Shown piece by piece: positions 1 to 48,245 of a DNA stretch of 48,245 nt. Within the stretch, counting starts at the first letter, position 1. Every line of letters starts with the position of its first letter. Under the pieces are notes generated by a model. It made no database searches, had not been told where the DNA came from, and was given only the letters and a program-made list of their open reading frames with translations. Made by a program: the position numbers and the translations under genes. Origin of the DNA: Sedimentitalea arenosa (lineage in GTDB: Bacteria > Pseudomonadota > Alphaproteobacteria > Rhodobacterales > Rhodobacteraceae); NCBI RefSeq assembly GCF_016428585.1, contig NZ_JAELVR010000016.1, positions 1 through 48,245 of the forward strand, read 5' to 3'.

Positions 1-120
1 GCGACTGAAGGATTGGCGTCGCGTTGCCACCCGCTACGACAGATCCCCGACGGTATTCCTCTCGGCAATCGCGCTCGCGGCTACTGTCTTGTTCTGGCTG
101 TAAATCAATGAGTCTGGAGC
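1..120 (+). mobile_element. Right end of an IS5-family (IS427-type) insertion sequence
   Basis: The first ~120 bases carry the end of an IS. They hold the last 33 codons of a transposase and then a short non-coding tail ending near GAGTCTGGAGCC, which I read as the terminal inverted repeat. Directly after it (from 121) an unrelated reading frame on the minus strand resumes in the middle of a restriction-type gene. IS427-group elements duplicate a short T-rich target; the TAA at 121-123 would fit, but the other end lies outside the window, so the duplication cannot be confirmed. Confidence 0.7.
2..103 (+). CDS. IS5-family transposase, C-terminal fragment (runs off the window start)
   Basis: The frame from base 2 reads RLKDWRRVATRYDR, then a hydrophobic stretch ending in ATVLFWL and a TAA stop at 101-103. 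This is the characteristic C-terminus of IS5-family, IS427-group DDE transposases, in which the ending RLKDWRR..TRYDR....FLSAI.IAA..IFWL is strongly conserved. Only the C-terminus is visible, so I cannot tell whether the element is intact outside the window. Its stop sits about 18 bases before the inferred IS end, a normal arrangement for this group. Confidence 0.8.
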   Translation, partial: RLKDWRRVATRYDRSPTVFLSAIALAATVLFWL

Positions 121-415
121 CTAAATAGCGTAGGAGCTGAGATCGCCCTGCCTCAATGTCCGGGGCCTTGAATTCGAAGATAACCTGCAGCGCATACCAC
201 TCGCCGCTGTCATCGGCGAAGGCAACCAAATCCGCTGAACCACAAGTTGCATACTTCTGTCCGCGCTCACGTTTGGTTAGGTCATGTGGCGTGTCGGGCA
301 CCTGCCATTCTGGCTTCCACCGAAGTTGTGTCTCCTTCCATCCCAGTCGCAATAAGTCCCTAATAACCTGTTGTCGTACCGTTTCTTCGGGTTTGATTGG
401 CGCGGCATCGGTCAT
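121..415 (-). pseudogene. Type I restriction enzyme R-like N-terminal fragment, interrupted by the IS
   Basis: On the minus strand an ATG at 415, preceded by a good ribosome site (GAAGGA), opens a frame beginning MTDAAPIKPEETVRQQVIR. It contains WKPEWQVPDTPHDLTKRERG, then GSADLVAF, and ALQVIFEFKAPDIEAG followed by LLRYL. This is the HsdR_N-type nuclease domain at the start of type I restriction/N-6 methylase-like proteins; the D of SADLVAF and the EFK motif resemble a PD-(D/E)xK core. The family resemblance stops after LLRYL, at base ~121, exactly where the IS begins. The frame stays open to base 2 but reads through IS DNA. The rest of the gene is displaced or lost, so I call it a disrupted gene. 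The similarity is from recognition, not from a search. Confidence 0.7.
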
Positions 416-884
416 CACTTGTCCTTCATTACTGGCAGGAAACGAGCTACCCGTTTTCAAAGGCCGATACTAGCCGCAAGGCAAAACGAATTCACCAGAA
501 TAATCTCCGGGCGCTGAGCTCCCCAGCCTTTGCCGAGCCCGTGAGACCTCCCAGATGTCTCCGGCTGGTCATTCGCCCTCGCCATAGTGGTTACCAATTT
601 TGCGCACTTGTTGGGCCTCGCCGCAATGAAGCTTCCAAGTTGAACGACGCAAATGCTGGGACGCTGAGACGTTTCGATCTCAGTTCCGTTCGACCGAACG
701 CGACCAGCTTCGAAGTGCTCAGCTACTTTTCTGGAAAACTGTTTTTTATCATAACCTTACAGCCTGAGCACCAAAACGGCGCAGTCATCAGGTCCGGAGA
801 ATATCGCCACGGAGAGACCGCTTCCGGGCCTCTTGGCGCAGCGGCCAGTGCTAAGCCACACTCGCATAACCCTCGAAAAAAACG
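416..884. other. Gene-poor stretch between the restriction gene remnant and tRNA-Ser
   Basis: About 470 bases lie upstream of the restriction gene start and downstream of the tRNA 3' end. I find no frame with a recognisable protein; frames that cross it have no ribosome site and run through the tRNA. It presumably holds the promoter of the interrupted gene. The AT-rich run near 727-760 is a possible promoter area, but no clear -35/-10 pair stands out. Confidence 0.5.
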
Positions 885-907
885 GAAAAATCCGGCCGCA
901 GCCGGAT
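885..907 (-). terminator. Intrinsic terminator of tRNA-Ser
   Basis: Read on the minus strand, a 7-bp stem ATCCGGC/GCCGGAT with a short TGCG loop is followed by TTTTTCCG and further T residues. It lies about 27 bases past the CCA end of the tRNA, the normal place for the terminator of a monocistronic tRNA gene. Confidence 0.75.
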
Positions 908-933
908 CGGGAGAACGCTTTCGAGGGGGCAAG

Positions 934-1023
934 TGGCGGAGACGAAGGGATTCGAACCCTCGAGACCCTTCCGGGCCTACTCCCTTAGCAGGGGAGCGCC
1001 TTCGACCACTCGGCCACGTCTCC
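934..1023 (-). tRNA. tRNA-Ser (anticodon GCU)
   Basis: The minus strand gives a 90-base class II tRNA with CCA encoded in the DNA. The acceptor stem GGAGACG pairs with CGTCTCC. The D-arm contains GGCCGAGTGG, and the anticodon arm CTCCCCT-GCT-AAGGGAG carries anticodon GCT (reads AGC/AGU, serine). A long variable arm (GGCCCGGAAGGGTC) and the T-arm GAGGGTTCGAATCCCTT follow. The long variable arm and the discriminator G are serine-type. It has its own promoter and terminator. Its 3' side faces a zone of restriction gene debris and IS ends, so it may have served as an integration site. Confidence 0.97.
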
Positions 1024-1030
1024 GCCGTCC

Positions 1031-1059
1031 CGTTTAGAGGTGCGCAGCCCGAGAAACAA
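1031..1059 (-). promoter_or_regulatory. Putative sigma-70 promoter of tRNA-Ser
   Basis: On the minus strand TTGTTT (1059-1054) and TAAACG (1036-1031) are separated by 17 bases. The -10 ends 7 bases before the mature tRNA 5' end, which suits a short-leader tRNA transcript. This is a motif reading by eye only. Confidence 0.45.
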
Positions 1060-1359
1060 GGCGAAAGTAGCGCTTCAATGCTCATTCATTCATCTTATAC
1101 GCGCAGTATTGTAACGGTGGCCGTTATCGGTGCGAAATCCCTCGGTGTTTGGAAAAAACCGTCAACGTGAACGACTCCGTGCGAAGCGGCCGATCTGCCA
1201 ATAGAAAGAATTTTGCCGACCGCGTGATGCGGCGCACCACGCACATGATCCATGCACTTGTCACCGAGATACTCGGCCAGATCGGCGGCGACGCAGGATG
1301 AGCCGCTATCGCTGAACAACCTCCACTTCTGGACTCGCTGTTGCACTGTTGCGGCTTGA
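1060..1359. other. Non-coding or degenerate stretch upstream of tRNA-Ser
   Basis: There are 300 bases between the tRNA promoter and the IS3 scrap. A minus-strand frame of 83 codons (1095-1346) has no recognisable family and no ribosome site. The stretch next to the IS3 fragment is probably further decayed IS DNA, but I cannot assign it. Confidence 0.4.
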
Positions 1360-1503
1360 CGCCTTTATGTCCGCGTCAATACGCTGCCCGACGCCAAAAC
1401 CGTTCTGAAATTGATAGGAGGCTGGGTCGAGGACTAAAATGAAAACCACTCACACAGCGGCCTGAAATGGAAATCGCCCCGCGAGTTCATCAGGGCAAAA
1501 ACC
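1360..1503 (+). pseudogene. IS3-family transposase (OrfB) C-terminal scrap with in-frame stop
   Basis: The plus-strand frame from 1360 reads RLYVRVNTLPDAKTVL, then a segment ending GGWVED, a TAA stop at 1435-1437, then NENHSHSGLKWKSPREFIRA. This is the conserved C-terminal end of IS3-family OrfB integrases, which normally reads ...EDYNE.HPHSGLK..SPREFI. The stop replaces the Tyr of EDYNE. Everything N-terminal to the RVN motif is missing. The fragment runs straight into the terminal repeat of the IS903-type element at 1504, so the second IS probably landed in this remnant. Confidence 0.75.
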
Positions 1504-1515
1504 GGCGTTGTTGCA
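1504..1515 (+). repeat. Left terminal inverted repeat of the IS903-type element
   Basis: GGCGTTGTTGCA matches the reverse complement of 2584-2595 over 12 of 12 bases. The transposase stop codon (1558-1560) lies 42 bases inside it. Confidence 0.8.
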
Positions 1516-1557
1516 TTACCCCGGCCTGAGGCGCGACTGCCCCTTACCCGGCTGACG

Positions 1558-2428
1558 TCAATCCAAGCGGGCGATCTCGGCGGTGCCGAGTGCGTTGAAG
1601 CGGTTCATGAGGGCGATGCGGATGTGGATTTCGGCGGTCTGGCGGTCCGGGTCTCTCGCCATGATGCGCTCGCCGAAGGCCTTTAGGCAGCGCATCTTCG
1701 CCTCGATCCGGCTGCGGGCGTGGTATCCGGTCCACCGTTTCCAGAACGCCCTGCCGAAATATCGCGTCGCGCGCAGGGTTTCGTTTCGGGCGCGGGCCGC
1801 CGGGCAGTCATTCTTCCATAGCCGTCCGGTCTTTCGGATCGGGATGATCGGAATGGCGTCGCGCTCGATGATGGCTTTGTGGCAGCGGCGTGTGTCGTAG
1901 GCGCCGTCGGCGGTGACCGTGCTGATCGGCTCGTCCGCCGGTATCTGGCCGAGCAGGTCGTCCAGCACGGGGCTGTCGCCGTCGCGGCTGGGGTGAACTC
2001 CACGGCGCGAATGTCGGATGTGGCCGGGTCCATGGCCAGATGGACCTTGCGCCATTGGCGTCGGCCCTGCACCCCATGCTTGTGCGCCTGCCATTCGTCA
2101 TCACCTAGGAACTTGATACCAGTGCTGTCTGTCACCCGGCAGGGCATCACCAAGTGATGTCCCGAGAGGGCACGAGCAGGTTGAGCGGCCCGTCGGAACG
2201 GCGATAGGGGATCTGCACGGACAAGGTCTTCTGCCGGCGGCACAGGGTGGAGAAGTCCGGTACCGACCAGTCCAGCCCCGCTGGTTTCCGCAGGCTTGCC
2301 ACCATGCCTGCGGTCTGGCGCAAAGGCAGCTTGAGCAGGATCTTGATCGACAGGCAGAATCGTATGGCCGCATCGGAAAACACCGCTGGCCGTCCAGGTC
2401 GCCCTTCATGCGGCGCGCGCCAGGACAT
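1558..2428 (-). pseudogene. IS903-type IS5 transposase, frameshifted
   Basis: The product would be a DDE transposase of about 270 residues. The N-terminal part (ATG at 2428, MSWRAPHEGRPGRP) is readable to RRSDGPLNLLV near 2177. The frame then changes inside a 41-bp insertion and resumes at DSTGIKFLGDDEWQAHKHG, which holds the first catalytic Asp. A second frameshift near 1985 moves to the frame with DDLLGQIP, TADGAYDTRRCH (second Asp), then CPAARARNETLRATR and the ending RIEAKMRCLKAFGERI (the last catalytic Glu region). All domains are present but three frames are needed, so it is inactive unless two programmed frameshifts occur, which is unlikely. Confidence 0.85.
2130..2170. repeat. Palindromic 41-bp insertion inside the IS5 transposase
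   Basis: In this family LLV normally runs directly into DSTGIK. Here 41 extra bases separate the two codons. The insert contains a near-perfect hairpin: GGGCATCAC (2142-2150), CAA loop, GTGATGTCC (2154-2162), with one G-T pair. 41 is not a multiple of three, which accounts for the first frameshift. It could be a small palindromic repeat (REP-like) or the footprint of another insertion. Confidence 0.5.
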
Positions 2429-2583
2429 GTCCTTGTCGACCCAGATCAGTAAGGCCCCCGTTTACGAAGCGACGCGTTGTAGCTGGACCAGTTCGTTGTG
2501 CGATAGCGGGCGAGAGATGGCTTGTTCATACGGTGCGTCTCACGCCATGGATTCGCAAAGTGAATCCTCAGACGTCAGAGTTC

Positions 2584-2595
2584 TGCAACAACGCC
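2584..2595 (-). repeat. Right terminal inverted repeat of the IS903-type element
   Basis: TGCAACAACGCC is the exact complement of the left end. The ars operon begins 72 bases further on. Confidence 0.8.
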
Positions 2596-2630
2596 GCGAC
2601 GAACGCAGCGTCGTTGCAGTCGCTTTGGCT

Positions 2631-2646
2631 ATCGTGTATCGACGAT
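2631..2646. promoter_or_regulatory. Candidate ArsR operator (inverted repeat)
   Basis: The sequence ATCGT-gtatcg-ACGAT is a 5-bp inverted repeat around a 6-bp centre, ending 21 bases before the arsR start. Dimeric ArsR repressors bind short inverted repeats overlapping their own promoter, so the position suits autoregulation. The repeat is short and the assignment is by position only. Confidence 0.4.
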
Positions 2647-2667
2647 TAACGAAATGTAGGAACTCAC

Positions 2668-2991
2668 GTGCTCCACCCCAACACTCCCATCGCAGAATTG
2701 GCAAAGGCACTCGCCCATCCCGCGCGGTTGCGCATACTGCGGTTGCTGCGCGCCACGCCCGGATGCATTGGCGGCGACATCGTGGACGCTGTCGGCCTGG
2801 CTCAGTCCACGGTTTCCGAGCATCTGCGCATTCTGAAGGCCGTCGGTGTCATCACTGGCGAAATCTCAGGGCCGCGCACCTGCTACGCGCTGAACCCCGC
2901 CGCCCTCGCGCCGCTTGTCGATTTCATTCAGGCCCTGACCCCGCCCGCTTCCGCAGACTGCTGCATGCCAGATGAAAAGAAAACTTCATGA
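2668..2991 (+). CDS. arsR: ArsR-family metalloregulatory repressor
   Basis: This 107-residue protein is the expected size for an ArsR/SmtB winged-helix repressor that leaves DNA on binding arsenite. The start is GTG at 2668. Residues 10-30 ([18 protein letters not shown]) form the first helices. The recognition helix region is [19 protein letters not shown] (about 44-62), followed by the wing around GPRTCYAL. The classic ELCVCDL metal site of E. coli ArsR is absent. A vicinal Cys pair sits near the C-terminus (C98-C99), with C33 and C72 elsewhere. A C-terminal Cys pair recalls the ArsR of Acidithiobacillus ferrooxidans, so the As(III) site is probably of that type (inference). It overlaps acr3 by four bases (ATGA), so the two are co-translated. 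Confidence 0.9.
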
Positions 2992-4016
2992 GTCTTTTTG
3001 AACGATGGCTGACCCTTTGGGTCGCCCTGTGCATACTTGCCGGACTTTTGCTCGGCAACCTTGCGCCAGGCCTCTTTGGTGCGCTGGCCGCGCTGGAAGT
3101 CGCCTCGGTCAACTTTGTCGTCGCCGTCCTGATCTGGGCGATGGTCTATCCGATGATGATCGCGGTAGATTTCGGCTCGCTCAAGACGGTGGGCCAACGG
3201 CCGAAGGGCCTGGTCATCACGCTGGTGGTCAACTGGCTGATCAAGCCATTCACCATGGCGGCGCTGGCGGTGCTTTTCTTTGAGCATGTCTTTGCCGGGC
3301 TGATCGACCCCGAGCGCGCACAGGAATACATCGCGGGCCTGATCCTGCTTGGCGCCGCGCCCTGTACCGCGATGGTGTTCGTCTGGTCGCAACTGACAAA
3401 AGGCGACCCGAACTACACGCTGGTGCAGGTCTCGGTGAACGACCTGATCATGGTGGTCGCCTATGCGCCGATCGTGGCGTTCCTGCTTGGCGTGACCGAC
3501 ATCAGCGTGCCGTGGGAAACGCTGGTCCTGTCAGTCGTCCTCTACATCGTCATTCCCTTGATCGCGGGGATGTTCACTCGACAGGCGCTGATCGCAAGAG
3601 GTGGCGACACGGCGGTGGCGGCGTTCACGGCGCGGCTCAAGCCGGCCTCGGTGGTGGGGCTTTTGCTGACCGTGGTCCTGCTGTTCGGCTTTCAGGGGCC
3701 GGTGATCCTTGCGCAACCGTTGCTGATCGCAATGATCGCGGTGCCGATCATCATCCAGTCCTACGGGATCTTCGCGCTCGGCTACGGATGGGCATATCTG
3801 TGGCGCGTACCGCACAAGGTCGCAGCACCCTGCGCGCTGATCGGAACGTCCAATTTCTTCGAACTCGCAGTCGCGGTGGCCATCGGGTTGTTCGGGCTGA
3901 ACTCCGGCGCGGCGCTCGCCACCGTCGTGGGTGTGCTGGTCGAGGTGCCGGTCATGCTGAGCCTGGTGAGCATAGCCAACCGGACACGCGCGAAATTCCC
4001 CGGGTCAACAAGTTGA
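2988..4016 (+). CDS. acr3: Arsenite efflux permease of the ACR3 family
   Basis: This 342-residue inner-membrane protein has about ten hydrophobic segments. It exports As(III) (some members also antimonite) with the proton gradient. The diagnostic ACR3 region is [19 protein letters not shown], with the conserved Cys in the fourth membrane segment thought to be essential for transport. [18 protein letters not shown] and the late segment [17 protein letters not shown] are also ACR3-typical. The start overlaps the arsR stop. No arsC reductase follows, so reduction of arsenate must be encoded elsewhere or the locus handles arsenite only. The 180 bases after it show no gene. Confidence 0.93.
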
Positions 4017-4197
4017 ACCACCGCCTGTGACTCATCATCCGCAGCTACTCCCGCAAAGGGGCTGCATGTCCGGTCAGTCTGCGATGACACTGGCCGCAAA
4101 CGACAGAAATGAGCCGCCTTTGATGTGGTGCGAAACTTGGGCGTAGAGAGGGCTTCAGCGCACATCGCGTTCGCAGATCAGAAGTCCACTCGTTCTT

Positions 4198-5955
4198 TCA
4201 CAAGCTAGAGGCCAGCCGTTTGGCCTCTGTATATCCCGAGATCATTTTTCCAATGATTTCTTCCGTCGCTCCGTGGCTGCGCATGAAAGCGGCCGGGTCT
4301 GAAGCGAGGGACGGAGAGGCATTGATGCCCTCCAACGCCGATCTGGCTCTTTCGCCATCGCCGAGCGCCCCCGCTGCAATCGCGACGAGGAAATTCCCGA
4401 AGCCGGAACCCTTGTTTGCCGAGTGTTCGGCGATGTCGAGCGCAACGGCTGCGTCGCCTTCCAACAGATGATACATCGAGAGCAGGTGATAGTACCATGC
4501 CGGCGGATCGACGGTTCGCTCAAGAGACCGTTCCATGAGCGGAACACCCTCGTCGAACTTGCCCCGAGCGGCAAGCCGCCAGCCGACCTGGGCGAGCGTA
4601 TCGGGGTCGTTCGGGTTGAGCTCGAGCGCCCGCCATCCGAACCGCTCGCCTTCCTGGTAGTTGCCCATGTGGTGATGGATAGCCGACAGAGCCTTCAGGG
4701 TCAGCACGTTGTTGGGATCCAGGCTATAGGCGCGCTCGGCCGCGGCCAAGGCCGCAATGTAGTTGGCGTTAATTTGTTCGGGCGGCAGGAACCGGTACCG
4801 GGACGCGTCGAGGCGGACCCATCCCAGCATCGCCCAGGCGTCACTGTAGTCCGGATTTCGTGCCACCGCCGCATCGAGGCACTCGAGCATCTGCTCGAAT
4901 TCGGCCCGCTCAAGGGTCCGGCGATAGGAATACCCCTGTTGAACGCAAAGGTAGCTTTCCAGGCTCGCCGGCGGGGGGCTGTCGGCGTTCGACCGGATGT
5001 CCTCGGACAGAGCCCCGTATGGCTGCCCAAGGGCGCTCGCGATCTCGGCCGACACGGAGTCGCGCAAATCGATGAGCGATCCCGGTGAGAGTTGCAGGTC
5101 GTAAATGTCGCTCCAGACCATTTCGCCAGTGCCGGCATTCAAGAGGTTGACCACGACGGAGACGCGATTCCCCTCGATCAGAACTTCTCCGCGCACGACG
5201 TAGCTGGGGAGGGGGGCCTTGCCGAGCTCTGCCAATGTCTGTGCTTCAAGGTTCTCGACCGACGGCGCAAAAAGCCGGAGGCCGCGGAACTGGCTCAGAT
5301 AGTGCAGGAGTTCCGAGCCGAGGCCAGCTGCGAGCGCATGCGTGGTCTCTGACGGATCGAGCGCCTGAAAGGGCAGAATGGCGACACGGGGCAGATCGAC
5401 CTCGCCGGCGGTTGCCGTGGTGGTATCGTCTGACCCTTTTTGGAGGAGAAGGCCGACGCCCACCCCGGTCAGCAGGACCAGAAGGATCGCGATCGCGAGT
5501 GTTGCCCGGGAGCTGCGTTGGTGCGTCCGGGGCGGTGTGGGATCGACCTCCGGCGGCTGCGGGTCGGGGGGCTCAGGCGCGTGGTGCAGTGTCTCGAACT
5601 CCGGCGCGTATCCACCCTTCGGAATCGAGATCCGTACGGGATCATCACGTCCAGGCCCGACATAGTAGCTGTCGAGATCGCGGCGAAGGCGGCGCGCTTC
5701 CAGCCGGACGACCGGATCTGACTTGCTGTTGAAATCGGTGTCGCGCCGAAACACCTCGTGCGCGATAACGACGCCCTTCAGACCCTGGGCGCGACCCGCA
5801 ACCGCTTCTTCGACGACGAAGCGAAGGAATTTCCGACGCTGATCGCTGGCCGAAAAATCCGGACTGGCCAGCACACGTTCCAAAGCCGCCTGAATGTCGG
5901 CTGTCGACGGGGTGTCCCTCTCGCATTCGACTGCCTGTTGGACCGTGTGCGCCAT
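4198..5955 (-). CDS. Membrane-anchored TPR protein with regulator-like N-terminus
   Basis: This 585-residue protein has three parts. Residues ~15-120 are a domain seen at the N-terminus of many alphaproteobacterial 'adenylate cyclase/TPR' proteins: RRKFLRFVVEEAVAGRA, then DPVVRLEARRLRRDL and IPKGGYAPEF, probably winged-helix-like. A Pro-rich linker leads to one membrane segment (about 151-172, ATLAIAILLVLLTGVGVGLL). The outer part starts with a TolB/FlgO-like fold (LPRVAILPFQALDPSE) and continues into tetratricopeptide repeats (DAWAMLGWVRLDASRY, NVLTLKALSAIHHHMGNYQEG, DTLAQVGWRLAARGKFDEG). The layout, cytoplasmic N-domain, one helix, periplasmic TPR, resembles CadC-like one-component sensors (inference). 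No cyclase catalytic domain is present. It diverges from the sulfatase locus, which it may control. Confidence 0.75.
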   Translation of the reverse strand: MAHTVQQAVECERDTPSTADIQAALERVLASPDFSASDQRRKFLRFVVEEAVAGRAQGLKGVVIAHEVFRRDTDFNSKSDPVVRLEARRLRRDLDSYYVGPGRDDPVRISIPKGGYAPEFETLHHAPEPPDPQPPEVDPTPPRTHQRSSRATLAIAILLVLLTGVGVGLLLQKGSDDTTTATAGEVDLPRVAILPFQALDPSETTHALAAGLGSELLHYLSQFRGLRLFAPSVENLEAQTLAELGKAPLPSYVVRGEVLIEGNRVSVVVNLLNAGTGEMVWSDIYDLQLSPGSLIDLRDSVSAEIASALGQPYGALSEDIRSNADSPPPASLESYLCVQQGYSYRRTLERAEFEQMLECLDAAVARNPDYSDAWAMLGWVRLDASRYRFLPPEQINANYIAALAAAERAYSLDPNNVLTLKALSAIHHHMGNYQEGERFGWRALELNPNDPDTLAQVGWRLAARGKFDEGVPLMERSLERTVDPPAWYYHLLSMYHLLEGDAAVALDIAEHSANKGSGFGNFLVAIAAGALGDGERARSALEGINASPSLASDPAAFMRSHGATEEIIGKMISGYTEAKRLASSL

Positions 5956-6165
5956 CGATTCTCCGTATCGCGAAAAAATCGCTTGTATCTCGTGTCTTTA
6001 GCAGCCGCCTTCGCCTACGTCACACAGATTTCATGTTAACATCACAACATCAGGGGGGTGTCACAGGGGGGGTACGAACCCGTTCGCTACTCCCTTGAGC
6101 GGGTCGAAGGCGCTACTCGATTTAGTGAAACCCTTCTCCGGCGTCGTTCCATCGGAGGACATTGC

Positions 6166-6435
6166 ATGGACCGCTGGCACTTCACGATGAACCGTTGGCC
6201 CGACCAAGCCTTTTCGATCCGTCGACGCATGAAGGACGACGAGCGGTTCTGCGAGATCGTGTGCGATTACGAGGTCGCGCGGTCTGCGTTGCAGCACTGG
6301 CGCCTGAAAGATCCGCCCGAAACGCAAAGGATCACCGACTACAAGCAGATCGTGCGCGAGCTGGAGGCGGAGATCGAAGCAGACCTGGCGCTTTCGCGCC
6401 TCATGACATCAACCGGTTGCGGGGGCGAATCGTAA
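6166..6435 (+). CDS. Small conserved-looking protein upstream of the sulfatase, function unknown
   Basis: The frame encodes 89 residues. I place the start at the ATG at 6166 because CGGAGGA lies 6-12 bases upstream; an earlier ATG at 6058 adds residues through a region with no ribosome site. The protein begins MDRWHFTMNRWPDQAF and is highly charged, with a predicted helical C-terminal half (ETQRITDYKQIVRELEAEIE) that could form a coiled coil. There is no signal peptide or Cys motif. It ends 45 bases before the sulfatase and is on the same strand, so it is probably co-transcribed with it. I do not recognise the family. Confidence 0.65.
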   Translation: MDRWHFTMNRWPDQAFSIRRRMKDDERFCEIVCDYEVARSALQHWRLKDPPETQRITDYKQIVRELEAEIEADLALSRLMTSTGCGGES

Positions 6436-6480
6436 AGGTTCGCCGCCACGCCATTTCTCAAACCATACGGAGACCAACCC

Positions 6481-8169
6481 ATGACACAGACCGAAATTCA
6501 GCCCCCAAGAGCCGAGAGGCGAATGGGCCATGCCCTGAGGCTCGGCCTCTCGATCGTTGCGGCAAGCTTTGTGGTGACGGCCGCATTTGCACAGGACCAA
6601 TCTGCTGCGGCAAAGCCGAACATCCTTCTGATCGTCTCGGACGACACTGGCTGGGGCGATCTGGGACCGTATCTCGGCGGTGAAGCGCGCGGGATGCCGA
6701 CGCCGAATTTCGATCAATTGGCCAAGGAGGGCATGTTCTTCACGAATTTCTATGGTCAACCGTCCTGCACACCGGGACGGGCCGCGATCCAGACGGGGCG
6801 TAACCCCAACCGCTCTGGCATGACCACCGTGGCCTTCCAGGGCCAGGGCGGCGGCCTTCCCGAGGCTGAATGGACCCTGGCCTCGGTGCTGAAGGAGGCC
6901 GGGTACAAGACCTATTTCACCGGCAAGTGGCATCTGGGCGAGTCCGACTACGCGTTGCCCAATGCGCAGGGCTACGATGTTATGAAAAACGCGTTCCTCT
7001 ATCACCTGAACGCCTATACCTATCCCGATCCGAGCTGGCACAAGAATATGAGCGACGACCTCCGGGCCGAGTTCGCCAAGATCACCACCGGATCGCTCTC
7101 GGGTAATGCCGGCGAAAAGGCGACCGAGGACTTCAAGGTGATCGGCGATGCCGACACGCCCAACGACGGCAAGGTCGGGATCAAATATCTCGATGCCTAT
7201 GTCGAGAAGGCCGCCTATGAGTTCCTGGAAGATGCCGCCAAGGACCCGGACACGCCGTTCTTCATCAACGTCAACTTCATGAAGAACCACCAGCCGAACC
7301 TGCCGCACCCGGATTTCGAAGGCAAATCGATCTCGAAGTCGCCCTACGCCGATTCGGTGGTCGAGCTTGACGCCCGCGTCGGCAACGTGCTGAAGAAACT
7401 CGACGATCTTGGTCTCAAGGACAGCACTGTCGTGTTCTACACGGTCGACAATGGCGCCTGGCAAGACGTCTACCCGGACAGCGGCTACACGCCGTTCCGC
7501 AGCACCAAGGGCACCGACCGCGAGGGCGGCAGCCGGGTTCCGGCCGTCGTTCGCTGGCCCAACCAGGTTCCGGCGGGCTCCAAGAGCGACGACATTCTTG
7601 GCGGTCTCGACCTGATGGCAACCTTCGCGTCCCTGGCGGGGCAGGATCTGCCCGAGAACGACCGCAAGGGCGAGCCGATCGTCTTCGACAGCTACGACAT
7701 GACCCCGGTCTGGACCGGCAAGGGCAAGTCGGATCGCAACGAGTGGTTCTACTTCACCGAGAACGAACTGACGCCGGGCGCCGTTCGCGTGGGCAACTTC
7801 AAATACGTGTTCAACCTGCGCGGCGACGACGGCGCGGCCACCGGCGGCCTTGCAGTCGACACCAATCTCGGCTGGAAAGGCGCCGAGAAATACGTCGCCA
7901 CGGTGCCGCAGGTGTTCAACCTGCTGGACGATCCGCAGGAGCGGTATGACATCTTCATGACCACCTTCACCGAGAGCACCTGGGCTATGGTCCCGGCCAA
8001 CGAGGCGATGCAGGAGATCATGAAGACATACGTCCAGTATCCGCCACGCAAGCTGCAGAGCGAGACCTACACCGGTCCGATCACGCTGAGCGGGTACCAG
8101 CGCTTCCAGCATGTGCGTGACGAGCTCGAGAAGAACGGAGTCAGCATCGGCCTGCCGACCGGCAACTGA
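6481..8169 (+). CDS. Exported type I sulfatase (arylsulfatase-like)
   Basis: This 562-residue enzyme belongs to the formylglycine-dependent alkaline-phosphatase-superfamily sulfatases, which hydrolyse sulfate esters. A signal peptide with a long N-region ends near AFA-QDQ (residue 37). PNILLIVSDDTGWGD gives metal ligands D54 and D55. The signature PSCTPGRAAIQTGRNP contains C96-T-P-G-R, where C96 would be oxidised to formylglycine. TGKWHLG (K149, H151) and YTVDNGAWQ (late Asp-Asn metal ligands) are also in place. The maturation enzyme is not in this window. It is preceded by a small gene and followed by a strong terminator, then by an exported phosphatase-like protein. Its substrate cannot be told from sequence. 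Confidence 0.93.
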   Translation: MTQTEIQPPRAERRMGHALRLGLSIVAASFVVTAAFAQDQSAAAKPNILLIVSDDTGWGDLGPYLGGEARGMPTPNFDQLAKEGMFFTNFYGQPSCTPGRAAIQTGRNPNRSGMTTVAFQGQGGGLPEAEWTLASVLKEAGYKTYFTGKWHLGESDYALPNAQGYDVMKNAFLYHLNAYTYPDPSWHKNMSDDLRAEFAKITTGSLSGNAGEKATEDFKVIGDADTPNDGKVGIKYLDAYVEKAAYEFLEDAAKDPDTPFFINVNFMKNHQPNLPHPDFEGKSISKSPYADSVVELDARVGNVLKKLDDLGLKDSTVVFYTVDNGAWQDVYPDSGYTPFRSTKGTDREGGSRVPAVVRWPNQVPAGSKSDDILGGLDLMATFASLAGQDLPENDRKGEPIVFDSYDMTPVWTGKGKSDRNEWFYFTENELTPGAVRVGNFKYVFNLRGDDGAATGGLAVDTNLGWKGAEKYVATVPQVFNLLDDPQERYDIFMTTFTESTWAMVPANEAMQEIMKTYVQYPPRKLQSETYTGPITLSGYQRFQHVRDELEKNGVSIGLPTGN

Positions 8170-8181
8170 CGACATGATATT

Positions 8182-8217
8182 GCGGGGCGGGCCAATGACG
8201 GTCCGCCCCGTTTTTTT
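8182..8217 (+). terminator. Intrinsic terminator after the sulfatase
   Basis: The hairpin CGGGGCGGGCC / GGTCCGCCCCG closes a short AATGAC loop and is followed by seven T residues. It begins 12 bases after the sulfatase stop. The HAD gene starts only 34 bases beyond it, so that gene either depends on read-through or has a promoter inside this gap. Confidence 0.85.
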
Positions 8218-8251
8218 CAAAACCCAGACCGTTCCGAAAGTTGACCTCTGC

Positions 8252-9229
8252 ATGAAACCGCTTCTTTCCGGCCTTGTCTTCGGCCTCGCCTTCACCACGC
8301 CCGTCCTTGCGCAGGACGATCCGCTGCCATCCTGGAACGATGGCGATACCAAGACCTCGATCATCGCTTTCGTGGAGGGCGTGACCACCGAGGGCAGTGC
8401 GACTTTCGTCGATGAGGACCACCGCATCGCAACCTTTGACAATGACGGCACACTCTGGATCGAACAGCCGATGTACACCCAGCTTGCCTTCGCATTCGAC
8501 AGAGTGAAAGCGATGGCGGACGACCACCCCGAGTGGAAAACCACCCAGCCGTTCCAGGCGGTTCTTGGAGACGATACCAAGGCGCTTGCCGCGGCGGGCG
8601 AGAAAGGGCTTCTTCAGATCGTCGCCGCCACGCATTCCGGGATGAGCACCGTCGAGTTCGAACAGCTGACCCAGGACTGGCTGGCGACCGCGCGCCACCC
8701 GAAGTTCGGCAAACCCTACACAGAGCTGGTCTATCAGCCGATGCTGGAGCTCATCGACTATCTTCAGGACAACGACTTCAAGACCTTCATCGTATCCGGC
8801 GGCGGTGTCGAGTTCATGCGCCCTTGGACCGAACAGATCTATGACATTCCGCCCCAGCAGGTCGTCGGCTCGTCGATCGCGACCGAGTTCAAGATGGTGG
8901 ATGGCAAGCCGGTCCTGATGCGGACCGATAAGATCGATTTCATCGACGATGGTCCCGGAAAACCGGTCGGGATAAACTCCCATATCGGCATCCGCCCGAT
9001 TGCCGCTTTCGGCAACTCCGACGGTGACCTGCAAATGCTGCAATACACCTGCCTTTCGGATGGCCCGGGCTTCTGTCTCTATGTCCATCACACCGACGCG
9101 CGACGCGAATACGCCTATGATCGCAACGCAAGTTTCGGAAAACTCGACAAGGGGCTGGACGCCGCGGCGGCGCATGGCTGGACGGTGGTCGATATGTCGA
9201 AGGACTGGACAACGGTTTTCGGTGACTAG
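8252..9229 (+). CDS. Exported HAD-superfamily hydrolase (phosphatase-like)
   Basis: From the ATG at 8252 the product has 325 residues and starts with a clear signal peptide (MKPLLSGLVFGLAFTTPVLA-QDD, cleaved near residue 20). Earlier in-frame starts would bury that peptide, so I reject them. The HAD motifs are complete: motif I FDNDGTLW (D63, D65), motif II IVSGGG, a Lys in the following region, and motif IV FGNSDGD. The fold class is that of phosphoserine-phosphatase-like HADs, but in the periplasm the substrate is probably different. It lies behind an exported sulfatase, so a shared role in releasing sulfate or phosphate from extracellular esters is a reasonable inference. There is a terminator hairpin just upstream. 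Confidence 0.88.
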   Translation: MKPLLSGLVFGLAFTTPVLAQDDPLPSWNDGDTKTSIIAFVEGVTTEGSATFVDEDHRIATFDNDGTLWIEQPMYTQLAFAFDRVKAMADDHPEWKTTQPFQAVLGDDTKALAAAGEKGLLQIVAATHSGMSTVEFEQLTQDWLATARHPKFGKPYTELVYQPMLELIDYLQDNDFKTFIVSGGGVEFMRPWTEQIYDIPPQQVVGSSIATEFKMVDGKPVLMRTDKIDFIDDGPGKPVGINSHIGIRPIAAFGNSDGDLQMLQYTCLSDGPGFCLYVHHTDARREYAYDRNASFGKLDKGLDAAAAHGWTVVDMSKDWTTVFGD

Positions 9230-9397
9230 TCTCAGTTGAGGGCGCGCGTTTGCCAGTCATGTGGCAGGTGCGCGCGACCGCAACGCCGTGCTTGCGATAC
9301 GACAACGGCTGAAAGCGGCGCCATGGGTCGCTTCACGCAGCGCCCGGAAACCGACTCCACTCTGTCTGACGGTCACCAGTCCGAACCGGCCCGCTTG

Positions 9398-9979
9398 CTA
9401 CTCCATCCGCATCGCTTCGGTTTCGATGAAAATGTCGACCGTATCCCCGACGAGCCCGTTGGCGACTCCGTAGGTCATACCGAAATCGCTGCGCTTGATC
9501 GAAGTTTCCAAAGACAGTCCGAGGGTTTCGCGCTGATGCCCGAACGGATAGGGGGCCATCTTGTTCAGCGTGACGTCCAATGTCACCGGTCGGGTCTCGC
9601 CCAGAATGGTGAGGTCGCCCGTCACTGTCCCGCTGGTGGCGGTTTCGGCGTTGCCCCCGTTCGCAGCGAATGTGATTTCAGGATGTTGGGTGACATGCAG
9701 GAAGTCAGGCTTGCGGACATGTGCATCCCGCGCCTCGTTGAACGTGTCAACGCTTTTAGCGTTGATGGTAACGGTGACATCTCCCAAATCCTGCGTTGCG
9801 GGATCGTATTGGAACCGGCCCTCGATACCGCGGAAAATGCCCAGCGTCTTTGCGTAACCGATGTGTTCGACCGTGAAATACACGACCGTATGTTCCGGAT
9901 CGAGCTGGTATTCTCCCATCTCGGCAACGGCGGGGGCGGCAATGCAGGCAAGAGCCGCAGCGGTCATCACGATACGCAT
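9398..9979 (-). CDS. Periplasmic YceI-family protein (first of four YceI domains in the window)
   Basis: Starting at the ATG at 9979 (ribosome site AAAGGA 8 bases upstream) the 193-residue product has a signal peptide ending AVAEMGEYQLD. The YceI lipocalin-like fold is marked by YQLDPEHTVVYFTVEHIGYAKTLG, a central GDVTVTINAKSVDTFNEARDAHVRKPDFLHV and the late IKRSDFGMTYG. YceI proteins bind long isoprenoid chains (for example octaprenyl-type lipids) and are induced by base or stress in E. coli; the physiological role is poorly known. It is convergent with the HAD gene and appears to be a single-gene unit. Confidence 0.9.
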   Translation of the reverse strand: MRIVMTAAALACIAAPAVAEMGEYQLDPEHTVVYFTVEHIGYAKTLGIFRGIEGRFQYDPATQDLGDVTVTINAKSVDTFNEARDAHVRKPDFLHVTQHPEITFAANGGNAETATSGTVTGDLTILGETRPVTLDVTLNKMAPYPFGHQRETLGLSLETSIKRSDFGMTYGVANGLVGDTVDIFIETEAMRME

Positions 9980-10436
9980 GATCTGTCCTTTCTTGTGGGG
10001 CGAAGACGGCACGTAGGTCGGTTCATGACCGCCACGCCGCGTTCGCATGTTGAACGGTGACAGGGTGTGATATAGGGCGTTTTCTACAAACGGCGGCAAC
10101 AATCGATCGCCCGTACGCGATGCGCGGGTCCGTGACATGGAACACACCGCCGTCCGGCTGTCATCGGCGTCCGCGTCTTCAGATCATCGATGTCAGGCAC
10201 AAACCCAAGGTTCCTCGGGCTGCCTGAGCGCATGATGTTGCCAACGTGTGCTTTTTGGCGGCAGTGCGATTGAAGACCTGAAACCATTGCGTTCTGCCGT
10301 GGTGCCACGCGAATGTACGATTTGCGCTTGGCTTGCAAATCGATTGCGTTAACCATCTCACATCGTTCCGGAGATGCCGGGTGTCGAGATTTCAACCAAG
10401 CGTTCTAGCTATGTTGCAAGGGAACTCAGGACGTCC
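9980..10436. other. Intergenic stretch between divergent YceI and the phosphotransferase fusion gene
   Basis: These 457 bases lie between two divergent genes and should contain both promoters. I see no protein family on either strand and no clear terminator. The frame crossing it on the minus strand (10084-10395) has no ribosome site and no recognisable content. Confidence 0.5.
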
Positions 10437-12857
10437 ATGATCGAGGGCCGAACACGGGAAATTTTCCATGCGCGCGCGGTGACATCGCCTGGCGCGTCTC
10501 TGATGCTCGTGGGTCTTGGTCTCGCGTTGCCGCTCTACCTTGCCTCTGCCATGTTTTTGCAAGGCGGGCTCGCCACGTTTGTTTTTCTTGCCGTCTTGGC
10601 AGGGGTGATGGCGGTGTTCGCGCGCGCCCTGACTGCGCATTACCCGCACCCTCGACTTGGTCTGTGCAATGTCGTGACCTTCTTCCGGGCCGCTCTGGTC
10701 TGTTTTCTTTTTGGCATGCTGTTCGCCCCGGGCGTGTCAGGCTGGCTCGTATTCGCAATTGCCACGGTCGCTTTTTCGCTTGATGGGATCGATGGCTGGC
10801 TGGCGCGCCGCGCGGGTCTGGTCTCGGTTGTTGGCGCGCGATTTGACATGGAAACCGACGCGGCGCTGGCTGCCGTGTTGTCGCTTTGGCTGCTGGTGAG
10901 CGACACCACGGGCGCTGAAATCCTGGTGCTCGGCTTCACGCGTTACGCGTTCGTTCTGGTCTCGTATGTACTGCCCGCGTTGAAAGGCAGCCTGCTCCCG
11001 TCCTGGCGGCGCAAGGCGATATGCGTGGTGCAGATCGCAGCGTTGATCCTGCTGGTTTGTCCACTGACTCCGAACGCAGCGATACCGGCGATAACCCTTG
11101 GTGCGACGGCGCTCCTTCTCTGGTCGTTCGCGGTCGATACGATGTGGTTGTTGCGGCAGGCTTCCTCGCATGAGCAAGGGGCTGGGCGACGGCCATCTTC
11201 TTCTGGCATCGTGAGACTATCCCCCGGAGGCCGCCAGGTCATGCGGGTTGTTCTTGCGGCCGTCATCCTGCACCTGGTCCTGATCCTGCCGCACCACCCG
11301 GGGGGCTTGGCGGGGAGCACCTTGGCCAGGTTTCCGCTGGAATTGCCAGTACTTCTCTTGCTTTTGCTGGCGCTGGGTCGCAGCTGGGCCACATTACCGC
11401 TGCGGGTTGCCGTAACGGCGGCACTGCTGGGTCTGACGGTGTTCAAACTGGCTGATCTGGCGATGTTCTCGGCGCTTGCACGGGCCTTCAATCCATTGGC
11501 CGATCTGGCCTTGGCCGAGGCCGGATATCGCCTGCTGATCGGCGCGATCGGACCTGTCCTCGCCGTCCTTGCATTGCTTGGTGCGATCATCGCGCTCGGC
11601 TGCTTGGGCCTGGCCGTCTGGTGGGCCACGGGCATCTGGGCAAACGCCGCGCCGGCATCCCCAAGGTGGCAAGCGGCGGTCGGCGGTGCGGCCTGCCTTG
11701 CAGGCGGCCTCGCCGTTGCGGATGTCGGCGACCGGATTGAGCGGTGGGATCTGCCCTACAATACCCCAGGTGCCGCCCGATCCACTGTCATGGCGATAGA
11801 CAAGCTGCAGACCGCTCGGGCCACGCTGCGTGACCTGCAAGCCTTCGAGGCTGCCGCGGCCTCTGATCCGTTCGCCGGCACGCCGGGTCTTCTGGATCTG
11901 ATCGACCGCGATGTGATCGTCGTTTTCCTTGAAAGCTATGGCCGGACCAGCCTCGACAATCCGCTATACGCCGATCTGCATCGCCCGACGCTGGCCGAGG
12001 GGCAAGTCAGGCTTGAGGCTCTTGGACTCTCCACGGCGTCCGGCATCCTGTCTTCGCCCACGCGCGGCGGCCAAAGCTGGCTCGCGCATGCAAGTTTTGC
12101 CAATGGCGTGTGGGTCAACAGCGACACCCGCTATCGCGCCGCGCTGGCATCGGAGCGGCAAACACTGTTTCACCTGGCTGCAAACGCGGGCTTTGAGACC
12201 GCGGCAGTCATGCCGCAGATCACGCTGGATTGGCCGGAAAGCAGCCGGATGGGGTTCCGCACGGTTCTTGCGGCCGACGACCTGGGATACGAGGGGCTGA
12301 ATTTCAACTGGGTCACGATGCCCGATCAGTTCACCTATGCCGCCCTCGATCGCATCTTGCGCCAGCAGGGGCGGTCCAAGAAGGCATTCATCCAAGTGGC
12401 GACCGGGTCGTCGCATGCGCCTTGGGTGCCGGTGCCGACGCTGGTGCCGTGGGACCGAATTGAAGATGGCGCCATCTTCAACGACATGGCTACCGCTGGC
12501 GATACGCCCCAAGCCGTGTGGCGAGACCGCGACCGGGTGCGGGCTCAATACCGGCTCGCCGTGGACTACGCGTTGCAGGCGATCCTGTCCTATGCCGAGA
12601 AGCACGGCGATGAGCCGCCGCTGCTGGTCGTGATGGGGGACCACCAGGCGGCAGGATTCGTGGCGCAGGACGACCGCCCCGATGTGCCGATCCACGTGAT
12701 TGGTCCCGCACATTTGGTGGATCGCACCATGGCGTGGGGCCTGTCGCCGGGATTGATACCGCCAAAGGACGCGCCGGTCATCGCGATGGACCGAATGCGC
12801 GATCTGTTTCTCAGCGCGTTTTCTTCGGTCAGCCCACGCCGCCAGGCTGCGAAATGA
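10437..12857 (+). CDS. Fusion: CDP-alcohol phosphotransferase + alkaline-phosphatase-superfamily domain
   Basis: I choose the ATG at 10437 (AGGA upstream), giving 806 residues; an ATG at 10374 would add 21 residues with no good ribosome site. Residues ~15-235 are a membrane CDP-alcohol phosphotransferase: the motif DGx2ARx8Gx3Dx3D is perfect at about 119-141 (DGWLARR...GARFDMETD). Such enzymes swap CMP on a CDP-lipid or CDP-sugar-alcohol for an alcohol. A second membrane block follows (about 265-430). The C-terminal ~310 residues form a sulfatase/phosphatase-type domain: VIVVFLESYGRTSLD (metal site, E499), GGQSWLAHAS (candidate nucleophile S547) and VVMGDHQAAG. This resembles LtaS/phosphoglycerol-transferase-type enzymes facing the periplasm. 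It is the first gene of a tight operon. The combined activity, making a polar lipid head and then processing it outside, is inference. Confidence 0.8.
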   Translation: MIEGRTREIFHARAVTSPGASLMLVGLGLALPLYLASAMFLQGGLATFVFLAVLAGVMAVFARALTAHYPHPRLGLCNVVTFFRAALVCFLFGMLFAPGVSGWLVFAIATVAFSLDGIDGWLARRAGLVSVVGARFDMETDAALAAVLSLWLLVSDTTGAEILVLGFTRYAFVLVSYVLPALKGSLLPSWRRKAICVVQIAALILLVCPLTPNAAIPAITLGATALLLWSFAVDTMWLLRQASSHEQGAGRRPSSSGIVRLSPGGRQVMRVVLAAVILHLVLILPHHPGGLAGSTLARFPLELPVLLLLLLALGRSWATLPLRVAVTAALLGLTVFKLADLAMFSALARAFNPLADLALAEAGYRLLIGAIGPVLAVLALLGAIIALGCLGLAVWWATGIWANAAPASPRWQAAVGGAACLAGGLAVADVGDRIERWDLPYNTPGAARSTVMAIDKLQTARATLRDLQAFEAAAASDPFAGTPGLLDLIDRDVIVVFLESYGRTSLDNPLYADLHRPTLAEGQVRLEALGLSTASGILSSPTRGGQSWLAHASFANGVWVNSDTRYRAALASERQTLFHLAANAGFETAAVMPQITLDWPESSRMGFRTVLAADDLGYEGLNFNWVTMPDQFTYAALDRILRQQGRSKKAFIQVATGSSHAPWVPVPTLVPWDRIEDGAIFNDMATAGDTPQAVWRDRDRVRAQYRLAVDYALQAILSYAEKHGDEPPLLVVMGDHQAAGFVAQDDRPDVPIHVIGPAHLVDRTMAWGLSPGLIPPKDAPVIAMDRMRDLFLSAFSSVSPRRQAAK

Positions 12858-13786
12858 CTCTCCGCATGCCGCTTGTTGTTCTGCGGTCATTGCAGGTGGC
12901 GTTGGCGGTGGCCCTTCTGGCTTTGCTCTGGCGTGTGGCGGACGGGGCGAACGCGATCGACTTGCTGATCGGCCTGCACGTTGGTTGGCTGGCGGCTGCG
13001 ACTGCAGCGTTGACGTTGCAGACTGTGCTGTCGGCTTTGCGCTGGCGGTTGACGGCTGGGCAAATGGGCATTGGGCTGGATCGTGTCACGGCGCTGCGGG
13101 AATACTACCTTGCGCAAGTCTTCAACCAGGCACTGCCGGGCGGTGTACTGGGCGATGCGGGCCGGGCAGTCCGCGCACGGGCTGCGGCGGGGGTGTTGAC
13201 CTCGGCCCAGGCGGTGCTGTTCGAGAGGGTGGCGGGGCAGATCGCGCTGTTCGTGGTTTTCTCGGTGGCCGTGATCCCGATCCTGTTGCGACCCGGTGGG
13301 TTGGACCTGCCCGCGTGGTTGGAAGCGCCAGTCGCATTGTTTCTTCTTCTCGGAGGCGCGGCTTTGGTCGGTCTTTGGCGGATCGAGCTTTGGCCGAACG
13401 CCTCTGCGCGCAGGTTTCGGGCTGCGTTCCTCCACGCCCTGGCGTCTCCGGACGTCCGCGTGCGACAAGTGAGCATGAGCGTCGGCACCGCGCTCTGCAA
13501 TATCGCAGCGTTTGCCTTTTGCGCGCAGGCAGTCGGGACGGGTCTCACACCCGTTGCAGCGCTGGTTCTTGTGCCACTGATCCTGCTCAGCATGCTGATC
13601 CCGCTGACCTTCGGTGGCTGGGGTTTGCGCGAGGGAGCAGCGATCGTCATTCTTCCGCTTGCCGGTGCAACGCAGTCGGAAGCGCTGGCCGCAAGCGTGG
13701 CGTTCGGCTGTGCGATGTTGATCGCGACCGTGCCGGGCCTGCTTGCGCTGCGCGGTTCGTTCGCCACTGATCCCACAAGGATCTGA
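12854..13786 (+). CDS. Flippase-like membrane protein (UPF0104 / LPG synthase TM-region family)
   Basis: The ATG at 12854 overlaps the upstream stop (ATGA), giving 310 residues with about eight hydrophobic segments. The family mark is the early NQALPGGVLGDAGRAVRARAAG-like stretch (residues ~89-110; charged loop with GD..R) and the late LTFGGWGLREGAAIVI segment. This family is the membrane part of lysylphosphatidylglycerol synthase/flippase without the aminoacyl-transferase domain; members neighbour glycosyltransferases and are thought to move or handle lipid-linked glycans. Its overlap with the phosphotransferase fusion gene suggests it acts on the same lipid. Confidence 0.8.
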   Translation: MTLRMPLVVLRSLQVALAVALLALLWRVADGANAIDLLIGLHVGWLAAATAALTLQTVLSALRWRLTAGQMGIGLDRVTALREYYLAQVFNQALPGGVLGDAGRAVRARAAAGVLTSAQAVLFERVAGQIALFVVFSVAVIPILLRPGGLDLPAWLEAPVALFLLLGGAALVGLWRIELWPNASARRFRAAFLHALASPDVRVRQVSMSVGTALCNIAAFAFCAQAVGTGLTPVAALVLVPLILLSMLIPLTFGGWGLREGAAIVILPLAGATQSEALAASVAFGCAMLIATVPGLLALRGSFATDPTRI

Positions 13787-13829
13787 CCGTGTCGCGCGCA
13801 AGGCCAGTCTCCCAAAGAGGATCCGGCAA

Positions 13830-14897
13830 ATGACTGCTCGAAGCGCGGTTTTCGCCATTCCCGGCGATCTGGCCAGCATGACGGGCGGCTATATTTACGA
13901 CCGCCGCTTGATGGAGGAATTGCGCCTTCTGGGACGCTACATGCACCACATGCCGCTGAGTGCGGGATTTCCTAACCCGAGTCCCGCCGATACCGAGGAT
14001 GCCGCGCAGAAACTGGCTGCTGTTCCCGCGGATCAACCGATCCTTTTTGACGGGCTGGCTTTTGGCGCGATGGATCACGGCGCGCTCGGGCGGGTGAGGG
14101 CTCCTGTCGTCGCATTGGTTCACCATCCGCTTGCGCTTGAAACCGGGCTGTCGCCCGCACGGCGGGATCACTTGTCCAGGTTGGAGCGTGCCAACCTTGC
14201 ACTTGCCACCCATGTCATCGTGCCCAGCCCACACACCGCGTCGGTGCTCTGCGCGGAGTACGGGATGAGACCAGATCGGATCACGGTCGCGCGACCCGGG
14301 GTCGATCCGCGCATGGGGCATGCAGTGCCAGTCGATCCTCCGCTGATCTTGTCGGTGGGAATACAGGTGCCGCGCAAGGGGCACGACATCCTGCTGCGTG
14401 CACTGGCCCGGCTGACAGACCGGGAATGGCAAGCGGTGATCGTCGGCACGGCGCAGGACGCAGCCTGTGCGGCGGATCTGTCTGCACTTGTTCAGGATTT
14501 GAAGCTGGAGGATCGGGTTCGCCTGACCGGTCGCATCCCGGATCAGACCCTTCAGGAAATATACAACCAGGCCTTCGTCTTTGCCCTTGCCACCCGGCAC
14601 GAGGGGCACGGGCTGGTATTCGATGAGGCGATGATTCACGGCCTGCCGATCATCTCCTGCGATGCGGGCGCCGTGTCGGGCACGGTTGCCCGTGACGCTG
14701 GTCGACTTGTACCGCCCGACGATCCACAGGCATTCGCCGATGCGCTGGCAGCCGTGCTGGACGATCACGAGGCGCGCGCCCACATGGCGGTGGCCTCGGC
14801 TCGGGCCGGCAGCCGCTTGCCGAGCTGGCAAGCAACGGCGCGAACTGTGGACGATGTGCTGAGCCGTGTGGCATCCGGCACGCTGACGCGGGAGTAA
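13830..14897 (+). CDS. GT4-family glycosyltransferase (GT-B fold)
   Basis: The ATG at 13830 (AGAGG 10 bases upstream) gives 355 residues. The N-lobe begins SAVFAIPGDLASMTGGYIYDRRL, with the glycine-rich acceptor loop. The C-lobe holds the nucleotide-sugar site: PRKGHDILLRAL, then TGRIPDQTLQEIY and the E-x7-E element HEGHGLVFDEAMIHGLPII, and DAGAVSGTV. These are GT4 features (retaining transfer from an activated sugar). There is no membrane segment, so it works at the cytoplasmic face. It lies 43 bases after the flippase-like gene and 4 bases before the inositol-phosphatase-like gene. Donor and acceptor are unknown; the neighbours suggest a lipid or pterin-like acceptor (inference). Confidence 0.85.
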   Translation: MTARSAVFAIPGDLASMTGGYIYDRRLMEELRLLGRYMHHMPLSAGFPNPSPADTEDAAQKLAAVPADQPILFDGLAFGAMDHGALGRVRAPVVALVHHPLALETGLSPARRDHLSRLERANLALATHVIVPSPHTASVLCAEYGMRPDRITVARPGVDPRMGHAVPVDPPLILSVGIQVPRKGHDILLRALARLTDREWQAVIVGTAQDAACAADLSALVQDLKLEDRVRLTGRIPDQTLQEIYNQAFVFALATRHEGHGLVFDEAMIHGLPIISCDAGAVSGTVARDAGRLVPPDDPQAFADALAAVLDDHEARAHMAVASARAGSRLPSWQATARTVDDVLSRVASGTLTRE

Positions 14898-14901
14898 CCG
14901 T

Positions 14902-15714
14902 ATGTCCGACGAAGATCTCGCCCTCGCGATACAGCTGTCGACACAAGCCGGTGACATCCTTCTGTCCCACTGGAAACAGCGAGAATGCCTGATCGTATCC
15001 ACAAAGCGCGCCGGCGATTTCGTGTCTCAGGCAGATCGGGCCGCCGAGGATCACGTGCGCCAGGCCTTGGCCCGATTGCGCCCCGGCGATGGATGGTTGG
15101 GCGAAGAAACCGGACCAGCATCCGGGGACGCGCGCCGCTGGATCGTCGATCCGCTGGACGGGACGACGAATTTCCTGCGCGGGATCGGCCATTGGTGTGT
15201 GTCCATCGCTCTCGAGGACGCGGGACAATTGCGGCTCGGCGTGGTGTATGACCCGCTGCGCCGGGAAACCTTTGCCGCAATGCAAGGCAAAGGGGCCACC
15301 TTGAACGGGCAGAAGATCTCGGTCGCGCCGACATCTATGATGTCGTCGGCCCTGTTCGGCACTGGCGTTCCGTTCGGGGGCATGAACCACATCGACGAGC
15401 ACGCAGGCGATATCGCGCGTCTGATGCCCAACTGTGCCGGATTGCGCCGCATGGGGTCCGCTGCGCTGGATCTGGCCTATGTCGCCGCCGGGCGGCTGGA
15501 TGGCTTCTGGGAGCGTGTCTTGCAGCCCTGGGATATCGCGGCGGGGCTGGTCCTTGCGCGCGAAGCGGGCGCGCAGGTCGAAGGCTGGACCGCGTCAGAA
15601 CGGCCGGAGGACAGCGGCACGGTCGTTACGGCAACGCCTGGTCTGTTTCCCGCCTTCGCCGCCTGTCTGCGCGCCGACGACGGCGCGTCAGGAAGACGCG
15701 AGCCGCGCGAATAG
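14902..15714 (+). CDS. Inositol-monophosphatase-family phosphatase
   Basis: This 270-residue enzyme is of the Mg2+-dependent IMPase/SuhB/CysQ fold. The metal site is complete: LGEETG (Glu), WIVDPLDGTTNF (DxDGT-type motif with the PLDGT core) and the late QPWDIAAGLVLAREAGA (WD motif). It probably removes phosphate from a sugar or polyol monophosphate, for example the head group precursor made for the upstream lipid enzyme. It begins 4 bases after the glycosyltransferase stop and is the last gene of this run. Its last 27 bases overlap the end of the convergent FkbM gene. Confidence 0.88.
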   Translation: MSDEDLALAIQLSTQAGDILLSHWKQRECLIVSTKRAGDFVSQADRAAEDHVRQALARLRPGDGWLGEETGPASGDARRWIVDPLDGTTNFLRGIGHWCVSIALEDAGQLRLGVVYDPLRRETFAAMQGKGATLNGQKISVAPTSMMSSALFGTGVPFGGMNHIDEHAGDIARLMPNCAGLRRMGSAALDLAYVAAGRLDGFWERVLQPWDIAAGLVLAREAGAQVEGWTASERPEDSGTVVTATPGLFPAFAACLRADDGASGRREPRE

Positions 15715-16419
15715 ATCTCCCGACGGGGCGTCTGCGGGCAATCCGTCCAACCACTCCCGCGCGCTTGCGCCATTGCGCCAGTCGGGCCATGTGAACCCCG
15801 CGCGTTCGCCTGCGACCGGGTTGAACTGGTAGGGTCCCAATGCCTCGAGCCGATCAATGACGGCGTGGCTCAGGCCGCGGAATTCGGGCAGGTACTCGAC
15901 CGAGATCATTTCGACCGGCCGGGACAGGCCCGAGAGCACCTCGAGCTCATAGCCCTCCACGTCGATCTTGATGTAGCGGGGTGTTCCGTGTGTGGAAATC
16001 AGCTGATCGAGTGTGGTCACACTCACCCGCTGTTGACGATCCCAGCGGACATGTGCAAAACCCGGTGCGTCCCCGGCCTGGTCCACGAACGCCGTCTGCA
16101 ACGACGACACGGTGGGGTGGAGCGAGGACACTGCCATATCCGCCATCGCCTGGTCCGCGCCCAGCGCCGCTTCGACCAGAACGATATCACGCGGCAAGGT
16201 CAGCCTGAGGTAGCTGGCGAAGAGCGCTTGCGGCTCGACCGCCACGACTTGACCTCCGACAGCCCGCATCGCGCGCGCCCGCGTGCCCACATGTGCGCCC
16301 ACATCGATGCAGATGTCTCCGGGTTGCAGGATGCCACGATAGAACCTGCGCCACGCACGCAGCGTTGCGGGGTTGTGATAGATCACAAGTGATCTGAGCA
16401 AGCCGAGCCAGGGCCCCAT
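15688..16419 (-). CDS. FkbM-family methyltransferase
   Basis: This 243-residue SAM-dependent methyltransferase carries motif I as CIDVGAHVGTRARAMRA, the acidic VVAVEPQ strand end, and the family stretch VTTLDQLIS...YIKIDVEGYELEVLSGL, the hallmark of FkbM proteins. These methylate hydroxyls on sugars or polyketides. It lies on the opposite strand between the two plus-strand operons and its end overlaps the phosphatase gene by 27 bases. It may methylate the glycan made by the neighbouring glycosyltransferase (inference). The true start may be a little downstream of 16419. Confidence 0.85.
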   Translation of the reverse strand: MGPWLGLLRSLVIYHNPATLRAWRRFYRGILQPGDICIDVGAHVGTRARAMRAVGGQVVAVEPQALFASYLRLTLPRDIVLVEAALGADQAMADMAVSSLHPTVSSLQTAFVDQAGDAPGFAHVRWDRQQRVSVTTLDQLISTHGTPRYIKIDVEGYELEVLSGLSRPVEMISVEYLPEFRGLSHAVIDRLEALGPYQFNPVAGERAGFTWPDWRNGASAREWLDGLPADAPSGDLFARLASS

Positions 16420-16611
16420 TGAGCATGTCCTTCCTGCAGTTCGGCCTCGTGACGAGAGGCTGCGCCGCCACCCCTAACAGGCGCTTGCAATCGACATTGG
16501 CGCGCTACCATAAAGACATGTAACAAACAGTTCGGCCAGAATGCGATTTCCCCGCGTTTCATCAATACAGCGCATCCTCGCGATGCCGAAGGCCCCGGAT
16601 CGGGGATTGGC

Positions 16612-17559
16612 ATGACGTCACTGGCACTCTGGAGTGTCGGGCCGTGCGAGGCGGAATTGCGCCCGGGTGCACAGGGGCAGGGCGTCTTGATCGACATGCT
16701 GTTCTCGGGCATCAGCCGAGGCACAGAACGGCTTGTCTTTGAGGGCAGGGTACCCGACTCCGAGCATACTCGGATGCGCGGGCCAAATCAGGAAGGTGAT
16801 TTCCCGTTTCCCGTGAAGTACGGCTATTGCGCCGTCGGCCGCATCGCCGACGGGGCGCAGGCCGGCAAGGTCGTTTTCGCGCTCCACCCGCATCAGGCGC
16901 GGTTTCGCGTGCCGGACACCATGTTGGCTCCCGTGCCGGCCTCTGTCCCGGCAGGGCGCGCGGTGCTGGCGGCGAACATGGAAACCGCCCTGAATGTTCT
17001 GTGGGACAGCGGCGCGGGTGCGGGTGACCGGATCACTGTCGTGGGGGCAGGCGTGGTCGGCCTGCTGACCGGATATCTGGCCGCCCGGTTGCCGGGGGCC
17101 GAGGTCACGCTGATCGACACCAACCCTGATCGGGCCGAACTCGCCCGCCAGATGGGCTGCGCCTTTGCCCTGCCAGATATGGCAGCAACGGATCAGGACG
17201 TGGTCTTGCACTTTTCGGCGACGTCCGAAGGGCTTGCCACTGCCATCGACTGCGCCGCATGCGAGGCCACCGTCGTGGAGGCCAGCTGGTACGGCGCGGG
17301 CGAGACGCCGGTCGCCTTTGGAGGCGCGTTTCACAGTCGGCGCCTGCGCCTCGTCAGCTCCCAGGTCGGGCAATTGCCCGCAGCGCGCCGTTCGCGCTGG
17401 TCGCATGCCAGGCGGCTGGGCAAGGCACTCGAGCTTTTGTCGGACGACCGCCTCGATGATCTGATCAGCGGCGAGACCAGCTTTTCGGACCTGCCGGCGC
17501 GATACGGTGCCATTCTGTCCGACCCGGCGACGCTCTGCCATCGCATCCGCTACGATTGA
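16612..17559 (+). CDS. MDR-superfamily dehydrogenase without the zinc-site GHE motif
   Basis: The product (315 residues) is a medium-chain dehydrogenase/reductase. It starts MTSLALWSVGPCEAELRPG; the early FSGISRGTERLVFEGRVP recalls BchC-type (bacteriochlorophyllide a) dehydrogenases. The NAD(P) Rossmann core is VVGAGVVGLL (residues ~143-152), with the acidic LIDTNPDR at the strand end, which favours NAD. Where zinc MDRs have GHE, this reads KYGYCAVG, so the catalytic zinc ligands seem absent. No carotenoid or bacteriochlorophyll genes are nearby. It starts the second operon (dehydrogenase - PTPS-like - methyltransferase - reductase) and probably reduces or oxidises an intermediate of that pathway. 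Confidence 0.8.
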   Translation: MTSLALWSVGPCEAELRPGAQGQGVLIDMLFSGISRGTERLVFEGRVPDSEHTRMRGPNQEGDFPFPVKYGYCAVGRIADGAQAGKVVFALHPHQARFRVPDTMLAPVPASVPAGRAVLAANMETALNVLWDSGAGAGDRITVVGAGVVGLLTGYLAARLPGAEVTLIDTNPDRAELARQMGCAFALPDMAATDQDVVLHFSATSEGLATAIDCAACEATVVEASWYGAGETPVAFGGAFHSRRLRLVSSQVGQLPAARRSRWSHARRLGKALELLSDDRLDDLISGETSFSDLPARYGAILSDPATLCHRIRYD

Positions 17560-17594
17560 GCCCCGCAAAATGTCCATCAGAAAGAAGAGCCGAG

Positions 17595-17990
17595 ATGTTT
17601 GCCATAGAAGTCCGTGACCACATCATGATCGCCCACAGTCTGCCCGCCGAGGTTTTCGGCCCGGCACAAGGCATGCACGGGGCGACATTCACCGTCGATG
17701 CGTGTTTTTTCACCGAAGACATCGATGCGCATGGGCTTGTGGTCGATATCGGTCTGGCCACCGAGGCTTTGGCGGACACGCTGGCGCCGTTGCGGTACAA
17801 GAACCTCGACGAGGTCCCGGCGTTTTCCGGCAAGTTCACGACCACCGAATTTCTGTGCAAGCACATCTTCGATCAGATGGCGGGTCGGGTCCGCAATGGG
17901 GCGCTGTCCGATAATGGGCGCGTCCGCCGCCTGCGCATTACGCTGCAGGAAAGCCATGTCGCCCGTGCGTGGTTCGAAGGGGACATCTGA
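17595..17990 (+). CDS. 6-pyruvoyl-tetrahydropterin synthase / QueD-like protein, degenerate active site
   Basis: The ATG at 17595 gives 131 residues, the usual T-fold size. The fold marks are present: MIAHSLP (first zinc His, H14), MHGATFTVDACF (H28, where the family has HGH), VDIGLATEALADTLAPL, KNLDEVPAFSGKFTTTEFLCKHIF and QESHVARAWF with Glu119. Three hallmark residues differ. The third zinc His is Ala30, the catalytic Cys in front of HGH is missing, and the catalytic LDH is LRY (residues 66-68). It may therefore bind a pterin and do another reaction, or have lost catalysis. It sits between the MDR dehydrogenase and a methyltransferase in one operon. The four-gene arrangement points to pterin-like chemistry. 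Confidence 0.8.
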   Translation: MFAIEVRDHIMIAHSLPAEVFGPAQGMHGATFTVDACFFTEDIDAHGLVVDIGLATEALADTLAPLRYKNLDEVPAFSGKFTTTEFLCKHIFDQMAGRVRNGALSDNGRVRRLRITLQESHVARAWFEGDI

Positions 17991-17992
17991 CC

Positions 17993-18778
17993 TTGGGATT
18001 TTCCGCATCCTGGCTTGCCTTGCGCGAACCGGCCGACCTGGCGGCGCGGAATGTGCCGCTGTTGCGCAGCGCGGTCGCCTCGGCCGGTCCTGATCCTGTC
18101 ATCCTCGATCTGGGCTGCGGCACCGGGGCCACGATGCGCGCCTTCGCACCCTCTCTGGACGAACGCGCTCAGTGGCGTCTCGTGGACAACGACGAAGAGC
18201 TCCTGCAACGCGCGGTCTCTGCCGGTGGCAATGTTGAAACGGTTCAGGCGGATCTGACCTGCCTGGATAGCCTGCCGATGGAGGGCGTGACGCTTGTCAC
18301 CGCATCGGCGCTGCTCGATCTAGTTTCCGAAACCTGGCTGCTCGACCTGGCCGAACGTTTGAACGCGCCGATCTATGCGACGCTGATCTATGATGGCGAA
18401 ATGAAATGGGAGCCGGAACATCCTAACGACGCGGCCATGACCGCAGCCTTCAATGCCCATCAGCTGACCGACAAGGGCTTTGGCCCGGCGTTGGGCCCAA
18501 ATGCCGCGTCGCGGGCGCAGGAGATTTTTGAGCAGGCCGGGTTCGATGTGACATCTGTTGCGAGCCCCTGGCATCTGGCACCCGAGATGAGCATGCTGCA
18601 AAGGCAGCTCACGGACGGTATTGCCCGGGCCGCCGAAGAAGCCGGTGCAACCGAGGCAAAGGCTTGGGGAGACGCCCGCCGTGCCGATGCCGCGCGTTCC
18701 ACCTGCATTGTCGGTCACCGTGACGTCTTGGCAATCCCTATGAACAGACGATCAGAAACCGCCCATGCAACAGGTTGA
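17993..18778 (+). CDS. Class I SAM-dependent methyltransferase
   Basis: I choose the TTG at 17993, with AGGGG 9-12 bases upstream and just after the preceding stop; GTG at 17969 in the same frame is an alternative. The 261-residue product has SAM motif I as VILDLGCGTGATMRAF, then WRLVDNDEELL (motif II acidic residue) and VETVQADLTCLDSLP. The sequence GVTLVTASALLDLVSETWL forms the post-core strand. The acceptor is not predictable; the neighbours (PTPS-like and RibD-C/DHFR-type) suggest a pterin or flavin-related ring. It overlaps the next gene by 14 bases. Confidence 0.8.
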   Translation: MGFSASWLALREPADLAARNVPLLRSAVASAGPDPVILDLGCGTGATMRAFAPSLDERAQWRLVDNDEELLQRAVSAGGNVETVQADLTCLDSLPMEGVTLVTASALLDLVSETWLLDLAERLNAPIYATLIYDGEMKWEPEHPNDAAMTAAFNAHQLTDKGFGPALGPNAASRAQEIFEQAGFDVTSVASPWHLAPEMSMLQRQLTDGIARAAEEAGATEAKAWGDARRADAARSTCIVGHRDVLAIPMNRRSETAHATG

Positions 18779-19544
18779 TGTCACTCCGCGCGTCTGGGAG
18801 CATATCCTGCACCTGAAAAATGCCACGCCATGCGCCTGCGGAGATCTGTGGAGCGTTGGCGAAGATCTGGCACTCAGCCTTTATGGTCCACTTGCGCACA
18901 GGGGCAATGGACCCGCGACCGTAGCGCAGATCGGGCAATCTCTGGACGGGCGCATTGCCACCGTGACGGGCGATGCACGCGATGTATCGGGGCCGGATGG
19001 GCTGGCGCATCTGCACCGCATGCGTGCCCTGGTCGATGGTGTCGTGATCGGTGTGCGTACCGCCCTGCATGATACGCCCCGCCTGACGGTGCGGCTGTGC
19101 CCCGGCCAGAATCCAGCCCGTATCGTGGTCGATCCGGGCGGTCGCCTGCCGGACAGCGCGCCGCTGCTGCAAGACGATGGTGTTCGGCGGATCGTTATTC
19201 AAGCGGTCGACCGGCCGCGCAGTCAAGGCATAACCGTGATCCGCCTTGTCCCGGAAAACGGAATGCTGGACCCGAGCGAGATAAGCAGCGCGTTGCGGGC
19301 GGAAGGACTGTCCAACCTGCTCGTCGAGGGCGGCAGCATCACGATCTCCAAATTCCTCGAAGCGGGTTTGCTGGATCGCCTCCATGTCGCGATCTCGCCG
19401 CTGCTGATCGGAGGCGGTCCGCAGGGTTTGACGCTGACCAATCCGGCTTCGCGATTGGCGGATGCCCCTCGTCCGAGCATGCAGGCATTCTCATTGGGCT
19501 CCGACATTCTATTCGACTGCCAGATCGAAGAACGCGCAAACTAG
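18765..19544 (+). CDS. RibD C-terminal / dihydrofolate-reductase-fold reductase
   Basis: This 259-residue protein starts inside the upstream methyltransferase gene. Residues ~55-255 are the RibD_C fold: TVAQIGQSLDGRIATVTGDARDVSGP (substrate loop), HLHRMRALVDGVVIGVRTAL and PRLTVR, the acidic NAD(P)H region, then LLVEGGSITISKFLEAGLLDRLHV and SPLLIGGG. This is the NADPH-dependent reductase half of riboflavin synthesis and its relatives. No deaminase half is present and no ribA, ribB or ribH lies nearby, so it is not the standard riboflavin enzyme. It is the last gene of the operon and would fit a reduction of a pyrimidine or pterin intermediate. Confidence 0.85.
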   Translation: MQQVDVTPRVWEHILHLKNATPCACGDLWSVGEDLALSLYGPLAHRGNGPATVAQIGQSLDGRIATVTGDARDVSGPDGLAHLHRMRALVDGVVIGVRTALHDTPRLTVRLCPGQNPARIVVDPGGRLPDSAPLLQDDGVRRIVIQAVDRPRSQGITVIRLVPENGMLDPSEISSALRAEGLSNLLVEGGSITISKFLEAGLLDRLHVAISPLLIGGGPQGLTLTNPASRLADAPRPSMQAFSLGSDILFDCQIEERAN

Positions 19545-19667
19545 CTGCGGTCCGGAGGTGTGGCCAGCGCTGTTGGGATCGATAAAGACCCAGGTGTAGC
19601 CACGTGAATTTCATGGATTGGCGGCATGCCGGGTTACGTCAAACGGGTTCCCGGATCTCCAATAAGA

Positions 19668-19694
19668 AAGGCCGCCCGATCGGGGCGGCCTTTT
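19668..19694. terminator. Bidirectional intrinsic terminator between the pterin operon and tig
   Basis: GGCCGCCCGATCGGGGCGGCC is a near-perfect palindrome (19670-19690) with AAAG on the left and TTTTC on the right. It lies ~120 bases past the reductase stop and ~20 bases from the tig stop, so it can end transcription from both sides. Confidence 0.85.
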
Positions 19695-19714
19695 CATCCG
19701 AAACTTATTCGGAC

Positions 19715-21046
19715 TTATTCGTTTTCCATCGCTTCGACAGCTTTCTGGAGGTCTTCCTTGGAAACCTCCTTGTCGCTGATCGTCGCCAGTTCGAACGCGT
19801 AGTCGACGACCTTGTCTTCGAACAGCGGCGCGCGCAGTTGCTGCTGCATCTGCGGGTTCTGCTGAACGAACTCGAAGAACTGGCGCTCCTGTCCGGGGTA
19901 CTGGCGCGCCTGGTTCATGATCGCCTGGGTCATTTCGGCATCGCTGACCTCGACTTCGGCCTTCTGGCCCAGTTCGGCCAGCAGCAGACCAAGGCGCACA
20001 CGGCGCTCGGCCAGCTTCACATGTTCTTCGGTCGGCTCGATCTCGGGGTGGTCATGCCCCTGCACGTCGGGATTCTCGTCATGCCAAAGCTGGTGGGCGA
20101 TCTGGCCGGCTTCCGCCTCGATCAGGCTAGGCGGCAGGTCGAAGCTCACCATGTCGTCCAACGCATCCAGCAGGGCGCGCTTCATGATCGCACGCGACGC
20201 GCCGGCGTATTCCGCTTCGAGGCGCTCGCCGATCTGACTCTTCAGCGCAGCGAGATCATCGGCACCGAACTTCTTGGCGAGTTCGTCGTCGATCTTGGCG
20301 GCGACGGGCTGCTTGACCTCCTTGATCGTGCAGTCGAAGACAGCTTCCTTGCCCGCCAGGTGCGAGGCCTGGTAGTTCTCGGGGAAGTTGACGGTCACGG
20401 CCTTTTCCTCGCCGGCCTTCACACCGACCAGCTGTTCCTCGAAGCCGGGAATGAAGCTGTCGGAGCCCAGGACCAGCGGGTAATCCTCGGCGGCCCCCCC
20501 CTCGAACGCCTCGCCATCGACCTTGCCGACGAAGTCCATCACGACCTGATCGCCGTCCTTGGCCTTGCTGCCCTTCTTGCGCGGCTCGAATTCCTGCGCG
20601 GTTTCCGCCAGGTTGCCGAGTGCCTCTTCGATATCGCTCTCGGATGCCTTGACCACCAGCTTCTCGAGGGTGACGGACTTCAGGTCGACGTCAGGAATTT
20701 CGGGCAGCGCTTCGTAGGAGAGCGCGACCTCGACATCGTCGCCTTCCTTCCAGTCCTCGTTGGTCATCTTGACCTCGGGCTGCATCGCGGGCCGGTCACC
20801 GCTGTCCTCGAAATGCTTGGACATCGCGCCGTCGATGGTCTCTTGCATGGCTTCGCCCATCAGGCGCTGACCGAACTGCTTCTTCAAGAGCGGCATCGGA
20901 ACCTTGCCCTTGCGAAAGCCTTTCATCTCGATCTCGGGCTGTGCTTCGGCCAGCTTCTCGTTGACCTTTTCTTCCAGTTCGGTCGCTGTGACCTTGATCG
21001 CGTAGCCGCGTTTCAGACCTTCGTTCAGCGTCTCGGTGACCTGCAT
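19715..21046 (-). CDS. tig: Trigger factor (ribosome-associated chaperone and prolyl isomerase)
   Basis: This 443-residue protein is full length. The N-terminal ribosome-binding domain has the signature FRKGKVP ([19 protein letters not shown], residues ~41-59). An FKBP-type isomerase domain follows around [20 protein letters not shown] and [18 protein letters not shown]. The rest is the helical chaperone arm domain, ending in [13 protein letters not shown]. It binds nascent chains at the exit tunnel. It is a single-gene unit closed by the bidirectional terminator. Confidence 0.97.
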
Positions 21047-21335
21047 CGTGATTCCCCATAGGTTCTGGCCCGCGCATGGCGCGCAGCGTGCAAATTTGTG
21101 GCCTTCTATTTGCCGCCGAGACGCGGCGCAAGGGGATAGCGTGTCAAATGCCGTTCTGCCCGCGTCAATTCATCCATGACCGTCAGCCAATCGCGTCGCA
21201 GCCTCATCTGGCCCGGCAGTACCATTCCAACCGTCGTGGGTCGCGAGGCTGCGCCCGCGACCAGCTTGCGAAAACATCGGCAAGAGACGGAGATCGGATC
21301 GGACTTGAAGGGAAAAAGCGCCTGTCGGCGCCATT

Positions 21336-21824
21336 TCACTCGATGACGGTCTGTTTCACGAGGCCGGTCTCGACTAGCATGCCGCGCCGTTTGGCCTCGT
21401 AATAGTAGCCGCGGGAGTAGTGCTTCACGGCGGTATCGTGACTACCGTCCGCCAGCAGCCACGCGCCACGCAGATACCGGCCGGCATATTTCAGGTTGGT
21501 TTCGGGATCGAGAAGATCGTTGGGCTTGCCCCGGAAGCCCATCGAGCGGGCCGTGGCGGGAAGAATCTGCAGAAGACCGTAGTAGGGGCGGTTGACCGCA
21601 TGGGGCCGATGGGTGCTTTCACGGATGGCGAGACGGTGCACCAGGGGCCGGGGGATCTCGTAGAGATCGGCGTAGTTGTTGATGAGGCGCCGCAATTCGG
21701 GAGTTTCGTTGGGATAGAGCGGCGGTTCGAGCGGCGCGTCGGCAATGTCGCGGGTGGCGCAGGCGGAGGTGGCGGCCCCGATCATCAGCAGGGCGAGGGC
21801 ACGGCGGCGTGTGTATGCGGGCAT
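21336..21824 (-). CDS. Small lytic transglycosylase (SLT domain), possible lipoprotein
   Basis: This 162-residue protein starts MPAYTRRRALALLMIGAAT and then SACATRD, a plausible lipobox with Cys at residue 22, so it may be an outer-membrane lipoprotein. The SLT catalytic Glu is in LAIRESTHRP (E of RES), followed by YGLLQILPATARSMGF and the family motifs NLKYAGRYLRG and VKHYSRGYYYEAKRRG. It would cleave peptidoglycan between MurNAc and GlcNAc. It is divergent from the DUF1330 gene. Confidence 0.88.
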   Translation of the reverse strand: MPAYTRRRALALLMIGAATSACATRDIADAPLEPPLYPNETPELRRLINNYADLYEIPRPLVHRLAIRESTHRPHAVNRPYYGLLQILPATARSMGFRGKPNDLLDPETNLKYAGRYLRGAWLLADGSHDTAVKHYSRGYYYEAKRRGMLVETGLVKQTVIE

Positions 21825-21987
21825 GAGGGGTCCGGTTGGCAGTTGCTCACCTATGAACTCCTACCGGCTGAGCCGACTTCGACAAGAGGGCCGTTCGCGC
21901 ATGGGCGGAGGATTGCCAATGCCCGGGGCTTGTCGCCGCCGGATACAGCGCGCAGTCTGGCCGCAAATACGCGAAAGAAGGGCGATC

Positions 21988-22407
21988 ATGGACTATACCG
22001 GGTTTGGCAAAGACGAGTACGAAGCGTTCAAGGCGAATGACCGGCCGGGGCCGGTCCACATGCTGAACCTGGTTCGGCTGCGAGAGACGGCGAACTATGA
22101 AGATGGCACAAGATCGACGGGGCAGGCGGCCTATGCGGCCTATGGCCGGCTCAGCGCGCCGGTTCTGGAACGGGTCGGCGGGCGGATCGTCTGGCGTGGA
22201 CGGATGGAACAAATGGTCATCGGGCCCCGAGACCAGACATGGGATCTGTGTTTCATCGCCGAGTACCCGGAACCGGGTGCGTTTCTCGCCATGCTGAAGG
22301 ATCCCGACTATCGCGTTGCCATGGCGCACAGGCAGGCGGCGGTACAGGATTCGCGGCTGATCCGCATGGAACCGCTCTCTCTCGGGGCGGGTTTCGGGGG
22401 CGACTGA
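21988..22407 (+). CDS. DUF1330-family protein
   Basis: I place the start at the ATG at 21988 (AAGGG upstream). The 139-residue product begins MDYTGFGKDEYEAFKAND, with PVHMLNLVRLRETANYEDGTR, ARGLSAP-like and RIVWRGRMEQMVIGP. The pattern is that of the DUF1330 alpha-beta barrel family, small ferredoxin-like proteins of unknown activity. It is followed 9 bases later by a membrane protein gene, with which it probably forms an operon. Confidence 0.75.
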   Translation: MDYTGFGKDEYEAFKANDRPGPVHMLNLVRLRETANYEDGTRSTGQAAYAAYGRLSAPVLERVGGRIVWRGRMEQMVIGPRDQTWDLCFIAEYPEPGAFLAMLKDPDYRVAMAHRQAAVQDSRLIRMEPLSLGAGFGGD

Positions 22408-22416
22408 GCGACGCGT

Positions 22417-23007
22417 ATGTTTGGAGGCTGGCTGCCACTGCCGTGCATCACGAGCGCCTGGTCGCCCCGGATCGGCGACCCCGGCGTACTTGGATGGCTT
22501 ACGGTCGCTGTCTATGGCGTCACCATCCTGCTGTGCATCCTTGCGGCACTGCGGTCCGGCGAGCGGGAACAGCGCGTCTTTTGCGCGTTGCTGGCGCTGG
22601 TCCTGTTCCCCTTGATGATCAACAAGCAACTGGACCTGCAAACCGGTCTGACGGAGGTTGCGCGTTGCCTGGCGCATGCGCAGGGCTGGTACGAGATGCG
22701 CGGCGTGGTCAAGTTGTGGTTCGTCGCGATTTTCGGGACGGGACTGCTTGCGGCAGTGTTCCTTGCATTTTTCGCCCTCATGCCGCGCATGGCGCGGGTC
22801 TGGCCGGGGTTTCTGGGGGTGGCCTGCCTTGCAGGCTTCGTGCTGCTGCGCGCAGCCGAGATCCACGCCTTCAGTTTCGATCTGAACGATTTGCTCTACA
22901 AGTATGGGATCAACGTGGCGCTTGAGTTCGGCGGCATCGCCCTTGTGGCCGCTCACGCGATCCGCGTGCTGCGCCGGTCGGGCGGGCAGGCGGCGCGGTC
23001 AGCCTGA
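22417..23007 (+). CDS. Membrane protein of unknown function
   Basis: This 196-residue protein has about five hydrophobic segments (for example LTVAVYGVTILLCILAAL, LWFVAIFGTGLLAAVFL, VALEFGGIALVAAHAI). Conserved-looking polar residues inside the membrane are DLNDLLYKYGIN. I do not recognise a family. It follows the DUF1330 gene by 9 bases and ends before the terminator that closes the rplI operon from the other side. Confidence 0.6.
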   Translation: MFGGWLPLPCITSAWSPRIGDPGVLGWLTVAVYGVTILLCILAALRSGEREQRVFCALLALVLFPLMINKQLDLQTGLTEVARCLAHAQGWYEMRGVVKLWFVAIFGTGLLAAVFLAFFALMPRMARVWPGFLGVACLAGFVLLRAAEIHAFSFDLNDLLYKYGINVALEFGGIALVAAHAIRVLRRSGGQAARSA

Positions 23008-23032
23008 TCACCTTCTGCACGCTCCAAAGAAG

Positions 23033-23063
23033 AACGCCCGAGACGATGTGTCCCGGGCGTTTC
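23033..23063. terminator. Bidirectional terminator between the membrane protein gene and rplI
   Basis: AACGCCCG...CGGGCGTTT with a 15-base loop that itself can form GAC/GTC makes a stem of 8-11 bp, with A residues on one side and T residues on the other. It lies 24 bases past rplI on the minus strand and 26 bases past the plus-strand gene. Confidence 0.7.
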
Positions 23064-23086
23064 GAAATGCGATGGTGCGGCGACGA

Positions 23087-23728
23087 TCAGACCTTGGTGT
23101 CGTCTTCCGTCTCGGCAGAGTCCTCGGGCGTCTCGACGCCTGCGGCTTCGGCGAGGTCATCATCGTCGGAGGCCGCGCTGCCGATGTCGTCGAAGAGTTC
23201 GGCGATCTCGAATTCGGCGGCCGCTTCTTCTTCGGCGGCCAGTTCCTGGATCGATTTGCCGGAGGCTTGCAGTTCAGCCTCGTCCGGGGAGCGGGCGACG
23301 TTCAGTTCGATCGTCGCGGTCACCTCGGGGTGAAGCGTCACCAACACCTTGTGCAGGCCGAGTTCCTTGATCGGGCGTTCGATCACGACCTGCTTGCGGT
23401 CGATCGAGAAGCCTTCCTCGGTGGCGACGTCGGCCGCGTCACGCGTGGTCACCGACCCGTAGAGCGAGCCCGCGTCGGATGCGGAGCGAATCACGACGAA
23501 CTGCTGACCGTCGAGCTTGGCAGCGAGGGCTTCGGCTTCCTTGCGGGTTTCCAGGTTGCGCGCTTCGAGCTGTGCTTTCTGCGCTTCGAAATTCGCGATG
23601 TTGGCGTCGGAGGCCGACAGCGCCTTGCCCTGAGGCAGGAGATAGTTGCGGGCATAGCCCGACTTGACGTCGACCACGTCGCCCATCTGGCCAAGCTTGG
23701 CCACGCGTTCCAGAAGGATCACTTGCAT
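23087..23728 (-). CDS. rplI: 50S ribosomal protein bL9 with long acidic C-terminal extension
   Basis: The product has 213 residues; bL9 is usually near 150. The N-terminal 50S-binding domain is typical ([36 protein letters not shown]). The central helix [21 protein letters not shown] and the second domain ([30 protein letters not shown]) follow. Residues ~155-213 are an extension rich in Glu, Asp and Ala ([26 protein letters not shown]), low complexity and probably disordered. It is the last gene of the rpsF-rpsR-rplI operon. Confidence 0.97.
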
Positions 23729-23741
23729 GTCAAATTCTCCT

Positions 23742-23969
23742 TTATTTCACGGCGTAGGGGAGCAGGGCGAGGAAGCGGGCGCGCTTGATCGCGCGGGCCA
23801 GTTCACGCTGCTTCTTGGCCGAGACGGCGGTGATGCGGCTGGGGACGATCTTGCCGCGCTCGCTGATGTAGCGCTGCAGAAGACGGGTGTCCTTGTAGTC
23901 GATGGCCGGTGCGTTGTCGCCCGAGAAGGGGCACACTTTACGACGGCGGAAAAACGGTTTGGCTGCCAT
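23742..23969 (-). CDS. rpsR: 30S ribosomal protein bS18
   Basis: This 75-residue protein is of normal length. It begins [17 protein letters not shown] and carries [18 protein letters not shown] and [24 protein letters not shown], the standard bS18 core that pairs with bS6 on 16S rRNA. It is the middle gene of the operon. Confidence 0.98.
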
Positions 23970-23998
23970 GGTTTACAATCCTTTTCTCAAGCGTTTGA

Positions 23999-24352
23999 TC
24001 AACGGCGCTCGCGACGGTTGTCGCGGTCGTCACGCTTCTGCATCTGCACCGAGGGCAGTTCCTTGTGCTCGTCGACCTTGATGGTCAGAACGCGCATCAC
24101 GTCGTCGTGCAGGCGCATCAGGCGCTCCATTTCCTGAACGGCCGGCGCAGGGGCGTCGGTGCGCAGGAAGGCATAGTGGCCCTTGCGGTTCTTGTTGATC
24201 TTGTAGGCCATCGTCTTGACACCCCAGTATTCGTGATCGACGAGGCTGCCGCCATTGTCGGTCAGAACGGTGCCGAAGTGTTCGATAAGGCCTTCTGCTT
24301 GCGTGTTGGACAGATCCTGACGCGCAATCATGACATGCTCATAGAGGGGCAT
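23999..24352 (-). CDS. rpsF: 30S ribosomal protein bS6
   Basis: This 117-residue protein is typical: MPLYEHVMIARQDLSNTQAE, WGVKTMAYKINKNRKGHYAF and the C-terminal acidic/basic tail DRDNRRERR. It starts the ribosomal operon 108 bases downstream of a good promoter and forms the bS6-bS18 pair. Many bacteria autoregulate this operon through a bS6-bS18 binding site in the leader; a GC-rich hairpin is present here. Confidence 0.97.
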   Translation of the reverse strand: MPLYEHVMIARQDLSNTQAEGLIEHFGTVLTDNGGSLVDHEYWGVKTMAYKINKNRKGHYAFLRTDAPAPAVQEMERLMRLHDDVMRVLTIKVDEHKELPSVQMQKRDDRDNRRERR

Positions 24353-24390
24353 GTGGACTCCTGTTTTGTTTCAAGGCGCATTTCAAAGGT

Positions 24391-24414
24391 GGGGCCTGAT
24401 CCTTCCGCGGCCCC
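24391..24414 (-). promoter_or_regulatory. Hairpin in the rpsF leader, possible bS6-bS18 binding element
   Basis: On the minus strand GGGGCC, a 12-base loop beginning GCGGAAGG, and GGCCCC form a 6-bp stem, with CCG next to the loop on the 5' arm. It lies 39-62 bases before the rpsF start. Known rpsF leader elements bind the bS6-bS18 pair at a CCG in a stem-loop. The match here is by general layout only. Confidence 0.35.
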
Positions 24415-24459
24415 GCCACGAGAGACTGCGCGGTTCAAGTGGTTGCGAAAGGAGCGCTC

Positions 24460-24487
24460 CGTATACACGCTTTGTGTTCGGGAGCAA
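24460..24487 (-). promoter_or_regulatory. Promoter of the rpsF-rpsR-rplI operon
   Basis: On the minus strand TTGCTC (24487-24482) and TATACG (24465-24460) are separated by 16 bases. This is a good sigma-70-type pair placed ~108 bases upstream of rpsF, leaving room for the leader hairpin. Confidence 0.55.
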
Positions 24488-24561
24488 GCTTGATCGCGCT
24501 TGCCATGCGCCCCGAGCAGGACAGATAGAATACCAAGAGATTTCGCGGGCGCGAGAGGGCA

Positions 24562-25137
24562 ATGATGAGATCAGGATGGATGGCAGCGGGACTTGTCGTT
24601 TGGGCCGGCATGGCGTCTGCCGAACCGCGAACCTACAGGCTGGACCCCAGTCACAGCCAAGTCCTGTTCAGCTACAACCATCTTGGCTATTCGACCACCT
24701 GGGGCATGTTCTCGGGCTTCGACGGCGACATCCTGTTCGACCGGAACAATCCCGCGGGATCAAGCGTGTCCGTCTCAATCCCGACGGTATCGATGTTCAC
24801 TGGGTGGCAGGCGCGGTTCGATGCCTTCACGTCTCCCGATTTCCTCGATGCGGCAGCCCATGACATGATCACTTTCACCTCGACAGCGATCGAGGTGACT
24901 GGCGAGACCACCGCGCTGATCTCCGGCGATCTGACCCTGAACGGGGTTACGCGGACGGTCGTTCTCGATGCGCGCCTGAACCAGGCCGCTCCGCATCCCA
25001 TGGAGGCTCGCGACTGGGCCGGGTTCGACGCCACCACGACACTGAACCGGTCCGATTTCGACATGGGCCAGTTCGCCCCCTTTATCAGCGACGAGGTCGA
25101 GTTGCGCATTTCCGTCGAAGCCTTCGCCGTCGAGTGA
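24562..25137 (+). CDS. Periplasmic YceI-family protein
   Basis: The ATG pair at 24562/24565 gives ~190 residues. A signal peptide (MRSGWMAAGLVVWAGMASA-EPR) is followed by the YceI pattern TYRLDPSHSQVLFSYNHLGYS, FDGDILFD, SVSIPTVSMFTGWQARFDAF, TGETTALISGDLTLNGVTR and TLNRSDFDMGQFAPFIS. It is 78 bases ahead of a second YceI gene and shares its strand, so the pair may be co-transcribed. Isoprenoid-lipid binding is known for the family. Confidence 0.9.
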   Translation: MMRSGWMAAGLVVWAGMASAEPRTYRLDPSHSQVLFSYNHLGYSTTWGMFSGFDGDILFDRNNPAGSSVSVSIPTVSMFTGWQARFDAFTSPDFLDAAAHDMITFTSTAIEVTGETTALISGDLTLNGVTRTVVLDARLNQAAPHPMEARDWAGFDATTTLNRSDFDMGQFAPFISDEVELRISVEAFAVE

Positions 25138-25215
25138 GCGCGCCGCGTGATTCTTGGGCTTGCCTGATCCACCGTGATTTAGCAGGTTGAAGGCCCGAGA
25201 ACGAGGAAACCGATC

Positions 25216-25800
25216 ATGAGACACCTGAGGTTCGTGGTGCCCTTTCTGCTGTTCGCGCTGGCCGCTCAGGCAGAAACCTGGCTGGCGAACCCGGATCACA
25301 CCGAGGTGCGCGCCTACTGGGACCATGCGGGGTTCTCGGAACAATCGCTGGAATTCACGCGGTTTGACGGATCGCTGCAATTCTCGCTGGATGATGTTCC
25401 GCAATCCAACGCCTTCTTCGCGATTCCGGTGGAAAGCATGGTGACGGGAGTCGCGCAACTGGACCGGGATCTGCGCGGGCCGACTTTCTTTGACGTCGAG
25501 CGCTATCCCAACATCACCTTCCAATCGACCGGATTTCAACAAGTTGGCCAGCGTGCGGTGAAGGTCACCGGCGATCTGACCATCAAGGATGTCACAAGGG
25601 AGGTGGTGTTCGATGTCACTGTGCGCAACGTGGGCGACCATCCCGTGGGACGCTTTTTCGAGCCGTTTCAAGGCAAGTGGCTGGGTGTGACGGCGGTCAC
25701 CGAGATCAAGCGGTCGGATTGGGGCATGGGCGCCTTTGTCCCGATCGGATCGGATGAGATCCGGATCGAGATCAATTCCGAGTTGAGAGCGCAGGACTAG
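25216..25800 (+). CDS. Periplasmic YceI-family protein, second in the tandem
   Basis: This 194-residue protein has a signal peptide (MRHLRFVVPFLLFALAAQA-ETW) and the YceI core: WLANPDHTEVRAYWDHAGFSEQ, FDGSLQFSLDDVPQSN, PVESMVTGVAQLDRDLRGP, VKVTGDLTIKDVTREVVFDV and KRSDWGMGAFVPIGSDE. It differs clearly from its neighbour, so the two are old paralogs rather than a recent duplication. It ends 13 bases before the stop of the convergent cytochrome b561-YceI gene. Confidence 0.9.
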   Translation: MRHLRFVVPFLLFALAAQAETWLANPDHTEVRAYWDHAGFSEQSLEFTRFDGSLQFSLDDVPQSNAFFAIPVESMVTGVAQLDRDLRGPTFFDVERYPNITFQSTGFQQVGQRAVKVTGDLTIKDVTREVVFDVTVRNVGDHPVGRFFEPFQGKWLGVTAVTEIKRSDWGMGAFVPIGSDEIRIEINSELRAQD

Positions 25801-25812
25801 GTACGACGGCGG

Positions 25813-27048
25813 TTACTGCTCCGGCGTCGCTCGTGTCGCGGTCAGGGTGACGGACACTTCGACGTCAAAGCCCAGCATGCCCTCGTCCGTCACGGTTGAG
25901 CCGATATCGTAGTCGAGGCGATTGAGTTGTGTTGTGCCCGAGATGTCGGCCCTGCCGTTGGCGAGGTCGAGCGTGAAAGGCAGGCGAACCGGCACCGAGG
26001 CGCCTTTCAGCGTCAGGGGTCCTTCGGCGATCAGCCCTGTTTCAGTCACCAGGATGTCGCCCTCGAAGCGCGCGGTCGGATGCCGCTCCGTATCAAGGTA
26101 TTCCGGACCCATCGCCTGTTCTGTGACCAGCCCGAGAGTGAGAGAGTCGACAGCGATGGTCACCGAGACGATCCCCGCGCGTCCGCTCTCGACCGTTTCA
26201 TCGAAGGTGATATCCGCCGACCAGGTGCTGAAACTGCCGGTGACCGTGCTTCCCAGTTGGGTGATCGTGAGCCCGAGTGTGCCGTCCGTTACCTGCCAGT
26301 CCGACCCGGAAGTCGCACGCGGTGAATCGGTGAGGCTGCCGCCGCGCTGGTCATCGTAGAGGCCGGTTGCAAAACCGATGCCGAGCGCGACGCTCCAGAC
26401 CGCGAGTGCGGCCAGAATGGGGGCGATGGCCTTGGGGGCAGGCGTTACCTGCGTGCCGTTGTGCCGGCCGAACCACATGCGCTGCAAGGTCGTGTCGCGA
26501 TCGATCAGGTGATGTTTCAGTGCGCCGGCCACGTGCAGGAGGATGGAGATCACCAGAACCCGCTCGAACGTGACGTGCAATCCCGAGAATAGATCGGCAA
26601 GGCGAGGAGACGCGGGAATGAACGGCAGGGCCTGACCAAAGGGCCAGAGGATTGGGGCGAACCCTGGAGCTGCCGAGTGGGCGGCCCAGCCGGTCAAGGG
26701 AACCAGCAGCAGAGAGCCGTAGAGCAACCAGTGCACCGTCCGGGCTAGAAACACCTGGACGCGCTGCTCGGCCGAAACGGGGCCGGGCTTGGGTTGGCTC
26801 AGCGCCCAGGCGATGCGGGCGAGGGCCGTGCAGAAGATCGCGACCCCAACCGTCTTGTGCAGCGAGAACAGGAGTGCCGCGCGCGCAATCGTATCCGGAT
26901 CGGCGCCGCCCTCGGGCAAAATGAGTGCTTCGGCCATGTCCTTGGCAATTATTCCGAGCGGAATCACCGTCAGGATCAGCAGCGCGGTCAACCAGTGAAA
27001 TGACTTGGTAATGACGCCATATCCGGCGGCGGTGTTGGCAAGGCGCAT
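25813..27048 (-). CDS. Cytochrome b561 domain fused to a YceI domain
   Basis: This 411-residue fusion has a four-helix b561-type membrane domain in residues ~10-200. Possible heme-ligand histidines are in KSFHWLTALLIL, LFSLHKTVGVAIF, FERVLVISILLHVAGALKHH and nearby. A further hydrophobic segment (about 205-225) leads to a periplasmic YceI domain (about 235-411: SDWQVTDGTLGLTITQLGST, ITFDETVESGRAGIVSVTI, LVTETGLIAEGPLTLKGAS, TTQLNRLDYDIGS). Similar cytochrome-b/YceI fusions are known in proteobacteria. It likely moves electrons between quinol and a periplasmic partner, with the YceI domain binding an isoprenoid such as a quinone (inference). It converges on the tandem YceI genes and diverges from fabD. 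Confidence 0.9.
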   Translation of the reverse strand: MRLANTAAGYGVITKSFHWLTALLILTVIPLGIIAKDMAEALILPEGGADPDTIARAALLFSLHKTVGVAIFCTALARIAWALSQPKPGPVSAEQRVQVFLARTVHWLLYGSLLLVPLTGWAAHSAAPGFAPILWPFGQALPFIPASPRLADLFSGLHVTFERVLVISILLHVAGALKHHLIDRDTTLQRMWFGRHNGTQVTPAPKAIAPILAALAVWSVALGIGFATGLYDDQRGGSLTDSPRATSGSDWQVTDGTLGLTITQLGSTVTGSFSTWSADITFDETVESGRAGIVSVTIAVDSLTLGLVTEQAMGPEYLDTERHPTARFEGDILVTETGLIAEGPLTLKGASVPVRLPFTLDLANGRADISGTTQLNRLDYDIGSTVTDEGMLGFDVEVSVTLTATRATPEQ

Positions 27049-27140
27049 TCGGTGCTCCGTGATATGAATTCAGAATAGGGTAAAATCGGCTTTGGACAAC
27101 GCGCGCGTCGACCGAAGGAGCAAGCTGTTTGCAAGCGGCG

Positions 27141-27169
27141 TTGCCTCTTTACCGCCTGCGGGCTATGCC
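27141..27169 (+). promoter_or_regulatory. Putative promoter of fabD-fabG
   Basis: TTGCCT (27141-27146) and TATGCC (27164-27169) are separated by 17 bases and lie 25 bases before the fabD start. TTGCCT is also the -35 chosen for acpP. The -10 is weak. Confidence 0.4.
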
Positions 27170-27193
27170 AAGGTCGGACAGCGGAGGCAGGAT

Positions 27194-28132
27194 ATGAGCA
27201 AAGCATTTGTTTTTCCCGGACAAGGCGCGCAGACCATCGGCATGGGCCAGGCATTGGCCGAAAACTATGCCGCTGCGCGGGCCGTTTTTGACGAGGTCGA
27301 CGATGCGCTGGGCGAAAAACTGAGCGACTTGATCTGGTCGGGCGACATCGAGACCCTGACCATGACGCAAAACGCGCAGCCGGCCCTCATGGCGACATCG
27401 CTTGCGGCGCTGCGGGCGCTCGAGGAGGAAGGCATCACCCTGTCGCAGGCGCAGTTCGTCGCAGGGCATTCGCTCGGCGAATATTCGGCGTTGGCGGCAG
27501 CTGGCGCGCTGAGCGTGAGTGACACCGCGAAACTGCTGCGCACGCGGGGTCTGGCCATGCAGGAAGCGGTTCCGGTCGGGGTTGGCGCGATGGCGGCCCT
27601 GTTGGGGTTGGAACTCGCTGCGGTACGCGAGGTAGCCTCCGAGGCGGCGCAGGGGCAGGTCTGCGAAGCCGCCAACGACAACGACCCGGCGCAGGTTGTG
27701 GTGTCGGGCAACAAGGCGGCGGTGGAGCGCGCGGTCGAAATGGCGAAGGAGCGCGGCGCAAAACGCGCTGTCATGCTGCCGGTCAGCGCGCCGTTCCATT
27801 GCGCCCTGATGGCGCCAGCGGCCGATGTGATGGCCAAGGCGCTTGCAGATGTAACGATCGCCGCGCCCAGCGTGCCGCTGGTCGCCAATGTGACGGCCGA
27901 GCCGGTCAGTGACCCGGACCGTATCCGCGACCTGCTGGTGCAGCAGGTCACAGGCGCCGTGCGGTGGCGCGAGAGCGTTATGGCGATGGCACAGGCAGGT
28001 GTGACCGAGATCTGGGAGATCGGCGCCGGGAAGGCATTGTCGGGCATGGTGCGGCGGATCGACCGGTCGATCGTTTGCCGTGCAGTCGGCACGCCCGAGG
28101 AGGTGAAAGCCGCTGCGGACTCGGCGGCCTGA
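27194..28132 (+). CDS. fabD: Malonyl-CoA:ACP transacylase
   Basis: This 312-residue enzyme moves malonyl from CoA to acyl carrier protein. The start is the ATG at 27194 after GGAGGCAGGA. The marks are FVFPGQGAQTIGMG at the N-terminus, the nucleophile in GHSLGEYSAL (S93), the active-site Arg in the RTRGLAMQEAVP region, the His in SAPFHCALM and the Gln region NVTAEPVSD. It begins the fatty acid block and is followed 53 bases later by fabG. Confidence 0.97.
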   Translation: MSKAFVFPGQGAQTIGMGQALAENYAAARAVFDEVDDALGEKLSDLIWSGDIETLTMTQNAQPALMATSLAALRALEEEGITLSQAQFVAGHSLGEYSALAAAGALSVSDTAKLLRTRGLAMQEAVPVGVGAMAALLGLELAAVREVASEAAQGQVCEAANDNDPAQVVVSGNKAAVERAVEMAKERGAKRAVMLPVSAPFHCALMAPAADVMAKALADVTIAAPSVPLVANVTAEPVSDPDRIRDLLVQQVTGAVRWRESVMAMAQAGVTEIWEIGAGKALSGMVRRIDRSIVCRAVGTPEEVKAAADSAA

Positions 28133-28185
28133 CTGCGATCACATGATTATCGGCACCGCGCAACGGTGCAGGAAAGGAACAGGAT

Positions 28186-28923
28186 ATGTTTGATCTTACG
28201 GGAAAAACCGCGCTCGTCACCGGTGCCTCGGGCGGTATCGGCGCGGCGATCGCGCGCGCGCTGCACTGTGCCGGTGCCACGGTCGGGTTGTCAGGCACGC
28301 GAGTCGAGCCGCTTGAGGCCCTGGCCGCCGATCTGGGCGAGCGTGCGCATGTATTGCCCTGCAACCTCAGCGACCTCGACTCGGTGGATGCGCTGCCGAA
28401 ACAGGCCGCCGAGGCGATGGGCGGTGTCGACATATTGGTGAACAACGCGGGCATCACGCGCGACAACCTGTTCATGCGGATGTCGGATGATGAGTGGAAC
28501 AGCGTGCTGCAGGTGAACCTCACCTCGACCTTCAAGCTGTGCAAGGGAGTCATGCGCGGGATGATGAAGGCCCGCTGGGGACGGATCGTGAATATCAGCT
28601 CGGTCGTCGGCGCCACCGGCAATCCGGGGCAGGCGAACTACGCCGCGTCCAAGGCCGGCATGATCGGCATGTCCAAAAGCCTCGCCTATGAAGTCGCCAG
28701 CCGCGGCATCACGGTGAATGCGGTGGCACCCGGGTTCATCGCAACCGCCATGACCGACAAGCTGACGGATGACCAGAAGTCAGGAATCTTGAACCAGGTG
28801 CCGGCAGGTCGGATGGGCGAGGCGGATGAGATCGCTGCGGCAGTGCTCTATCTCGCCAGCCCGGAAGCCGGGTATGTCACAGGTGCGACCCTGCATGTGA
28901 ACGGAGGGATGGCGATGCTTTAA
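28186..28923 (+). CDS. fabG: 3-oxoacyl-ACP reductase
   Basis: This 245-residue NADPH-dependent short-chain reductase is complete. It has the cofactor loop TGASGGIGAAIARAL, NNAGITRDNLFMRM, and the catalytic set S139 (NISSVVG), Y152 and K156 (YAASK). PGFIATAMTDKL and the C-terminal GATLHVNGGMAM are FabG-typical. The ribosome site is AAAGGA. It reduces 3-oxoacyl-ACP in fatty acid elongation. Confidence 0.97.
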   Translation: MFDLTGKTALVTGASGGIGAAIARALHCAGATVGLSGTRVEPLEALAADLGERAHVLPCNLSDLDSVDALPKQAAEAMGGVDILVNNAGITRDNLFMRMSDDEWNSVLQVNLTSTFKLCKGVMRGMMKARWGRIVNISSVVGATGNPGQANYAASKAGMIGMSKSLAYEVASRGITVNAVAPGFIATAMTDKLTDDQKSGILNQVPAGRMGEADEIAAAVLYLASPEAGYVTGATLHVNGGMAML

Positions 28924-29059
28924 GGCGGCGCCGAAGTTGCGCGTCGTGCAATACACGGACCTGCTTTGCAGATGCAGCATGATCTGAGGCTTGTTTCGTT
29001 TCGCGAAAGCCCCTATCTGCCGCTCGGGTTTGGACCTCCGGCCCGTAATCGTAAACCGT

Positions 29060-29087
29060 TTGCCTAGGCGTAACTCTATGCTATAGG
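29060..29087 (+). promoter_or_regulatory. Putative acpP promoter in the long fabG-acpP gap
   Basis: The 313-base gap between fabG and acpP has no gene. TTGCCT (29060-29065) and TATAGG (29082-29087) are spaced by 16 bases. This leaves a leader of ~140 bases before acpP, GC-rich near 29109-29170, with a small GGGCA/TGCCC hairpin at 29204-29216 just ahead of the ribosome site. A separate promoter for acpP suits the high ACP demand. Confidence 0.5.
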
Positions 29088-29236
29088 CGGCGCATATTTC
29101 AGCAGGGGGCCGTCGGCCGCGCCTGACTTACCCGGGCAACCGGGATCTAGCCGCCTGACAAGGGCAAAACCAACCTACCCCGAAGCGGGCAAGGGCAGAC
29201 TTGGGCAAAATGCCCGTTATGGAATGAGGACTAATC

Positions 29237-29470
29237 ATGAGCGACGTCGCAGACCGCGTTAAGAAAATCGTTGTGGAGCACCTTGGTGTTGAAGAAGACA
29301 AAGTGGTCGAAGGTGCCTCTTTCATCGACGATCTGGGCGCCGACAGCCTGGACACCGTCGAACTGGTGATGGCGTTCGAAGAAGAGTTCGGGATCGAAAT
29401 TCCCGATGATGCGGCCGAGACCATCCAGACGTTCGGCGATGCAGTGAAATTCATCTCCGAAGCGTCCTGA
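29237..29470 (+). CDS. acpP: Acyl carrier protein
   Basis: This 77-residue acidic four-helix protein has the phosphopantetheine Ser in [12 protein letters not shown] (S37). Typical flanks are [16 protein letters not shown] and [19 protein letters not shown]. Codon use is that of a highly expressed gene. It carries acyl chains for FabG, FabF and other enzymes. A strong terminator follows, so it is a one-gene transcript. Confidence 0.98.
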
Positions 29471-29490
29471 CGCAACGGACCGGAGAATTT

Positions 29491-29528
29491 GATCGGCGGT
29501 CCCCGGCGGGGGAACGCCGATTTTTTTT
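29491..29528 (+). terminator. Intrinsic terminator of acpP
   Basis: ATCGGCGgtCCCC / GGGGaaCGCCGAT with a short GGC loop is followed by eight T residues, starting ~20 bases after the acpP stop. Confidence 0.9.
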
Positions 29529-29613
29529 GTCCGAACGACTTGTGACTTGCATCCAGGCGGGCGCTGCTGCCAGTCATTGGGCCAATGAGACAGGCAATCC
29601 CTGCGGTAGAGAC

Positions 29614-30153
29614 ATGAACCGCGCGACACCCAACATCAACACAGCCCGTCTGACCCTGCGCGCGATGCGGCCAGAGGATTTCGACCGCTATGCAGAGATC
29701 TGGGCACAGCCCGAAGTCGTCCGCTTTTCCGGTGGTCGTCCGTTGTCGCGTGGCGAGGCGTGGAATGCGTTCCTGCGCAACGCGGGGCATTGGCAGATGA
29801 CGGGATTCGGCCAATGGGCCATCGCTGAGCAGCGAACGCGGCGGATGGTCGGGCACACCGGGTTCTGCTTTTCCGCGCAGGGCTATGGGGCGGACTTCGA
29901 TCCGTTCCCCGCGGCGGGCTGGGTACTTGCGCCCGAGGCGCAGAGCAAGGGGTATGGCGTCGAGGCGACCTCTGCCGCGCATGACTGGTTCGACCGGATC
30001 ATGCCCGGCAAGCTTGTGACGTCCGTGCATGCTGAGGACATCGGCTCGCTGCGGCTGGCAGCAAAGTTGGGCTATGAGGAAATGCAGGAAATCACGCATG
30101 GCGACGATTCGGTCGTTCTGCTGCGGCGGACCGGCCCTCCCGCCGCGCTCTGA
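29614..30153 (+). CDS. GNAT-family N-acetyltransferase (RimJ/RimL type)
   Basis: From the ATG at 29614 the product has 179 residues. An upstream frame from 29527 overlaps the acpP terminator, so I do not use it. It starts with INTARLTLRAMRPEDFDRYAEIW, the usual RimJ/RimL opening. The acetyl-CoA loop is WVLAPEAQSKGYGVEAT (Q/RxxGxG-like: QSKGYG), followed by VHAEDIGSLRLAAKLGYEE. The substrate is unknown. It has no terminator before the HisA-like gene 99 bases on. Confidence 0.85.
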   Translation: MNRATPNINTARLTLRAMRPEDFDRYAEIWAQPEVVRFSGGRPLSRGEAWNAFLRNAGHWQMTGFGQWAIAEQRTRRMVGHTGFCFSAQGYGADFDPFPAAGWVLAPEAQSKGYGVEATSAAHDWFDRIMPGKLVTSVHAEDIGSLRLAAKLGYEEMQEITHGDDSVVLLRRTGPPAAL

Positions 30154-30252
30154 CGCCGCAAACGGGTCAGTCTGCGCCGGATTACGCGATTTGGCATGTC
30201 TCCACTGTGCTATCCTGTCCGCGTTCCGAAACCGGCAGCAGGGAGTGCGGCC

Positions 30253-30996
30253 ATGTTGGTCTTTCCGACGATCGAATTACAGCGCGGACGGTGCGTCTCG
30301 CTAGAGAAGGGGCGGCTGGACCAGGCGACGATCTGGCATGTCGATCCCGTCGAAACCGCACGCGGCTTCGCCACTGCGGGAGCGGAATGGATGCATGTAA
30401 CCGATTTCGACGCGGTCGAGGGCCGCGATGACAACAGCGAGTTGATCGGCGAGATCATTCGCGCGGCCGGTATCCCGGTGCAGTTGGGTGGCGGATTCCG
30501 CAGTCGCGAGTCGGTCGAACGCTGGATCGAACGCGGCGCGGGACGCATCGTGATCGGCACCCTGGCCGCCCGCGATCCGGACCTGGTCCGTGAGTTGGCC
30601 AAGTACTACCCGGATCAGATCGTGCTGGCGGTGGATGTCTGGCGGGGACAGGTCATGACAGAAGGCTGGCGGACTCCCAGCGCTTTCACACCTGATGGTT
30701 TTATCGCGGCCTTTGGTGACACGCCGTTTGCGGGGCTGATCATCACCGACATAGACAGCGAGATCGAAGATTTGGATGCGCAACTTGGCCTGATCTCGGG
30801 ACTGGCGGCGCAGGCGCGCATCCCGGTGATCGCCAACGGAGTCGTGCACTGTGTCGATGACATCGCCCGTTTGACCTATGTCCAGAACATCTGGGGCGCG
30901 TTGGTCGGCAGACCGCTGTTCGAAAAGACCTTTGCGCTGTCGGAGGCCCTTTCGGTCGCGCGGCCGGGGCGTGAGGAAGTGGCCGAATTTCAGTAG
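30253..30996 (+). CDS. HisA/HisF-related TIM-barrel protein, divergent
   Basis: The ATG at 30253 (GGGAG upstream) gives 247 residues, the size of HisA. It begins MLVFPTIELQRGRCVSLEKG, where true HisA has PAIDLKxG; the catalytic Asp8 is replaced by Glu8. The middle has QLGGGFRSRESVERW (first phosphate loop kept), LAVDVWRGQVMTEGW with the second Asp kept, and IITDIDSEIEDLDA instead of the DGT-type loop. IANGVVHCVDDIARL has NGV instead of GGV. It is therefore a paralog that may have another substrate. It lies among fatty acid genes, away from any his genes in this window. Confidence 0.75.
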   Translation: MLVFPTIELQRGRCVSLEKGRLDQATIWHVDPVETARGFATAGAEWMHVTDFDAVEGRDDNSELIGEIIRAAGIPVQLGGGFRSRESVERWIERGAGRIVIGTLAARDPDLVRELAKYYPDQIVLAVDVWRGQVMTEGWRTPSAFTPDGFIAAFGDTPFAGLIITDIDSEIEDLDAQLGLISGLAAQARIPVIANGVVHCVDDIARLTYVQNIWGALVGRPLFEKTFALSEALSVARPGREEVAEFQ

Positions 30997-31137
30997 GGAA
31001 CAAGCACGCGCCGGCGCTGGGATAAGAACCTTTAGCGGGCAAAAACGCGCCGGTTGGGGACAAGCTGCGCCCTTGCCCCCATCCCCCGGTGCAGGGTAAG
31101 AGCGTGGTCCAACAGGACACGGGCAAGAGGGCAGGTC

Positions 31138-32403
31138 ATGCGCAGAGTGGTCGTTACAGGGCTGGGGCTGGTCACTCCCCTGGCAAGCGGTGTCGAAGAA
31201 AGCTGGAGCCGCATTCTGGATGGTCAGTCGGGTGCCGGACCGATCACGCTGTTTGATGCGGCGGCGAGCGGCGTCACCACGACCTATGCCTGCGAAGTGC
31301 CCAAGGGTGACGGCAGCGATGGCACCTTCAACGCCAACGACTGGCTGGAGCCCAAGGAACAACGCAAGATTGACGATTTCATCCTGTATGGGATCGCGGC
31401 GGCCGAAATGGCCGTCAGGGATGCGGGATGGACGCCGGACGACGAGGCGGATCGACTGCGCACTGGCGTGATGATCGGGTCGGGCATCGGCGGTTTGAAT
31501 TCGATCGCGGACACGGCCGTGATGATCAAGGAGCGCGGTCCGCGCCGCGTGTCTCCCTTCTTCATCCCCGGTGCATTGATCAACCTGATTTCGGGTCAGG
31601 TCAGTATCCGCTTCGGATTCAAGGGGCCGAACCATTCGGTCGTCACGGCCTGCTCGACCGGAGCTCATGCGATCGGGGATGCCTCGCGCCTGATCAAGTT
31701 CGGAGATGCGGATGTGATGATCGCCGGTGGTGCCGAGGCGGCCATATGCGAGATCGGGATTGCCGGTTTCAACGCTTGCAAGGCGCTGAGCACGAAATTT
31801 GGAGACAATCCGCAGGCGGCGAGCCGCCCCTATGACAGGGACCGTGATGGTTTCGTGATGGGCGAGGGAGCCGGTGTGGTCGTCCTTGAGGAATACGAGC
31901 ATGCCAAGGCGCGTGGCGCGCGGATCTATGCCGAAGTACTTGGATATGGTTTGTCGGGAGATGCCTATCACATCACGGCGCCGTCCGAGGATGGCGAGGG
32001 CGGTGAGCGGTCGATGCGCGCCGCACTCGGACATGCGGGGCTCGAGCCCAAGGACGTGGATTACATCAATGCGCATGGCACCAGCACCATGGCGGATACG
32101 ATCGAGTTGGGCGCGGTCGAGCGGATGATGGGCGAGGCCGCCGGCAAGGTCACGATGTCTTCGACGAAATCTGCCACCGGGCACCTTCTGGGGGCGGCCG
32201 GTGCGATCGAGGCGATCTTTTCGATCCTCGCGATCCGCGATCAGGTCGCGCCGCCGACGATCAACCTCGACAACCCGGCTGTGGACACGTCCGTCGACCT
32301 GGCGCCGAACGCCAAGCGCGAGCGTGAGATCAACGTCGCCCTGTCCAATTCCTTCGGCTTCGGCGGGACCAATGCCAGCGTCGTGTTCGGGAAACTTGGG
32401 TGA
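31138..32403 (+). CDS. fabF: 3-oxoacyl-ACP synthase II
   Basis: The ATG at 31138 gives 421 residues and starts MRRVVVTGLGLVTPLA. The condensing enzyme triad is present: Cys172 in TACSTGAHAIG, His in NAHGTSTMADTIE, and His in KSATGHLLGAAGAIEA. It elongates acyl-ACP with malonyl-ACP. The stop overlaps the mltG start by 1 base (TGATG), so the two are translationally coupled. Confidence 0.97.
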   Translation: MRRVVVTGLGLVTPLASGVEESWSRILDGQSGAGPITLFDAAASGVTTTYACEVPKGDGSDGTFNANDWLEPKEQRKIDDFILYGIAAAEMAVRDAGWTPDDEADRLRTGVMIGSGIGGLNSIADTAVMIKERGPRRVSPFFIPGALINLISGQVSIRFGFKGPNHSVVTACSTGAHAIGDASRLIKFGDADVMIAGGAEAAICEIGIAGFNACKALSTKFGDNPQAASRPYDRDRDGFVMGEGAGVVVLEEYEHAKARGARIYAEVLGYGLSGDAYHITAPSEDGEGGERSMRAALGHAGLEPKDVDYINAHGTSTMADTIELGAVERMMGEAAGKVTMSSTKSATGHLLGAAGAIEAIFSILAIRDQVAPPTINLDNPAVDTSVDLAPNAKREREINVALSNSFGFGGTNASVVFGKLG

Positions 32404-33557
32404 TGTGGCGCAGCCTCGCCTCGAACATGCTGACCTTTCTGGTGGTGGGGCTGTTCCTTCTGGTCGGCGTCGTCATTTGGGGGCAGTCGCAATACACCGC
32501 GCAGGGACCGCTTGAGGATGCGATCTGTCTGCGGGTCGAACGTGGGTCGAACATGGGGGCGGTCAGTCGCGAGCTCGAGGCGCAAGGTGCAGTTCGGGAC
32601 GGTCTGATCTTTCGTCTGGGCGCGGATTACACCGAAAAGTCACAGCAGTTGAAGGCGGGCAGCTTTCTGATCCAGCCGGGCGCGTCGATGGAAGAAATCG
32701 TGGACCAGGTGACACGGGGGGGGGCAAGCACCTGTGGCACGGAGATCGTGTATCGCGTCGGGGTCACCCAGACCGAGGCGCGGGTCCGTGAACTGAACCC
32801 GTCAACGAACGAGTTCGTCGAGTTGGTCGCCTTTGACCCCACGGCTGAGGACGCGCCTGACGTGTTCGCCGAGAAACGCGCGCAACCGGACACGCGCTAT
32901 CGCATCGCCTTGGCGGAAGGTGTGACCAGCTGGCAGGTGGTCGAGGCGTTGAAGGCGATGGACATGCTGACCGGCGAGGTGGCGGAAGTTCCTCCGGAGG
33001 GGATGCTGGCACCCGACAGCTATGAGGTTGTGCCGGGCGTGGCGCGCGAAACGGTATTGGCCCGGATGCAAGAAGTTCAGCAGCTGCGCATCAATGCCGC
33101 GTGGGAGAGCCGTCAGGACGGGCTGCCGCTGGACAGCCCTGAAGAAATGCTGATCCTGGCATCGATCATCGAGAAGGAGACCGGCGTGCCCGAGGAGCGG
33201 GGTCAGGTCGCGAGCGTATTCGTGAATCGCTTGCGCCAGGGCATGCGCTTGCAGACCGACCCGACGGTGATCTATGGAATCACACGGGGGCAGGGCGTTC
33301 TGGGGCGCGGATTGCGGCAGAGCGAACTGCGCGGGCGCACAGCCTGGAACACCTATGTCATCGATGGCCTGCCGCCGACCCCAATCGCCAACCCGGGAGT
33401 CGCGAGCCTGCAGGCTGCGGTTGCGCCCGAAAACACGGATTTCGTCTTTTTCGTGGCGGATGGTTCTGGAGGCCACGCTTTCGCGCGGACGCTGGAAGAG
33501 CACAACCAAAACGTTGCAAAGTGGCGCGAGATCGAGGCGGAGCGCGCGAACAACTAG
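32403..33557 (+). CDS. mltG: Endolytic murein transglycosylase MltG
   Basis: The ATG at 32403 shares a base with the fabF stop and gives 384 residues; GTG at 32400 is also possible. One membrane helix (LTFLVVGLFLLVGVVIW) anchors it. A LysM-like region (LRVERGSNMGAVSRELEAQGAV) is followed by the YceG domain with the catalytic Glu in ASIIEKETGVPEERGQVA, then NRLRQGMRLQTDPTVIYG and NTYVIDGLPPTPIANPG. It cuts nascent peptidoglycan inside the glycan strand and is thought to end strand growth. Promoter elements of the GTA cluster begin 32 bases after its stop. Confidence 0.95.
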   Translation: MWRSLASNMLTFLVVGLFLLVGVVIWGQSQYTAQGPLEDAICLRVERGSNMGAVSRELEAQGAVRDGLIFRLGADYTEKSQQLKAGSFLIQPGASMEEIVDQVTRGGASTCGTEIVYRVGVTQTEARVRELNPSTNEFVELVAFDPTAEDAPDVFAEKRAQPDTRYRIALAEGVTSWQVVEALKAMDMLTGEVAEVPPEGMLAPDSYEVVPGVARETVLARMQEVQQLRINAAWESRQDGLPLDSPEEMLILASIIEKETGVPEERGQVASVFVNRLRQGMRLQTDPTVIYGITRGQGVLGRGLRQSELRGRTAWNTYVIDGLPPTPIANPGVASLQAAVAPENTDFVFFVADGSGGHAFARTLEEHNQNVAKWREIEAERANN

Positions 33558-33588
33558 TCTTCCGGTGCGGCGCTCAGGTTCGTAGGAC

Positions 33589-33603
33589 TTAACTTTTCAT
33601 TAA
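33589..33603. promoter_or_regulatory. CtrA-type binding site upstream of the GTA cluster
   Basis: TTAACTTTTCATTAA matches the full CtrA consensus TTAA-N7-TTAA exactly. It is centred about 52 bases before the -35 of the GTA promoter. CtrA is known to be needed for GTA gene expression in Rhodobacter capsulatus and for related GTA control in other Rhodobacterales; direct binding here is inference. Confidence 0.6.
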
Positions 33604-33607
33604 TGAT

Positions 33608-33617
33608 ACCGTACGGT
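33608..33617. promoter_or_regulatory. 10-bp palindrome ACCGTACGGT in the GTA promoter region
   Basis: A perfect palindrome between the CtrA-type site and the -35. The identical 10-mer occurs again at 35438-35447, in the gap between terminase and portal genes. It may bind a GTA regulator such as a GafA-like or other dimeric protein (inference). Confidence 0.4.
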
Positions 33618-33634
33618 TAGCGGATCTGGCCGTT

Positions 33635-33644
33635 GCGAATTCGC
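33635..33644. promoter_or_regulatory. 10-bp palindrome GCGAATTCGC abutting the GTA -35
   Basis: A perfect palindrome ending on the base before TTGACA. A smaller perfect one, GCGATCGC (33653-33660), lies in the spacer. Such positions suit a repressor or an activator touching sigma. Confidence 0.4.
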
Positions 33645-33673
33645 TTGACAATGCGATCGCACTCGTCTATAGG
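33645..33673 (+). promoter_or_regulatory. Near-consensus sigma-70 promoter upstream of GTA g1
   Basis: TTGACA (33645-33650) and TATAGG (33668-33673) are separated by 17 bases. This is the best sigma-70 match I saw in the window. Initiation near 33680 would give a transcript that meets a terminator hairpin at once. Confidence 0.7.
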
Positions 33674-33696
33674 TTGTGCCATGCTAGGAGAAGTGA

Positions 33697-33768
33697 ATGA
33701 ACGGCCGTGGGATCGTATCCCATAGGCCGTTTTTTCATGTCTTTCGTGCGGAGAGTGATCACGCATGA
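33697..33768 (+). CDS. Possible 24-codon leader peptide before GTA g1
   Basis: An ATG at 33697 with AGGAG 7-11 bases upstream opens a 23-residue frame, MNGRGIVSHRPFFHVFRAES and three more residues, with a TGA at 33766-33768, 14 bases before g1. Most of it overlaps the terminator hairpin, so ribosome movement could open or form the stem. Being short, it may be fortuitous; the ribosome site and its position are the only support. Confidence 0.35.
   Translation: MNGRGIVSHRPFFHVFRAESDHA
33700..33735 (+). terminator. Intrinsic terminator / attenuator in the GTA leader
   Basis: AACGGCC-g-TGGGA, loop TCGTA, TCCCA-ta-GGCCGTT is followed by six T residues. It is a 12-bp interrupted stem ending ~48 bases before g1. 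Either it ends mltG read-through, or it attenuates the GTA promoter ~30 bases upstream, or it defines a small RNA of ~55 bases. Confidence 0.8.
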
Positions 33769-33782
33769 GGCAATGAGCAAAT

Positions 33783-34109
33783 ATGACTTTGATTACCCCG
33801 GACGAGTGCGTTTCGAGATCGGCTGATGTTTACAAGTCGCTTCTCGAGTCACTTTCAAGATTGCGGGAGCAGGCGGAAGACCTGCGGAAGCAACTGGAAG
33901 CCGGGGAGGATGCGGATTTAGCGGACGGTAGTAAGCGGGTCTTGACGGTCGACAGGCTGGTCATGTCCTGCCAGAGAGCGGAGATTATCCTTGCGGAGCA
34001 GCAAAACAGAAAACTTGGCATCGTCAGGGGCGGATACGCCCTCGACCTCGACGCCGCCCGACATGAGGTCGGGTGCCGTCTGGCTCGCCTCCGCAGATGC
34101 GGAGACTAG
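33783..34109 (+). CDS. g1: GTA gene 1, small terminase subunit
   Basis: This 108-residue protein, MTLITPDECVSRSADVYK..., is rich in charged helices (SLLESLSRLREQAEDLRKQL, a likely coiled coil). In R. capsulatus g1 was shown to be the GTA small terminase that helps package host DNA. Unlike phage TerS there is no clear DNA-binding helix-turn-helix, matching the non-specific packaging of GTAs. It overlaps the large terminase gene by 47 bases. The ribosome site is weak. Confidence 0.85.
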   Translation: MTLITPDECVSRSADVYKSLLESLSRLREQAEDLRKQLEAGEDADLADGSKRVLTVDRLVMSCQRAEIILAEQQNRKLGIVRGGYALDLDAARHEVGCRLARLRRCGD

Positions 34110-35406
34110 GGAAACATTTCTAGATGACATCGGAGAGGGAGGGCTTTGCGCCCTCCCTTTTCTTTTCGAGTTCTGGGCCATGGACCATCAGTTGCCGCCC
34201 GAAGGCGACTGGCGGACATGGGTCATCATGGGTGGGCGCGGTGCGGGCAAGACCCGGGCCGGTGCAGAATGGGTGCGTGCGCAGGTCGAAGGATCCCGAC
34301 CGCTGGATCCCGGTCCCAAGAGCAGAGTTGCCCTGATCGGCGAGACCTATGATCAGGTCAGAGACGTGATGGTCCATGGCGACAGCGGCATCCTTGCCTG
34401 TTCGCCCCCGGATCGGCGCCCCACCTGGAAGGCGAGCGAACGCAAGCTTGTCTGGGAAAACGGAGCCGAAGCGAAAGCCTATTCGGCGCAAGACCCGGAA
34501 GGGCTGCGAGGACCACAATTCGATGCGGCCTGGGTGGATGAGCTTGCGAAGTGGAACCGGGCGCGGGACACATGGGACATGCTGCAATTCGCGTTACGGC
34601 TTGGAGACTTGCCCCAGGTCTGCGCGACGACGACCCCGCGCAACGTGGGGCTACTGAAAGAACTGCTTCAGCTGCCGTCGACTGTCGTGAGCCATGCGCC
34701 GACCGAAGCCAACCGGGCGAACCTCGCGGCGAGTTTTCTCGAGGAGGTGAAAGCGCGCTATGCCGGCACCCGGTTGGGGCGTCAGGAACTGGACGGAATT
34801 CTTCTGGCGGATGCCGACGGGGCCTTGTGGACGACGGAGATGCTGCAGGCTGCACGAGTCGCGCATGTGCCGTCGCTCGACCGGGTGATCGTTGCGCTCG
34901 ACCCTGCGGTGAGTTCCGGTGCCGGATCGGATGAATGCGGGATCGTCGTGGTCGGTGCTCAGACAAAGGGTCCGCCTCAGGATTGGCGGGCGTTCGTGCT
35001 GGAGGATTGCACGGTCAGAGGCGTCGGACCGACAGGTTGGGCACGCGCGGCCATCGCGGCAATGGATCGTCATGGCGCCGAGCGGCTGGTGGCCGAGGTC
35101 AACCAAGGCGGGCAGTTGGTCGAGGAGGTCATCAGGCAGGTCGATCCGCTGGTCCCATACAAGGCCGTGCATGCGGCGCGCGGCAAGTCCGCGCGCGCCG
35201 AGCCCGTAGCCGCGCTCTATGAGCAGGGTCGGGTGCGCCACGTGCGGGGGCTGGTCGACCTTGAAGAACAGATGTGCCTGATGACGCCGCGTGGCTACGA
35301 GGGTCAGGGGTCGCCCGACCGGCTGGATGCACTGGTCTGGGGCTTGCACGAACTGATGATCGCTCCGGCGGCGGTCTATCGTCAACCCCGCCTGCGAGTG
35401 CTCTGA
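34063..35406 (+). CDS. g2: GTA gene 2, large terminase subunit
   Basis: I choose the ATG at 34063 (447 residues); an earlier ATG at 33991 in the same frame would overlap g1 more. Walker A is IMGGRGAGKTRAGAEW (K63), Walker B is FDAAWVDELAKW (D159, E160), and the ATPase coupling motif is CATTTPRNVG. The RNase-H-type nuclease has ALDPAVSSG and the late acidic DRLDALVWGL. It pumps DNA into the GTA head. The cut is headful and not sequence-specific in GTAs. Confidence 0.95.
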   Translation: MRSGAVWLASADAETRETFLDDIGEGGLCALPFLFEFWAMDHQLPPEGDWRTWVIMGGRGAGKTRAGAEWVRAQVEGSRPLDPGPKSRVALIGETYDQVRDVMVHGDSGILACSPPDRRPTWKASERKLVWENGAEAKAYSAQDPEGLRGPQFDAAWVDELAKWNRARDTWDMLQFALRLGDLPQVCATTTPRNVGLLKELLQLPSTVVSHAPTEANRANLAASFLEEVKARYAGTRLGRQELDGILLADADGALWTTEMLQAARVAHVPSLDRVIVALDPAVSSGAGSDECGIVVVGAQTKGPPQDWRAFVLEDCTVRGVGPTGWARAAIAAMDRHGAERLVAEVNQGGQLVEEVIRQVDPLVPYKAVHAARGKSARAEPVAALYEQGRVRHVRGLVDLEEQMCLMTPRGYEGQGSPDRLDALVWGLHELMIAPAAVYRQPRLRVL

Positions 35407-35437
35407 CCAGAGCCCGCGACATGGGTGTTGCGAGACC

Positions 35438-35447
35438 ACCGTACGGT
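35438..35447. promoter_or_regulatory. Second copy of the palindrome ACCGTACGGT, in the g2-g3 gap
   Basis: It is identical to 33608-33617 and lies in the 143-base gap between terminase and portal. The gap has no gene. An internal promoter or a regulator site would fit; no clear -35/-10 pair is visible. Confidence 0.35.
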
Positions 35448-35549
35448 CGGTTTCACGAAAATTTCCAAAGATAGTTCAGAACGGTTCGCACAGGACCGGG
35501 CGGCACGGAAGACGCGTGCGGTGATGATGAACAGACAGGAGCGTCAACG

Positions 35550-36737
35550 ATGGTATTTGATTTCTTGCGTCGGAATGCGGGAGCTACCGTTCCCGAGTCC
35601 AAGGCAAGCGCAACTGGACCGGTTGTGGCCTATCACGGAGCAGGACGGGTCGCCTGGAGCCCTCGGGACACGGTTTCTCTCACGCGCACGGGATTCTCGG
35701 GAAACCCGGTTGGATTTCGATCGGTCAAGCTGATCGCGGAAGCGGCGGCGGCGCTGCCGCTCGTGCTGCAGGACCGCATTCAGAGATACGACGTTCACCC
35801 TGTCCTGAGCCTCGTGCAGCGTCCGAACATGGCACAAGGTCGGGCCGAGCTGATGGAGGCGCTCTACGGGCAGTTGTTGCTGTCTGGCGACGCTTACGTG
35901 GAAGCGGTTGCCGGCGAGGCGGCCGTTCCGCTGGAGCTGCATGTGCTGCGCTCCGACCGGATGAAGGTCGTTCCGGGCAATGACGGCTGGCCCATCGGAT
36001 ATGAATACACGGTCGGCGCGCGCAAGCACCGCTTCGACACCACCGGAACGCAATCGCCCATCTGCCACATCAAGTCTTTTCATCCCCAAGACGACCATTA
36101 CGGGTTTTCCCCGATGCAGGCGGCGGCGATGGCGGTAGATGTCCACAACAGTGCTTCGCGCTGGTCCAAGGCGCTGCTCGACAATGCGGCGCGCCCGAGC
36201 GGTGCGCTGGTCTACAGCGGCACGGATGGTCATGGTGCCATGGGCGACGACCAGTACCGCCGCCTGAGCGAGGAAATCGAAGCAAACTATCAGGGTGCGC
36301 GCAATGCAGGGCGGCCGATGGTTCTGGAGGGTGGTCTCGACTGGAAACCGATGGGGTTTTCGCCCAGCGACATGGAGTTCCAGAAGACCAAGGAATCGGC
36401 TGCGCGCGAGATCGCCTTGGCCTTTGGTGTGCCGCCGATGCTGATCGGCATCCAGGGGGATGCGACCTATGCGAACTATCAGGAAGCCAATCGCGCCTTC
36501 TACAGACTGACGGTTCTGCCGCTGGCCACGCGCGTCGCGTCGGTGCTGAGCGACTGGATATCGCAATTCAGTGGCGAGGCCTTGGAGTTGAAACCCGATT
36601 TGGATCAGGTGCCTGCGCTATCCGCAGAGCGCGACGCGCAATGGGCGCGTGTGGCGTCGGCCGATTTTCTGACCGACGCGGAAAAGCGTGCGCTGTTGGG
36701 GCTGCCTGCGTTGCCCTACGGAGAAGATGATGGATGA
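35550..36737 (+). CDS. g3: GTA gene 3, portal protein
   Basis: This 395-residue HK97-type portal (PF04860) begins MVFDFLRRNAGATVPES. Marks are TRTGFSGNPVGFRSVKLIAEAAAALPL, SLVQRPNMAQGRAELMEALYGQLLLSGDAY, and EIALAFGVPPMLIGIQGDATYANYQEANRAFYR. Twelve copies form the ring where DNA enters the capsid. Its end overlaps the start of g3.5. Confidence 0.95.
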   Translation: MVFDFLRRNAGATVPESKASATGPVVAYHGAGRVAWSPRDTVSLTRTGFSGNPVGFRSVKLIAEAAAALPLVLQDRIQRYDVHPVLSLVQRPNMAQGRAELMEALYGQLLLSGDAYVEAVAGEAAVPLELHVLRSDRMKVVPGNDGWPIGYEYTVGARKHRFDTTGTQSPICHIKSFHPQDDHYGFSPMQAAAMAVDVHNSASRWSKALLDNAARPSGALVYSGTDGHGAMGDDQYRRLSEEIEANYQGARNAGRPMVLEGGLDWKPMGFSPSDMEFQKTKESAAREIALAFGVPPMLIGIQGDATYANYQEANRAFYRLTVLPLATRVASVLSDWISQFSGEALELKPDLDQVPALSAERDAQWARVASADFLTDAEKRALLGLPALPYGEDDG

Positions 36738-36957
36738 CCGGAACTTCAGGTTGGAGTCCTTCGAATGCGCGCCCGGGCTGCGGCTCGCGGCCCACGAACG
36801 GGTCAGTCAGATCCATCACGAGAACCTGGTGCGGAGGTTGGACCGACTGGACGAGATGATGGAGCGGCTGGAACGCAAGCTGTGGCTGACCGTCTACGGA
36901 GTGGTCGGCGTGATCCTCTCGCAGGCCGTGCAGTCATTCATCGTGGCAACGCCGTGA
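36730..36957 (+). CDS. GTA gene 3.5, small membrane-type protein
   Basis: I use the second ATG (36730; GGAG 6 bases upstream), giving 75 residues. It has an amphipathic charged helix (ENLVRRLDRLDEMMERLERK) and a C-terminal hydrophobic helix (LWLTVYGVVGVILSQAV). A small gene here is normal in Rhodobacterales GTA clusters; its function is unknown. The layout (helical region then membrane anchor) resembles small phage accessory proteins. Confidence 0.7.
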   Translation: MDDRNFRLESFECAPGLRLAAHERVSQIHHENLVRRLDRLDEMMERLERKLWLTVYGVVGVILSQAVQSFIVATP

Positions 36958-36992
36958 CCGCATCCGCAAAAACGTTTGAAAAGGAGAAAACC

Positions 36993-37550
36993 GTGGAAAC
37001 GGACAACGGACTGGAACACAAGTTCGCCCGCTTCGGAGACGGGTTGAGTGTCAGTGACGGCACCATGATCGAGGGCTATGCCAGTCTGTTCGGGCAAACC
37101 GACCAAGGCGGTGATGTCGTTCGAAAAGGCGCCTATGAAGCTTCGCTTGTCGCGCTTCAAAAGGTTGGCCAACGGGTCAAGATGCTTTGGCAGCATGACC
37201 CTGCGCAGCCCATCGGCGTCTGGGACGAAGTTCGCGAAGACGATCAAGGTCTCTGGGTCAAAGGACGGCTGCTGGACAGCACCCAGAAAGGACGCGAGGC
37301 CGCGGCGTTGATTGCAGCAGGGGCGTTGGACGGGTTGTCGATCGGATACCGGACCCTCAAGGCAAGCAAGACGGAAAAGGGCCAAAGGCTCTTGACGGAA
37401 CTGGAGCTTTGGGAGGTGTCGCTGGTGACCTTCCCAATGCTGCCCAGTGCGCGGGTTGCGGCGAAGGGTGACAGCCTGGCAACCGAAGCGACCCTGCGTG
37501 AATTGGCGGCGACACTTCATTGTGCGCGGCTGGAGCTGGCGCGCCGTTAA
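36993..37550 (+). CDS. g4: GTA gene 4, prohead protease
   Basis: GTG at 36993 with AAGGAG 7-12 bases upstream is the likely start, giving 185 residues. The HK97 prohead protease fold (PF04586) has IEGYASLFGQTDQGGDVV, then VKMLWQHDPAQPIGVW (catalytic His of QHD) and DGLSIGYRTL (catalytic Ser of GLSIG), plus LWEVSLVTFPMLPSARV. It trims the capsid protein N-terminus during head maturation. Confidence 0.92.
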   Translation: METDNGLEHKFARFGDGLSVSDGTMIEGYASLFGQTDQGGDVVRKGAYEASLVALQKVGQRVKMLWQHDPAQPIGVWDEVREDDQGLWVKGRLLDSTQKGREAAALIAAGALDGLSIGYRTLKASKTEKGQRLLTELELWEVSLVTFPMLPSARVAAKGDSLATEATLRELAATLHCARLELARR

Positions 37551-37586
37551 CCGCGCCTTTCAATCACCCACAGACAGGATGTTCTG

Positions 37587-38768
37587 ATGAGCAAGACCGA
37601 CGGGCTGGCGCTGGCCGGCGAAGGTGTGCCCCTGGTTCAGGAGGTGAAGCAGGCGATGACCGGCTTCGTAAACGAATTCAAGGGCTTCCAGGAAGAAATT
37701 CAAACCAAACTCAAACAAGCAGAAGAGCGACTGACCATGCTGGATCGAAAATCTCAAACCGCGGCACGTCCGCATCTGTCCGCGGCAACCGACGAGGGCG
37801 CACCGCACCAGAAAGCCTTCAACGACTACCTGCGGTCGGGCGATGACGACGGCCTGCGAGGGCTCGATCTGTCGGGCAAATCGATGTCGACCGCGGTGAA
37901 CAGCGACGGCGGCTATCTGGTCGATCCGCAAACCGCGGACTCTGTTCAGTCGGTCCTGCGTTCGACCGCATCGATCCGTTCGATTTCTTCGGTGGTCAAC
38001 GTCGAGGCTACCAGTTTTGACGTCTTGGTCGATCATACCGACGTCGGTGCCGGATGGGCAACCGAAAGCGGTGGGCCGGCCGAGACCGATACGCCGCAGA
38101 TCGATCGGATCACCATTCCGCTGCACGAGCTGAGCGCGCTGCCGAAGGCGAGCCAGCGGCTGCTGGATGACAGTGCATTCGACATCGAGGGTTGGTTGGC
38201 CGGTCGGATCGCAGACAAGTTCGCTCGCGCTGAAGCGGCCGCGTTCCTGAAAGGTGACGGGTTGGACAAGCCCCGTGGTATTCTGAACCACAACAAGATT
38301 GACAACGACGTCTGGACCTGGGGCAATATTGGGTACATTCCGACCGGAACAGACGGTGATATCGGTGCGGGTGACGCGATCGTCGACCTGGTCTATGCCC
38401 TCGGTGCCCAGTATCGCGCAAATGCCACTTTCGTGATGAACTCGAAGACTGCGGGTCTGGTGCGCAAGTTGAAGGACGCAGACGGCCGGTTCCTTTGGTC
38501 GGATGGTCTGGCCGCCGGCGAGCCCGCTCGCCTGATGGGGTATCCCGTCCTGATCGCAGAAGACATGCCCGATGCAGCAAGCGACTCCTTCTCGATCGCG
38601 TTTGGTGATTTCCGGGCCGGATACACCATCGCCGAGCGTCCCGATCTTCGCGTTCTGCGCGATCCGTTCAGCGCGAAGCCGCATGTCCTGTTCTATGCGA
38701 CCAAGCGCGTTGGCGGGGACGTTTCCGATTTCGCTGCCATCAAGCTGCTGAAATTCGGCGTCGCCTAA
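37587..38768 (+). CDS. g5: GTA gene 5, major capsid protein
   Basis: This 393-residue HK97-fold capsid protein (PF05065) has an N-terminal delta domain of ~80 residues, helical and charged (FVNEFKGFQEEIQTKLKQAEERL), which acts as scaffold and is cleaved by the protease. The mature shell region starts near STAVNSDGGYLVDPQTADSV and includes ISSVVNVEATSFDVLVDHTD, LPKASQRLLDDSAFDIEGWL, and the late ADMPDAASDSFSIAFGDF-type strand. It is the most abundant protein of the particle. A hairpin lies just after the stop. Confidence 0.96.
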   Translation: MSKTDGLALAGEGVPLVQEVKQAMTGFVNEFKGFQEEIQTKLKQAEERLTMLDRKSQTAARPHLSAATDEGAPHQKAFNDYLRSGDDDGLRGLDLSGKSMSTAVNSDGGYLVDPQTADSVQSVLRSTASIRSISSVVNVEATSFDVLVDHTDVGAGWATESGGPAETDTPQIDRITIPLHELSALPKASQRLLDDSAFDIEGWLAGRIADKFARAEAAAFLKGDGLDKPRGILNHNKIDNDVWTWGNIGYIPTGTDGDIGAGDAIVDLVYALGAQYRANATFVMNSKTAGLVRKLKDADGRFLWSDGLAAGEPARLMGYPVLIAEDMPDAASDSFSIAFGDFRAGYTIAERPDLRVLRDPFSAKPHVLFYATKRVGGDVSDFAAIKLLKFGVA

Positions 38769-38780
38769 GGCGGAGCCGGG

Positions 38781-38804
38781 TGCAGGGGCGGGCAACCGTC
38801 CCTG
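38781..38804 (+). repeat. Stable hairpin with GCAA loop after the capsid gene
   Basis: GCAGGGGCGG-GCAA-CCGTCCCTGC forms a 10-bp stem with one G-U pair and a GNRA-type tetraloop. It begins 12 bases after the capsid stop, in a 169-base gap with no gene. There is no T run, so it is more likely an mRNA-stabilising or processing element than a terminator. Confidence 0.6.
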
Positions 38805-38937
38805 CGGTGGGCACGTGTCTGGCGAGATCCCTCATGTTGTCTAGCTGCTCCCCTCCGTCCGAGCAACCTGGGGCAGGGCGTGTCCACCACATCGAAATGA
38901 ACCGGCCCGGATGGGTCCGAGCCTTCGGAGAGAGTTG

Positions 38938-39537
38938 ATGATGTTGATCGAAGAAACCACCGTCCCGGATGCGGCGCTGCCGGTGGATGAATTCAAGGCG
39001 CATTTGCGTCTGGGAACCGGGTTTGGCGAGGACAACCTGCAAGACAGTGTCCTGAAGAGTTTCTTGCGGGCGGCCATTGCAGCTATCGAGGCACGCACGG
39101 GCAAGGTCCTGATCACGCGCGAATTCAGTTGGTCGCTGACCAGTTGGCGAGACAGGACTGGGCAGACCCTTCCGGTGGCTCCCGTGAGTGAAATTATCGG
39201 TGTTAAGTTGATCAATACACTGGACGACGAAACGGATCTTCCGAATGACCGGTTCAGGCTCGAACGCGACAGCCAGCGCCCGCGTCTGCGTCCGTCAGGT
39301 AGCCTTTTGCCAACGATCTCGACCGGAGGGTCGGTGCGGATATTGTTCCGGGCAGGTTTTGCGGCTGATTGGGGCGGCTTGCCGGCCGATCTGGGCCAGG
39401 CGGTACTGTTGCTTGCTGCTCATTACTACGAGTACCGCAACGAAACTGCGCTGAGCGACGGTTGTATGCCCTTCGGCGTGACCAGCCTCCTGCAGCGGTA
39501 TCGCACCATGCGGATCGGTATTGGAGCGTCGCTATGA
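38938..39537 (+). CDS. g6: GTA gene 6, head-tail connector (adaptor)
   Basis: The ATG at 38938 (GGAG 7 bases upstream) gives 199 residues. It is of the phage gp6-like connector family: VDEFKAHLRLGTGFGEDNLQ at the N-terminus, LKSFLRAAIAAIEARTGKVL helix, and ADLGQAVLLLAAHYYEYRNE. It joins the portal to the tail stopper. Its stop overlaps the g7 start. Confidence 0.9.
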   Translation: MMLIEETTVPDAALPVDEFKAHLRLGTGFGEDNLQDSVLKSFLRAAIAAIEARTGKVLITREFSWSLTSWRDRTGQTLPVAPVSEIIGVKLINTLDDETDLPNDRFRLERDSQRPRLRPSGSLLPTISTGGSVRILFRAGFAADWGGLPADLGQAVLLLAAHYYEYRNETALSDGCMPFGVTSLLQRYRTMRIGIGASL

Positions 39538-39872
39538 ATGATCATCGTCTGAATCGCCGTCTGATTCTGGAAGCACCCGATCGAATCGCGGACGGTGCCG
39601 GCGGGTTCTTGGAATCTTGGGTGGAACTCGGCGAACTCTGGGCGGACGTTCGATCACGAACAGGCCGCGAGCGTAATGGCGGCGATTTTCCGGTTTCGAC
39701 GGTCAGCTATCGCATAATCGTTCGCGGATCGCCGATTGGCTCAGCTGCGAGGCCCTTGCCTCAACAGCGGTTTCGCGACGGGGCACGGGTCTATGTGATC
39801 AACGCGGTTGCCGAGCTTGATCCGAACGGGCGCTACCTGACCTGCTTCGTGGACGAGGAGGTCGCCGCATGA
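39534..39872 (+). CDS. g7: GTA gene 7, head-tail adaptor / stopper
   Basis: The ATG at 39534 overlaps the g6 stop (ATGA). The 112-residue product, MNDHRLNRRLILEAPDRIAD..., has the small beta-barrel head-tail joining fold (PF05521): GAGGFLESWVELGELWADVR and GARVYVINAVAELDPNGRYL. It closes the head and offers a platform for the tail. Confidence 0.88.
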   Translation: MNDHRLNRRLILEAPDRIADGAGGFLESWVELGELWADVRSRTGRERNGGDFPVSTVSYRIIVRGSPIGSAARPLPQQRFRDGARVYVINAVAELDPNGRYLTCFVDEEVAA

Positions 39873-40282
39873 GTTATGTCTTTGCGGAAGCTCTCCAGTC
39901 CGCCGTATATCAGCAGCTTACCAATGCCTCCAGCGTCACCGAAGTCGTCGGCGATGCAATCTACGATGCACTGCCCAAGGGCAAGGTTCCTGACATCTAC
40001 GTTGTTCTTGGACCGGAAACCGTTCGGGACAAATCCGACTCGAGCGGTGCAGGCGCGGAGCACAGGTTCCTAGTTTCCGTCGTTACCGACGAAGCTGGGT
40101 TCGGGAAGGCAAAGCGCGTCGCGGGCGCTGTCTGCGAAGCCCTTGAAGATGCTGACATCGCGCTTTCGCGAGGACGTCTCGTCGGGCTGTGGTTCGATCG
40201 TGCCAATGCGCGACGGGCCGGGCAGGCAGGCCGTCTGCGCCGCATCGATCTGCGCTTTCGAGCACAGACTGAAGACAACTGA
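39869..40282 (+). CDS. g8: GTA gene 8, tail terminator (DUF3168)
   Basis: The ATG at 39869 overlaps the g7 stop. This 137-residue DUF3168 protein has ALQSAVYQQLTNASSVTEVV, GDAIYDALPKGKVPDIYVVL and HRFLVSVVTDEAGFGKAKRV. The family caps the tail tube end that meets the head. Confidence 0.9.
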   Translation: MSYVFAEALQSAVYQQLTNASSVTEVVGDAIYDALPKGKVPDIYVVLGPETVRDKSDSSGAGAEHRFLVSVVTDEAGFGKAKRVAGAVCEALEDADIALSRGRLVGLWFDRANARRAGQAGRLRRIDLRFRAQTEDN

Positions 40283-40305
40283 TCAAGAAAACTTGGAGAC
40301 GCGAC

Positions 40306-40719
40306 ATGAGTGCTCAGAATGGCAAGGACCTGTTGGTCAAGGTGGACATGACCGGAAGCGGTCTATTCGAAACGATCGCTGGCCTGCGGGCTACGCGCAT
40401 CAGCTTCAATGCCGAAAGCGTGGATGTGACCAGCCTTGAAAGCCAGGGCGGCTGGCGCGAACTGTTATCTGGCGCGGGCGTAAAGTCGGCGGGTATCTCC
40501 GGATCGGGTGTATTCAAAGACGCCGGGACGGATGAACGGGCGCGGCAACTATTCTTTGATGGTGAAACGCCTGATTTCCAAGTGATCATTCCCGACTTCG
40601 GGATCGTGGAGGGTCCCTTCCAGGTGACTTCGATCGAGTACGCTGGGAGCCACAACGGAGAAGCGACCTATGAACTGTCGATGGCAAGCGCCGGCGCATT
40701 GTCGTTCATGGCTCTTTGA
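40306..40719 (+). CDS. g9: GTA gene 9, major tail protein
   Basis: This 137-residue tube protein (phage tail tube family) starts MSAQNGKDLLVKVDMTG and includes FNAESVDVTSLESQGGWREL, GVKSAGISGSGVFKD and YAGSHNGEATYELSMASAGA. Stacked hexamers form the tail tube. It sits 23 bases after g8 and directly before g10. Confidence 0.93.
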   Translation: MSAQNGKDLLVKVDMTGSGLFETIAGLRATRISFNAESVDVTSLESQGGWRELLSGAGVKSAGISGSGVFKDAGTDERARQLFFDGETPDFQVIIPDFGIVEGPFQVTSIEYAGSHNGEATYELSMASAGALSFMAL

Positions 40720-41043
40720 ATGATGGCCAATCCATGGACAGGAGAGGTGGTGCTGGTGCTCGATGGCGAGCGCCGGACGCTGAAGCTGACACTGGGTGCG
40801 TTGGCGGAATTGGAGCAGGTGCTGGAAACACCGTCTCTCGTCGCGCTGGTGGAACGATTCGAAAGCGGAGTTTTTTCGACGCGCGATGTTCTCGCTCTGG
40901 TGTCGGCGGGTCTGATGGGCGGAGGCTATGAAATGTCGGCGATCGAAGTTGGTCGGGCTGAAATCGATGGCGGGCCGATGGCTGCAGCAAGAGCAGCGGC
41001 CGAACTATTGGCCCGTGCGTTCATGGTACCCGGGGAAAAATGA
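40720..41043 (+). CDS. g10: GTA gene 10, tail assembly chaperone (GTA_gp10 family)
   Basis: This 107-residue protein begins at the base after the g9 stop: MMANPWTGEVVLVLDGERR. The family core is LGALAELEQVLETPSLVALVERFESG and LVSAGLMGGGYEMSAIEVG. It is the counterpart of phage G-type tail chaperones, which coat the tape measure. Phages make a G/GT pair by frameshifting; here the second part is a separate gene (g10.1) overlapping by 4 bases. Confidence 0.88.
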   Translation: MMANPWTGEVVLVLDGERRTLKLTLGALAELEQVLETPSLVALVERFESGVFSTRDVLALVSAGLMGGGYEMSAIEVGRAEIDGGPMAAARAAAELLARAFMVPGEK

Positions 41044-41243
41044 GCGGATTTGACTGGCCGGCCCTCATGCAAGCGGGGCTGCAGGGGTTGCGTTTGAAAC
41101 CGAGCGAATTCTGGAGCCTGACCCCAGCAGAACTTCGTTTGATGCTCGGTCACGGCGCAGTGCAAGGCGCGCTGTCTCGAAGCGGACTCGATGCGCTGAT
41201 CGCGGCGTATCCAGACAAAGAACGAGGAGACGATGATGAGTGA
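41040..41243 (+). CDS. GTA gene 10.1, small tail chaperone (TAC_2 / DUF2376-like)
   Basis: This 67-residue protein, MSGFDWPALMQAGLQGLRLK, contains the family stretch PSEFWSLTPAELRLMLGHGA. It overlaps g10 by ATGA and g11 by 8 bases. It is the likely T-type partner of g10 in tail assembly. Confidence 0.88.
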   Translation: MSGFDWPALMQAGLQGLRLKPSEFWSLTPAELRLMLGHGAVQGALSRSGLDALIAAYPDKERGDDDE

Positions 41244-41895
41244 GAATGACGGAATCTCGGATCTTGAAGAACGCGCTGAAGCGTTGGAAGACAGCCTCGG
41301 TGCCGCCGCAACGATGGCTGCGAGCTTTGACTCGGAGTTAAAGCGCATGCGCGAATCCTTTGCCACGACCGGCAAAGATGCAGCGAGCTTGGAGCGAGGC
41401 TTGTCGAAAGGGCTTCGACGGGCGTTCGACGGCGTGGCGTTCGACGGTATGAAGTTGTCCGACGCGCTGGAGACAGTTGCGCAATCGATGATCCAGACGA
41501 CATACTCGGCGGCCATCAAACCAGTCGCGAACCATTTCGGCGGGTTGTTGGCCAAGGGTGTCAACGGTCTGGTGGAGGGTATTCTGCCTTTTGCCGATGG
41601 CGCCAGTTTTTCACAGGGACGGGTTACGCCTTTTGCCAATGGAGGTGTCGTTTCTGGTCCGGTGACGTTTCCCATGCGGGGTGGAATCGGGCTGATGGGA
41701 GAGGCCGGACCGGAAGCCATCATGCCACTTGCACGAGGCGCAGACGGGAAGCTGGGCGTGCGGAGTGCGGGCGGGCGAGCCGTGAACGTCGTTATGAACA
41801 TCAGCACTCCAGACGTTCAGGGTTTCAATCGGAGCCAAGGTCAGATCGCCGCCCAGATGAGCCGTGCCTTGGGGCGCGGAAATCGAAACCGCTGA
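41236..41895 (+). CDS. g11: GTA gene 11, tape measure protein
   Basis: I choose the second ATG (41236; AGGAG 6 bases upstream), giving 219 residues. It is short for a tape measure protein, as in all GTAs, whose tails are short. The N-half is helical (LEERAEALEDSLGAAATMAASF); the C-half has Gly-rich NGGVVSGPVTFPMRGGIGLM and GEAGPEAIMPLARGADGKLG, the common tape measure ending. It sets tail length and passes into the envelope. Confidence 0.9.
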   Translation: MSENDGISDLEERAEALEDSLGAAATMAASFDSELKRMRESFATTGKDAASLERGLSKGLRRAFDGVAFDGMKLSDALETVAQSMIQTTYSAAIKPVANHFGGLLAKGVNGLVEGILPFADGASFSQGRVTPFANGGVVSGPVTFPMRGGIGLMGEAGPEAIMPLARGADGKLGVRSAGGRAVNVVMNISTPDVQGFNRSQGQIAAQMSRALGRGNRNR

Positions 41896-41919
41896 ATCGG
41901 ACGCGAAGGGGAGAAGACT

Positions 41920-42552
41920 ATGAATTTTCATGAAGTGCGGTTTCCTGCATCGCTCAGCTTCGGATCGATTGGAGGTCCGGAACGTCGAACCGACGTGGTG
42001 ACGCTTGCGAACGGTTTCGAAGAGCGCAACACCCCTTGGGCGCACTCACGCCGACGCTACGATGCTGGTCTGGGTATGCGGTCTCTCGATGACGTCGAAA
42101 CCCTGATTTCCTTCTTCGAAGCGCGACGCGGCCAGATGTTCGGGTTTCGCTGGAAAGATTGGTCCGATTTCAAGTCTTCGCGGGCTTCCGCGAACATCTC
42201 TTTTGACGACCAGGTCATTGGTGTCGGAGACGGTCAAGTGACCGATTTCCCTCTGATCAAGACCTATCGATCCGGCGATTTTTCCTATGCGCGTCCGATT
42301 GCCAAGCCCGTAGCTGGAACGGTTCGGATCGGTATCGAACAGGACGAGATGCGAGAAACTGTAGATTTTGATCTCGATATAAGCACCGGAGTCGTGCGGT
42401 TCTCCTCGCCTCCGGCCGAGACCATGCGGATCACGGCAGGTTTCGAGTTTGATGTGCCGGTTCGATTTGACACGGATCGAATTCAGACGAGCGTGGCCAG
42501 TTTTCAGGCCGGTGATGTTCCGAATGTGCCGGTTGTGGAGGTGCGAATCTGA
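41920..42552 (+). CDS. g12: GTA gene 12, distal tail protein (DUF2460)
   Basis: This 210-residue protein is of the DUF2460 family: MNFHEVRFPASLSFGSIGGP, DVVTLANGFEERNTPWAHSR, and FFEARRGQMFGFRWKDW, which are typical, with the late PPAETMRITAGFEFDVPVRF. It forms the distal tail ring at the baseplate. The stop overlaps the g13 start by one base. Confidence 0.92.
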   Translation: MNFHEVRFPASLSFGSIGGPERRTDVVTLANGFEERNTPWAHSRRRYDAGLGMRSLDDVETLISFFEARRGQMFGFRWKDWSDFKSSRASANISFDDQVIGVGDGQVTDFPLIKTYRSGDFSYARPIAKPVAGTVRIGIEQDEMRETVDFDLDISTGVVRFSSPPAETMRITAGFEFDVPVRFDTDRIQTSVASFQAGDVPNVPVVEVRI

Positions 42553-43439
42553 TGGCGGGTATTGATGCAGAATTTACAGCACATGTCGAAACCGGTGTGA
42601 CAACTCTGTGCCGGTGTTGGTCGATCTCTCGCTCAGATGGAACTCGTTTCGGTTTCACCGACCACGACGAAAATCTTGCTTTTGATGGGTTGGTTTTCAA
42701 AGCTGATACTGGGTTGTCGGCGCTGGCATTGCAGCAGAGTACCGGATTGTCGGTGGACAATACGGAGGCGATCGGCGCGGTGAGCGATGCATCGATCCGG
42801 GAAGATGATATCCAGGCCGGTCGTTTCGACGGTGCGGAAGTTCAGGCTTGGATGGTGAATTGGGCTGATGTTTCTGTTCGATGGTTGCAGTTTCGCGGTT
42901 CGATCGGAGAAATCCGAAGGGGCAGCGGTGCATTCCATGCTGAGCTGCGCGGTCTGACGGAGGCGTTGAACAGGCCTTTGGGCCGGATTTTTCAAAAGCC
43001 TTGCACGGCAGTCTTGGGCGATCGAGCTTGTGGTATGGACCTAGGTGAGCAGGGATTTTCACAAGAACTCGAAGTCGAAACTGTCGACGAGTCTAGGCGC
43101 TTTCATTGGACTGATTTTGACACGTTCGAACCAGGATGGTTCGCTCGGGGAAGGTTGCTTGTCTTGTCCGGAGAAGCGAAGGGTTTGTGGGCGTCCATCA
43201 AGCGGGACACCTACGAGGCGCCGACGAGAAAGATCGAGGTTTGGGAAGCCATTCGTCAAACGGTTCGCCCGGGTGATCGAGTGCGCTTGGAACCCGGATG
43301 CGATAAAAGATTTGAAACCTGTCGGTTCAAATTCAATAACCTGATCAATTTTCAAGGCTTTCCGGATATTCCTTCGGAGGATTGGGTGATGTCTGTCCCT
43401 AGGCAAAATGGAACGAATTCCGGTGGGAGCCTTAGGTAA
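42552..43439 (+). CDS. g13: GTA gene 13, baseplate hub protein (DUF2163)
   Basis: This 295-residue protein has the DUF2163 N-domain (TTLCRCWSISRSDGTRFGFT, DHDENLAF, SVDNTEAIGAVSDASIREDD) and a C-terminal phage BR0599-like domain with CDKRFETCRFKFNNLINFQG. The paired Cys (C-DKRFET-C) in this part, and the earlier CTAVLGDRACGMDL, may bind a metal; RcGTA hub proteins of this type carry an iron-sulfur cluster, as I recall. It is followed without a gap by g14. Confidence 0.9.
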   Translation: MAGIDAEFTAHVETGVTTLCRCWSISRSDGTRFGFTDHDENLAFDGLVFKADTGLSALALQQSTGLSVDNTEAIGAVSDASIREDDIQAGRFDGAEVQAWMVNWADVSVRWLQFRGSIGEIRRGSGAFHAELRGLTEALNRPLGRIFQKPCTAVLGDRACGMDLGEQGFSQELEVETVDESRRFHWTDFDTFEPGWFARGRLLVLSGEAKGLWASIKRDTYEAPTRKIEVWEAIRQTVRPGDRVRLEPGCDKRFETCRFKFNNLINFQGFPDIPSEDWVMSVPRQNGTNSGGSLR

Positions 43440-43889
43440 ATGGGGGATCGTGAGGAAGTCGTTCGCATCGCAAAGACCTGGATCGGAACGCCTTATCGTC
43501 ATCAGGCAGCTTGTCGTGGCGCAGGGACGGACTGCCTAGGCCTGGTGCGTGGTGTTTGGAGGCAGTTGTTCGGATGCGAACCCGAAGAGGTTCCGGCCTA
43601 TTCGATGGATTGGTCCGAACCTTCCGGCGACGAACAACTGTGGTTGTCGGCCCGCCGGCACCTGGTTGAAGTTCCAATGCACGAAGCCGCGCTTCAGCGG
43701 GGCGACGTGATCCTGTTTCGCATGCGTGATCAATCTGTAGCCAAGCACTTGGCAATCGTCTCCGCAACTGACGACAAGCCCGCCTTCATTCATGCGTATT
43801 CGAAGCACGGCGTTGTCGAAAGCGCTTTGAGCGCTTCGTGGATGAAGAAAATTGTTGCCCGATTCAAGTTTCCACTGGAGGTGGTCTGA
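43440..43889 (+). CDS. g14: GTA gene 14, NlpC/P60 cell-wall peptidase
   Basis: This 149-residue NlpC/P60 protein has its catalytic Cys in GTDCLGLVRGVWRQLFG (C32) and His in VAKHLAIVS. IGTPYRHQAACRGAG is the normal lead-in. It sits at the tail tip and probably opens peptidoglycan of the recipient cell. It starts directly after the g13 stop. Confidence 0.93.
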   Translation: MGDREEVVRIAKTWIGTPYRHQAACRGAGTDCLGLVRGVWRQLFGCEPEEVPAYSMDWSEPSGDEQLWLSARRHLVEVPMHEAALQRGDVILFRMRDQSVAKHLAIVSATDDKPAFIHAYSKHGVVESALSASWMKKIVARFKFPLEVV

Positions 43890-46800
43890 TGGCTACTGTT
43901 GTTCTTTCTGCTGCAGGTGCAGCACTTGGTGGTTCGATCGGTGGCACAGTGGCCGGTCTATCTACAGCGGTGATTGGGCGCGCTGTTGGAGCGACATTTG
44001 GGCAGGTGATCGATCAGCGTCTGTTGGGCCAAGGCGCTGAAGCTGTTGAAACCGGGAAAGTCGATCGGTTCCGTCTGACCCAAACGGGCGAAGGCAATCC
44101 GATCGCCCAAGTCTTCGGGCGCTCCCGAGTGGGTGGTCAAGTGATTTGGGCTTCGGACTTTCGTGAAGAATCCACTACCAGCGGCGGTGGCAAAGGTGGA
44201 AGCAGTTCGCCCACAACCACGACCTATAGCTACAGTGTTTCGTTGGCTGTTGCGATATGTGAAGGCGAAATATCCACGGTCGGCAGAGTCTGGGCTGACG
44301 GCGAGGAAATTGCCCGTCGTGATTTGAACATGCAAATCTACACTGGTTCGCAAGAGCAGCTTCCCGATCCTACCATCGAGGCGATCGAAGGGCGTGGTCA
44401 GGTGCCGGCGTATCGCGGAACGGCCTATGTCGTCCTTGAAGACCTGGCTCTGGAGCGTTTCGGGAACCGGGTTCCGCAGTTTTCGTTCGAGGTGGTGAGG
44501 ACAGAGCAGCGCGACTCCTCGACTTTTTCGGAAGACCTTCCGCAGTTGATCAAGGGCGTCGCCCTGGTTCCTGGTACCGGTGAGTATGCACTGGCCACCA
44601 CTCCCGTTCACTACTCGAAGGGACCGGGAAGCAATTGGGCGGCCAACACGAACAGCCCGATGGGCCGAACAGATTTTCTGGCGTCCTTGGCACAGCTCCG
44701 GGAAGAACTGCCGAACTGTTCTGCTGCATCCTTGGTCGTTTCCTGGTTCGGAAGCGACCTGAGATGTGATCGTTGTACGATCAAGCCGAAGGTCGAGCGC
44801 AGCGAGTTCGATGGGGGCAATATGCCTTGGAGCGTCGCTGGCGTTTCGCGATCCGCGGCGCAGACCGTCCCCCGAAAGAATGGCCAACCTGTATATGGTG
44901 GTACCACGGCCGATGCAGCCGTCGTTGAAGCCATCCGGCACATGAGGGCATCTGGTCAACGAGTCATGTTCTATCCGTTCATCCTGATGGATCAGCTTGC
45001 TGACAACCGTTTACAAGATCCCTGGACCGGTTCTGATAGTCAGCCAGCGTTGCCTTGGAGGGGCAGGATCACCCTTTCCTCGGCCCCGCCGCGCGCGGAT
45101 TCTGCAGATGGTTCGGAAATGGCCGACGATCAAGTCCGGAGTTTCTTTGGTGAAGCCAAGGCATCGGACTTTCAGATCCTTGATGGGTCCGTACGCTACG
45201 ATGGTCCAGCCGAGTGGGGCATGCGGAGGTTCATCCTGCACTACGCGGCTCTATGTGCTGCGGCTGGCGGCGTATCTTCGTTCTGCATCGGGTCCGAAAT
45301 GAGAGGTTTGACGCAGATCCGGGGAGCGACCGGTTTTCCAGCTGTGGACGCACTCAAGGAGCTTGCAGCCGAAGCTCGCGCCTTGCTCGGACCGAAGACC
45401 AAGATCGGGTATGCGGCTGACTGGTCGGAGTACTTCGGCTACCAGCCACAGGATGGTTCCGGCGACCGATACTTCCATCTTGATCCGCTTTGGTCGGATG
45501 CGAACATCGATTTCATCGGTATTGACAACTACATGCCGCTCTCGGATTGGCGCGACGAGGACAAGCACGCGGATGCGGAATGGAAATCTGTTTATTCGCC
45601 AGACTATCTTCGCGCCAACATTGAGGGTGGTGAAGGTTTTGACTGGTTCTACGAGTCACTGGAGGCGGCTTCGGCTCAGGTCAGAGTCCCTATTGAAGAT
45701 CTGGAACACAATGAGCCGTGGATCTGGCGATACAAGGATCTCCGTAACTGGTGGAGCAACGAGCACCATGAACGGATTTCTGGAGTCCGACAGGCTACTG
45801 CAACTGGTTGGGTTCCGCATTCGAAACCAATTTGGTTCACAGAACTTGGCTGTGCCGCCTTGGACAAGGCAACGAATCAACCCAACAAGTTTCTTGATCC
45901 CAAATCGTCTGAATCGAGCTTGCCCAAATTCTCCAACGGACTGCGGGATGACCTGATCCAGCGTCATTACCTGCAGGCCATGCTCGGCTATTGGAGCGAC
46001 GACGCCAACAATCCAGCCTCTGATCTGTATGAAGGTCGAATGATCGACATGCAGAACGCCTATGTATGGGCGTGGGATACGCGTCCATTTCCAAGGTTTC
46101 CAAACAATCTTGGTTTGTGGGAAGATGGGAAAAACTATGCGCGTGGTCATTGGCTCAATGGACGAGTCGGTTCGCGCAGTCTCGCTTCGGTGGTAGAGGA
46201 GATCTGCCTCAAGTCAGATCTTAAGCAAATCGACACCTCACGGCTATTCGGTGTGGTGAGAGGATACACTGTCGATCAGGTCACAGATGCACGAAGTGCT
46301 TTGCAGCCTTTGATGCTGAGGTTTGCTTTCGACGCGATCGAACGGGATGGAGTTCTTAAATTCGTTTCTCGGGACGGAACGAACGTACAGACAATCGATA
46401 GCAACGAATTGGCAGAATGCGCTGACATCGAGGGCTTGGTGCAGTTCAAACGAGATGCCAACGCCGAGGTGGCGGGACGGGTCAGAGTTCGATTTCTGCA
46501 ATCCGAAGGTGACCACGATATTGTCTCGGAGGAAGCGGTTCTGCCGGACACTTCAACTCATTCTGTCACGACGAATGATCTCGCTTTGTCGATGACACGT
46601 GCCGAGGGCCGCCAGGTCGCAGAACGATGGCTTGCTGAATCGCGTGTCTCCCGCGATTCAGCAAGCTTTGCGCTGCCGCCATCGAAGATCGGGATTGGAG
46701 CGGGTGATATCGTGCGGTTTTCGAATAGTGAAAACCAACCCGAAGCACTCTTCAGGGTCGATCGTATCGAACTCGGGGAATTGCAGATCGCTGAAGCTGT

Positions 46801-47809
46801 ACGTATCGAGAGCGAGGTTTACCTGCCTTCTGAAATGGCAACAGACGTGCCAAGTGTGAAAGCCTTTGTACCTCCCACTCCTGTTTTTCCACTCTTTCTC
46901 GATTTGCCGCTGATGACGGGGGATGAAAAGCCGCACGCGCCTCACTTGGCGATTACGGCTCAACCGTGGCCTGGGGCTGTCGCGGTCTATGCATCGGAGG
47001 CGGATGAAAACTATCGTATGAGCGAAATCGTTCCGCGGAGATCTGTCGTTGGGCAAACAGAGTCCATCCTTGCGAGAGCTACGCCAGGACTCTGGGACGA
47101 GTCCGTTGGGGTACAGGTCAAGCTTCTGAGTGGTGGGTTGGAGTCACGATCAGCCGATTCTGTTCTTAGCGGAGCCAACCTTGCAGCCATCGGCGACGGC
47201 AGTTCGCAAAATTGGGAACTGGTCCAGTTCAGGACCGCAGAATTGATTGAGAAGGACACGTATCTCTTGAGGAGTCTCTTGAGAGGGCAGCTCGGTACTG
47301 ACGCTGCAATGAAAGATGTCTGGCCCAAAGGCTCGTGGTTCGTGTTGTTGGATGATGCACCTCAACAGATCGGTTTGAACAGTGTGCAACGTCGTCGGGC
47401 AAGGCACTACAGAATTGGCCCGGCTCAGAGTCGCTATGACGATCCTTCGTTCCAACACTTGGTTGAAACCTTCGATGGAGTTGGCCTGCGGCCTTACTCG
47501 CCATGTCATATCGAGTGCAAAGAGGCTGGTAGCGGAGACTTGGTTTTCGAGTGGATTCGAAGGACGCGTATCAATGGTGACAGTTGGGATCTAGTCGATG
47601 TGCCAATTGGGGAAGACAAAGAGCAATATCTTGTTCGGGTTGCTCAAGGAGATCGTGTGCTTCGCGAAGAATTCGTTGAAACCAGCTCTTGGACTTACCT
47701 TTCATCCTTGCGAAACGGTGACGGTCTGTCCGGTGCTCTTCGCTTTGAAGTCGCTCAGGTCTCGTCGATTTTTGGTCCTGGCCCGTTTTCATCATTGGCG
47801 ATCTCATAG
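43889..47809 (+). CDS. g15: GTA gene 15, host-specificity / megatron tail tip protein
   Basis: The ATG at 43889 overlaps the g14 stop by one base (CTGGAGGTGG upstream), giving 1306 residues; an earlier in-frame start at 43838 lies inside g14. The N-terminus has Gly/Ala-rich hydrophobic stretches (AAGAALGGSIGGTVAG). A GTA TIM-barrel-like domain spans ~400-760 (SSFCIGSEMRGLTQIRGATG, NIDFIGIDNYMPLSDWRDED, PIWFTELGCAALDKATNQPN). A phage tail tip attachment domain and C-terminal receptor-contacting parts follow. It anchors side and tip fibres. Base composition is lower in GC than in the early GTA genes. A 15-bp perfect inverted repeat lies inside the frame at 46630-46666. Confidence 0.94.
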   Translation: MATVVLSAAGAALGGSIGGTVAGLSTAVIGRAVGATFGQVIDQRLLGQGAEAVETGKVDRFRLTQTGEGNPIAQVFGRSRVGGQVIWASDFREESTTSGGGKGGSSSPTTTTYSYSVSLAVAICEGEISTVGRVWADGEEIARRDLNMQIYTGSQEQLPDPTIEAIEGRGQVPAYRGTAYVVLEDLALERFGNRVPQFSFEVVRTEQRDSSTFSEDLPQLIKGVALVPGTGEYALATTPVHYSKGPGSNWAANTNSPMGRTDFLASLAQLREELPNCSAASLVVSWFGSDLRCDRCTIKPKVERSEFDGGNMPWSVAGVSRSAAQTVPRKNGQPVYGGTTADAAVVEAIRHMRASGQRVMFYPFILMDQLADNRLQDPWTGSDSQPALPWRGRITLSSAPPRADSADGSEMADDQVRSFFGEAKASDFQILDGSVRYDGPAEWGMRRFILHYAALCAAAGGVSSFCIGSEMRGLTQIRGATGFPAVDALKELAAEARALLGPKTKIGYAADWSEYFGYQPQDGSGDRYFHLDPLWSDANIDFIGIDNYMPLSDWRDEDKHADAEWKSVYSPDYLRANIEGGEGFDWFYESLEAASAQVRVPIEDLEHNEPWIWRYKDLRNWWSNEHHERISGVRQATATGWVPHSKPIWFTELGCAALDKATNQPNKFLDPKSSESSLPKFSNGLRDDLIQRHYLQAMLGYWSDDANNPASDLYEGRMIDMQNAYVWAWDTRPFPRFPNNLGLWEDGKNYARGHWLNGRVGSRSLASVVEEICLKSDLKQIDTSRLFGVVRGYTVDQVTDARSALQPLMLRFAFDAIERDGVLKFVSRDGTNVQTIDSNELAECADIEGLVQFKRDANAEVAGRVRVRFLQSEGDHDIVSEEAVLPDTSTHSVTTNDLALSMTRAEGRQVAERWLAESRVSRDSASFALPPSKIGIGAGDIVRFSNSENQPEALFRVDRIELGELQIAEAVRIESEVYLPSEMATDVPSVKAFVPPTPVFPLFLDLPLMTGDEKPHAPHLAITAQPWPGAVAVYASEADENYRMSEIVPRRSVVGQTESILARATPGLWDESVGVQVKLLSGGLESRSADSVLSGANLAAIGDGSSQNWELVQFRTAELIEKDTYLLRSLLRGQLGTDAAMKDVWPKGSWFVLLDDAPQQIGLNSVQRRRARHYRIGPAQSRYDDPSFQHLVETFDGVGLRPYSPCHIECKEAGSGDLVFEWIRRTRINGDSWDLVDVPIGEDKEQYLVRVAQGDRVLREEFVETSSWTYLSSLRNGDGLSGALRFEVAQVSSIFGPGPFSSLAIS
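46630..46666 (+). repeat. 15-bp perfect inverted repeat inside g15
   Basis: GCTTGCTGAATCGCG (46630-46644), a 7-base spacer TGTCTCC, and CGCGATTCAGCAAGC (46652-46666) are exact complements. It encodes part of RWLAESRVSRDSASFAL, so the symmetry is within translated sequence. There is no T run after it. Confidence 0.85.
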
Positions 47810-48045
47810 CGCAATGAACTTTTCCCTACCTCGCGTTTGAAGCCGGTTTGATTGAGTAGCCCCTTTTGTCTCGCGTCAGCCGATACATCAGTGAAGCAGA
47901 CGCTGGCGATATTCGGCATTCCCAGACGCACTTAATACGATTGGTATGCGCGGTGGAGCGAGGGTAGTCTTGAACTTCAACATTCGCTGTCCGGAAGATT
48001 CAGATGGTCTGGATGCTCACCCTAGAGGTCGTTTTGGCGATTCGG

Positions 48046-48245
48046 CTATCTGCGCTTGTCGTGTTTTTCTGCCGTCTTGCGTTGTTTTCGACTGGGGATG
48101 CCGAGGCGTATCCCTTTGTCTGAGGTGCCCCTGGTTTCCTTGACACGTGCCTGATTCGGTTTCTGCTGTCTGATCTCGAAATCAACGGGCGACAGCATGC
48201 CGTTGTTCGCGTGCTTGCGCTTCGGGTTGTAGAACATCTCGATGT
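48046..48245 (-). CDS. IS3-family transposase (OrfB), C-terminal part, runs off the window end
   Basis: The minus-strand frame enters at the window end as IEMFYNPKRKHANNGMLSP, then VDFEIRQQKPNQARVKETRG. This is the conserved C-terminus of an IS3-family integrase (NPKRKH..NGMLSPVDFE). The frame continues ~24 codons beyond the inferred IS end (48121) to a stop at 48046, so the normal stop may have been lost or shifted. Whether the rest is intact cannot be seen. Confidence 0.8.
   Translation of the reverse strand, partial: IEMFYNPKRKHANNGMLSPVDFEIRQQKPNQARVKETRGTSDKGIRLGIPSRKQRKTAEKHDKRR
48121..48245 (-). mobile_element. Edge of an IS3-family insertion sequence
   Basis: TGAGGTGCCCCTGG at 48121 looks like an IS3-type terminal repeat (5'-TG start), just past the transposase C-terminus. 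It lies 311 bases after the g15 stop. Between 47810 and 48120 I see no gene, and no clear terminator for the GTA transcript. Confidence 0.65.

Follow-up and report, generated by a model that had tools for sequence, protein, structure and literature searches.

A conserved terminator-like hairpin between the promoter and first gene of a Rhodobacterales gene transfer agent cluster points to control after initiation

At which step is a gene transfer agent (GTA) cluster switched on? RcGTA, the reference gene transfer agent, is made by only a small part of cells. The Sedimentitalea arenosa DNA analyzed here (48,245 nucleotides; the window) carries a Rhodobacterales-type GTA cluster spanning 33783 to about 47800, in which Pfam matches place portal, protease and capsid after the terminase and identify a GTA_TIM tail protein at 43838-47809. 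Gene g1 (33783..34109, plus strand) occupies the small terminase position and was recognized by tblastn against relatives, with no Pfam match, while the large terminase g2 (33991..35406 from its first possible start, plus strand) matches Pfam Terminase_6N and 6C. The upstream neighbor is mltG (YceG-like; 32400..33557, plus strand; Pfam PF02618, E 5.3e-76), and the 226-base gap between mltG and g1 contains the promoter and the hairpins described below. In two related loci mltG is distant (2804 bases in L012 and 1566 in L034), yet the element still lies beside g1.

The initial annotation read this gap as the control region of the cluster, with direct CtrA control plus at least one dimeric regulator acting at palindromes. 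Every element it listed is where it was said to be: TTAACTTTTCATTAA, ACCGTACGGT, GCGAATTCGC, TTGACA, a 17-base spacer containing GCGATCGC, and TATAGG. The observation is correct but incomplete, as it missed the structured part at 33690-33769, where two hairpins, the first of them terminator-like, are found together with an outer helix. The terminator-like hairpin is the best conserved part of the region, and its position between the promoter and g1 points to control after initiation.

For comparison of the gap we used 80 named loci from the order, or 81 with the window. TTGAC, followed within the allowed distance by a leader word resembling GCTAGAAGA, occurred in 68 of the 81, and removal of two loci at contig ends (L074 and L081) left 66. 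The 13 loci lacking the TTGAC-plus-leader pattern stayed outside the alignment; three of them were later found at E <1e-8 by R1, a covariance model of the promoter, leader and both hairpins. Because loci were chosen for TTGAC and part of the leader word, the conservation of these features across the 66 partly reflects that choice. Upstream motifs were counted in the 110 bp 5' of the -35 element and compared with 20 dinucleotide shuffles, in which relatedness remains. Covariation was counted on a MAFFT alignment made without regard to structure; RNAalifold returned no structure from this alignment, in which stems shift register in some rows. The structures were named by hand after viewing folds of the window and its relatives and the pairs were then counted, a procedure that leans towards them. 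Relatedness also remains in the structure controls, and some of the sequences tested had already served to define the structures.

The promoter itself is well preserved. Its -35 element, TTGACA (33645..33650; TTGAC being required in the 66-locus set), and its -10 element, TATAGG (33668..33673), which is kept in relatives, lie on the plus strand and are separated by the 17-base spacer (33651..33667). A strict sigma-70 scan, which demands T as the last -10 base, reported no promoter. We predict transcription to start at the A of a C-A step at 33681, 36 nt from TTGAC in 46/66 loci and 35-38 nt in 66/66. Just downstream is a conserved initially transcribed sequence (33683..33691, plus strand; GCTRGAAGA in relatives) whose +3 G and +5 T occur in all 66 loci, although this word helped select them. 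Conservation of the -35/-10 pair and start region supports reading this gap as the region that controls the GTA cluster.

The spacer, in contrast, does not carry a shared palindrome. At a fixed place within it, 42/66 loci have the word CGNACGGT with at most one mismatch, compared to 0.9 in shuffles. The window instead has the divergent GCGATCGC at 33653-33660, a word found in one of the 66 loci, the window alone. Inverted repeats in the spacer occur at chance level (24/66 loci against 22.9 in shuffles), and we rejected the spacer palindrome as a GafZ-type element because such repeats are no commoner than in shuffles. What could mark the spacer as a loading element is the CGNACGGT word, with palindromes at chance and the window's own word divergent.

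Alignment of the mltG-g1 gap, which the initial annotation had proposed as a check, separates the upstream elements into those shared by part of the loci and those that are not. To the first kind belongs the CtrA-type box TTAA-N7-TTAA at 33589..33603 (no strand assigned), found with at most one mismatch in 32/66 loci (shuffles 3.4, maximum 11) and perfectly in 5/66 (shuffles 0.3). Thirteen of the 32 boxes lie at -58 to -54 relative to the -35 element, eight at -47 to -43, about one helical turn closer, and 11 elsewhere. The exact 15-mer TTAACTTTTCATTAA occurs once in the 3.98 Mb genome, a search for the exact word rather than for every TTAA-N7-TTAA site. A second box, ACCGTACGGT at 33608..33617 (no strand assigned), is a candidate regulator site: it recurs with at most two mismatches in 27/66 loci (shuffles 2.5), and its conserved form, CCGNACGGTTA, with at most one mismatch in 18/66 (shuffles 0.1). 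By comparison, the palindrome GCGAATTCGC (33635..33644, no strand assigned) is found exactly in one locus and with at most one mismatch in 3 of 66 (shuffles 0.9, maximum 3), and is confined to close relatives. LexA boxes were not above shuffles in the 66 loci. An IHF core with at most one mismatch was present in 25/66 loci, between 140 bp 5' and 40 bp 3' of the -35 element (shuffles 8.2, maximum 14); the best in the window has two mismatches. IHF is needed in Caulobacter, according to passages of PMC11150451.

Neither of the two shared boxes extends to the genus of R. capsulatus, where the 10 promoters read contain no good CtrA-type box (2-4 mismatches) and no good CCGNACGGTTA box (3-4 mismatches). 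Their absence agrees with a published binding experiment, in which purified CtrA did not bind the R. capsulatus GTA promoter and GafA did (passages of PMC6363796). Only part of the order may therefore use direct CtrA control; at the window's predicted site it is possible. A classical site, TTAACTATCAAGTAAC, precedes the gafA-like gene in the window's genome and has the form TTAAC-N6-GTAAC, as reported for R. capsulatus gafA in passages of PMC9638019.

These results bear directly on a model in which the cluster is controlled at initiation only, by CtrA and by a dimeric regulator at the palindromes. Such a model would account for the CtrA-type and ACCGTACGGT-like boxes, and GafA is reported to be dimeric in solution (passages of PMC9638019). 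Yet CtrA fails to bind in R. capsulatus, both boxes are missing from all ten promoters read in that genus, the palindromes GCGAATTCGC and GCGATCGC are not conserved, and the hairpin is left unexplained. We consider this model very unlikely.

The hairpin lies on the plus strand at 33699..33732, with 15 pairs in the window (-22.1 kcal/mol, z -5.65), and none of 200 shuffles was as stable. Its U tract, TTTTTT at 33730..33735, follows at once, so that hairpin and U tract (33699-33735) would occupy +19 to +55 of the predicted transcript, ahead of g1. A GC-rich hairpin with a U tract directly behind it is the form of an intrinsic terminator, and we find this form in the window and in 52/66 loci. To be counted, a hairpin needed 7 or more pairs, a folding energy no weaker than -10 kcal/mol and TTTT immediately after it, a strict rule also satisfied by 16 of 623 random places taken from these loci. 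A looser version of the test is passed by 62/79 loci, compared to 6/79 on the minus strand and 61 of about 790 random windows. Most of the 14 loci that fail the strict test retain a hairpin with an eroded U tract, above all those of Leisingera, in which the hairpin is kept without it. A rule-based terminator scan listed none at 33200-34200, perhaps owing to a bulge.

Pairing in the hairpin is maintained across the 66 loci. In its core, helix 1, 89.2% of cells are paired and 10 of 12 pairs show double changes. A second conserved hairpin on the plus strand, 5' of g1 (33743..33769, arms 33743-33750 and 33762-33769), has 77.5% of cells paired and double changes in 6 of 8 pairs. Jointly, the two reach 84.4% of cells paired, compared to 38-48% with slid partners, and none of 500 shuffles reaches any of five measures. 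In the second hairpin, the 3' arm has GAG as its last bases and stops 13 bases short of the g1 ATG; it could influence g1 translation.

An outer helix, P0, encloses the terminator-like hairpin and its U tract. Its 5' side (33690..33695, plus strand), at +10 to +15, pairs with the six bases just past the U tract (33736..33741, plus strand), in combinations such as GACATG/CATGTC, GAGATG/CGTCTC and GAAGTG/CATTTC; in the window 5 of 6 pairs form by inspection. Across the loci 88.0% of P0 cells are paired, against 31-59% when slid, and 26 cells show double changes, neither figure being reached by any of 500 shuffles. Four of the six P0 pairs have double changes, a count reached by 8/500 shuffles and by slid versions (1-5). 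In all, 0/500 shuffles match P0 on three of five measures. Rfam returned nothing above its gathering score; the one match at E up to 1 scored 16.4 bits against the 95 needed, and we rejected membership in that family.

A structured leader need not be a terminator. It could instead be a 5' element that serves to stabilize the GTA mRNA or to direct its processing (an RNase III or RNase E site, for instance), or that tunes g1 translation, with GafA exerting control at initiation alone. The covarying P0, which encloses the U tract, the closeness of the second hairpin to the g1 start and the Leisingera hairpins that lack a U tract all suit this explanation. Against it, TTTT lies directly behind the stem in 52/66 loci, compared to 16/623 random places, and on balance it seems unlikely.

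Attenuation, in which folding of the terminator would be governed by a short leader peptide or by an RNA switch instead of a polymerase-bound protein, was suggested by the predicted start base, which opens an ATG in 42/66 loci. In 17 of these 42 the near-leaderless frame stops within 15 codons, and 11/66 loci share a stop after 11 codons. However, in the other 24/66 the triplet is AAG, CAG, ACG, GCG or CTG, and in-frame stops are scattered from 5 to >78 codons, with only 20/66 loci overall having one within 15. With neither start codon nor frame kept, we rejected a conserved leader peptide. As for an RNA switch, the 18 nt ahead of the stem in the window seem too short to form a competing antiterminator hairpin, and by inspection they contain no stretch complementary to the 5' arm. 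Attenuation therefore strikes us as highly improbable.

The R1 model allowed us to follow the element beyond the aligned loci. Within the order it matched 225/292 genomes and 97/113 genera, and several of these survey loci lie on the same contigs as L007-L086 and are not independent of them. A single match was present in 213 of the 225 genomes, among the matches listed. The window's genome has one strong site (E 2.5e-32), and its next match (0.04) is this very site read on the opposite strand. Twelve genomes have several matches; judged by model coordinates, the extra ones are partial (as in L262) or on the reverse strand, save two full-length weak ones. The extra match in L260 was rejected as a GTA leader and is a gene-end terminator. 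In L261 (G166), the stretch at about 1200-1450 looks like a decayed duplicate of the GTA promoter and leader with the g1 start, away from the main cluster.

No R1 match was found in 67/292 genomes. Twenty such genomes with a terminase were read: a few have a degenerate leader or another hairpin with a T run (L242, L252 and L259), and in several nothing recognizable of the element was present. The promoter-leader element is thus common, not universal. A terminase screen was positive in 266/292 genomes and underestimates GTAs, since 15 of 20 listed terminase-negative genomes have an R1 match. At the level of the class, with E up to 0.001 and stricter filters, R1 matched 5/387 genomes, three of them in the window's family; the weak matches outside the family, L136 and L137, have no g1 or terminase match within 3 kb.

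Among the best 30 R1 loci, g1 and terminase adjoin the element in all 30, and the terminase is truncated in two. Three loci from three genomes of two genera, L108 (G031), L110 (G201) and L134 (G006), have a terminase cut after its Walker B motif (DAAWVDE) and joined in frame to the central part of g15, beginning near residue 668. The junction is identical in all three, and leader and g1 precede it.

This gene setting speaks to a further alternative, namely that the element specifies an independent small RNA (about 55 nt) acting on targets of its own, to which GTA read-through would be secondary or for which GTA genes would use another start. The compact unit of promoter, RNA and terminator would be expected of such an RNA, as would the strong conservation of the 5' part outside the hairpins, which is partly due to selection of the loci. 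Against it, the element stands directly ahead of GTA g1 or terminase in the loci read, no Rfam family reaches its cut-off, and the R. capsulatus GTA start was placed in a probe bound by GafA (passages of PMC6363796). It counts as weak evidence that GTAs are absent from the main texts of small RNA studies in Ruegeria pomeroyi and Paracoccus denitrificans. We regard an independent small RNA as decidedly unlikely.

We located the corresponding element in R. capsulatus. The genome taken to be that of R. capsulatus has a capsid 100% identical to the PDB 6tb9 sequence, and the 3' parts of two RcGTA promoter primers, published in passages of PMC6854486, map to it. R1 detects the element at E 1.4e-19 at the locus and, genome-wide, as the sole match at 8.6e-18; it also matches 10/10 loci read from the genus. 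Between promoter and g1, R. capsulatus has its own hairpin and T run, AAGCGCCGCGGGTGACCGTGTGCGCTTTTTTC. This leader alone is less exceptional, with 2/200 shuffles folding as well (z -2.85).

According to passages of PMC6363796, GafA binds only a probe covering 76-125 bp upstream of R. capsulatus g1, and the GTA start was placed within it. On the R. capsulatus sequence, this probe covers the spacer, the -10 element and about +1 to +19, shifting by a few bases with the choice of g1 ATG. The C-terminal part of GafA binds the same probe, while the N-terminal part binds specifically on both sides of it (passages of PMC9638019). GafA corresponds to Caulobacter GafY plus GafZ, and its C-terminal part is homologous to GafZ (passages of PMC11150451). 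GafZ needs an element between -35 and -10 and travels with RNA polymerase past terminators, and Tran and Le (2024) raised the possibility that GafA acts likewise as an anti-terminator (both in passages of PMC11150451).

The anatomy of this region is well supported by the promoter layout, the terminator-like hairpin, its covariation, conservation across the order and the usual presence of one site per genome, all of which can be read from the DNA. As far as sequence alone can place it, the terminator-like hairpin sits 3' of a controlled promoter and 5' of the target genes, and a terminator directly downstream would be the substrate for a GafZ-like factor. We therefore propose a default-terminated promoter at which GafA lets polymerase pass, a switch of the phage late type. 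This proposal, which we judge somewhat probable, suggests that a conserved likely stop signal holds the cluster back until a regulator releases RNA polymerase.

In the default-terminated promoter, RNA polymerase would start at about 33681 and stop within the U tract (33730-33735), the default product being a terminated transcript about 55 nt long. The GTA cluster would thus stay silent even when its promoter fires, and its expression would need a polymerase modified at the promoter to ignore terminators. GafA is the likely modifier, since its bound probe overlies the spacer, the -10 element and +1 to +19, and since GafZ, to which its C-terminal part corresponds, is an anti-terminator in Caulobacter. 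By analogy with Q-type anti-terminators, GafA would load on the conserved spacer, -10 element and initially transcribed sequence. After read-through, the leader could fold into a longer hairpin, through P0, and into the second hairpin ahead of g1; any role of these two structures would come at this stage. In D. shibae, a weak transient rise of the cluster's upstream part came before the GTA cluster was switched on (passages of PMC6473078), which fits default termination loosely.

Several observations count against the proposal: the 14/66 loci that fail the strict hairpin test, the 67/292 genomes with no R1 match, the rule-based scan that lists no terminator here, the 2/200 shuffles that fold as well as the R. 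capsulatus leader, the lack of a conserved spacer palindrome and the divergent spacer word of the window. In Caulobacter, moreover, the mapped terminator comes after the first gene. In addition, GafA reportedly works via the omega subunit of RNA polymerase, a subunit not detected with GafZ (passages of PMC11150451). A broader version is that, in most Rhodobacterales, the archetypal GTA is a transcription fuse, with GafA as a Q-like anti-terminator that must ride on polymerase to express the cluster in a few cells and the covarying leader RNA as the cis-acting part of the switch. We put this version forward tentatively, as one that may well not hold.

The window's genome has a candidate for the regulator, a gafA-like gene near lipA (G000:C22:51458-52633). 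Its protein resembles gp38 of Roseobacter phage RDJL Phi 1 (blastp 8e-17), and an adjoining ORF resembles gp36 (4e-5). The gp38 gene of this phage (L089 22762-23694, minus strand) lies near a phage ctrA. Neither phage RcapNL nor the 45,000 bases searched of RDJL Phi 1 (62,668 in all) gave an R1 match. Across the whole records, the leader word with at most two mismatches occurs five times in RDJL Phi 1 (twice in the reversed control) and once in RcapNL (three times in the control), and R1 again found nothing around these six places. A scan of both phages for TTGAC followed by a hairpin gave three places in RDJL Phi 1.

We also examined 80 of 83 IMG/VR stretches that contain the leader word (L138-L217). 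A strong R1 match was present in 43 of the 80, all 43 with a GTA-type terminase match (42 residues only in L154), and these appear to be GTA clusters filed as viruses. None of them showed a true phage. A phage ancestor of the leader thus did not surface in RcapNL, the searched part of RDJL Phi 1 or the listed IMG/VR stretches.

If a stop signal does lie between promoter and first gene, a decisive control step would move to after initiation, and what a promoter fusion measures may depend on which side of the hairpin it ends. It would become possible to test GafA as an anti-terminator with a few reporters in a standard strain, and, if true, the GTAs of Caulobacter and Rhodobacterales would be united under one phage-derived principle of late-gene control.

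The closest studied promoter is that of RcGTA with GafA (Fogg 2019, PMC6363796; Sherlock and Fogg 2022, PMC9638019), which has the same promoter and leader but lacks the window's CtrA-type box. Both papers present GafA as activating initiation and contacting the omega subunit of RNA polymerase; "terminator" is absent from the main text of PMC6363796, as are words in "terminat-" from that of PMC9638019. Within the main texts of open-licence PMC papers, we found no description of a terminator in an RcGTA-type leader.

The GTA promoter of Caulobacter crescentus, with GafY, IHF and GafZ, belongs to the same type of cluster and has a homologous regulator (passages of PMC11150451). It shares with the window a promoter-bound factor with an element between -35 and -10 and a terminator that blocks the cluster, both of which are predicted here. 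The terminators differ: in Caulobacter it consists of three 150-bp GC-rich repeats located past the first gene, with a leader of about 250 nt (passages of PMC11150451), whereas the window has, ahead of g1, a classical hairpin and U tract at +19 to +55. The Caulobacter palindrome has no conserved ZBE-like counterpart in the window's relatives.

The same layout of promoter, short leader, intrinsic terminator and late structural genes is found in phage late promoters of the Q type, such as lambda pR'-tR' and that of phage 21, and with AlpA of Pseudomonas aeruginosa. Lambda tR' lies at about +194, so the window's predicted terminator is much closer to the start. The regulator here would be GafA instead of Q. 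In Q-type systems the loading site overlaps the promoter, a comparison that passages of PMC11150451 draw for GafZ.
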